Shown here one piece after another: positions 1 through 36,400 of a stretch of DNA of 36,400 nt. Every line of letters begins with the position of its first letter. The first letter of the stretch is position 1. The translations under genes and the position numbers were made by a program. Origin of the DNA: Archaeoglobus sp. (GTDB lineage Archaea; Halobacteriota; Archaeoglobi; Archaeoglobales; Archaeoglobaceae); NCBI GenBank assembly GCA_017656505.1, contig JACDNU010000024.1:1-36400 (forward strand), written 5' to 3'. Below the pieces are notes generated by a model that was not told the DNA's origin, did no database searches, and saw only the letters and a list, made by a program, of their open reading frames with translations.

Positions 1-45
1 GGTTAAGAAGTTTTTGGATATTGGTTAAATTGGTTATGTCAGATA

Positions 46-360
46 CTATAATTTCCTAATTTCTCTAATAACTAGAGGTCTATACTTCTCATCGACTACA
101 TCCAAAACATTCAGTTTTTTATGTTCATATCCGAATAACTCCCTTCCAGCTCTATTAACTTCGATAATATTCCCTTCAAGGTCGGTTAAAAAGAGGATGT
201 CTTCTGCACTTTCCCACAACTCCTTATATTTTCTCTCGTACTCCCCAGCTCTCTCCGGTTTTTTTACCTCTTGGGTTCGAGTTTTCAGTTCAGAAGTTTT
301 CTCTCTACAGTTTCTGATTTTTTTATGAGTATTGCTAACGTTAACATTAGAATTATACAT
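46..360 (-). CDS. PAS-domain fragment, probably a broken sensor gene
   Basis: A 104-residue reading frame. The first 40 residues are charged and coil-like. Residues 45-100 match the first half of a PAS sensor domain (AEDILFLTDLEGNIIEVN, then a RELFGYEHKKL segment typical of the PAS helices). A full PAS domain needs about 100 residues and a following effector domain, and both are missing because the frame stops with TAG at 46-48. In another frame, positions 55 to 1 read EIIVSDITNLTNIQKLL, which resembles the C-terminal PAC segment of PAS proteins (IVSDIT). I infer an internally deleted, frameshifted remnant of a PAS sensor that ran leftward past the window edge. A genuine short PAS protein cannot be excluded. 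Confidence 0.5.
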   Translation of the reverse strand: MYNSNVNVSNTHKKIRNCREKTSELKTRTQEVKKPERAGEYERKYKELWESAEDILFLTDLEGNIIEVNRAGRELFGYEHKKLNVLDVVDEKYRPLVIREIRKL

Positions 361-466
361 ACTACTATGTGTTTATTTTTAAGGTATTTTATTTTTACTA
401 TTGATCGGAAAATTGTTTAAAATTTTGACTCAAAAAATTTTATAAACGCTTCCGAATTTACTTTTT

Positions 467-485
467 CCCAATACCCAGGGAACTA
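467..485. repeat. short inverted repeat downstream of vapC
   Basis: TTCCC and GGGAA arms flank an 8-base loop just after the stop codon of the minus-strand VapC gene at 492. It could form a small hairpin in the vapBC transcript. A role as a transcript end is only a guess, because archaeal termination mostly uses T tracts rather than hairpins. Confidence 0.2.
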
Positions 486-491
486 AATAAC

Positions 492-884
492 CTATACCTC
501 CCTACTTTTCAAAACCCTCACATGCTTTTTTGCAATTTTAAAAAGTCTATCATCATCTGTTACAAGAGTTAAGTTGTTCTTAATGGCCGCATGTAAGTAA
601 GCTGCATCATAAAAAGTCAATCCCTCTTCGATGGCCAGCATTAAAACGTCTCTTGCACTCACCTCAATTTTCTTAAGATTCTCAAAAATCTCCGTCAAAA
701 CTTCTAGAACAATTAAACCTTCCTCTGTTTCAATTCTTCTTTTTAGATAAACCTGTTTCCACACGGCATTCCCAATTTCAAAGATTGCCAAATTCAGGGT
801 GTAGCCACCATCAAATTTATCCAAATTCCCCCGTCCGCAGAGATTTATTATCGCTGAGGAATCAAAAAGCCTGCCGTCTAGCAT
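492..884 (-). CDS. vapC: VapC-type PIN-domain ribonuclease toxin
   Basis: 130 residues, the usual VapC length. PIN domains are Mg2+-dependent RNases with a cluster of acidic residues. The visible candidates are D8 (LFDSSAI), E36 (AIFEIGNAVWK), D93 (FYDAAYLHAA) and D110-D112 (LVTDDDRL). The FYDAAYLHAA segment is especially typical of the family. The gene lies 32 nt downstream of a ribbon-helix-helix antitoxin gene on the same strand, the standard vapBC arrangement. The toxin would cleave RNA when released from its partner; the target cannot be told from sequence. The start is an ATG, the first in the frame. Confidence 0.88.
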   Translation of the reverse strand: MLDGRLFDSSAIINLCGRGNLDKFDGGYTLNLAIFEIGNAVWKQVYLKRRIETEEGLIVLEVLTEIFENLKKIEVSARDVLMLAIEEGLTFYDAAYLHAAIKNNLTLVTDDDRLFKIAKKHVRVLKSREV

Positions 885-916
885 GTTACTTCTTCTATTT
901 CTATACCTCTCCTTCT

Positions 917-1147
917 CTACCTCTCCTCTCTGCTCTCCCTAACAGCCTTAACCCATTCCTCTTCTCCAATCTTTTTTATTATATTTCCCGCCTCCTTAAG
1001 TCTTTCTTGGAGGATTTCTCTCTTCTTCTTTTGGATGCTCTCCTCAACTGCCTTTCTGATGACCTCTGAGGGCTTAATTCCAAATTTTTCCATCTCTTCC
1101 TTTAATTCCTTTCTGATTCTTGCAGAAATTGTTACATAATCTGCCAT
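917..1147 (-). CDS. vapB: VapB-type ribbon-helix-helix antitoxin
   Basis: 76 residues. The N-terminal strand DYVTISARIRKELKEEMEKF followed by PSEVIRKAVEESI is the ribbon-helix-helix pattern of CopG/VapB-like DNA-binding antitoxins. The charged C-terminal half (residues 40-76) would wrap the toxin. It precedes the PIN-domain gene in the same direction, so it probably neutralises the toxin and represses the shared promoter. The partner assignment rests on position and family pattern. Confidence 0.82.
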   Translation of the reverse strand: MADYVTISARIRKELKEEMEKFGIKPSEVIRKAVEESIQKKKREILQERLKEAGNIIKKIGEEEWVKAVRESREER

Positions 1148-1225
1148 GATATCGTTATGTATTACAATAGCGTATTAATATTTTTTGTTACAGAAGACAA
1201 ATTGAATCAAATTAAAAAATAGAAA

Positions 1226-1540
1226 TTAGTACCCTTCATAGGGGAAAAGCTTAATTTGATTGGCAAGCGATGGTTTCCAATTAGCTAAAAACCCTGCAAT
1301 AGATTCTTTCAATGCATCATAGATACTATCTTTGATCTGATAGCTCAGATAAGGGTTAGATCTTCCGGGTTCTTGGATTAAAAAATTTGCCATACCAATA
1401 AACTTACCGTCTGGGCGTTTTACAACTTTAATTTTCAATCTTTCCGGGCAATTTTCAACCACAAATTCCCACTCGCCAACGACCTCGTACGCTTTAGTTA
1501 TGTGTTCCATTTTCAAAAATTCGTCCAATTTTATTTCCAT
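1226..1540 (-). CDS. conserved-looking hypothetical protein
   Basis: I do not recognise this family. The open frame begins at 1552 with TTG, but the ATG at 1540 sits five bases after a GGTGA ribosome binding site and is the better start, giving 104 residues. The product is soluble-looking, with no signal peptide or membrane segment. A stretch of alternating hydrophobic residues (WEFVVENCPERLKIKVVKR, then FIGMANFLIQE) suggests a small beta-sheet domain, followed by amphipathic helix (DSIYDALKESIAGFLANW). It stands alone between vapB and glnK on the minus strand, with A/T-rich DNA on both sides. Confidence 0.6.
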   Translation of the reverse strand: MEIKLDEFLKMEHITKAYEVVGEWEFVVENCPERLKIKVVKRPDGKFIGMANFLIQEPGRSNPYLSYQIKDSIYDALKESIAGFLANWKPSLANQIKLFPYEGY

Positions 1541-1660
1541 TTCTTTCACCAAAGTATATTATACTGAACTATAAAACATTATGCATTTTTTAAATTTTAT
1601 TTTTATAAAAGCTTCTAAAAGGTCTCGCAATAAAAATTGGTAAAATTCACTGCAAAATAA

Positions 1661-2002
<342 letters not shown>

Positions 2003-2020
2003 CTAAGCTTATCCCAAGCC

Positions 2021-3223
2021 TCAAGCATAAGCAACCTCTCCATGCTGGGAGATGTCCAAGCCAACGTATTCCTCTTCCTCGCTAACTCTCAGACCGATTA
2101 CAGCATCTACAGCCTTGGCAAGAATGAGGGTTACTATGAAGGCATAGGCAACAGTAACAAGCACAGCTACGATTTGCGGAATTAAGAGATCCGTACTGCC
2201 ATAGAATACCCCAGCATACCCGTTGATCGCTTTATTTGCAAATAAAGCTATTGCAAGGCTCCCCCACAAGCCACCAATCCCGTGTATCGCCCATGCATCC
2301 AAGCTCTCATCCAATCCAGCCTTAATTCTGTAATCCATCGCCTTGTAGCATATGAATCCCGCAACGAGCCCGATTACTACTGCCCCTCTAACGTCTATGA
2401 AGCCGGCCGCTGGTGTTACAGCCGCTAAACCGGCTATGGCACCGCTGATGATGCTCAACGAACCAGGCTTCCCCCAGCCCATGATGCCAGCATCCAAACT
2501 GCTGCAGCAACCATGGCTGCGACGTTTGTCACAACAATAGCATTTGCTGCCAAACCATTGGCTGCTAAAGCACTCCCTCCGTTAAATCCAAACCACCCAA
2601 ACCAGAGCAAAGCTCCCCCAAGCAAGGTTAACGGGATGTTATGCGGCTCGATTGAGACCTCTCCAAACTCCCTCCTCCTACCCATCACCATCGCTAGGGC
2701 TAAGGCTGAGAATCCAGAGCTGACATGCACAACCATTCCGCCAGCGAAATCCAGAGCTCCAAGCTTTGCTAGCCATCCACCTCCCCAAAACCAGTGAGCG
2801 AAGGGGTTGTATACGAGGAAAACCCAAAGCAAGCCAAATACGATGAATCCTTCCAGCTTTTGATCTCTCTGCTACGGCTGAAACGAGAATTGCCAGGGTC
2901 ACTACAGCAAACATCATCTGGTAGAGCATGAACGCCAAATGCGGGATTTTTGTGCCTTCAAAAGCCTCAAACCCGACGTTGTTTAGGCAGAAGTAGTTCA
3001 AGTTGCCTATGAAACCTCCCACATCCTGGCCAAAGGAAAGAGAATATCCTACAACCACCCATTGAATTCCCACGATGATTAACGAGATAAAAGCTAAGGT
3101 TATCAGCGCAACTGCATTCTTTCTCCTTACCATCCCTCCGTAGAACAACCCCACTCCCGGAGTCATCAGCATTACCAATGCCGTTGAAACGAGTATCCAT
3201 GCGGTATCGCCTGAATCTATCAT
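2021..3223 (-). pseudogene. amt: ammonium transporter Amt, interrupted by two compensating frameshifts
   Basis: Read together, three overlapping frames give an Amt protein of about 400 residues, the full family length, with a start at 3223 after GGTGATGGG. Frame one covers MIDSGDTAWILVSTALVMLM to about SAVAERSK. It then shifts at an A run (TTTT on the plus strand, 2858-2861, one base too many). The second frame covers [20 protein letters not shown] to WMLASWAG. It shifts back at a G run (CCCCC on the plus strand, 2471-2475, one base too few). The original frame then runs from [15 protein letters not shown] to the typical end GLDISQHGE. Amt/Rh channels carry ammonium across the membrane through 11 segments. 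Two opposite errors in homopolymers point to sequencing or assembly error, but a real pseudogene remains possible. It forms an operon with glnK. Confidence 0.85.
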
Positions 3224-3253
3224 CCCATCACCAAGCTGAGAGACTGCCCATTG

Positions 3254-3306
3254 ATTTTAAATATATTTAATACATTTTCACAAAAATGATGTTTAAGTTC
3301 ACAAAA
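3254..3306 (-). promoter_or_regulatory. amt-glnK promoter region with a direct repeat
   Basis: An A/T-only stretch at 3254-3272, read on the minus strand as ATTAAATATATTTAAAA, is a good TATA box about 35 nt before the amt start at 3223. Just upstream of it for amt, the 9-mer TTCACAAAA occurs twice on the plus strand (3277-3285 and 3298-3306), 21 bases apart, or two helical turns. That spacing fits a dimeric activator or repressor site. The function is inference. Confidence 0.45.
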
Positions 3307-3338
3307 CTTTAGTAAAAAATAAAAACTCTAAAAATTTT

Positions 3339-3352
3339 TTGAATTAATTCAA
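3339..3352. repeat. perfect 14-bp palindrome TTGAATTAATTCAA
   Basis: The sequence equals its own reverse complement over 14 bases. It lies between the divergent amt and nadE genes, about 90 nt before the nadE start. It could be an operator, though A/T-rich DNA produces such palindromes by chance fairly often. Confidence 0.35.
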
Positions 3353-3403
3353 TTTACTTTGAATATCCTAAAGTTTGCTCTAATGTCACGACTTGCTAAA
3401 AGC

Positions 3404-3411
3404 TTTTATTT
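3404..3411 (+). promoter_or_regulatory. TATA-like box of nadE
   Basis: TTTTATTT starts about 28 bases before the nadE ATG at 3432. With the usual archaeal TATA-to-start-site distance, transcription would begin at or next to the start codon. No ribosome binding site is seen, which agrees with a leaderless transcript. Confidence 0.4.
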
Positions 3412-3431
3412 TTGAATTCTGAATTTTGAAC

Positions 3432-5153
3432 ATGCGAGATTTCAGAATCGCAGTCGCCCAGATAAATCCGATAGTGGGAGATCTCGATTACAATTCCAAG
3501 AAGATACTCGAGGGCATAAAAAAAGCCGAAGAGATGATGGCAGACCTAGTTTGCTTCCCCGAACTTGTTCTTCCCGGCTACCCTCCTGAAGATCTGCTTT
3601 TAAAGCCGCAGTTCGTTGAGGATAACCTTAAAGCTTTGGAAAAAATTGCCAAAGAGACTGGCGATGTTGTGGCTGTGGTCGGGTTTGTTGATGCTGAAGA
3701 CGACATCTATAATGCTGCAGCGGTAATCTACGAGGGGGAAATTAAGGGAGTTTACCGCAAGATGTTCCTCCCTAACTACAGCGTCTTTGATGAAGAAAGA
3801 TACTTCCAGGCTGGAAAGGAGCCGAACATCTTCGTCATAAATGAAGTTAATGTTGGAATAACGATTTGTGAAGACATCAGGTATGCTGACGGGCCGGCTC
3901 TGACCCAAAGTCTAAACGGGGCTGAACTAATTGTCAATCTCTCATCATCTCCATACCATGTTGGGAAAAGGGACTTCAGAAAGAGGATGCTTTCTACAAG
4001 GGCATCAGACTACTGCGTTTACGTTGCATATACGAACCTAGTTGGAGGACAGGATGAGCTCGTCTTCGATGGAGGTAGCATGGTTTTTGACGCAGACGGA
4101 ACGTTGATCGCCCAAGCAAAGATTTTTGAGGAGGACTTTCTAGTTGTTGACTTGAATCCCGATGGAATTTTCAGGAGAAGGCTGCATGATCCGAGAAGGA
4201 GGAAGGAGAAGCTGAAGGCTCAGATGATCGAAAAAATTTTTGTCTGTAAGAGTACCAAACAAAGGCAGGAGATTAAACCAAGGGTTGAAGAGGATTTAAA
4301 AATTGAGGAGGAAGTTTTCAAAGCTCTCGTTACAGGTACGAGAGATTATGTCAGAAAGAATGGATTTCAGAGGGTTCTTATTGGTTTAAGCGGCGGGATC
4401 GATTCATCGCTCGTGGCAGCCATAGCAGTCGAAGCCTTGGGAAATGAGAACGTTGTGGGCGTTATCATGCCTTCTCGCTTCACGTCCAAGGCCAGTATTG
4501 AGGATGCCGAAATACTTGCGAAAAATCTTGGGATTGAAATTGTTAGAATACCAATTACGAAAATTTTTGAGAGCTATCTCGATGAACTGAGGGATTCATT
4601 CAAGGGCAAGCCTTGGGACACTACAGAGGAAAACATCCAAGCTAGGATAAGGGGAAACATCCTAATGGCCTTATCGAACAAATTTGGCTACTTAGTGCTA
4701 ACTACCGGCAACAAGAGTGAGATGAGCGTTGGTTATGCAACTCTTTACGGCGACATGGCTGGGGGATTTGCTGTCATAAAGGACGTGTTCAAAACGATGG
4801 TTTACAGAATAGCTAAATACATAAACGAGAGGTCGGGAAAAGAAGTGATTCCAGCTAGAATATTTGAGAAACCTCCTTCCGCCGAGCTCAGAGAAGATCA
4901 AAAAGATGAGGATGATCTCCCGCCCTATAGCATTCTCGATCCGATCCTTAAAGCCTACATCGAAGAGGATAGAGCCTTTGATGAGATCGTTGCCCAAGGA
5001 TTCGATGAGGATCTCGTTAAAAGAATCATAAAGATGGTCGACAGGAATGAGTACAAGCGAAGGCAGGCTCCTCCGGGCATAAAGATTACGCCTAGAGCTT
5101 TTGGAAAGGACAGGAGGCTACCGATAACTAACAGGTACGCCCCTTGGAAATAG
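3432..5153 (+). CDS. nadE: glutamine-dependent NAD+ synthetase
   Basis: 573 residues from the ATG at 3432; the frame also has a TTG six bases earlier. It amidates nicotinate adenine dinucleotide to NAD+, the last step of NAD synthesis. The N-terminal carbon-nitrogen hydrolase domain (about residues 1-265) takes ammonia from glutamine, and its Glu-Lys-Cys triad is visible at E44 ([11 protein letters not shown]), K110 (YRKMFLPN) and C146 (ITICEDIRY). The C-terminal synthetase domain carries the ATP-binding SGGIDSS motif at 320-326, then [20 protein letters not shown] and [20 protein letters not shown], all family hallmarks. It is a single gene, divergent from amt. This fused form, common in bacteria, lets the cell use glutamine rather than free ammonia. 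Confidence 0.96.
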
Positions 5154-5262
5154 CCCAAAACTTTAAAATATTTTTAACAAAAATAGCGTATTACTGTTGA
5201 AATTTCACTAAAAATATTGGTGAATCATAAAATTTTTAAACCATTTGGAAAAGCGAAATCTC

Positions 5263-5787
5263 ATGAAAAACCCCTTGCGCACGACAATAGCCTTTGATGA
5301 AGAGACTGCCGGGATATTTGAAAAGCTGAAAGAGGAAAAACTATCGCAGAGTGAAATAGTTCGAAACGCCCTTAAATTCTACTACCTTTTCAGACAGCTT
5401 GAAAAGTACGACATGGAAAAGTTGAAAATTTACGTTGAAATGCTCTCCGAGGGGGAGCACGTTATCCTCGATCTGGATCATCTCGTTATTCTACTCGACA
5501 TAGTTGAAAAGTACAAAGATGAGGGATTTTGGGAACTGCACAAAGAGATTGCAAGGAATCACGCAGAGCAGTTTTCAGGAATGACGATTGAGGAAATTTT
5601 ACGAAGGCTCGAGGCGTGCAACTTTTTTAGACTCGGCAGGAGTGGAAGTGAATACGTTCTAGTTTTTGGCAGCGATCACATTAAGAAGTTCATGAGGGTA
5701 TTTTTGGAAGAAGTTCTTGAGGGATTAAAAAAGAAATTCGAGATTAGAGAGAATCTCACCAAAATAAGGATAGGGGTTAAAGATTGA
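5263..5787 (+). CDS. ribbon-helix-helix transcriptional regulator
   Basis: 174 residues from the ATG at 5263; a TTG 18 bases upstream is less likely because a TTTTTAAA box at 5233-5240 lies about 25 bases before the ATG, the pattern of a leaderless transcript. Residues 3-45 (LRTTIAFDEETAGIFEKL, then LSQSEIVRNALKFYYLF) form a ribbon-helix-helix DNA-binding unit. The rest (about 50-174) is a larger helical and mixed domain ending in a basic helix (FLEEVLEGLKKKFEI), probably for dimerisation or sensing. I know of similar two-part regulators in Archaeoglobales, but the ligand and targets are unknown. It ends 83 nt before the amidase gene, which it might control. Confidence 0.75.
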   Translation: MKNPLRTTIAFDEETAGIFEKLKEEKLSQSEIVRNALKFYYLFRQLEKYDMEKLKIYVEMLSEGEHVILDLDHLVILLDIVEKYKDEGFWELHKEIARNHAEQFSGMTIEEILRRLEACNFFRLGRSGSEYVLVFGSDHIKKFMRVFLEEVLEGLKKKFEIRENLTKIRIGVKD

Positions 5788-5870
5788 GCTCAGAGATAAG
5801 CAAAAACAAGCAAAATTTCACAATTCGATTAATTTTTCTATTATGAAAGAGAGCTATTCTAGGTGATAAA

Positions 5871-7250
5871 ATGGATTTCTGGATTAGCGCATATGAGCTT
5901 GTTGAGAGGTTAAAAAGCGATTTGAAGGCAAGTGAAGTAGTTGAAATGTATCTTGAAAGGATAAAGGAGCTAAATCCAAAGATAAACGCCTTTATAACAA
6001 TTAACGAAAATGCAGTAAAGGAAGCTAAGGAAGTTGAGAAAGAGCTTGGGAAGGAAGACAAACCTCTTGCTGGTCTGCCCATAGCGGTCAAGGACAACGT
6101 TGAGACGAAGGGAATTCGAACGACCTATGCATCCAAGTTCTATGAAAATTACGTACCGCAAGAGGATGCTGTTATTATTGAAAGACTTAAAAAGGCTGGA
6201 GCAGTTATAGTAGGAAAAACGAATTTGCCTGAGCTGGGTTTGATAGCTTACACAGACAACCCACTTTTCGGCCCTACAAGAAATCCTTGGGATCTGGAAA
6301 GAACGGTAGGCGGTTCAAGCGGTGGAAGTGCCGCTGCAGTCGCTGCCGGAATGATTCCTGTGGCAACCGGAAATGATGGAGGGGGCAGCATAAGGATTCC
6401 AGCAGCGTTCTGCAATCTTTTTGGTTTGAAACCCAGTTTTGGCAGAATTCCATGCCATCCATCAATGCCGATCTTCATAGGTTTGCATTCGGAAGGTTTT
6501 CTAACAAGGTATGTGGAAGACACAGCCTTACTCCTTGATCTGACTGCCGGAAGGGATGAGAGGGACATGCATTCGTTACCAAAGCATCTAAGCTATGTTG
6601 AGGCCATAAAAGATCCTGTTGATGGCTTGAAGATCGCATTCTCACCCAATCTGGGATATGCGGTTGTTGATCCAGAGGTCGAGGGGATAGTAAGGAATGC
6701 TGTTTCTAAACTGGAAAAGTTTGGGGAGGTTGAAGAAATTGATATAAACGTTCCAAGTCTAGAGATGGAGCTTGTAACGAAGGTCGTGCTTGAAGTTACC
6801 ACGATGATGGGAGATAGGATGGAAGAATGGAAAAAGATCACTTATCCACCATATCTTGGTTTTATGGCTTTGGCGGAGTCTTTGAGCTACAAAGAATACA
6901 TAAAAATTGAGGAAAGAAAAATGGAGCTGTGGAAAGCTCTAAAGCAAGTGTTCCAGGACTATGACTTTCTGGTTACACCCACTGTTGCGGTACCACCTTT
7001 CAAGCTTGGAGACATCGGAGTTTCAGAGATAGATGGAAAACCCGTAACACCTTTAGCGTGGATGCCATTCACCTATCCGTTTAACTTCACCCAACAGCCA
7101 GCAGCATCTCTTCCAGCAGGATTTACGAAGGATGGTCTGCCAGTAGGAATGCAGATACTCGGTAAGCATTTCAGGGATGCCGATGTTTTGAGGGTTTCAA
7201 AGGCATATCAGGACATAAGTCCTTGGCAGGAGGCTAGGCCTTTTGATTAA
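5871..7250 (+). CDS. amidase signature family hydrolase
   Basis: 459 residues, starting at an ATG after the ribosome binding site AGGTGAT. It has the Ser-cisSer-Lys triad of amidase signature enzymes: K74 (AVKDNVE), cis-Ser S149 ([10 protein letters not shown]) and nucleophile S173 ([10 protein letters not shown]), with the same spacing as in fatty-acid amide hydrolase (99 and 24 residues). These enzymes hydrolyse amide bonds. GatA, the Glu/Asp-tRNA amidotransferase subunit, usually reads TDTGGSIRQPA; here the motif is [12 protein letters not shown], and no gatB or gatC lies nearby, so a stand-alone amidase is favoured. The substrate cannot be read from sequence. Confidence 0.88.
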
Positions 7251-7325
7251 CCTTTTGATCTTGACTTGCTTTAAATTCACTTATTTTTCTCTTTTCCTTT
7301 TAATTATTCTGGCAAAATGGAAATT

Positions 7326-7757
7326 TTATTTGCTATCTAAAATCAAATGCTCAATTGTGAAAACAGCTACGAGCTCATTTTCCACAAAACACCTAACATC
7401 CCAAACGGCTATTTTATCCCCCATCCTCAAAGCTCTGGCCTCGGCAACCACTTTTCCCTCCTTAACTGGCTTGAGGAATTGTCCATGACCTGAGGTTGTT
7501 GTTGCGAGCTTGGAATAGCTGAAAATACAGCATCCCGTAGTTAATGTATCTGCGAGGGTGAAGATAGTCCCACCATGGAGAGTTCGAGCTGGATTGAAAT
7601 TGCTCTCCTCAACAACCATCTCTGCCCTCCCAAATCCATTTCTCATCTCTGTTATGACCATTCCAATTTTTCCAGCAAATGAATTTGCAATAATGCCGTT
7701 CATAGCATTCAGAAGCTCTTCATTCGTAAGATCTGAAAAATCGAATCTCAATCTCAA
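7326..7757 (-). CDS. hotdog-fold thioesterase (PaaI-like)
   Basis: The frame opens at 7766 with GTG, but that GTG is part of the ribosome binding site GAGGTG. The TTG at 7757, six bases further on, is the more likely start and gives 143 residues. The hotdog thioesterase pattern is clear: NFNPARTLHGGTIFTLADTL forms the central helix and the substrate side, followed by the sheet strands QFLKPVKEGKVVAEARALRM and KIAVWDVRCF. Members hydrolyse acyl-CoA thioesters, often phenylacetyl-CoA-type or hydroxybenzoyl-CoA substrates. The segment HGG followed by a helix with Asp (ADTL) is the usual active-site region. It is the last gene of the minus-strand run that begins with fwdD, but with its own upstream gap. 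Confidence 0.85.
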   Translation of the reverse strand: MRLRFDFSDLTNEELLNAMNGIIANSFAGKIGMVITEMRNGFGRAEMVVEESNFNPARTLHGGTIFTLADTLTTGCCIFSYSKLATTTSGHGQFLKPVKEGKVVAEARALRMGDKIAVWDVRCFVENELVAVFTIEHLILDSK

Positions 7758-7829
7758 ATCGAACACCTCTTTGATCTAAAACCGTGGTGGGACAAAAGTT
7801 ATTATGCTAATCTGATTAATTAACCCCGA

Positions 7830-8414
7830 TTAATCCACAACACCCTCAAATTCCTCAAGAAGTTTTATATGTCTCTCCAAAACATCCGGTTGGTTTGAAA
7901 ATTTCTCTTTTACAGCCCTCAGATATTCCTCTTTGCTAAGAACTTTCCGGTTTGAAACTAGGTTATCCGCTAAAGCAACAATTTTCTCCTCTATCGTTTC
8001 GGGAATGTAGTCTTTCTCTGGCAAACCAAAGCTTTTCGCCTCCTTGGCTGTCAAACCGGCTCCTATATGTCTCTCCACTATTTTGGCAATTCTCTCATCG
8101 AATCCGTCTTTTCTTAGCATCTCAGCTCCGATTACAGCATGATCCATCCCGTGACTTCTGCATCTTCCAACATCGTGGAGCATCGCTCCTGCGAGAACGA
8201 GCTTTCTGCTTTCTTCATCAAGTTTGAGTCTCTCAGCTATCTTTGTAGCAACATCAACCACAACGAGTATGTGCCTGAAAACCTCCTCATCAACCCTTTC
8301 TTTAAGGTACGCTGTCAAAATTTCAGCTATCTCCTTCTCGCTCTTTTCGAGGAGTCTGGAATAAGGACTCTCCCGAGTATTTGTGGAATTCAATTTTTTT
8401 GATTCCAAGCTCAT
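7830..8414 (-). CDS. HD-domain phosphohydrolase
   Basis: 194 residues. The HD metal-binding pattern is visible: H (FRHILVVVDVA), HD (AMLHDVGRC), then H (GMDHAVIGAEML), followed by IVERHIGAG. This matches the small archaeal HD proteins annotated as putative hydrolases (TIGR00295-like, from memory). They probably cleave phosphoester bonds of nucleotides; the substrate is unknown. The ATG at 8414 lies 13 nt after the fwdC stop but has no clear ribosome binding site, only a T-rich stretch. Co-transcription with the fwd operon is possible but not shown. Confidence 0.8.
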   Translation of the reverse strand: MSLESKKLNSTNTRESPYSRLLEKSEKEIAEILTAYLKERVDEEVFRHILVVVDVATKIAERLKLDEESRKLVLAGAMLHDVGRCRSHGMDHAVIGAEMLRKDGFDERIAKIVERHIGAGLTAKEAKSFGLPEKDYIPETIEEKIVALADNLVSNRKVLSKEEYLRAVKEKFSNQPDVLERHIKLLEEFEGVVD

Positions 8415-8427
8415 GGGATTAAAAAAG

Positions 8428-9132
8428 TTAAAATTGGGTGATTTTACCCTTTCCTCCTACGTTAACATCTCCTTCAAAACCATCTTCGACTTTCTTGAAC
8501 CCTGGAACTACTTCGAAGCTCCCTTTTACCTTGATAACCCCGCCTTTCATGTCTCCACCAACGAATCCACAGCTCCCATGGATCGTTATTGTCCCATCCT
8601 TCATCTCTGTGCCAATGAAGTCTCCTGCGTTGCCGAAAATTTCGATCTCACCACCACCCATCTTTTCTCCGATGTAGTTGGATACGTTGCCCCTGATCGT
8701 TATCTTGCCACCACTCATCCCAGTCATGTCTCCCCAGTAGGCACAGCCGACATAGTTTCTTGCATTTCCTTCAACAACGATTTCTCCGCCTTTCATCTCT
8801 GCTCCAACCCAGTCAAGAGCGTTTCCCTCAACAACGATCTTTCCTCCAGTCATATACGCGCCAAGATGATCGCCGATGTCTCCTTTGACAACGATCTCCC
8901 CATCATCCATCCTCGCTCCAACCCACTTCACCATGCTGAAATCTCCATCGAGGACTAGCTTTGCATCATCGCCTTCTTTGGAGATCTCAAAAAGGTCGCC
9001 GAGCTTGGTCTTCTCCTTCCCATAGTAAACCTGGAAGTTTGAGATTTCGTCTGAGCTTAAAGTGGCGAGCTGAGGTGTTATCTCTGCCTCCACACTAACC
9101 TCAAAATCGATTTTTGGTTTTAGCTTTAGCAT
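8428..9132 (-). CDS. fwdC: formylmethanofuran dehydrogenase subunit C
   Basis: 234 residues from the ATG at 9132; a GTG at 9141 lies inside the GGTGAGGGGTGAT ribosome binding region and is less likely. From about residue 70 the protein is a run of repeats of the type GGEIVVEGNA-WVGAEM, the GXGXG right-handed beta-helix shared with glutamate synthase alpha. In the Fwd complex this subunit lines the path between the FwdA and FwdB active sites. It is the last structural gene of fwdDBAC, and its ribosome binding site overlaps the fwdA stop codon. The assignment to the tungsten (Fwd) rather than the molybdenum (Fmd) isoenzyme cannot be made from sequence; the symbol is used generically. Confidence 0.94.
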   Translation of the reverse strand: MLKLKPKIDFEVSVEAEITPQLATLSSDEISNFQVYYGKEKTKLGDLFEISKEGDDAKLVLDGDFSMVKWVGARMDDGEIVVKGDIGDHLGAYMTGGKIVVEGNALDWVGAEMKGGEIVVEGNARNYVGCAYWGDMTGMSGGKITIRGNVSNYIGEKMGGGEIEIFGNAGDFIGTEMKDGTITIHGSCGFVGGDMKGGVIKVKGSFEVVPGFKKVEDGFEGDVNVGGKGKITQF

Positions 9133-9144
9133 GGCTATCACCCC

Positions 9145-10836
9145 TCACCCCATCACGAGCCTTTCCGGCTTTCTGAGCCAAGCCTCCTCAACGCCATAAT
9201 TCTGCCTCTGCAAGCTGTAGTATTTTTCGAACATCTCATTCAGATCTGAATCGATTGCTTCGATTGATGCATTTGAAGTTGCATCAACCCAGAACGTTCT
9301 TCCCCATATCTCCTTTACAAGCTCGCCATCTTTCGCGATAATCTCTCCACCCTTGATCGTGTAGGCTGAGGTCTTGAAAGCCTTGTAAACTGCCTCAAAA
9401 TCATTTGCAGTATCTATGCTGAGTGGATCGAGGTTGTAGATTGCAATATCCGCATCCGCTCCAATTCCTAGGTGTCCTTTGTTATCCATCCCCATTACTC
9501 TTGCGGGCAGACTTCTGGTCATCTGTATGATTTCATAAAGTGTTTTCTCATTGTCTATCGCAGCCAATCCGGTTGCTTTCTGCACGTAGGGGCTAACCCT
9601 CTCCAGCTCCTTCTCCCTCATTTTCTTGCTCATCAACATCGCCATGACGTATGGGTATTCTGTGAAGGGTCCACCATTCGGATAATCTGTGGATAGCACA
9701 ACTCTGTCTGAGTCGATCAAAAGTCCAAGCTCAAGTCCTATGGCCCACTGGAGGGCATGCACCGGATTCTTTGGCAGATAGGCTATTGGAACGATTCCCG
9801 CTCCTCCTTCAATCTCCGAATCTTTATTGCTCCATCTCGAGCCTGTGAGCTTATGCAACGTGAACTGGAAGGGGGCATCGCCTGTCATAGCGGTTGCATG
9901 ACCGAATATGGGCTGACCCATGTCGATTGTAATGTTATCGACGCTGTTCACGTATTTCGCTATCTCAGCAGCACCACTTGCAACATCCCTCCAGCTGCTG
10001 CCAGCATAGGCGTTGAACTGCACATGCGTGACATGTAACACCTGCCTTTTGTCATTGCTGAACTTTGAAGCGAGCTTCATGGTCTCGATGGTTGTCTGAT
10101 AGTTCCCGGGGGTGCCAAGATTGTTGCAGTGGAGATGGACTGAATGGCAGAGGCCAAGATTCTCCGTTTCCTGTATCAATCCGGTTATTATCTCCCTCGG
10201 AGTAACGTTGAAGCCCGGAACTTCATCGTCAAGGCTCTTGCAATTGCCACCATACATCCAAGCCTCAACACCGCCGGGATTTACGACCTTTACTCCAAAA
10301 CCCTTTGTTCTCTCCAGTGCCCAGGCTAGAAATGCCCTGAGTTTCTCCCACTCCTTTTCTGCTACGTACTTCAACACGAAATGCCAGTTTCCGAATACTG
10401 GCAGTGCTGCCTTATCGATCATCGGAATGGCGTCGAGCTCTTCATGCGTATGCAGAGCTCCTACAGGTGGTTGAGCAGCTTCGAAAGCTGTCGTATAGCC
10501 CATTTTAGCATATTCATAACCTATTGCTGGCGATGTTAGCAGAACTCGACCTATTGAAGCCCTGAACTTTCCCGCGATAAGTCTTACGGTTCTCATCTCT
10601 TCGGGCCTCATTTCTCTGCCCGTGTTGATCTTGCTGCCCGCTATGTGGGCGTGCATGTCAAATCCGCCAGCAACTACAAGCTTGTTGCTTGCATCGATGA
10701 CCTTGGCTTCCTTCACATCAACCTCAGATTCCTCAACGATCTTCCCCTCTTTGACGAAGATGTCCATTTTTTCAGCATTAATGCCGTTTTTAGGATCAAC
10801 AACAATTCCGTTCTTAATATGGAGCATATGATGCAT
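9145..10836 (-). CDS. fwdA: formylmethanofuran dehydrogenase subunit A
   Basis: 563 residues, full length. FwdA is an amidohydrolase with a two-metal centre that joins formate to methanofuran, giving N-formylmethanofuran. Visible are the metal-binding pair H62 and H64 (GGFDMHAHIAGS), the lysine region GFGVKVVNPGGVEAW, the histidines of HSVHLHCNNLGTPGNY, and the active-site Asp segment LSTDYPNGGPFTEYPYVM. The ATG follows GAGGTGAT, and the fwdB stop lies four bases ahead, so translation is coupled. In sulfate- or iron-reducing Archaeoglobales this complex runs mainly in the oxidative direction, releasing CO2 from formylmethanofuran; that direction is known physiology, not seen here. Confidence 0.97.
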   Translation of the reverse strand: MHHMLHIKNGIVVDPKNGINAEKMDIFVKEGKIVEESEVDVKEAKVIDASNKLVVAGGFDMHAHIAGSKINTGREMRPEEMRTVRLIAGKFRASIGRVLLTSPAIGYEYAKMGYTTAFEAAQPPVGALHTHEELDAIPMIDKAALPVFGNWHFVLKYVAEKEWEKLRAFLAWALERTKGFGVKVVNPGGVEAWMYGGNCKSLDDEVPGFNVTPREIITGLIQETENLGLCHSVHLHCNNLGTPGNYQTTIETMKLASKFSNDKRQVLHVTHVQFNAYAGSSWRDVASGAAEIAKYVNSVDNITIDMGQPIFGHATAMTGDAPFQFTLHKLTGSRWSNKDSEIEGGAGIVPIAYLPKNPVHALQWAIGLELGLLIDSDRVVLSTDYPNGGPFTEYPYVMAMLMSKKMREKELERVSPYVQKATGLAAIDNEKTLYEIIQMTRSLPARVMGMDNKGHLGIGADADIAIYNLDPLSIDTANDFEAVYKAFKTSAYTIKGGEIIAKDGELVKEIWGRTFWVDATSNASIEAIDSDLNEMFEKYYSLQRQNYGVEEAWLRKPERLVMG

Positions 10837-10840
10837 AATA

Positions 10841-12130
10841 TCACCTCAACCCGAGTTTCTCATTTACCTTTTCAAGCATCAACTCGAGTATCTTCTCGTC
10901 GCTCCAGTACTCTGTATCAATGATCTTTTTGACTCTAAATGGAATTCCATCCATTCTGTAGGCTGTACCTTCCGCCTCCAGCCCTGCCATTGCCGATGGA
11001 ATTACAACTTTGCTGATTAGAGTCGTCATGTTCGGAAACGGATCGATCTGGATAACTGGGATCTTCTTTAAATGAGCCACTGAAGCTTTCGGGAAGTGAG
11101 CAACGGGGTCTGAGGCTATTATAAGTGCTGCATCACAATCCCCTCTCTGCAAAACCTCGTTGGCAGCGAATTCGCCCGGAGAGAATCTCGGATAACCGCG
11201 GCTGAAATCTATCGCATAAGTATAACCAACCTCCCAAGCAGGAACGTCTCCAGCTCCTACGACGTTGTAATGCCCTCTCATCGGCCAAATGATCCATCTC
11301 GTGTGGCGGTTCAGGAGCTGAATTAGCTTTATGGCGTTCTCAACATTTCTATCTCTTCCTCTTGACTGGGTTACACCTAGGCCATAGAGTAAGGCTCCGT
11401 ATTTCGCGTTTTTCATGAGCTCAGCAAGCTCCTTCAGTTGCTGTTTGCTGACTCCACCAACCTCATCCGGCACGGCATCTTCTTCTCCTTTCACAAGTGC
11501 TCTGAGGGCAGAGATTATCGGATAATCGTAGCCCGGCTTAATTTGGATGAACAGATCGGCCATGTTAGCAGACTTTGTTTTTCTAACATCAACCACAACA
11601 ACTTTCCTGTCCTTCCTGTCTTTTATTAACAAACCTTTCGCTCGAACAGAATATCTTACTGGATGCCTTGGATGGGCCTCCATCGGATTGCTTCCCCAGA
11701 ATATCACGACGTCAGCTCTGTTCTTCACTTCACCTAAGCTTCCGCCCGGAACTCCCTCTTCTATCAAGGCCAGCGTTCCGGGGGCATGGCAAACGCTTGC
11801 ACACTGATCGTAGACACCACCGACCTTCTCTGTCAGAATAACTCCAAGTCTGATAGCTTCATTCACAGTTGACGCCCATCCGTAGAGAAGGGGTCTTTTC
11901 GCATTTAAAAGAATCTCAACGGCTTTTTCTATAGCCTCTTCATAACTTACTTCCTTTCCATCGATCATCGGGGCTTTTATTCTCTCCTTCTTGGAGAATT
12001 TTGCACTTCCGAGTTTGCAGAACTTCTTTCCTTTGTACTTCTCAACATCGAAAAGTACGTCATCGCAAACACTTCCACAAAAAGTGCAGATAACATTTGT
12101 CAGCTCTTCCTCTTTAGTTTCCGGCATCAT
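10841..12130 (-). CDS. fwdB: formylmethanofuran dehydrogenase subunit B (catalytic, tungsten/molybdenum)
   Basis: 429 residues. FwdB carries the bis-molybdopterin guanine dinucleotide and one [4Fe-4S] cluster and interconverts CO2 and formate. The cluster cysteines are C15, C18 and C22 (ICTFCGSVCDD) with C38 (KKFCKLG). The metal-ligand region is DQCASVCHAPG at 109-117; it has Cys where some methanogen enzymes have selenocysteine. The later segments VIFWGSNPMEAHPRHP and ASDPVAHFP match molybdopterin oxidoreductases. Two ATGs stand side by side (12130 and 12127) after GAGGTGAT, and the first overlaps the fwdD stop (ATGA), so both genes are translationally coupled. Confidence 0.97.
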   Translation of the reverse strand: MMPETKEEELTNVICTFCGSVCDDVLFDVEKYKGKKFCKLGSAKFSKKERIKAPMIDGKEVSYEEAIEKAVEILLNAKRPLLYGWASTVNEAIRLGVILTEKVGGVYDQCASVCHAPGTLALIEEGVPGGSLGEVKNRADVVIFWGSNPMEAHPRHPVRYSVRAKGLLIKDRKDRKVVVVDVRKTKSANMADLFIQIKPGYDYPIISALRALVKGEEDAVPDEVGGVSKQQLKELAELMKNAKYGALLYGLGVTQSRGRDRNVENAIKLIQLLNRHTRWIIWPMRGHYNVVGAGDVPAWEVGYTYAIDFSRGYPRFSPGEFAANEVLQRGDCDAALIIASDPVAHFPKASVAHLKKIPVIQIDPFPNMTTLISKVVIPSAMAGLEAEGTAYRMDGIPFRVKKIIDTEYWSDEKILELMLEKVNEKLGLR

Positions 12131-12498
12131 ATCACCTCTACAAGTTCCTTTACCGTTAAAACCTTCTCATCCGTTTTCTCTACGACCCCCTTTATCCCCT
12201 TGAACTGGGGCATTCCTGTGCCATCGGTGCTTGGATCGATAATCATGTTCGCATACGGCCCCATTGGTATGAATGCCATACCCTTCTGTAGATCCTTGTT
12301 CTTAACGGCAAAAACGACAACCTCTCCAAATTCGGTTTTTATCTTAACTTTGTCTCCTTCAGCGAGTCCAAGAGCGTTGAAGTCATCCTCACTAAGTTCG
12401 CAGTAGTTCACGGCTTTGAAGTACTCATCGGTTAACTTCTCCTCTACAGTAGCACCCTGGTCGAGAGTCCTACCAGAAATGATCTCCACCTCTATCAT
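12127..12498 (-). CDS. fwdD: formylmethanofuran dehydrogenase subunit D
   Basis: 123 residues. It is the molydopterin dinucleotide-binding domain that in other oxidoreductases forms the C-terminus of the catalytic chain and here is a separate protein. The segments SGRTLDQGATVEEKL, DFNALGLAEGDKVKIKTEFG and the GPYANMIIDPSTDGTGMPQ loop are typical of FwdD. It is the first gene of the operon fwdD-fwdB-fwdA-fwdC, with GGTGATACC before the ATG. The next gene, fwdB, starts within its stop codon. A promoter-like region lies upstream. Confidence 0.95.
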   Translation of the reverse strand: MIEVEIISGRTLDQGATVEEKLTDEYFKAVNYCELSEDDFNALGLAEGDKVKIKTEFGEVVVFAVKNKDLQKGMAFIPMGPYANMIIDPSTDGTGMPQFKGIKGVVEKTDEKVLTVKELVEVI

Positions 12499-12517
12499 GG
12501 TATCACCACATTAATTG

Positions 12518-12544
12518 ATAATAGGATTATTAGTTACTATTTAA
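12518..12544 (-). promoter_or_regulatory. fwd operon promoter region with inverted repeat
   Basis: Read on the minus strand, TTAAATA (12538-12544) lies about 40 nt before the fwdD ATG and could be the TATA box, leaving a leader of roughly 15 nt that holds the GGTGAT site. Between them lies the inverted repeat ATAAT-AGG-ATTAT (12518-12530), near the expected transcription start, where a repressor could act. Both points are inference from A/T-rich sequence. Confidence 0.35.
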
Positions 12545-12630
12545 CGATTTGTTTTTTTGATGAATTTTAGATTAAGGGTGATTAAGGTCTGAAGGATGGA
12601 GATCTAAGGGAACAAAAAACAAGGAAATTA

Positions 12631-13494
12631 TTAGGACCTCTTTAAATAGAGCTCCTTTCTCCTAGCTTCTAAAAGCAAATCTTCCCTTCCTAAAAATTCT
12701 GCTGCCGATATAACCTCTGTTCCAGCCTCCTCTCCCCGCTGAATGACTTGGCTAATTTTCTCCTTGTAATTGAGGTCTCGCGTTAGGTGATGGTCGACAA
12801 TCAGCTTTCTCACATTCGTTTTATCGATGAGCTCCATTAAATTCTCTATCGAGCTGTCAAGACTCTTCGCAGAAAATCGATATCCGAGCATGTAGGTCAT
12901 CGGGCCATCTATGAAAACAGTACCAGCATTTCTTTCCACCATGAATTCCAGCTGCTCTTTATGGATAGGACCTTCCACATCCGATGAAAAGAGAAAAGTA
13001 TCTCCATCATCAAGAAAGACCTCTATAACATATCCAAGCCTCGGGCCCGCACCATGGTAAACGGGTTTTGAGATAGCAATGTGCAAACCATCGAAATCGT
13101 AGCTCTTTCCGTCAGCGAAATCTATGTCGGTTACACCGGCTTCCTTCAGCCTTTCAAGGAAGTAAGCGGCCCTTCCAGCCTGACTTCTGTTGATCTTCTC
13201 CTTGGGATGCTTGAGAAGGAGTTTTTTCCCAACCAAGAGCTCAGCATCATCGGGATTGTGGTGGTCGTAGTGGTAGTGAGTAATTACAACGATATCGCTC
13301 GTCTTCAAAGCTTTTCTTATCTCGTTCATCAGCTCTGCCATCTTCTTGATTTCAAGCTCATGAGGTGGCAAACCATATCTTTTCGGTCCCAAGGCGACGC
13401 TTGGGTCGATCATTACGTTGAGGTTCTTCGTTTTGACGAAAGTGCACATACTCCTCGCTCCAAGTGAGTCGAAGGCGAGAGGGATTATTTCCAT
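12631..13494 (-). CDS. UPF0282-family metallo-beta-lactamase-fold protein
   Basis: 287 residues. The metal-binding motif is [12 protein letters not shown] (H73, H75, D77, H78). Further metal or active-site positions are [16 protein letters not shown] and the VDHHLTRD segment. The order and the N-terminal [20 protein letters not shown] fit the archaeal UPF0282 family of uncharacterised MBL-fold hydrolases. The ATG follows GGTGATGTT. It stands alone, about 130 nt downstream of the fwd operon start but on the same strand, so it is transcribed toward fwdD; read-through into fwd is possible. The substrate is unknown. Confidence 0.85.
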
Positions 13495-13555
13495 AACATC
13501 ACCAATTCACTTTTGAATTTTATGGATTAAAGATTTGTTACATCTCTTATTCAAG

Positions 13556-13573
13556 ATCTTAATTATCTTAATT
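13556..13573. repeat. 9-bp tandem duplication
   Basis: ATCTTAATT occurs twice head to tail, exact, in the 250-base gap between the divergent UPF0282 and DUF1284 genes. It belongs to a set of similar short tandem copies in this window. Nothing else was recognised in this gap apart from an unconvincing 29-codon frame. Confidence 0.7.
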
Positions 13574-13744
13574 ATACTTTATCGAACTAAAAAAGATGTC
13601 TCGTCGTAGCAATTCTACAACTCAATCTACCAAGGATGCTCTAATGATTTTCAGGTTCACATTAATTTTTCCGAGCGGTAAGTGATAATTAATAAACTAC
13701 TCAACCTCAAAGATTTTTTAAGATCCACTACAAAAAACTTAGAC

Positions 13745-14125
13745 ATGCATCTGAGAGCTCACCACTTGATATGCCTTCACTTCTTTAAAGGAGAAGGGTA
13801 CACAGCCGAATATGTGGAGAATCTTCGTAGTATTCTGAAGAGAGCAGAAAATGAGGGAATCGAGGTGATCATGGGGGCTGATGAGGTCTGCAAACCGTGC
13901 CCGTATCTCAAAGATGGAATTTGCGAGAAGGGAGAAGAACTGATTACCGAACTTGATCTTCTCGCCATGAATCTCTTGAAACTGAAACCGGGAGATAAGA
14001 CAACGTGGAATTACACAAGCCAGAAACTGGATGAAATAATCGGGATCTGGAAGAAGTACGCATGCTTCGACTGCGAGTACAAAGAGATTTGCAGCAAAGA
14101 TGAAAGATGGAAGGGAGAAAAATGA
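13745..14125 (+). CDS. DUF1284-family cysteine-rich protein
   Basis: 126 residues from the ATG at 13745. An upstream GTG at 13682 would add 21 residues unlike the family, whose members begin MHLRPHHL-like; here the start reads MHLRAHHLICLHFFKGEGYT. Two cysteine clusters follow: C49-x2-C52-x7-C60 (CKPCPYLKDGIC) and C107-x2-C110-x5-C116 (CFDCEYKEIC), with N-terminal H2, H6, H7, C10 and H12. Such a set suggests a metal or iron-sulfur site, but the family has no known function. The stop codon overlaps the start of the next gene (ATGA), so the two proteins are probably made together. Confidence 0.78.
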   Translation: MHLRAHHLICLHFFKGEGYTAEYVENLRSILKRAENEGIEVIMGADEVCKPCPYLKDGICEKGEELITELDLLAMNLLKLKPGDKTTWNYTSQKLDEIIGIWKKYACFDCEYKEICSKDERWKGEK

Positions 14126-14547
14126 GGATGATCGAGGAGATCATTGCCAGAGGACACCCTAATATAACCGCAAAGCACAAAACCACGCTTGAAATTACGA
14201 AGGAAGGTGAATTATCGAAAAGAGGGGACTGTATAATAGGCGTGAAGGCCGATAAAGGCATATCCGAGCTTTCGGAAAAGATTAAAGATTATTTAAAACG
14301 GGGCAGAAGTGCCAGGATTTCAATTATTCTGCCGGATTATGGGATGGAGGAGAATTTAACCGGGATCGGAGCGGAAAAGCTCTCTTTTACACACCCAACT
14401 GACATAGTAGTTAGGAAAAGCTCTTTTATATGCGGAAGAACTCTGCTGATTAAAGCCGATAAGGCGGCGATAGATTTGAGCAGAGAGATGGTTGAACTTC
14501 TTAAAGATCCCTCCACCTTGCTCATCTTCAGGATCGAAATAATCTGA
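14122..14547 (+). CDS. DUF371-family protein
   Basis: 141 residues from the ATG at 14122, which overlaps the DUF1284 stop codon and follows GGGAG at proper spacing; an ATG at 14107 is less likely. The sequence EEIIARGHPNITAKHKTTLE, then GDCIIGVKADKGISEL and the C-terminal segment after FTHPTDIVVRKSSF, matches the archaeal DUF371 family as I remember it. These are small soluble proteins of unknown function, with a conserved start GHPNI.TH.TT. No catalytic motif is evident. Coupling with DUF1284 suggests a joint role. Confidence 0.78.
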   Translation: MRMIEEIIARGHPNITAKHKTTLEITKEGELSKRGDCIIGVKADKGISELSEKIKDYLKRGRSARISIILPDYGMEENLTGIGAEKLSFTHPTDIVVRKSSFICGRTLLIKADKAAIDLSREMVELLKDPSTLLIFRIEII

Positions 14548-14681
14548 TTTTTGATTTTTTGATATTACAGCCATGAAAAATAATATTGGAGTAATAGTGA
14601 AGTAATAGCGAAATAATCTCATGCTAATCTTCAAATAATATCTTCGTAAGATTTTTATTCCGATCCAGAGGAAGCAGAAAG

Positions 14682-14846
14682 ATGCCGAAGGTCAGCGTTG
14701 ATATTCCGAAAGAGCTCTACGACGATCTCATGAAACACGTTGGCGAAGATAAGAAGTTCGTAAATCTGAGCGAGGCCATAAGAACTGCCATACGGAAAAT
14801 GCTCGATCAGCTCGACGAGATAGACAGAAGACACGGAAGGATATAG
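14682..14846 (+). CDS. 54-residue ribbon-helix-helix protein
   Basis: A short gene with ATG at 14682 and TAG at 14844. The start MPKVSVDIPKELYDDLMKHV is a ribbon strand followed by helix 1, and LSEAIRTAIRKMLDQLDEID gives the second helix, the full ribbon-helix-helix fold in minimal length. GAGG lies 10 bases before the ATG. It sits between the DUF371 gene and the YhhQ transporter on the same strand, 37 nt before the latter, so it may be an autoregulator of a small operon. It could also be an orphan antitoxin, but no PIN or other toxin gene follows. Confidence 0.75.
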   Translation: MPKVSVDIPKELYDDLMKHVGEDKKFVNLSEAIRTAIRKMLDQLDEIDRRHGRI

Positions 14847-14883
14847 AATAAAAGGATAAATAAAGGAATCTGGGAGGTGAAAC

Positions 14884-15618
14884 ATGGTAATTTCCGAATT
14901 CATAATATGGGTTCTTGCAACACTGGGTATTATCACTCTAATAGCAATCCTAGCCGAGAAATTCGGGGTAGAGATTGCCATTGGGATTTACGCAGCCTTA
15001 ACTGTGATAGCCAACATAATCGCAGTTAAGGTTATAGCTGTAGGGGAGGTTCCTCTCATAGGCTTAATAGTAGGGCCCGCTGGTGTGATAGTTTATGCTT
15101 CAACCTTTCTGGTAACAGATATTCTCACAGAGCTGTACGGTAAGGAATACGGAAAAAAAGCAGTTATAACAGGTTTTGCAGCAAATATCGTCGCTATAAT
15201 TTCGATTTTAATCGCTCTCAAGTGGACTCCCGCCCCCTTTGTTTCCGCAGAATTCGAGCAGAGCTTTGAAAGTGTTCTCGGCCTAGCACCAAGAATTGTC
15301 ATCGCATCGATAATCGCATACGTAATTTCCCAGACACACGACGTTTACGCTTTCCACTTCTGGAAGCAAAAGACAAGAGGTAGATTCCTCTGGTTCAGGA
15401 ATAACGCATCTACCATGGTTTCGCAGCTCATAGACACCGTAATATTCATAACGATAGCCTTCTACGGTATCTTCGGTACCGACCAAATTCTTTCCTTGAT
15501 CGTTGGGCAGTACATTCTTAAGCTGATTATCGCAGCAGTCGACACGCCTTTCATGTATCTGGCCGTAGGAGTGTGGAGAGTCCTTGGGAAGGAAAAGGTT
15601 GCCGTGAAGGCTGTCTGA
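14884..15618 (+). CDS. yhhQ: queuosine/archaeosine precursor transporter, YhhQ family
   Basis: 244 residues, ATG after GGGAGGTGAA. Six or seven hydrophobic segments span the chain. Family motifs (DUF165/VUT) are VTDILTELYGKEYGKKA at the second or third loop, SQTHDVYAFHFWKQKTRG and LWFRNNASTMVSQLIDT. Bacterial members take up 7-deazaguanine precursors such as preQ0. In Archaea preQ0 feeds archaeosine in tRNA, so uptake of that base is the likely job, but the substrate here is inference. It follows a 54-residue ribbon-helix-helix gene. Confidence 0.9.
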   Translation: MVISEFIIWVLATLGIITLIAILAEKFGVEIAIGIYAALTVIANIIAVKVIAVGEVPLIGLIVGPAGVIVYASTFLVTDILTELYGKEYGKKAVITGFAANIVAIISILIALKWTPAPFVSAEFEQSFESVLGLAPRIVIASIIAYVISQTHDVYAFHFWKQKTRGRFLWFRNNASTMVSQLIDTVIFITIAFYGIFGTDQILSLIVGQYILKLIIAAVDTPFMYLAVGVWRVLGKEKVAVKAV

Positions 15619-15665
15619 GAATAGCCGAGTTTAGTAGTTGGGTTTATAGTCTTTTAGGTTCGATT

Positions 15666-15701
15666 AATTTTAATTTAAGTTTAAATTTTAATTTAAGTTT
15701 A
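15666..15701. repeat. 18-bp tandem duplication
   Basis: An 18-base unit beginning AATTTTAATTTAAG is repeated exactly, head to tail (15666-15683 and 15684-15701). It lies between the convergent YhhQ and MBL-fold genes, where both transcripts end. The T-rich unit could help termination on one strand. Confidence 0.8.
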
Positions 15702-15735
15702 CTCAATTAATTTTTATCTCAGTCTTGCCCACCTC

Positions 15736-16671
15736 TCACCTCATTCCCTCACTCATCACATCCAGATCTCTCAAGAGACTATAATCCCTGTCCAGCAGAT
15801 CAAGGAGAGACTCGGCTGGCCTCCCGTGATAGAATATAACATGTTCAGGATCGCAGTGATCGATCATCGCCAGAATTCCCAAAAAGTCAAGATGGTCGCT
15901 TACAACTATCCGTGGCCATCTGTAGAAATTCTGGGCAGTTAGGATGAATCTTCTTCCTCTGGATTCATAGAGCTCTTTAGGAGAAACCAGATTGACCTCT
16001 GCCTCATTCGAGATTTCTATCCCAAAAATCTCGCAGAGTTTTGAAATTTTAGGGGTTGCATTTACAGCATATCCGTTTTCATTGAGGATTTTAGCGGCCC
16101 TCTGAGCTTTTCCAACTGGATAAACGCCAAAAGTAGAACTCTCAGCGTTCTCTATCATTTTTTCAATTTCATCTTCAAAAACGAAGTCCGGCCTGCCGTA
16201 GGTGGCCTCGGTTATGAGAACATCACATTTTGGAAGGGAGGAGAAATCCTTCACATCCCCAGTCACGAGAACCTTGCAATCTGATTCGAGCAAAAAGGCT
16301 GAAGAGCCGAAGATGTGTTCGGTTGGGTAGGTTCTAATCCTAATCCCGGCGAGCTCGAGCTTCTCACCCAAATTAAAAGTTCTGCCTCTAAAGTCCCTTC
16401 CGGTTGTCGCTGATAAAATCTTGGCCGTTTCAAGAGAGGCAACTGCATTCCCATTTCCAAGGTTGTTCTGGCCGTAATGATCCGAGTGGGCGTGGGTTAT
16501 AAGGTTATAGAATTCATAGTCCTCTTGCGGAAGGCCTTTGTAGCTATCCACATGAAAGTCCACTACCACATTCGAGTTGAACCTCAGGCTGAGATGGGGT
16601 TTCACACCCCTTTTCCCTTTCCTGCGAAAGGGAAGGAAACCAAAGTTTTCGAGAAATTCGAGGGAATTCAT
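15736..16671 (-). CDS. metallo-beta-lactamase-fold exonuclease-like protein
   Basis: 311 residues. The metal-binding motif is ITHAHSDHYGQN (H60, H62, D64, H65). The later motifs TEHIFGSSAF, VTGDVKDF and VVSDHLDFLG fall where the beta-CASP-like and SNM1/Cft2-type nucleases have theirs. I therefore call it a putative nuclease for DNA repair or RNA processing; the exact substrate is open. No ribosome binding site precedes the ATG, and the start lies right beside an 18-bp inverted repeat, so the transcript may be leaderless. Confidence 0.82.
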   Translation of the reverse strand: MNSLEFLENFGFLPFRRKGKRGVKPHLSLRFNSNVVVDFHVDSYKGLPQEDYEFYNLITHAHSDHYGQNNLGNGNAVASLETAKILSATTGRDFRGRTFNLGEKLELAGIRIRTYPTEHIFGSSAFLLESDCKVLVTGDVKDFSSLPKCDVLITEATYGRPDFVFEDEIEKMIENAESSTFGVYPVGKAQRAAKILNENGYAVNATPKISKLCEIFGIEISNEAEVNLVSPKELYESRGRRFILTAQNFYRWPRIVVSDHLDFLGILAMIDHCDPEHVIFYHGRPAESLLDLLDRDYSLLRDLDVMSEGMR

Positions 16672-16675
16672 TCGT

Positions 16676-16693
16676 TTAATCAGATTTGATTAA
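16676..16693. promoter_or_regulatory. inverted repeat at the start of the MBL-fold gene
   Basis: TTAATCA-GATT-TGATTAA is a perfect 7-bp inverted repeat with a 4-base spacer, ending four bases before the start codon at 16671. If the transcript is leaderless, a protein bound here would cover the transcription start. It is a candidate operator. Confidence 0.4.
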
Positions 16694-16709
16694 TGCTTAT
16701 TTGCTTATT
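16694..16709. repeat. 8-bp tandem duplication
   Basis: TGCTTATT occurs twice without a gap, directly upstream of the inverted repeat. It is part of the window-wide set of short tandem copies. Confidence 0.5.
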
Positions 16710-16732
16710 CTCAAAATTTTTCCGCATTCAAA

Positions 16733-16933
16733 CTATTCGACGTCAACCCGCTTTATCTCCTTCTTTTTTGGAGCCAGAGTTTCCTCAAGTTTGTCAACCT
16801 TTTCAATCTGATAATCAATCGCCTTCTTGAGAGCGAGCAGAAATTCTCTGTAGGATTGGAAAAGATGTCTTCTGATTTCCGCTGGACAAATTTCGTCCAC
16901 CTCAGGCAGCTTTATTTTTATCTCCTTCGCCAT
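16733..16933 (-). CDS. 66-residue helical protein next to the ArsA/Get3 ATPase
   Basis: I do not recognise a named family. The ATG follows AGGTGAGACG, which overlaps the stop codon of the upstream ATPase gene (4 nt apart), so it is translated with it. After a short start (KEIKIKLPEVDEICPAEI) the chain is one long amphipathic helix (HLFQSYREFLLALKKAIDYQ, then IEKVDKLEETL) and a basic tail. A coiled-coil adaptor or a cofactor of the ATPase is a reasonable guess from position only. Confidence 0.7.
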   Translation of the reverse strand: MAKEIKIKLPEVDEICPAEIRRHLFQSYREFLLALKKAIDYQIEKVDKLEETLAPKKKEIKRVDVE

Positions 16934-16937
16934 CGTC

Positions 16938-18182
16938 TCACCTAAACCTAATTCTCAGCTCACCACTCATAAACTTTGCTGATGCCGGCTCTCTCATAGC
17001 AAGAGATTGGGGGAGGTAAAGAATTCTTTTCCATTGGCCAGCGATAACTATTAGCTCCTCACCTCTTTTCAGAACTTTAAGTTGGCTCTTATCAACGAAC
17101 GGGGCTTTTATTACAAGGCTTAAACTCTCATCTCCATCCTTTTCAATCCTCATAGGTTTAGAAATTGTAAAAACTTCTGAGGGATCTTTATCCCTGTAGA
17201 TCTCATTTGCAATGTCTTTAAGTTTCTCACCAACAACTTCTTCAGATTTGAAGGTAAGCTGGAATTTTGGAACCGGAAATCTTTCATCGATGTCCCTTAA
17301 GTACTCTTTCTGGATTTCTATCCATTTCCTGAAATATGCACCAGCGTTCTCAGGCAAGACCTTGTTTATTATGATGCAGTCAACTCTGTATCCAAAGAGG
17401 TTTAAGTATGTGAAAGCCCTTTCCGATTCCCTGATTACCATTTTCTCCGGATTCATCACCAGCCTCACAGTTGTCTGCGGGCTTTCAAGGATTTCTTTGA
17501 GAACCCCTATCTTCGTATAAAGATCCTGAATCTTGTCGATAACCTCCTCAGAGGGGAGAGGGAGATCTATTAGGGGTTCGGCTATTGGCTTAACTATTTT
17601 CAGCAATTTCTTTTCAATTCCGAAGAATCTGTTCATATACCACTTGGCAATCTCTGGAACGCTGAGGAGGCGAAGAGTTTCGCCGGTGGGAGCGCAATCG
17701 AGAATTATAACCTCATATTTCTTTTTCTGGTAAAAATCAAGCAAGTGCAGAAGACTTGCCAGCTCATCAAAGCCGGGGAATATCGCAAGTTCCTCTGCTA
17801 CAACATCATCTATACCTTGGGACTTGAAAAAAATTGTTAGATAGTCCTTAATCGTTTCCCAGTGTTTTTCCAGCTCGTATTCAACGTTAACCTCCATTCC
17901 TTCAAGATTCTCCTTTATTTTGGTTGGTCTAGCTTTCAATTCAACAGAAAAAGAATCAGAAAGACTGTGAGCAGGATCAGTTGATATAATGAGAGTTTTC
18001 TTTCCTAGATCAGAGGTTTTAATCGCCGTTGCCGCTGCAACCGTGGTTTTGCCTACCCCACCCTTGCCGGTAAAAAGGATTATTCTCGGGAGATCTGCTC
18101 TCGGCAATTCTTGTAATTCTTGTTCTTCATTTTGCGCATTGAGATTCTCAAGATTATCTTTTTTAAGGAGATTTTTAATCAT
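16938..18182 (-). CDS. ArsA/Get3-family ATPase with C-terminal HSP20-like domain
   Basis: 414 residues. The deviant Walker A loop GKGGVGKTT is at 39-47, followed by ISTDPAHSLSDSF (switch) and ILDCAPTGETLRLL, the signatures of ArsA/Get3. These ATPases either drive arsenite export or guide tail-anchored membrane proteins. No arsB or arsR gene and no arsenite-binding cysteine set are seen, so a targeting or chaperone role is more likely. Residues 330-414 (SLVIKAPFVDKSQLKVLKRG to the end) look like the HSP20-like domain found at the end of some prokaryotic homologues. The first 30 residues are a poorly conserved, Asn/Glu-rich extension. A 66-residue gene follows in the same operon. Confidence 0.9.
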   Translation of the reverse strand: MIKNLLKKDNLENLNAQNEEQELQELPRADLPRIILFTGKGGVGKTTVAAATAIKTSDLGKKTLIISTDPAHSLSDSFSVELKARPTKIKENLEGMEVNVEYELEKHWETIKDYLTIFFKSQGIDDVVAEELAIFPGFDELASLLHLLDFYQKKKYEVIILDCAPTGETLRLLSVPEIAKWYMNRFFGIEKKLLKIVKPIAEPLIDLPLPSEEVIDKIQDLYTKIGVLKEILESPQTTVRLVMNPEKMVIRESERAFTYLNLFGYRVDCIIINKVLPENAGAYFRKWIEIQKEYLRDIDERFPVPKFQLTFKSEEVVGEKLKDIANEIYRDKDPSEVFTISKPMRIEKDGDESLSLVIKAPFVDKSQLKVLKRGEELIVIAGQWKRILYLPQSLAMREPASAKFMSGELRIRFR

Positions 18183-18230
18183 TGGGCAGAGTAAGACGGA
18201 TGGCTTAAAAGGTTGATGGATGTTGAATGG

Positions 18231-18270
18231 ATGCTAGTAGATGCTAGTAGGATGGTGATGGATGGTGATG
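18231..18270. repeat. two adjacent 10-bp tandem duplications
   Basis: ATGCTAGTAG is present twice (18231-18250) and is followed at once by GATGGTGATG twice (18251-18270), all exact. The preceding 20 bases (GGTTGATGGA TGTTGAATGG) are a looser version of the same kind. The block fills the gap between the divergent ATPase and antiporter genes, about 50 nt from each start. Confidence 0.85.
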
Positions 18271-18296
18271 GAAATATCATAGGATGTTTTGGGTAA

Positions 18297-18306
18297 AGAT
18301 TTAATC
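18297..18306 (+). promoter_or_regulatory. TATA-like box of the antiporter gene
   Basis: AGATTTAATC begins 30 bases before the ATG at 18327. No ribosome binding site is visible, so the transcript is probably leaderless. Confidence 0.35.
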
Positions 18307-18326
18307 TTCCCCTTCGTAATTACACC

Positions 18327-19850
18327 ATGGACATCTCCTTTCAGCTTACCGAATTCATCGGCCTTTTGCTGATTGCAACGGTTGTTGGTGTTGCTGTTAA
18401 GTACATTAAGCTTCCATACACGATTGCGCTCGTCGTGGTGGGCTTATTTGCAGGCTTGCTCAGAGTTTTCCCAGAGGTAAAGCTGACTCAAGATCTGATT
18501 TTCTTTCTAGTCCTTCCTCCTCTACTCTTTGAGGGAGCTTTGAATATGAATCTTGACGATCTTAAAACGAATTTCAGGAGCATTTCGATCCTTGCAACTG
18601 CAGGAGTCGTTCTTTCCGTGATCGTTACGGGCTATCTCATCCACTACTTTCTGCAAATTCCTCTTATGCTGGCCCTCCTCTTTGGAGCGATGATTACTCC
18701 AACCGATCCTGTTTCGGTTCTTGCAACCTTCAAAGAATTGGGAGCACCCAGAAAGCTTGCAACCATAATGGAGGGGGAAAGCATACTCAACGATGGAACC
18801 GGCATAGTAATCTTCAGCATTCTGCTAGAGATGATAAGGGGGTCATTTGATCCATTGAATGGTCTTTTGACCTTCTTTTTCGTTGTTATTGGTGGGGCAG
18901 CAGTAGGACTTGCAATAGGTTACATCTCATACAAGATTTTGGGTTTCATAGACGACCACCAGATAGAGGTGGCTATAACCTTGATAGTTGCATTCTCAAC
19001 CTTCATTATCGCAGAGTATCTCCACGTGAGCGGGGTTATTGCAGTGGTTGCGGCTGGACTTATAATCGGAAATTACGGCACTTATTTCTCCATGTCTCCG
19101 ACAACGAGGGTAGCTCTCGTAACTTTCTGGGGGTTCTTTGTTTTCGTTATAAATTCGATAATCTTCTTGCTAATAGGAATAGATATCCACTTCGACAAGA
19201 TCCTGGCTTTCGGCAGCTCAATTTTGCTAGCAATTCCAGCAGTTCTGATAGGGAGGGCTGTGGCAACCTATTTTCTGCTACTCCCACCCATAAGCGGGGA
19301 GAGATTTTCAATATTCTGGAAGAACATCATCTTTTGGGGAGGCTTACACGGAACGATTCCCGTAGCATTAGCTCTTTCCCTAGCAGACATCCCGTTCCGT
19401 GATCAACTTGCTAGCATGACCTTCGGTGTTGTTCTTTTCTCTCTCGTATTCCAGGGTTTGAGCCTTGAATTCATTGCAAGAAGGTATTTTGGCAGAAAGG
19501 ATGAGAAAAGAATGAAGTATGAGAGTCTTATGGGTAGAAGAATTGCTTTAAAAGCATCTCTCGAGGAAATAGAGCGAATGAGAAGGGATGGAGAGATACC
19601 GGCGAAGATAGCAGATAGATTATCGCAAGACATAATGGCCTTGCTGGAAAACATCTCAGAGGAGCTTTCATCGATGCTTACGGAGGATATTGAAAAGGAT
19701 GTCTGGCTTTCCGCCTGGAGAAAGGTATTACTGGCGCAAAAAAGTGCTTTGAGAGATGCAGCCAGAAAAGGATACATAAGTGATGAGGTTGCGTCGAATT
19801 TGATGCAGGAGGTCGACTCGGAGCTGGAAAAGGAAAGGGAAACCAGATAA
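18327..19850 (+). CDS. nhaP: Na+/H+ antiporter, CPA1 (NhaP) family
   Basis: 507 residues. Residues 1-390 hold about 12-13 membrane segments, and the rest is a soluble charged tail (from RRYFGRKDEKRMKYES). Catalytic signatures are present: TPTDPVSVLATF with D127 and ESILNDGTGIVIF with N155-D156, the ion-binding pair of electroneutral CPA1 exchangers. It would exchange Na+ (or K+) for H+ across the cytoplasmic membrane and help hold internal pH and salt. The cytoplasmic tail of about 115 residues (ALKASLEEIERMRRDGE) is helical and may regulate activity; it lacks an obvious TrkA-C domain. It is a single gene, divergent from the ArsA-like ATPase. Confidence 0.92.
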   Translation: MDISFQLTEFIGLLLIATVVGVAVKYIKLPYTIALVVVGLFAGLLRVFPEVKLTQDLIFFLVLPPLLFEGALNMNLDDLKTNFRSISILATAGVVLSVIVTGYLIHYFLQIPLMLALLFGAMITPTDPVSVLATFKELGAPRKLATIMEGESILNDGTGIVIFSILLEMIRGSFDPLNGLLTFFFVVIGGAAVGLAIGYISYKILGFIDDHQIEVAITLIVAFSTFIIAEYLHVSGVIAVVAAGLIIGNYGTYFSMSPTTRVALVTFWGFFVFVINSIIFLLIGIDIHFDKILAFGSSILLAIPAVLIGRAVATYFLLLPPISGERFSIFWKNIIFWGGLHGTIPVALALSLADIPFRDQLASMTFGVVLFSLVFQGLSLEFIARRYFGRKDEKRMKYESLMGRRIALKASLEEIERMRRDGEIPAKIADRLSQDIMALLENISEELSSMLTEDIEKDVWLSAWRKVLLAQKSALRDAARKGYISDEVASNLMQEVDSELEKERETR

Positions 19851-19889
19851 ACCATAATTTAGTAGAATTTGGCAGAATTCGGAGTTTAG

Positions 19890-20435
19890 TCAGCACCTTT
19901 CATATTCCGATTTCAGAATTCCATATATCAATTCGTTTTGCCACCTACCAAATTTTAATCGGGCTTCCCTTCTTTTTCCCTCCAGTTTAAAACCAGCTTT
20001 CTCCAAAACCCGTCTGGAAGCAAGATTACCTTCAAAAATTGTTGCTGAAACCCTATGAAGTTTTAGATCTTGAAAAGCAAATTTCAAAGCCAGCTTTACT
20101 GCCTCAGTCATCAGTCCCCTGTTCCAGTATCTCCTGCCGAGCCAGTAACCCATCTCCGCATTTCTGTTCTCCCAATCGATGTTAAACAAGTCTACAACAC
20201 CCACAACCCTACCAGTCTCCTTCAAAACGATTCCAAAGGCGTAACCCTTATTTTTTCTGATCCTGTATTGCGTTCTCCTTATGAATTTCAAAGCATCGTT
20301 GAAGGAATAGGGATCTAGAATTCTCAGCAGCCATCTAACCACTTCTTCATCCCTTATATTGTCATAAATGTCCCTTGCATCAGAAATCTTAAGCTTTCTA
20401 AGCCTTATTCTGACCCCTTCAATTTCCAGTTTCAT
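19890..20435 (-). CDS. GNAT-family N-acetyltransferase (RimJ/RimL-like)
   Basis: 181 residues. The GNAT core is clear: RLRKLKISDARDIYDNIRDE at the start, then VGVVDLFNIDWENRNAEMGY, the acetyl-CoA loop WLGRRYWNRGLMTEAVKLAL, and RVSATIFEGNLASRRVLEKA-GF near the end. The N-S/A-R-VLEKAGF box is typical of RimJ/RimL acetyltransferases that modify protein N-termini or amine substrates. The actual substrate is unknown. It lies convergent to the antiporter gene and 59 nt downstream of the aminotransferase gene. Confidence 0.9.
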   Translation of the reverse strand: MKLEIEGVRIRLRKLKISDARDIYDNIRDEEVVRWLLRILDPYSFNDALKFIRRTQYRIRKNKGYAFGIVLKETGRVVGVVDLFNIDWENRNAEMGYWLGRRYWNRGLMTEAVKLALKFAFQDLKLHRVSATIFEGNLASRRVLEKAGFKLEGKRREARLKFGRWQNELIYGILKSEYERC

Positions 20436-20494
20436 AAAAAATTTACTAAAATTCGATTCATGATTCCAATTGATTCCAAATACAAACTCAAAGT

Positions 20495-21610
20495 TCAGCC
20501 CAAGTCTTCAACGAAAAGTCTTATCCGACCCATTGCCTTTTCAAGGTTCTCCATCGATGCAGCATAAGAGATTCTCACGTGATTTTCGCTGCCAAAAGCG
20601 ATTCCTGGAGTTATTGCTACTCCTGTCTCAGCCAAAAGCCTTTCCGTGAACTCTATCGAATCCATCGGAACCTTGGGGAAGATGTAGAAAGCCCCTTCAG
20701 GCTTCACAACTTCCAAAATTTCCCTCAAAGATTTATAAACGTAATCTCTCCTCTTTCTGAATTCTCTGACCATTCCTTCAGTTATATCTCTAGCTATTCC
20801 CTCCGCCATCACGTCTGCAACAGCCTTCTGGGCAAACGCCGGAGCGCAAACACCGTTCACCTGATGAATCTTTAGAATGGAGTCCAGCAGCGACTCCTCT
20901 GCTATAATATAACCGATTCTCCAACCAGTCATCGCAAGAGATTTAGAGAATGCATTTATAGTCACCACACCTTCTTCTCCTGCAAGCGTACCGGGTTTCT
21001 TGTCATAGTGGATCGAGCTGTAAACTTCGTCACTTATCAAAACAGCTCCATTATCCCTAGCTATCTCAGCCACAGCCTCCAAGGTTTTTTGATCCATGAC
21101 CGCCCCGGTTGGGTTATTTGGATAATTAATAAAAATTGCTGAAACTTCTTTGCTCATTTGCTCATTAAGATGATCTGGATTTAGTACAAAATCGGTTGAA
21201 GTTGTGTCAAGTCCCAAAACTCTCGCTTCACAGAGTTTTGTATAGGTGAAGTAGGACAGAAAGTTCGGAATTGGAATTAAGACGTCAGAACCTCTCTCTA
21301 TGAAAGCCAAACTCGTGTTGAGCAACGCCTCGCTTGCTCCCGCGGTAATCATAACCCGTTCCATTTCAACCCCATGCATTTCTGCGATCTGCTCCCTTAA
21401 CTCCTCTATTCCGAAATTTGAAGTGTAGTGAGTGTAGCCATTTTTCATCGCCTCGTAAGCCCTTTTAAGAATCTCAGGATGGGTGTGGAAGTCTGGTTCT
21501 CCAATCGTGAGGCTTATAACATCCTTCCCACTTTTTTTCGCCTTCTCGACCACCTCAAACATCTTCCTTATCTGAGAGGTTGAAATCTCAGAAACTCTTC
21601 TCGCCTCCAT
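20495..21610 (-). CDS. class I/II PLP-dependent aminotransferase
   Basis: 371 residues. Fold-type I features: LTIGEPDFHTHPEIL near the start, YPNNPTGAV, LISDEVYSSIHYD, and the PLP lysine K223 in NAFSKSLAMTGWRIGY. The last helix holds the substrate-binding Arg in NHVRISYAAS. This is the aspartate/aromatic aminotransferase group. Archaeal genomes have many paralogues, so the amino acid used cannot be told. The ATG follows AGGTGATCG. It sits downstream of nothing obvious on the minus strand, with rpap some 85 nt upstream, and may be read with the rpa operon. Confidence 0.9.
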   Translation of the reverse strand: MEARRVSEISTSQIRKMFEVVEKAKKSGKDVISLTIGEPDFHTHPEILKRAYEAMKNGYTHYTSNFGIEELREQIAEMHGVEMERVMITAGASEALLNTSLAFIERGSDVLIPIPNFLSYFTYTKLCEARVLGLDTTSTDFVLNPDHLNEQMSKEVSAIFINYPNNPTGAVMDQKTLEAVAEIARDNGAVLISDEVYSSIHYDKKPGTLAGEEGVVTINAFSKSLAMTGWRIGYIIAEESLLDSILKIHQVNGVCAPAFAQKAVADVMAEGIARDITEGMVREFRKRRDYVYKSLREILEVVKPEGAFYIFPKVPMDSIEFTERLLAETGVAITPGIAFGSENHVRISYAASMENLEKAMGRIRLFVEDLG

Positions 21611-21695
21611 TCGATCACCTGAGGTAGCTAAGCTTGATAGATCATCATAAAAATTTTCCTGTTTCTAATTCTTTGTTATTCTGTTAAAATTCTTG

Positions 21696-22481
21696 TTATT
21701 CCTCGTCTAAGATGTCGCTCAAATCCCACTCTTCCTCTTCAAACTCGAACTCATCCAAATCATCAACCTCAAAAGACTCGAGCGTTAGTTCCTCTGCATC
21801 AGTTTTCGGTTCAGCTTTAATTTTACCAACTTCCTCAATTTCTTCTACCTTACTTTCAATCTTTTCAGCCTCTTTCTCCTTGTCTTCCTTGATCACTTCG
21901 CCTTCTTCCTTTCTAAAAGCCTCGGCCTCCTCTCTTACAGCCTCAACGGCCCTTTTTACCATTTCCAGATATTCTCCAACATCGGGATTGTAAATCTCCA
22001 AAGCAAGCTTTGCGTCATCCGCGTCCTCTTCCAGTTTTTTAATTCTTTCAAGGGTTCTTTTTGCCGTTTCAATGACCCAAAAATCTCTATTTTTCCGGTC
22101 AGAAATGTTTATTGCTTCTGGTCTTATAGAGAGAAATCTCCTCGTCTCTCCCTGAAACATGTTGAGCTTTGCAACTATCGAAACTATTTCCGGCGGTTCA
22201 ATTTCGAGCAAGGCTTCCAAAGCTTCGGGCTGGTATCTGCCAACGAATCCAGACACAACACCGGTAGGATCGCTAACTCTTATCCTCCAGAAATTTGAAT
22301 CGGGGCTTACTTCCTCCTTCTCTAGTAGCACTCCAACCATAAAAATCCTGTTACATTTTTCACCAGTTGGAGTTAGAACGTACTTCGGAGCTCTTTCTCC
22401 ACCTTCGGAGGTTTCATGGGTTGATCTTGAAAGTTCATAAGCGAAAACCCTTTTTGCTACCTCTCTCCTTAAAATGTCCAT
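21696..22481 (-). CDS. RPA-associated protein (OB-fold, acidic tail)
   Basis: 261 residues. Residues about 30-130 look like an OB-fold (FWRIRVSDPTGVVSGFVGRY, then VSIVAKLNMFQGETRRFLSI), followed by helices and a strongly acidic tail (VDDLDEFEFEEEEWDLSDIL). It starts directly after the TAA of the RPA gene (TAAATG), with GAGGAGG upstream. Haloarchaea keep the same rpa-rpap order, and there the partner is needed with RPA for DNA repair. The acidic tail may recruit other replication or repair proteins by mimicking DNA; that part is inference. Confidence 0.88.
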   Translation of the reverse strand: MDILRREVAKRVFAYELSRSTHETSEGGERAPKYVLTPTGEKCNRIFMVGVLLEKEEVSPDSNFWRIRVSDPTGVVSGFVGRYQPEALEALLEIEPPEIVSIVAKLNMFQGETRRFLSIRPEAINISDRKNRDFWVIETAKRTLERIKKLEEDADDAKLALEIYNPDVGEYLEMVKRAVEAVREEAEAFRKEEGEVIKEDKEKEAEKIESKVEEIEEVGKIKAEPKTDAEELTLESFEVDDLDEFEFEEEEWDLSDILDEE

Positions 22482-23459
22482 TTAGATCCCCTCCTCTGCA
22501 GTTTCTTCCCTAGCAGTTTTTACCAGCCCATCAATTTCGGATAGAATCGTATTCGCTTCACTTACGATATCTGCAGAAAGGAACTCTATATCTCTGACCA
22601 AGAAGTATCTGCTCCCCTTTGAGCCGTATATTTTGAAGTAATAGCCCAGCAATCTTTTTTTGAGCTCTGCAAGAACAAACTCCCTGTCGAGCTTTTCAGA
22701 GGCTATCTCTCTCGCCTCCTCAATTCCGATTCCAGTTAGGGCTTTAATGTTCTCCTGATTCAGAATTACTTCGTAGTAGTTAGCTCCATCGTCTATAACC
22801 CCTTTAATCCTCAAATCGTCATAACCTTCCACTTTTCCATGCACAGCGCAGACTCCCTTTTTAAGAACACGGTTGCACAAGCTACAACGCTGAATGAATC
22901 CGCTGTTTTGCTGTATTGCAACCAAAGCTCCGATAAGCTCGATTTCACGGGGAGGAAGGCTTATGTCCTCATCAAGCTCGATTATATCAGAATTGCGGTT
23001 TACGTTTATCTGCATTCTTCCTCTGAAAGAATCTGTCACGACGTTTTTAAAGAGATAGCTTTTTCCTTCTTTAACTTCCGGCTTCCTCGATTTCGCCCAA
23101 ATCACAAATTTTATTATTCCAGTCGGATCCCCAGCCAAGCCGACTTGAGACAGGTTGGGGCTTTCGGCATCCCACAGCTGCATGACTTTCGCCTTAACGC
23201 TAACCCATTCTCCCGCCCTCGTGATTTCTGAAATCGTCCTTATCGGGCTTTCCGCCACTTCTTCCCTAGTAATGTCGAACTCTTTCATCAGATAGTTCGT
23301 TACCGTCCTCACAGCTTCCTCCTCTGGCACCTTGAATTCGTAGATTAACAGCTTAAGCCTTTTCGATACCTCCTTTGGATCGATTTCTCTGCCCTTAAAC
23401 CTTGAAAGGACCCTTTCTGTGAGAATACTAATTTTCTCATCGCCCATACCATCGCTCAT
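22482..23459 (-). CDS. rpa: replication protein A, single-stranded DNA-binding
   Basis: 325 residues from the ATG at 23459, chosen because GGAGGT stands five bases before it; an upstream in-frame start at 23510 has no such site. The protein coats single-stranded DNA in replication and repair. After a helical N-terminus (ISILTERVLSRFKGREIDPK), one OB-fold spans about residues 70-160 (ISEITRAGEWVSVKAKVMQL, then DPTGIIKFVIWAKS). A zinc-binding loop C-x2-C-x8-C-x2-H (CSLCNRVLKKGVCAVHG) sits within the second OB region, typical of archaeal RPA41-type subunits. It is co-transcribed with its associated protein. Confidence 0.92.
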   Translation of the reverse strand: MSDGMGDEKISILTERVLSRFKGREIDPKEVSKRLKLLIYEFKVPEEEAVRTVTNYLMKEFDITREEVAESPIRTISEITRAGEWVSVKAKVMQLWDAESPNLSQVGLAGDPTGIIKFVIWAKSRKPEVKEGKSYLFKNVVTDSFRGRMQINVNRNSDIIELDEDISLPPREIELIGALVAIQQNSGFIQRCSLCNRVLKKGVCAVHGKVEGYDDLRIKGVIDDGANYYEVILNQENIKALTGIGIEEAREIASEKLDREFVLAELKKRLLGYYFKIYGSKGSRYFLVRDIEFLSADIVSEANTILSEIDGLVKTAREETAEEGI

Positions 23460-23595
23460 ACTGAACCTCCTACATTTATCAAAACTTCCAACTTGAATAA
23501 GCTTTTCCATATCTGTGAAAGTGGGGATGAAATTGCATTTCTGTTTGATATTTTGGAATTAAGGTTTGCAAAGGAGGATTGCTGTTTGACTCAAT

Positions 23596-23613
23596 TTTAA
23601 AGCATTTAAAGCA
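23596..23613. repeat. 9-bp tandem duplication
   Basis: TTTAAAGCA is repeated exactly (23596-23604, 23605-23613) upstream of the second vapB gene, about 50 nt before its ATG. The A/T-rich DNA following it (GTTTAATACT) may hold the TATA box. Confidence 0.6.
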
Positions 23614-23660
23614 AAATGTTTAATACTAAAAATGTAAAAATGATAACTTGGTGAGATTAA

Positions 23661-23921
23661 ATGAGAAAATCGAAATCTGAATTAAAACATTTAAGACATT
23701 TAAAATACATACAAACTGAAATTGATGAAAATTTACATGTAGTACTCAAAAACATATCAAAGTATAAAGGGAAAAGCATGAAACATGTAGTCAGGGAGGC
23801 GATCGAAGAGTATGTCGCAAAACATGAAAAAGAAATTGAAAAAGATACTTTTTTCGAGATAATTGGAAGTTTTGAAACAAAAGAAGGAAACTGGAGCGAG
23901 AGAAAAGACTGGAGGGATTAG
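23661..23921 (+). CDS. vapB: VapB-type antitoxin, ribbon-helix-helix-like
   Basis: 86 residues, ATG five bases after GGTGAG. The strand YIQTEIDENLHVVLKNISKY followed by KSMKHVVREAIEEYVAKHEK resembles ribbon-helix-helix antitoxins, preceded by a 15-residue basic leader rich in Lys and His. The C-terminal 35 residues are acidic and basic in alternation and probably bind the toxin. It lies 30 nt before a PIN-domain gene, the usual vapBC order. Assignment rests on fold pattern plus neighbour. Confidence 0.75.
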   Translation: MRKSKSELKHLRHLKYIQTEIDENLHVVLKNISKYKGKSMKHVVREAIEEYVAKHEKEIEKDTFFEIIGSFETKEGNWSERKDWRD

Positions 23922-23951
23922 TGAGAAAAGACTGTAAGAATGGAGGGTACG

Positions 23952-24389
23952 ATGGAGCGCCCAGCAATGGAGTACATTGATACCAGCGCCCTTATAGCCC
24001 TCAGTGACAAAAGGGATAAAAATCACGTTAACGCCGTCAAGCACCTTAAAGAATCTGTTAAAAAGGGGACAAGATTCGTAATTGGAAAACATGTATTGAT
24101 AGAGTATCTGGACGGAGTTACAAAAAGAATTGGGAAAGACAAAGCAATATACGAGCTTGATAAAATTCTTAACAGCAAAATCGTTGTTTTGGAATTGGAA
24201 ACTAAAAAAGACTGGATTAAAGCCTTAGAGTACTTTAGAATGTACAATGATCAGAGAATAGATCTCACGGACTGTCTTAGCTTTGCACTGATGGAAAGAT
24301 TGGGATTAAAGCAGGTTTTTACTTTTGATTCAGATTTTAGAATCCATGGTTTTGAGGTTTTACCTAATTCTAGAAATAGGAAAGTTTAG
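23952..24389 (+). CDS. vapC: VapC-type PIN-domain ribonuclease toxin
   Basis: 145 residues from the ATG at 23952, chosen over the ATG at 23940 because GGAGGG lies just before it. The PIN acidic set is visible: D10 (YIDTSALIAL), E51 (VLIEYLDG), D107 (LTDCLSFALM) and D126-D128 (FTFDSDFRIHGFEVL). It is a metal-dependent RNase that would act on tRNA, rRNA or mRNA; the target is not known. The pair with the preceding antitoxin is distinct in sequence from the VapBC pair near the left end. Confidence 0.9.
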   Translation: MERPAMEYIDTSALIALSDKRDKNHVNAVKHLKESVKKGTRFVIGKHVLIEYLDGVTKRIGKDKAIYELDKILNSKIVVLELETKKDWIKALEYFRMYNDQRIDLTDCLSFALMERLGLKQVFTFDSDFRIHGFEVLPNSRNRKV

Positions 24390-24468
24390 AAGATATTCTG
24401 CCAAAGTGTAAAGGTATGCTATAGGAAAATTGGAAAAAGAATGTCAGAAATTAATAAAGTTTAAAAAT

Positions 24469-24480
24469 TATTAGTTTTTA
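24469..24480 (+). promoter_or_regulatory. TATA-like box of the unknown three-gene operon
   Basis: GTTTAAAAATTA precedes the ATG at 24492 by roughly 20 bases, and no ribosome binding site is seen. The first gene is probably read from a leaderless transcript. Confidence 0.4.
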
Positions 24481-24491
24481 TTTCCTAAAGA

Positions 24492-24977
24492 ATGCAAACA
24501 AATACACAAGTTGAGTGTTTATATTGTGGAAATCCAAATCCTACCGTAAAAGTGTTTTCTACGCGTGAAATTGGAATAAGGTTCGGTGCCGGCTCAGGCG
24601 GTATATCGGGCGACATATCATATCGAGAAGAATGGAATTTAAGATTAACACCCGAGATAACTTGTGATTTTTGTGGGAGAAAGTACAAGCTCATTGCCGA
24701 CTCAACTAAAGTTGATTTCCTTCGAAACGTATTATCTAAAATGGCTTTTTCGGATGCGCTAATTGATATTATGGATGAGTTTGGAATTAGCTTAGATAAC
24801 GTGGAAAATGGCTTTGTAGGGATATCTTTCCCAAAAGGTTTTATAAGTTCGATTAAAAGAAAAACTATTGGTAAAAAGGAGTTTCATATCATATTCATGT
24901 CTGGGGAGAGGAGATATTACATGACGTTTTATAAGTCTCGAGATCAAATGGTTGCGGTAAATGTGGAGAGGGTCTGA
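24492..24977 (+). CDS. four-cysteine zinc-ribbon-like protein of unknown function
   Basis: 161 residues; I do not recognise the family. Two CxxC knuckles, C9-C12 (CLYCGNPNP) and C58-C61 (CDFCGRKYKL), are separated by 45 residues, so a single zinc site with a large insert is likely. The insert has a glycine-rich stretch (RFGAGSGGISGDIS). The C-terminal 90 residues are mixed alpha/beta (FISSIKRKTIGKKEFHIIFM, then RRYYMTFYKSRDQMVAVNVE) and basic, which suggests nucleic-acid binding. It heads a tight three-gene operon, 11 nt before the next start. Confidence 0.7.
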   Translation: MQTNTQVECLYCGNPNPTVKVFSTREIGIRFGAGSGGISGDISYREEWNLRLTPEITCDFCGRKYKLIADSTKVDFLRNVLSKMAFSDALIDIMDEFGISLDNVENGFVGISFPKGFISSIKRKTIGKKEFHIIFMSGERRYYMTFYKSRDQMVAVNVERV

Positions 24978-24988
24978 GGTGTATGGTT

Positions 24989-25567
24989 ATGATAGAGCAA
25001 AAGAACGTTTTAAAAGAATTGCCAGATAAAACCAAGTTGTATTCGATAGATGAGTTTAAGAATTTGCTTAAGAGATCTCCACAAAATAAGATCCTTGTAA
25101 GAGATGCGATTCTCATGTTATTGGCGGCCAGAAATAGAAAACCGATTTACGGCCGAACGATGCTAATGAAACAAATATTCCTCCTCTATGAAGAAATACT
25201 AAAGAAATACGGTCTGAAATTCCAAGATCCGAAATTTGTACCATATAGGTATGGACCATATAGTTTTGCAGTTATGCAAGTACTTGAGGATTTGGACTTC
25301 GCCGGATACATAAAGATAGAGGGGCGAAAAAATAGCAGAAAAGAGAGATTTATGTTGACAGAGAAAGGACTCTCAGAGATTATAAACAAGTTCAGGACTT
25401 TGGATGATAAAGTTCAGAGGGAGATTGAAGAAAAGAGGATTGGTTGGGACCAACTTGGTACAAACGGGATTTTGAGGTACGTTTACCAAAACTATCCTAA
25501 ATTCAAAGAAAAATCTGAACTCAAAGAAAAATACAAGGAGATCGAGTGGGGGAAGGGCAAGGCATGA
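24989..25567 (+). CDS. winged-helix-like protein resembling YwgA/Panacea-type proteins
   Basis: 192 residues from the ATG at 24989, seven bases after GAGGTG; an ATG at 24983 is nearly inside that site. The core GRTMLMKQIFLLYEEILKKY, followed by FVPYRYGPYSFAVMQVLEDL and FAGYIKIEG, resembles the pattern of YwgA and of DUF4065 (Panacea) proteins: helix with LxKLxFL, then YGPYS, then a winged-helix region ending LTEKG. Panacea proteins often act as antitoxins or defence-linked adaptors; I rate this as family resemblance seen by eye, not proof. The stop overlaps the next start (ATGA). Confidence 0.65.
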   Translation: MIEQKNVLKELPDKTKLYSIDEFKNLLKRSPQNKILVRDAILMLLAARNRKPIYGRTMLMKQIFLLYEEILKKYGLKFQDPKFVPYRYGPYSFAVMQVLEDLDFAGYIKIEGRKNSRKERFMLTEKGLSEIINKFRTLDDKVQREIEEKRIGWDQLGTNGILRYVYQNYPKFKEKSELKEKYKEIEWGKGKA

Positions 25568-26733
25568 AAAGTATGAAGATTAAAGTATCTAATATCGATG
25601 AGACAGAATATGTATATACTACACGATCGCTAAAGATTAAATTTGGTGAGAAAACAATAGAATCCCCTTTGAGAGCGTTAACCAATTCTGAACTCATAGC
25701 AAAGTCAAACATACCATCAGAAATTCCTTTGCAAGGTGAAATAGCCTTTATAATGAGAAAATTGGATAAAAAGGAAATTATAGAGTTTATGGATAACAAC
25801 AGGAAATTTAGTAGAGTTCTGGAATATATTGAGGGGTATAAGCTAAGAATGCAACACTCCGATATCGTCTTCTCGTTAATTCAACCAACCAGATCGGCTC
25901 TTAGGCTTATCAATAGAGATGAGGCTCGAGTTAGCCAGTTTATAAGAATGAACATAAAAGCTCAGCAAATGGCTGGATTTGAGAGTATTACAATTCCTTG
26001 GGTCGGAGTTGGGATGAGGAAAGCGATTGAGATCTATAAATCTATTGAAAGGAATCTGGAAAATGAGTTGATCTTTTTTGTTGATGTATCAGACCCAGAG
26101 GGACTTGGGGAAATTGTTGATTATTTCAAAGAGTTGAACGAAACAGGAAGAATTAATTTTGTTGGAGTTATTTATGGTTCTCCAAGAAAAAATTGGCCAA
26201 GTTACGATATATTGTGGAGAAACCTGAGGGATGTGGATCTTGCTGTAATAGTGGCTGATGTTGAAAGGTACGAGAATTCGCGGTATTTATCCGGACTGCA
26301 TTTGCAGGAATTTATATTTGGAGATATTTTTGCCTTGGAGATGAAAAGAGTTTACAAGGGCAGGAGTAAAGATGGAGAGGAGAAAGATGTTGGGAGACTG
26401 CTGAAATTTTTCAATAGGGAGAATCTACAAGTGTTGCCAATAAAAGATACTGGATTTGATGTTATGGAAAATGTTGCTAAAGAATTTGGTGACGATAAAA
26501 AGATAAAAATAGCTCTTGAGAATTATGAAGAGGCTAGGAGAGATGACGAAAAATTGAGTGTGTTGTTATCGATCTCAAAGGTTCATGAGTTCATGGCTAG
26601 TAGAGATGAATTTGATGTTTCACGAGAGTATATTGATAAGAGTGAAACAAAGGACTACATTAAGGAAAAGGAAACGTTAAATGAGTTTTTAAGGAGAATA
26701 AAAGGTCAGAAGAAGCTTTCAGTACAAATATAA
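25564..26733 (+). CDS. unrecognised 389-residue protein, third gene of the operon
   Basis: The ATG at 25564 overlaps the stop of the previous gene (ATGA) and follows GGGGGAAGGG, so it is the likely start; a GTG at 25546 is less likely. No family was recognised. The middle part alternates strands and helices (ELIFFVDVSD, INFVGVIYGSPRK, VDLAVIVADVERYENSRY), which looks like an alpha/beta or TIM-barrel enzyme. The last 110 residues are a charged helical region. There is no signal peptide, membrane segment, nucleotide-binding loop or HNH/PD-ExK-type nuclease motif that I can see. A remote link to tRNA-guanine-transglycosylase-like barrels came to mind, but no signature supports it. Confidence 0.65.
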   Translation: MKSMKIKVSNIDETEYVYTTRSLKIKFGEKTIESPLRALTNSELIAKSNIPSEIPLQGEIAFIMRKLDKKEIIEFMDNNRKFSRVLEYIEGYKLRMQHSDIVFSLIQPTRSALRLINRDEARVSQFIRMNIKAQQMAGFESITIPWVGVGMRKAIEIYKSIERNLENELIFFVDVSDPEGLGEIVDYFKELNETGRINFVGVIYGSPRKNWPSYDILWRNLRDVDLAVIVADVERYENSRYLSGLHLQEFIFGDIFALEMKRVYKGRSKDGEEKDVGRLLKFFNRENLQVLPIKDTGFDVMENVAKEFGDDKKIKIALENYEEARRDDEKLSVLLSISKVHEFMASRDEFDVSREYIDKSETKDYIKEKETLNEFLRRIKGQKKLSVQI

Positions 26734-26930
26734 ACATAAGCTCGGATATCTTATCTTAATCAAAATCATGGATAAATGGGGAAATTCCTAAAGTTTGATC
26801 TATAAAAAACAAGATTATCTCACCTTCTGATCCAAATATTAAGTTTAATAAAAAAAGTTAAGGCGTAATCTAAATATCCTAAAAGTTAGTTAGGAAATGA
26901 TAAGAAAAGATAATTAATTGAGGTGTGAAA

Positions 26931-27707
26931 ATGGACTTTTGTGACTTCTGTGGGAATGAGATCACACTTCCTTATAAATGTCCTTTTTGTGGCGGAAGTT
27001 TCTGTGATGATCACCGTCTTCCTCCTAACCACGATTGTATTGGTATTGAATTCTGGCGTAAACGTCAGCCTCCAAATAAAAAACTTATACGGAGAAAAGG
27101 CAGACCAGAATTCAGCACTATCGAGATCCAGACAGTTAAGCTGAGCGAATTTGTCCCATATATCCCTGACAGCGTTCTTCCAGCCCTAACACCCGATGAG
27201 CCACTTGAAGGATGGGAGAAGTACGGTCTGGCGAGAGAAGATGTCGATGATCTGTATCGAATACCACTCAGAAAATACTGTTATTACTGCGGAAAACGAA
27301 TCTGGAACGATTTGCAATTCGTCTGCAGCCATTGCGATCTCAGTTTTTGTGAAGAGCATAGAACTCCGGAAGATCACGGATGTCTGGATAAGAGAAAATA
27401 CATACTCCCACCCGGAATTGGTTACTACGAGCTTCTGAACATGTGCGAATTTTGCGGTAGTGTTGGAGTGATTGAAAGATGCCAATATTGCGGGAAAGCA
27501 TTTTGTAAAGAGCACCTCTATCCTTCTTCTCACAATTGCGAAAAATATACGCCTCATAAAGTTCGCTTACATGCTGGAGTAATTGATTATGTTGCTACAA
27601 AGGAAATTACACCGAAAAGTGGAGATGTAAGTGTAAATTTAGATAAAAAAGATGAAACCAAAAAAGAGAGTAGTATTAAGCGCTTTCTGAAAAGGCTTTT
27701 TGGTTGA
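26931..27707 (+). CDS. triple AN1-type zinc-finger protein
   Basis: 258 residues from the ATG at 26931, after GAGGTG; a GTG at 26925 belongs to that site. Three AN1-type fingers (C-x2-C ... C-x2-C ... C-x2-H ... H-x-C) lie at residues 4-36 (CDFCGNE, CPFCGG, CDDH, HDC), 117-151 (CYYCGK, CSHCD, CEEH, HGC) and 172-203 (CEFCGS, CQYCGK, CKEH, HNC). Between fingers 1 and 2 is an 80-residue Pro-rich linker with no named domain. The C-terminus is basic (KRFLKRLFG). AN1 fingers in eukaryotes bind ubiquitin-pathway and chaperone partners; the archaeal role is unknown. It is a single gene on the plus strand. Confidence 0.88.
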   Translation: MDFCDFCGNEITLPYKCPFCGGSFCDDHRLPPNHDCIGIEFWRKRQPPNKKLIRRKGRPEFSTIEIQTVKLSEFVPYIPDSVLPALTPDEPLEGWEKYGLAREDVDDLYRIPLRKYCYYCGKRIWNDLQFVCSHCDLSFCEEHRTPEDHGCLDKRKYILPPGIGYYELLNMCEFCGSVGVIERCQYCGKAFCKEHLYPSSHNCEKYTPHKVRLHAGVIDYVATKEITPKSGDVSVNLDKKDETKKESSIKRFLKRLFG

Positions 27708-27835
27708 ATTAACTGCAATACAAAAACTGTTTACTTTTTCTATTTTCAGATACAAAAATTAGAATTTAAAAGTTCAAAAAAGCGAAGAAAGCTATTTCTA
27801 GGTTTGCATCCAAATTAAAACAAAAGGTGATGAGG

Positions 27836-28420
27836 ATGAGATTTCCAAAATTAAGCCTGTACTTCACTCTTGGATTTGCGCTTCTAGTACTTCTAGCACT
27901 TTCTGGCTGCAGTCAAGCTCCACAAGCTGAGAAAACACCAGAGAAGACACCAAAAAGTATGCAAAAAGTCATAGTTCAAATTGAATTTTCAATTTTCCCG
28001 AAGAAATACACCTGCGATGGAGCCGACATTTCACCCGAGATTAAGATAAGTGGAGTTGCAGAAAATGCTAAATCGCTGGCAATCATAATGGATGATCCCG
28101 ACGCACCCATGGGAACTTTTACCCACTGGATAGTCTGGAACATTCCTGCAAGCAAAGAGGTTGTAATTCCTGAAGCTTTTCCTAAGGATTCGGTGGTTGA
28201 AAAACCCTTGAAAGCTGTGCAGGGAGTTAACGATTTCAAGAAGATCGGATACTGGGGCCCCTGTCCACCTCCCGGAAAACCGCATAGGTATTTCTTCAAG
28301 GTCTATGTCCTCAACGATGAGCTGGATTTGAAGCCAAAGGCAAGCAGAAAAGAGCTTGAGCGAGCAATGGAAGGGAAGATAATCCAGTACGGCGAGGCAA
28401 TGGCAACTTACGGCAGGTAG
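27836..28420 (+). CDS. PEBP-family (YbhB/YbcL-like) lipoprotein
   Basis: 194 residues. The ATG at 27836 is chosen because GGTGAT precedes it by four bases; the GTG at 27827 and ATG at 27830 fall within that site. A signal peptide (YFTLGFALLVLLALSGC) ends in a lipobox with Cys25, so the protein is probably lipid-anchored on the outer face of the membrane, followed by a Gln/Pro/Lys-rich linker. The PEBP ligand-binding motifs are MDDPDAPMGTFTHWIVWN and GYWGPCPPPGKPHRYFF. PEBP proteins bind small anionic or lipid-like ligands; in prokaryotes their role is unclear. Confidence 0.92.
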   Translation: MRFPKLSLYFTLGFALLVLLALSGCSQAPQAEKTPEKTPKSMQKVIVQIEFSIFPKKYTCDGADISPEIKISGVAENAKSLAIIMDDPDAPMGTFTHWIVWNIPASKEVVIPEAFPKDSVVEKPLKAVQGVNDFKKIGYWGPCPPPGKPHRYFFKVYVLNDELDLKPKASRKELERAMEGKIIQYGEAMATYGR

Positions 28421-28450
28421 TTGGGTTTTTAAAATCATTAAGCTAATTCA

Positions 28451-28470
28451 AGCTCATTTGAGCTCATTTG
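28451..28470. repeat. 10-bp tandem duplication
   Basis: AGCTCATTTG is repeated exactly with no gap, in the 54-base space between the convergent PEBP and MptD genes. It lies beside the stop codon of the latter at 28475. Confidence 0.8.
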
Positions 28471-28474
28471 ATGC

Positions 28475-28813
28475 TTACTCGAGACTCATCAGTGGATATC
28501 TTTTCTCCTCATCCCATCTGAGGTGAGCTGAGACCGCCTCGCCTTCAACTTCAACCTTAACCCATGCTTCGAGCATCTCTCCCGTTAAGGAGGTGTAATT
28601 AAAGCTTGATAATTTTTCTTTCAACTTCTCACGATTGATTTTGACTTTCACGTCTGCAACGAAAGGTTGAAGCTTTACACAACTCTCCATCGCCTTCTCA
28701 AGGATTTCAACATTCTCAAAGCTAACCGGAGTGCCTATAAACTGGTGGAAAAGCGCACCAAGTTTTATCCCAGCCTCGAAAGCAGCTTTCTCCCTCTCCT
28801 TCTCTCCAACCAT
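28475..28813 (-). CDS. mptD: archaeal dihydroneopterin aldolase (MptD-like)
   Basis: 112 residues. The start region KAAFEAGIKLGALFHQFIGT is the conserved block of the small archaeal family that includes the characterised dihydroneopterin aldolase MptD of Methanocaldococcus, as I recall. MptD cleaves 7,8-dihydroneopterin in the synthesis of the tetrahydromethanopterin pterin ring, which fits an organism with the C1 branch shown by fwdDBAC. The ATG lies just after AGAGGTGAGGGG and inside the end of pssA (49-bp overlap), so it is translationally linked to it. Assignment is by motif only. Confidence 0.8.
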   Translation of the reverse strand: MVGEKEREKAAFEAGIKLGALFHQFIGTPVSFENVEILEKAMESCVKLQPFVADVKVKINREKLKEKLSSFNYTSLTGEMLEAWVKVEVEGEAVSAHLRWDEEKRYPLMSLE

Positions 28814-29433
28814 CCCCTCACCTCTGCCGGAAATGGACTCAAAAGATATAGGAAAACCAGCCCAGCAACGATGTATGCAGAATCCCTTATGAAAAATGCC
28901 GAGATCAGTACGATTCCTGTAAAAGTCAAGAGCAACCTATCGCGGATTTTCGCGTAGCGAAGGTTGCTTACCATGAAGAGAGAGAGCAGAAATGCAACAG
29001 TTGCGACAACGTAGTTTGGAGTTTCAAGATATATCAGCGAACCGATGAAGAGGCCTGCAGCCGTAATTGGATATCCCACAAATTCATCTTTGATCTTAAG
29101 CAGGTTAAACCTAGCCAGTCTGATCATACCCGTTATAAGGTACAAACCCGCTATAGAAAAATAAATCCAGCTATCTGAGATGGCGATAAGCATCAAAGAG
29201 GGCAATACGCCGAAAGATATTATATCCGCCAACGAATCCAAGTCTTCCCCTAGTAAGCTAAGCTCTATCCTGCTCACAGCCCCATCCAAACCGTCCATTA
29301 TCACTGAAGCGAACAGAAAAAGAGCTGAGAGCTGAAGGTCAGAAAAAACGAAATATATTCCAAGAAAGCCGAAGAGAGCATTAAAAGCTGTTACAATGTC
29401 AGCCGCTCGAATGTCGTTAAGGGCCCCAAACAT
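28765..29433 (-). CDS. pssA: CDP-alcohol phosphatidyltransferase, probably archaetidylserine synthase
   Basis: 222 residues. The CDP-alcohol transferase signature D-x2-D-G-x2-A-R-like is present as DGLDGAVSRI, followed by GEDLDSLADIISFG (the second Asp pair). Six to eight hydrophobic segments make it an integral membrane enzyme. It would join serine to CDP-archaeol to give archaetidylserine. The next gene upstream encodes a decarboxylase matching that product, which supports serine over inositol or glycerol as head group. ATG follows GGTGATGGG. Its end overlaps the mptD start by 49 bp, an unusual overlap length for unrelated functions. Confidence 0.88.
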   Translation of the reverse strand: MFGALNDIRAADIVTAFNALFGFLGIYFVFSDLQLSALFLFASVIMDGLDGAVSRIELSLLGEDLDSLADIISFGVLPSLMLIAISDSWIYFSIAGLYLITGMIRLARFNLLKIKDEFVGYPITAAGLFIGSLIYLETPNYVVATVAFLLSLFMVSNLRYAKIRDRLLLTFTGIVLISAFFIRDSAYIVAGLVFLYLLSPFPAEVRGWLERRRGRKLLSRLG

Positions 29434-29547
29434 CCCATCACCATTTTTAAATTATCATAAAATTATCAAGCTACTAATTAAAATTTGCCTTCTGGTGTTT
29501 TTGCTTCCTGCTATTTTATCTCAGATTCTAGGAGTTCTCTATCGAAT

Positions 29548-30126
29548 CTATTGAACTTCCACAGCCACAGTATCTCCAGCCTTTACTTTCTCTCCTATTT
29601 TCCTTGTTATTCTGAAATGTGGAGGGAGGTCGAGGCAAACTCGAGAACCGAATTTTATCATTCCTATCTTCTCACCCTTCTCAACCCAATCTCCCTCCTT
29701 TACGTAACAGCTAATCCTTCTGGCAAAAAATCCAGCTATCTGCGTAACCTTAAACGTCCCCTTTTCATTCCTGATGAATATCTCATTTTTTTCAGCGGAA
29801 TCCTCCCTCCGAAAGGCGGGAATGAACTTCCCCTTTTTGTAAACGACTTTCTCAATTTTTCCGGAAACCGGAGCCCTATTGATGTGGCAGTCAAAGGGAC
29901 TCATGAATATCTCAAGCCTTTGCCCTTCAACAAAATCTATCTTTCCATCCGCCGGTGAAACAACGCCTTCTCGAATCACTCTAGGAGGATCCCTGAAAAA
30001 AAAGACTGTAAATGAGATCAGTAAAAGTGTGAAGAGGGCTAGGGGAAAGAAAACGGGCAAAAGCAATAGAATAAAGAGTGCGATTAACTCGATCAGAATA
30101 ACCTTAAGCCCGCTTCTTTCGATCAT
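29548..30126 (-). CDS. asd: archaetidylserine decarboxylase proenzyme
   Basis: 192 residues from the ATG at 30126, nine bases after GGAG; a TTG at 30162 has no site. One or two N-terminal hydrophobic stretches (residues 8-45) anchor it. The phosphatidylserine decarboxylase pattern follows: VVSPADGKIDFVE, MSPFDCHINRAPVSG and the self-cleavage site KFGSRVCLDLP, where S161 would become the pyruvoyl group. It would convert archaetidylserine to archaetidylethanolamine. The size fits the short archaeal and some bacterial (Asd-type) proenzymes. A gap of 114 nt separates it from pssA, and 1 nt from artA. Confidence 0.92.
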   Translation of the reverse strand: MIERSGLKVILIELIALFILLLLPVFFPLALFTLLLISFTVFFFRDPPRVIREGVVSPADGKIDFVEGQRLEIFMSPFDCHINRAPVSGKIEKVVYKKGKFIPAFRREDSAEKNEIFIRNEKGTFKVTQIAGFFARRISCYVKEGDWVEKGEKIGMIKFGSRVCLDLPPHFRITRKIGEKVKAGDTVAVEVQ

Positions 30127-30127
30127 A

Positions 30128-30892
30128 TTAACCACTCCTTCGCAATCTACTTTCAAGTACATTTTTTAGGCTGTATATAAGATCTGCAAGCTCTGGGAGA
30201 ATTCTGAATACTACAAGTGAGATCAAAATCAATGCCAAAGTTGCAAGAATCTTGGATATAACATGATGAGCGAGATAGAAGCTGTTCTCACCAAACCATG
30301 AGTAGCCGAAGCTCGTAATGACAAAAACGTTTCTGAGAAGGTTGAGAAAATAGATTATCGGAACGGAGATCAGAAAAGCGAGAATTTTTCTTTTAAACTC
30401 AGCCCTTATACCGAGTGTGGCTCCTGCAAACAATGCCATGCTCTCAATCCCGGTGCACGCTAAGATTATTTCAACATACCGATTGTTAAGGCCAAGAACA
30501 TTTTCAGCATACTTATATACTCCAAACCCAAAAAAGTTCGCGAGTTTTACCGTGAGATCTGTAGTGACGGAGATCAGCCAAGATCCTAAGCTGTTATCGA
30601 TGGCGAAGGGAAAGTAAATCAGAGAAGCTAAAGCTGAGAAAGCCGTTATATCGATGAAGATTTGCAAATTGTCTCCTTTATCTGTTAAAATTACCAATCC
30701 TAAGATAAAAAAGAAAACAAAGGCGAGAAAAACGACTACCGAGTTGAAGTAATCTGTAATCTCAAGGTAATGAGGGAGACGGGTGATCCACTCTATAGAA
30801 AACACAATCCAGCCCGCAGCTCCAAGAACTTTGATTTTTGAGAGTACAAAGATGAGCATTAAAGCGAGTGAGATTACAATGAGGAAATCCAT
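30128..30892 (-). CDS. artA: archaeosortase (ArtA-like) transpeptidase
   Basis: 254 residues from the ATG at 30892; a TTG two codons earlier is less likely. Seven to eight hydrophobic segments give an integral membrane protein. The exosortase/archaeosortase triad is visible: Cys146 in ILACTGIESMALF, Arg187 in FLNLLRNVFVI and His209/His210 in YLAHHVISK. Archaeosortases cut proteins with a C-terminal tripartite tail (such as PGF-CTERM) and attach them to lipid. In haloarchaea artA lies beside pssA and pssD, the same grouping seen here, so the lipid enzymes probably supply its target. No gene with such a tail is seen in the window. Whether it is ArtA or another subfamily is not settled. Confidence 0.88.
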   Translation of the reverse strand: MDFLIVISLALMLIFVLSKIKVLGAAGWIVFSIEWITRLPHYLEITDYFNSVVVFLAFVFFFILGLVILTDKGDNLQIFIDITAFSALASLIYFPFAIDNSLGSWLISVTTDLTVKLANFFGFGVYKYAENVLGLNNRYVEIILACTGIESMALFAGATLGIRAEFKRKILAFLISVPIIYFLNLLRNVFVITSFGYSWFGENSFYLAHHVISKILATLALILISLVVFRILPELADLIYSLKNVLESRLRRSG

Positions 30893-30937
30893 GAGCAAAA
30901 AACTTAATTTAGGTACTTAAACAATTCGTTAATTTGT

Positions 30938-31579
30938 ATGTATGATTTACACATCCATTCCCACTATTCCGATGGATCGGCCAAGATAGAGGAAATCGTA
31001 AGAAAAGCAAAAGAGAAAAAGCTGAAAGCGATAGCGATAGTCGATCACTCCGTGGAGCATAAATTTGGCTTAACAGAGGCTAAAGCGAGAAAGAGGCAAG
31101 AGAAGATTGAGAGATTTTCAGCTAAATACGATATAACTGTCTTAAGCGGAATCGAATGCGGGATTCTTGCTGACGGAGAGATTGCTCTGCCAGATTTTAA
31201 ATTCGATTTGGTCATAGCTTCAATCCACAACCCTCTCTCAACGAACGAATACTATCGCAGAATCACCGAATGCATAAAGAAAAACGACTTCGACGTTCTT
31301 GGGCACTTGCACTCCACGCTTTTTGGGAGTGTTAACGAGGACCCGGAGAAGGATTTGGAGATTATCGATTTGCTTAAGGAGAGAGGTATCGCCTTAGAGA
31401 TCAACACAGGCCACAACGCTCCACCCGATAACTTCCTCCAGCTTTGCAGGGGTAAAAGGCTGAGGTACTCGGTGGGAAGCGACACGCATGTGGTGAGCAG
31501 GATAGGAGACGTCAGCAAAGCATTCGGCCTAGCAAGAAAATTTCTAACGAATGCAAAATTCTTGCTCGATGGGAGGTGA
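30938..31579 (+). CDS. PHP-domain phosphoesterase
   Basis: 213 residues. Metal-binding motifs of the PHP domain are MYDLHIHSHYSDGSAKIEEI (H-x-H), IVDHSVEHKF, GIECGI, ASIHNP, LGHLHSTLFG and SVGSDTHVV in the usual order. These proteins hydrolyse phosphoesters such as histidinol phosphate or nucleotide substrates; the substrate here is not clear. The ATG begins 17 nt after a TACTTAAAC box and lacks a ribosome binding site, so it is probably leaderless. The gene is divergent from artA. Its stop codon lies within the ribosome binding site of the following Nudix gene. Confidence 0.9.
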   Translation: MYDLHIHSHYSDGSAKIEEIVRKAKEKKLKAIAIVDHSVEHKFGLTEAKARKRQEKIERFSAKYDITVLSGIECGILADGEIALPDFKFDLVIASIHNPLSTNEYYRRITECIKKNDFDVLGHLHSTLFGSVNEDPEKDLEIIDLLKERGIALEINTGHNAPPDNFLQLCRGKRLRYSVGSDTHVVSRIGDVSKAFGLARKFLTNAKFLLDGR

Positions 31580-31583
31580 TTGG

Positions 31584-32036
31584 TTGGATAATCGGTTGAA
31601 TGTAAAAAACTGCATAACCTTAACTGTCGATGCAATCGTTGCTTACAGAGGAGGAATAGTTCTGATAAAAAGACTGAACGATCCATTTAAAGGATACTAT
31701 GCTCTTCCAGGAGGCATAGTCGAATACGGGGAGAGTACCGAAAAGGCTGTGTTGAGGGAGCTGAAAGAGGAAACCGGCCTCGACGGGAAAATTTATAAGC
31801 TCGTTGGAGTATACTCTGAACCTAATCGAGATCCAAGGGGTCATTTTGTGTCGGTTTGCTATCTGATCGTTGGTAAAGGCAAGCTTAAAGCAGGAAGCGA
31901 TGCGAAAGAGGCAGAGGTCTTCAAGCTGAATCAGCTGCCAAAGCTTGCCTTCGATCACGAAAAGATGATAGAAGATGCAAGAGGTGATTTGGTTGGAATT
32001 CTGTCCGAAATGCAAGAGCATAATGATCTACAATAA
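31584..32036 (+). CDS. Nudix hydrolase
   Basis: 150 residues if the TTG at 31584 is the start. GGAGGTGAT precedes it by five bases, while the in-frame ATG at 31569 lies before that site. The Nudix box G-x5-E-x7-R-E-x2-E-E-x-G is complete: GGIVEYGESTEKAVLRELKE followed by ETGL. The closest groups are ADP-ribose or nucleotide-sugar pyrophosphatases, but the substrate cannot be fixed. It follows the PHP gene directly and its end overlaps the start of the transcription factor S gene by 44 nt. Confidence 0.88.
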   Translation: MDNRLNVKNCITLTVDAIVAYRGGIVLIKRLNDPFKGYYALPGGIVEYGESTEKAVLRELKEETGLDGKIYKLVGVYSEPNRDPRGHFVSVCYLIVGKGKLKAGSDAKEAEVFKLNQLPKLAFDHEKMIEDARGDLVGILSEMQEHNDLQ

Positions 32037-32304
32037 GAATAAGGCGATTTGCAGAAAATGCGGTTACGAGAAAGAAGTGGACAGCGATGAGAAAATAGTT
32101 GTAGTTTCGAAAGGAAATAGAAATGATGTTCCAGTGATAGAGGGAGAGAACATCAAAACACTTCCGACTACTACCGCTATCTGCCCGGCTTGTGGTAACA
32201 GAGAGGCTTTCTGGTGGCTTCGGCAGCTCAGAGCTGCTGATGAGAGCGAGGTCAGATTTTTCCGCTGCACGAAATGCGGGAAGACCTGGAGAGAGTACGA
32301 CTAG
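31993..32304 (+). CDS. tfs: transcription factor S (TFIIS/RPB9-like)
   Basis: 103 residues from the TTG at 31993, which follows GAGGTGAT by four bases and gives the usual MEFCPKC start. Two zinc ribbons: an N-terminal C-P-K-C with CRKCGYEKE, and a C-terminal ribbon CPACGNREAFWW, then CTKCGKTWREYD. The active loop RQLRAADESEVRF carries the acidic D-E pair that restarts stalled RNA polymerase by transcript cleavage. The linker of about 25 residues in between is variable. It overlaps the Nudix gene by 44 nt and is probably made from the same transcript. Confidence 0.95.
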   Translation: MEFCPKCKSIMIYNKNKAICRKCGYEKEVDSDEKIVVVSKGNRNDVPVIEGENIKTLPTTTAICPACGNREAFWWLRQLRAADESEVRFFRCTKCGKTWREYD

Positions 32305-32379
32305 TTAATACCACTTAAATCTGGATTAGAACAGATTGAACAGCTTTAACTGATATAACGAAAGAACCGAAAAGAATCA

Positions 32380-32390
32380 ATTTATTTAAC
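32380..32390 (+). promoter_or_regulatory. TATA-like box before the unrecognised 412-residue gene
   Basis: TTTATTTAA (within 32380-32390) lies about 20 bases before the ATG at 32405, with no ribosome binding site. The message is likely leaderless. Confidence 0.45.
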
Positions 32391-32404
32391 ACGGTGTAGA
32401 TTAA

Positions 32405-33643
32405 ATGTTAGAAATGACGTTTGACAAGTTCAAAATACTGCTAACCTTTAAACTTTCTGGTTTAAGAACCAAGAGAGTTCATACACCATTTGGAGAGGTC
32501 ATTACGGGCAGAAAACCCGGGTTTTCCACCTCGGCAACATGCTGCAATAATAGGGAGCTTGCACTTAAGAGATTGAGATTCAAACCCCATGATTTGAATT
32601 TCGTTATCTGTGAGGATAAAGGCGAAGCCGAGATCCATGGGAAAAAAGTTGTTTACTGTACACCTGAAGAATTCATCAAATTCTTCAAGGAGAAATTTGG
32701 ATTTGGAGTTAGCATAAAAGAGATTTTGGATTACGATATAACCGAAGAGTTCATGAAGGGCTTTTCTGACCAGAGAGAGGCTTTGGCAATCCTCAATTCG
32801 ATGTACCTCTTGTATCTCTACCGAGAATTCCCGGAGGTTTTTATCCACACCAAAGACTCGAGGGTGAGGATGGAGATCCAACCGGACATCCCAATGCTCG
32901 AGGAAGTAAAGAACCTCGGTTACGGATTTTCTTATCCAAAAACAGCCCATCCCATAGTGAGAATGAACTACCTCACCGACAACGGGAGGGAGATTGCGAG
33001 AAGCGTTGTGGAGCGAAAGCTCAAAAACAGCAGATCGGATATCGACTCGCTCGTTAGTAGATTTGGAGAAAAGAAGGTGTTCCTTATAGTTTTAGGCACT
33101 TTAAGAAAGGATGGATTGTTTTTGAGGGTAAGAGAGGCGGATTATGTCCTTTCAATGAAATCTACCACGCCGGATATTCTAACAAAACTTCACATATCCG
33201 ACAAATCACTTTTCAAGGAGCTGAAAGATGTTCAGAGTCCCCTACAGCTTGTGTCGAGATTCATTACAACTTTCGCAATCTATGATGATGCCGTAAGGTT
33301 TTTTGATGAGCTTGAACGACTGGGTTTTGCTCTTAAGGTTAGAATCTTCTCGAGATGGGGTGTCGAACTTGGAACTGCTTACAGAGCACCCGTGGAGCTT
33401 GCAGAACTTCTTATGGAGATGTGCTTTTTCGAGGTGGATAGCAAAACCATCAGAAGATTCATTGAGTTGCTTGCACGATTGTACTTAAAAGCAATTGAAG
33501 GTGTGGCCGGAGAGAGGATGCTGAACGAACTTTTCATGGGGCTTGACTTGGAACCCGTAGAGGTTGAAAAGATTTACGGGAAAATTCAAGCTACAAACAT
33601 GGAAATGGCAGAACTTATATCTGCAATTCTTTCTGAGGGTTAA
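32405..33643 (+). CDS. unrecognised 412-residue archaeal protein
   Basis: I do not recognise the family. The chain is soluble, without signal peptide or membrane segment. Residues 1-110 are mixed alpha/beta with basic patches (FKILLTFKLSGLRTKRVHTP, then CCNNRELALKRLRFKPHDLN). Residues 160-300 include a possible winged-helix-like stretch (YLTDNGREIARSVVERKLKN). The C-terminal 150 residues are mainly helical (VELAELLMEMCFFEVDSKTI). Cys-Cys at residues 47-48 is the only notable cysteine feature. It is a single gene between transcription factor S and the convergent riboflavin operon. It may be a DNA-binding or regulatory protein, but nothing proves it. Confidence 0.6.
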   Translation: MLEMTFDKFKILLTFKLSGLRTKRVHTPFGEVITGRKPGFSTSATCCNNRELALKRLRFKPHDLNFVICEDKGEAEIHGKKVVYCTPEEFIKFFKEKFGFGVSIKEILDYDITEEFMKGFSDQREALAILNSMYLLYLYREFPEVFIHTKDSRVRMEIQPDIPMLEEVKNLGYGFSYPKTAHPIVRMNYLTDNGREIARSVVERKLKNSRSDIDSLVSRFGEKKVFLIVLGTLRKDGLFLRVREADYVLSMKSTTPDILTKLHISDKSLFKELKDVQSPLQLVSRFITTFAIYDDAVRFFDELERLGFALKVRIFSRWGVELGTAYRAPVELAELLMEMCFFEVDSKTIRRFIELLARLYLKAIEGVAGERMLNELFMGLDLEPVEVEKIYGKIQATNMEMAELISAILSEG

Positions 33644-33703
33644 AACGGTTAAAATGTTATTAGATCAGGTTAGAAAGAGAAGAATCAAAAGTATTCAAAG
33701 GTA

Positions 33704-34411
33704 TTAGAGAAACAGTTTCACCTTAACTTCCTTGAAATCTCTGTACTGCTCGACGATCTCCTTTCCTTCCACAAACGGGATGCCTTTCTCCTCTGCATAT
33801 TCCATAGCCTTCTCCTTGGTTAAAGCTTTTCCAGTTGAAGCATCCAGCATCTCGCATATCGCCACAGCCGGCGAAACACCTGCCATCTCCGCTAACGCTA
33901 CACTGAGCTCGGTCTGGCCAACTCTGTCATAAGTCAGATTTATTGCAGCTTTTAGAACGGCAACATGGCCTGGAGATCTGAATTCACTCGCCAAATCGAA
34001 TTCCCCGTTTGTCATCACCATGTCAACGACTTCTCCAAGCCTTCTTATTGTTAAAGCCCTGTCTATGTCTGTTATACCAGTAAAGGTATCCCTGTGGTTT
34101 ATCCACAAAGCAAAGGATGATCTCGAATCATACTTTATGTCATTTCCCCTGCTTAAAGGCAACAATTCCGGATACTTTTCGCTTGCTGCAATGAGAACAT
34201 CATGCATAAAGGGGATACCAAGCTTGTCTGCTGCTATCGGATGCAGAGCGACACATATCAGCCCCCCTCCATCCATTCTCATTAAAGCTACATCCTGGGG
34301 TGTGACATTAACCGCTGGGATGGCAATATCTGTCTCACCCTCTCTATGATCAAAGTCGTAGAGCAATACAGCCTCTCCTTTCCTAAACGCCTTTAAAGCC
34401 TCATCTATCAT
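33704..34411 (-). CDS. ribB: 3,4-dihydroxy-2-butanone 4-phosphate synthase
   Basis: 235 residues. The enzyme makes the four-carbon unit for riboflavin from ribulose 5-phosphate with loss of formate. The family's acidic metal-binding loop is DFDHREGETDIAIPA near residue 19, followed by MRMDGGGLICVAL, a later HRDTFTGI and the C-terminal TVAICEMLD-like segment (VSPAVAICEMLD). The ATG overlaps the stop of the riboflavin kinase gene (ATGA), so both are made from one message. It lacks a fused GTP cyclohydrolase II domain, as expected for archaeal RibB. Confidence 0.94.
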   Translation of the reverse strand: MIDEALKAFRKGEAVLLYDFDHREGETDIAIPAVNVTPQDVALMRMDGGGLICVALHPIAADKLGIPFMHDVLIAASEKYPELLPLSRGNDIKYDSRSSFALWINHRDTFTGITDIDRALTIRRLGEVVDMVMTNGEFDLASEFRSPGHVAVLKAAINLTYDRVGQTELSVALAEMAGVSPAVAICEMLDASTGKALTKEKAMEYAEEKGIPFVEGKEIVEQYRDFKEVKVKLFL

Positions 34412-35085
34412 AGAAACACCTCCACCTCGATAAAATCACCGTCTTTCAGCTTTAACTTGTCCCGAAGTTTTACTGGAGATACTACTTCAAGGACATCTTT
34501 TGGATAGTGAGTTCTTTGCGGGAGAACAACCGCCCCTTCAAATTCTGCAACTCGGCACTTAAATGCTTTGACTTCTCCAAAAGTCCTGTCTTCGGTCTTA
34601 AAACCATGAATAATTATACCTTCCTCCTCATCAATCCTTCTCCGCAAGTAAGCTTGCTCTTTTGGGAGTTTCAGATTTAAAGTTCCGGGGTAGGGGTCGA
34701 AACCAAGCTTTTCCTTGAACTGCTTTTTGTAGCCTTCCAGCGAAACGTAGTATCTCCCCTCTCCTACTCCGCTCATCACCTTTCCTCGAATGAAAATCTC
34801 CTCAACTCCTTCAAAAATTCTCTTGTAATCCAAATATTCCCTATAGAGTAGTTTCTCTCCTTCCTCAGTTATCACAATATACTGACCATCCTTCTCAAGG
34901 GTTCTAAGGATATAGCCCTTTTCCTCAAGCTCCTTTAGTTTCCTCGCGGCAGTCTGAAAGCTCTGATCGATTTTTTCACCAAGCTCTTTTGAGCTAAGCT
35001 TCACAACCCTCTTGTGGGCATCCATAAGTGCCAGTTGCTTCAGTATCGACAACATCTCAGTATCGAGAAGTTTCTCAAGAACCAT
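34408..35085 (-). CDS. ribK: CTP-dependent riboflavin kinase with N-terminal HTH (RbkR type)
   Basis: 225 residues from the ATG at 35085; a TTG at 35109 is less likely because a TTTATA-type box lies between them. Residues 1-85 form a winged helix-turn-helix (LSSKELGEKIDQSFQTAARK, then LEEKGYILRTL). Residues 95-225 are the archaeal riboflavin kinase domain: GKVMSGVGEGRYYVSLEGY, then FDPYPGTLNLKLP. It makes FMN using CTP instead of ATP. Proteins with this layout (RbkR) are known to act also as DNA-binding regulators of riboflavin genes, so the operon with ribB is probably self-regulated. Confidence 0.93.
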   Translation of the reverse strand: MVLEKLLDTEMLSILKQLALMDAHKRVVKLSSKELGEKIDQSFQTAARKLKELEEKGYILRTLEKDGQYIVITEEGEKLLYREYLDYKRIFEGVEEIFIRGKVMSGVGEGRYYVSLEGYKKQFKEKLGFDPYPGTLNLKLPKEQAYLRRRIDEEEGIIIHGFKTEDRTFGEVKAFKCRVAEFEGAVVLPQRTHYPKDVLEVVSPVKLRDKLKLKDGDFIEVEVFL

Positions 35086-35141
35086 ATAAATTTTTTGGAA
35101 GCTTCTCAAAAATAGTAATTAATCGTTACTTATTGTTACTG

Positions 35142-35234
35142 TTACTTGTTGAGGTAAATCATGATATAGAAGAGTGCCAGTAAGAAGATTAGTCCGAGGA
35201 TCAGGGCGACTGCAGCCACACCTCCACGACCCAT
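35142..35234 (-). CDS. 30-residue single-span membrane peptide
   Basis: An ATG at 35234 opens a frame of 30 codons ending in TAA at 35142. The product begins MGRGGVAAVALILGLIFLLA, continues LFYIMIYLNK, and is nearly one membrane helix with a short basic N-terminus and a C-terminal Lys. GAGGTT lies ten bases before the ATG. It stands in the gap between the riboflavin kinase and acyl-CoA synthetase genes, read in the same direction as both. The clean hydrophobic pattern over 22 residues is unlikely in random intergenic A/T-rich DNA. No known small protein was recognised; the archaeal SecE/SecG proteins are longer and different. Confidence 0.5.
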   Translation of the reverse strand: MGRGGVAAVALILGLIFLLALFYIMIYLNK

Positions 35235-35339
35235 GAAAATAGGTTAACCTCAAAGGATAAAAACCTTTCAGAAATCTGCTGATGACTAAAAATTAAGGCA
35301 GAAAAAAGAATACCTAAAAATGAGAAAAATTAAGGAAAG

Positions 35340-36400
35340 CTAGGTAAACATCTCCTTAAGCACCCTCTTATTTATCTTGCCAACGCTCGTTTTCGGGATT
35401 TCTTCAACGAAAACTATCTTGTCAGGCAACGCCCACTTCGTTATCTTCCCCTCTTCCACGAACTTCTCCATGTGTTTTCTGATGTCCTCCTCGCTCACTC
35501 CGGCCTTGTCATCTACCTTGAGAATTAACATCGGTCTTTCTCCCCACTTTTCATCGGGAATGCCGATTGCAGCAGCCTCAAGTACGGCAGGGTGCAGGCT
35601 TGCAAGATTCTCCAGGGTTAGTGAGGAGATCCACTCTCCACCGCTCTTTATTACATCCTTAACCCTGTCAACTATCGTAAGGTAGCCGTATTCATCAACA
35701 ACAGCTATGTCGCCGGTGTGCAGCCATCCTCCTTCCCACAGCTCCTTCGTTTTCTCTTCATCTTTGTAGTAAGCCTGCGTCAGCCAAGGAGCCCTGACAA
35801 CTATTTCTCCCATTTCCTTCCCATCGGGCTTTACATCCGTCCAGTCTTCCTTTATAACCCTGACGTAAACGAGAGGCACCGGAAATCCGGTTTTTATAAG
35901 ATACTCAACTTTATCTTCAGCATCTTTAAGCTCCGGTTTGAGGTTTGCAGCTGTGAGCAGTGGACATGTTTCAGACATTCCGTAGCCGGCCATAACATTT
36001 ATACCCTTCTCGATTGCCCTCTGAGCTAACCCCTTGTTAAGCTTTGAGCCACCTATCACCATCTTCCAGCCCGGAAGCTTGAAGCCTTCTGGCATCGCCG
36101 TCACGATCATGTTCAGAATCGTTGGCACGCAGTGGCTGAAAGTGACTTTCTCCTCCAAAACAAGCTTTAGGATCATTTGAGGTTCGTATCTGCCAGGATA
36201 CACCTGCTTGTTTCCTAACATCGTTGTCATGTAAGGCACTCCCCACGCATGCACGTGGAACATTGGCGTTAGAGGCATGTAAACATCACCGCTCCCGATC
36301 CTCGTGGGCGTGTCATAGGAGGTGAAAGCAGTGATCAATCCAAAGGTGTGCAAAACTATCTGCCTGTGCGTGAAGAAAACTCCCTTCGGCCTTCCAGTAG
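35340..36400 (-). CDS. AMP-dependent acyl-CoA synthetase (partial at window edge)
   Basis: The frame continues past 36400, so the N-terminus is missing. The part seen (353 residues) begins at the AMP-binding signature TGRPKGVFFTHRQIVLHTFG, then has YGMSETCPLLTAAN, the GEIVVRAPW strand, the hinge GYLTIVDRVKDVIKSGGEW and the catalytic lysine region near the end (PKTSVGKINKRVLK). This is the ANL family; the layout with MFHVHAWGVPY and long linkers resembles medium- to long-chain fatty-acyl-CoA synthetases. It would activate a carboxylate with ATP and CoA. Archaeoglobales use many paralogues for fatty or aromatic acids, so the substrate is open. Confidence 0.93.
   Translation of the reverse strand, partial: TGRPKGVFFTHRQIVLHTFGLITAFTSYDTPTRIGSGDVYMPLTPMFHVHAWGVPYMTTMLGNKQVYPGRYEPQMILKLVLEEKVTFSHCVPTILNMIVTAMPEGFKLPGWKMVIGGSKLNKGLAQRAIEKGINVMAGYGMSETCPLLTAANLKPELKDAEDKVEYLIKTGFPVPLVYVRVIKEDWTDVKPDGKEMGEIVVRAPWLTQAYYKDEEKTKELWEGGWLHTGDIAVVDEYGYLTIVDRVKDVIKSGGEWISSLTLENLASLHPAVLEAAAIGIPDEKWGERPMLILKVDDKAGVSEEDIRKHMEKFVEEGKITKWALPDKIVFVEEIPKTSVGKINKRVLKEMFT

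Follow-up and report, generated by a model that had tools for sequence, protein, structure and literature searches.

A patchily distributed archaeal gene cassette that pairs a Panacea-like protein with a putative, very divergent TGT-superfamily protein

Panacea (DUF4065/SocA) is an experimentally supported antitoxin domain that serves many toxins (PMC8832971), and in a Panacea protein with a fused MqsA-type zinc domain it is the zinc domain that neutralizes (PMC10440598). Among accessories of restriction systems, the tRNase PrrC is described in PMC2610378 as being silenced by its linked type I enzyme. TGT proteins have already been described in defense, namely in Dpd and type IV CBASS as well as in a BREX-related system (PMC12839542, PMC11996544). 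The Cap10 protein of type IV CBASS is presented in PMC11996544 as a TGT-family enzyme remodeled to bind a deazaguanine-bearing protein N-terminus, together with the QueC-like Cap9.

Here, we analyzed a 36,400-nucleotide stretch of an Archaeoglobus contig, referred to in the following as the window, which contains a cassette of three genes for a zinc-ribbon protein, a Panacea-like protein and a 389-residue protein. No described system matching the cassette was found in open-licence full texts, and the main texts of the Panacea/NetFlax papers searched did not mention a TGT partner of Panacea. We tentatively propose, with a probability of roughly 0.4, that the cassette encodes a Panacea-controlled, TGT-fold effector that would act on nucleobases and serve as a defense or toxin–antitoxin accessory, its activity, target and toxicity all being putative.

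Layout of the cassette and its insertion beside vapBC

The three genes are intact open reading frames on the plus strand (Table 1). Relatives of gene 2 use its second methionine as the start, which leaves an 11-nt gap after gene 1, and the stop codon of gene 2 and the start codon of gene 3 share an ATGA overlap. The initial annotation had described a tight three-gene operon with this spacing, lying directly after a VapBC pair, and our reading frames and coordinates agree with it. The A/T-rich island that it saw around these genes was also borne out: the G+C content of the cassette is 36.3%, compared to 42.3% for the whole window, and no stretch of equal length outside the island has a G+C content below that of the cassette.

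Table 1. Positions of the cassette genes and neighboring features in the window
Feature	Position	Strand	Size, extent and basis
VapB/VapC pair	23661-24389		Upstream of cassette; PIN domain 3e-16
Segment missing from nearest relative G003	24362..27826	.	Cassette and AN1 gene; ends approximate
Gene 1, zinc-ribbon protein	24492..24977	+	161 aa; ORF, cysteines kept in four relatives
Gene 2, Panacea-like winged-helix antitoxin-type protein	24983..25567	+	194 aa; probable start 24989
Gene 3, putative divergent TGT-superfamily protein	25564..26733	+	389 aa; profile chain to TGTs
AN1-type zinc-finger gene, three fingers	26925..27707	+	Pfam zf-AN1 6e-26

The operon is real and not a product of chance, because the same genes occur in the same order in the genomes G040, G013 and G211, and because the closest genome, G003 (rpa protein 86% identical), lacks the segment and keeps both flanks. 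The order in G003 is rpa, vapB, vapC, PEBP, pssA; genes 1–3 and the AN1-type gene are missing, and PEBP comes immediately after vapC. DNA similarity between the window and G003 ends at 24361, the end of vapC, and restarts at 27943, inside PEBP. In a further genome, G001, PEBP comes immediately after rpa, and gene 3 was found in none of the five congeners. Since these gene orders lack the segment and the congeners lack gene 3, a segment of ≈3.5 kb carrying both cassette and AN1 gene appears to have inserted here next to a VapBC pair that was already present, or else to have been lost from the other genomes. No full-length relative of the AN1 gene was found in the genus, and none was seen beside the cassette in the other cassette genomes; this gene is a passenger of the same insertion, outside the conserved cassette. 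A functional tie between the cassette and VapBC was rejected, as G003 has the VapBC–PEBP order and no cassette. Relative to the window copy, the G003 vapC gene (L085:4602-5012) appears to be frameshifted.

Family assignment of the three proteins

Gene 3 had no direct family match in Pfam, PADLOC, NCBIfam, PHROGs or the PDB, and no homologues were found in plasmids or viral contigs. It was placed through intermediates. A profile made from three CxCxxC-bearing homologues (L016, L017 and L028) matched residues 1–383 of the window protein at 2e-30 and Methanosarcina homologues at 5e-17 to 6e-14. One Methanosarcina homologue matched the archaeosine TGT model TIGR00432 at 4.6e-6, in two stretches, and a second did so at 9.7e-4; L061 and L016 gave weak matches to the same model in the zinc region, and L040 matched Pfam TGT at 0.0014. 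When the groups were compared by profile–profile alignment, the window group matched the zinc-bearing group at 7e-31 (hhalign), the zinc-bearing group matched the Methanosarcina group at 9e-20 and TGTs at 3.5e-6 to 9e-6, and a PIN-type group matched the window group at 2e-5 in its N-terminus; these values are pairwise, come from few sequences and are not database E-values, and they are mutually consistent. By way of these intermediates, which still bear the TGT zinc motif, there is good support for gene 3 as a probable, very divergent member of the TGT superfamily (PF01702 / TIGR00432). All of the TGT links are under the curated cut-offs, which makes it a remote member and not an equivalog. 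The PIN-type group would belong to the family mainly by its N-terminal half and its gene order. The third protein had been annotated as a possible enzyme, a description that the profile chain narrows to a putative TGT-superfamily protein; no close match to a housekeeping enzyme was found.

In a 15-way alignment of the family, M1, R21, P35, I144, P145, D254 and Y365 were invariant, D254 being the sole invariant acidic residue, and T34, P51 and G201 were nearly so. The window protein retains R21, T34/P35, I144-P145, G201, D254, H341-E342 and Y365. The TGT zinc site (CxCxxC...H) is present in L016, L017, L060, L061, L028 and L040–L042, and its cysteines are missing from the PIN-type clade and the window clade. 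The latter has lost the three cysteines, retains the histidine (H341) and has a separate zinc-ribbon gene. The catalytic aspartates of TGTs (DSG and the FD nucleophile) are not conserved, DSG being missing and the FD position holding A or S in a part of the alignment that is uncertain. With these aspartates unconserved and the zinc cysteines gone from the window clade, the gene 3 protein could be non-catalytic. The DpdA model NF041059 was not matched by any of the family members scanned. AlphaFold models of the window protein (6 sequences) and L061 (16 sequences) were too poor to use, with pLDDT values of 46 and 60. Foldseek gave nothing at E<0.001, the best match being at 0.04, with various barrel proteins and no TGT among the 50 matches listed, and the matches were discarded. 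Besides gene 3, the window genome has its own bacterial-type TGT, an archaeosine TGT and ArcS, and three Archaeoglobaceae genomes are without a strong QueC; the picture suggests preQ0/queuine-type base salvage in the Archaeoglobaceae carriers.

The initial name for gene 2, Panacea-like, was right as to the kind of protein, at a score that falls short of formal Pfam membership (14.5 bits against Panacea/SocA, PF13274, with a gathering threshold of 25.7). In PADLOC, the protein matched PDC-M19A at 1.6e-12, the C-terminus of a type I specificity-subunit model at 4e-9, and DarG at 8e-6 (NCBIfam DarG, 2.5e-4), where the resemblance is to the C-terminal part. Its counterpart in the equivalent position in G040/G013 is 61% identical to it, and a GPYS motif is present in every relative. 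Several relatives bear additional parts: the L061 protein has an MqsA/YgiT-type zinc domain and DUF4258, the L063 protein has UPF0175 and lies beside a PIN/DUF3368-like toxin gene, and the tail of the G285 protein is UPF0175-like. These zinc, DUF4258 and UPF0175 parts are recognized antitoxin or toxin elements. The G639 protein looks truncated. A Panacea-like protein 40% identical to that of the window (7e-22) is also encoded by the fuselloviruses (Sulfolobus spindle-shaped) SSV3, SSV4 and SSV5, possibly as a viral antitoxin or counter-defense protein. The SSV4 copy, ORF159a (L024:4004-4483), comes after a predicted RHH-like ORF159b, which was rejected as a homologue of the zinc-ribbon protein because the matching cysteines are missing from its sequence.

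The zinc ribbon of gene 1 consists of two CxxC pairs (C9, C12, C58 and C61), and no family match for the protein was found in Pfam, NCBIfam or PADLOC. Its C-terminal ≈80 residues weakly resembled DUF4258-like toxin-type proteins (hhalign P=0.006), which makes a DUF4258-like identity suggestive at most.

Gene order and restriction linkage in relatives

Gene 3 is patchily distributed, being present in 3 of 99 relatives. Among 393 Halobacteriota genomes, a first profile search found it in 7 and a later one in 9, two class-level searches added a few more, and a contig scan returned just the two known Archaeoglobaceae loci. A search for the gene order in other archaea showed that zinc ribbon, Panacea and TGT-like gene follow each other in G000 (the window genome), G040, G013 and G211, so that the homologues co-occur in three further genomes, in two of them among restriction genes. 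This conservation, which extends to the ATGA overlaps, upholds the earlier view of the three genes as one functional unit. The trio stands alone in G211. In G040 and G013 it is placed between hsdM and hsdS; genes 1 and 2 are 98% identical between these two genomes, hsdM and gene 3 are 91% identical, and hsdS is 53% identical. The two loci (L004 and L005) come from different genera, and the drop from 91–98% over hsdM and the cassette to 53% in hsdS points to replacement of the specificity subunit in a mobile locus.

In more distant loci, the company of gene 3 changes. In G138, the Panacea protein carries an N-terminal zinc ribbon and, together with the gene 3 homologue, adjoins a type III restriction system and a UvrD/GajB-like helicase. 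A small DUF4258-like gene is followed by zinc ribbon–Panacea and then gene 3 in G336, G600 and G586, and QueC by a single DUF4258–zinc–Panacea protein and then gene 3 in G563. G466 has Panacea, a small membrane-type protein and gene 3, and a PIN-like gene lies between Panacea and the gene 3 homologue in G285, G339, G642, G345, G300 and G639. Outside the genomes with the conserved trio, Panacea was directly upstream of the TGT-like gene, or one gene apart, in all examined clades but one, and at three Methanosarcina loci the gene 3 homologue has no Panacea partner. At the Panacea-less loci, an uncharacterized gene of ≈112 codons is convergent with the TGT-like gene (L040:6632-6979, L041:7036-7377 and L042:2654-2986). 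Because the pairing recurs across loci while the remaining gene differs (the first gene can be a zinc ribbon, a PIN toxin, a DUF4258-like gene or QueC), the conserved core is Panacea plus gene 3, with a variable third gene. The cassette is best read as a mobile, horizontally acquired accessory module.

The changing partners bring up another division of labor, in which the toxin would be the variable RNase-type gene (PIN or DUF4258-like, and here perhaps the C-terminal half of gene 1), Panacea its antitoxin, and the TGT-like protein an accessory that tunes or repairs, for example by protecting or restoring tRNA. The six loci with an intervening PIN gene, the DUF4258–Panacea fusion in L061, the DUF4258-like gene directly upstream in L017, L060 and L062, and the weak similarity of the gene 1 C-terminus all agree with it, and in such loci the toxin could be the recognized RNase-type gene and not the TGT-like gene. 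However, the pairs in G138 and G211 have no recognized toxin gene adjacent to them, the VapC of the window is paired with its own VapB and is found in G003 without the cassette, and the constant element is the TGT-like protein and not an RNase. We consider this division of labor unlikely.

Relatives of the module, for which we favor a Panacea-controlled effector, are repeatedly found with restriction genes. The type I locus of G040 has the order hsdR–hsdM–zinc ribbon–Panacea–TGT–hsdS, with ATGA-type overlaps at the first joints; in G013, the hsdM–cassette–hsdS core is the same and the contig ends early upstream, where hsdR is seen in G040. Of the PIN-bearing versions, those in G285, G642, G300 and G639 lie in or next to type I loci, and that in G339 near a DrmMI/IIG-like gene. 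Overall, restriction genes were found nearby in 8 of 20 loci, compared to 1 of 33 controls taken from the same genomes (P=0.001; P=0.014 once near-identical loci were collapsed), for loci of ≈15 kb or less and with restriction and Ago proteins drawn from the case loci as queries, a choice that favors the cases and biases the enrichment upward. Stronger evidence than this count comes from the position between hsdM and hsdS. No type I methylase or HsdM was found in the window genome, where the module can thus persist without restriction. The sequence comparisons support well both the probable superfamily membership and the association with Panacea and restriction, and the patchiness, the congeners without the cassette and the repeated placement at restriction–modification genes support the original suspicion of an undescribed system, for which defense is a possible role.

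Two neighbors of these loci are of separate interest. Directly after the hsdS gene of the G013 cassette locus is a short Piwi (pAgo) gene of Archaeoglobus type, preceded by a gene for a 245-residue protein that every library searched left unnamed (L005:2903-4165 and 4152-4889). A 934-residue protein with a PHP-domain-like start, possibly TrlF-like, is encoded between hsdS and the Panacea–PIN–TGT cassette of a Methanosarcina-type locus (L065:3292-6096).

An ordinary housekeeping or metabolic operon that came to lie near defense genes by chance is highly improbable. The superfamily does include housekeeping tRNA enzymes, and in about half of the loci no restriction gene is in view. Against this stand the very patchy distribution, the congeners without the cassette, the empty site in the nearest relative and the embedding in restriction operons, and the genome is already equipped with TGT, archaeosine TGT and ArcS.

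Possible roles and comparison with known systems

Placement in restriction loci and a superfamily shared with DpdA would also suit a DNA-modification arm, in which a DpdA-like transglycosylase puts 7-deazaguanine (preQ0) into DNA as a self mark and Panacea regulates it. Archaea usually make preQ0 for tRNA, and L061 has a true QueC gene (1e-56) that overlaps the beginning of Panacea, with the TGT-like gene next in order. For a BREX-related system, it has been proposed that TGT homologues are the DNA-modifying parts (PMC12839542). Nevertheless, we find this role unlikely: the DpdA model is unmatched, the DSG and FD motifs are missing, no counterparts of DpdB and DpdC were seen at the loci, most of which also lack preQ0 genes, and G040 already has a complete hsdM for marking. 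A strong QueC is missing from the three Archaeoglobaceae carriers (G000, G040 and G013), and since the genome of L061 has no other strong QueC, its copy may be a housekeeping gene, which weakens the case for a QueC dedicated to the module. Alternatively, like Cap10, the TGT-like protein might bind or move 7-deazaguanine on a protein partner. That precedent, the lost tRNA-type catalytic residues and the QueC adjacency in L061 would fit, but most loci lack a nucleotidyltransferase or a dedicated QueC-like gene and the Archaeoglobaceae carriers have no strong QueC, making such conjugation distinctly improbable.

For the Panacea-controlled effector, the catalytic activity, nucleic-acid target, toxicity, neutralization and phage trigger that we infer could combine as follows. 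Gene 3 would target a nucleobase, or the glycosidic bond that holds it, in RNA or DNA, and would be kept inactive by the Panacea protein as antitoxin or regulator. The zinc ribbon of gene 1 might be an adaptor or a second restraint, comparable to the MqsA-type zinc domain on other Panacea antitoxins. Where relatives of the module lie inside type I loci, the restriction complex might help to silence the TGT-like protein. A phage that inhibits restriction or disturbs the antitoxin would then free it, and the freed protein might block translation or replication, on the pattern of PrrC with EcoprrI or DarT with DarG.

Still tentatively, and at slightly longer odds than even, the loci may represent an as yet undescribed class of archaeal defense or toxin–antitoxin modules in which a TGT-fold effector derived from tRNA base exchange is held by Panacea and plugged into type I, type III or other restriction systems as a second line of defense. 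To our knowledge, few such restriction accessories are known in archaea. The cassette adds a putative nucleobase-enzyme superfamily to the partners of Panacea antitoxins, with a link to restriction in archaea.

Compared to Panacea toxin–antitoxin systems, the cassette likewise has a Panacea-type protein directly before its partner gene, in a compact operon conserved across several species; the partners vary, and MqsA-like zinc, DUF4258 or UPF0175 parts are attached in its relatives. It differs in its putative TGT-superfamily partner, its three genes, its restriction embedding in archaea and its sub-threshold Panacea domain. The window Panacea protein resembles the C-terminal part of DarG, and if gene 3 acts on bases, the logic of a base-acting enzyme with an antitoxin would be that of DarTG; however, the cassette has neither DarT nor a macrodomain, and its partner is TGT-like and not an ADP-ribosyltransferase. 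With TGT, archaeosine TGT and DpdA, gene 3 shares an N-terminal R...TP and a GxD[ST] segment, and its relatives share the C-terminal CxCxxC...H zinc region, whereas gene 3 lacks DSG and FD, the cysteines are lost in the window clade, and the partner is Panacea. For type IV CBASS (Cap9/Cap10), no CD-NTase, Cap9 or CBASS effector was recognized among the locus ORFs (the main cassette proteins were scanned with PADLOC), and the likeness is that of a TGT-family protein in defense, with a QueC-type gene beside one family member. The cassette has no PrrC homology and, unlike PrrC in EcoprrI, can stand alone, as it does in the window, whose genome lacks HsdM. In its relatives, by contrast, accessory genes are placed among type I hsd genes as in EcoprrI: within them in G040 and G013, and in or next to such loci in four genomes of Methanosarcina type. 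Should gene 3 act on bases of tRNA or DNA, it would represent a further recruitment of TGT machinery for immunity, after DpdA and Cap10, and would compare to PrrC as a guard of type I restriction.
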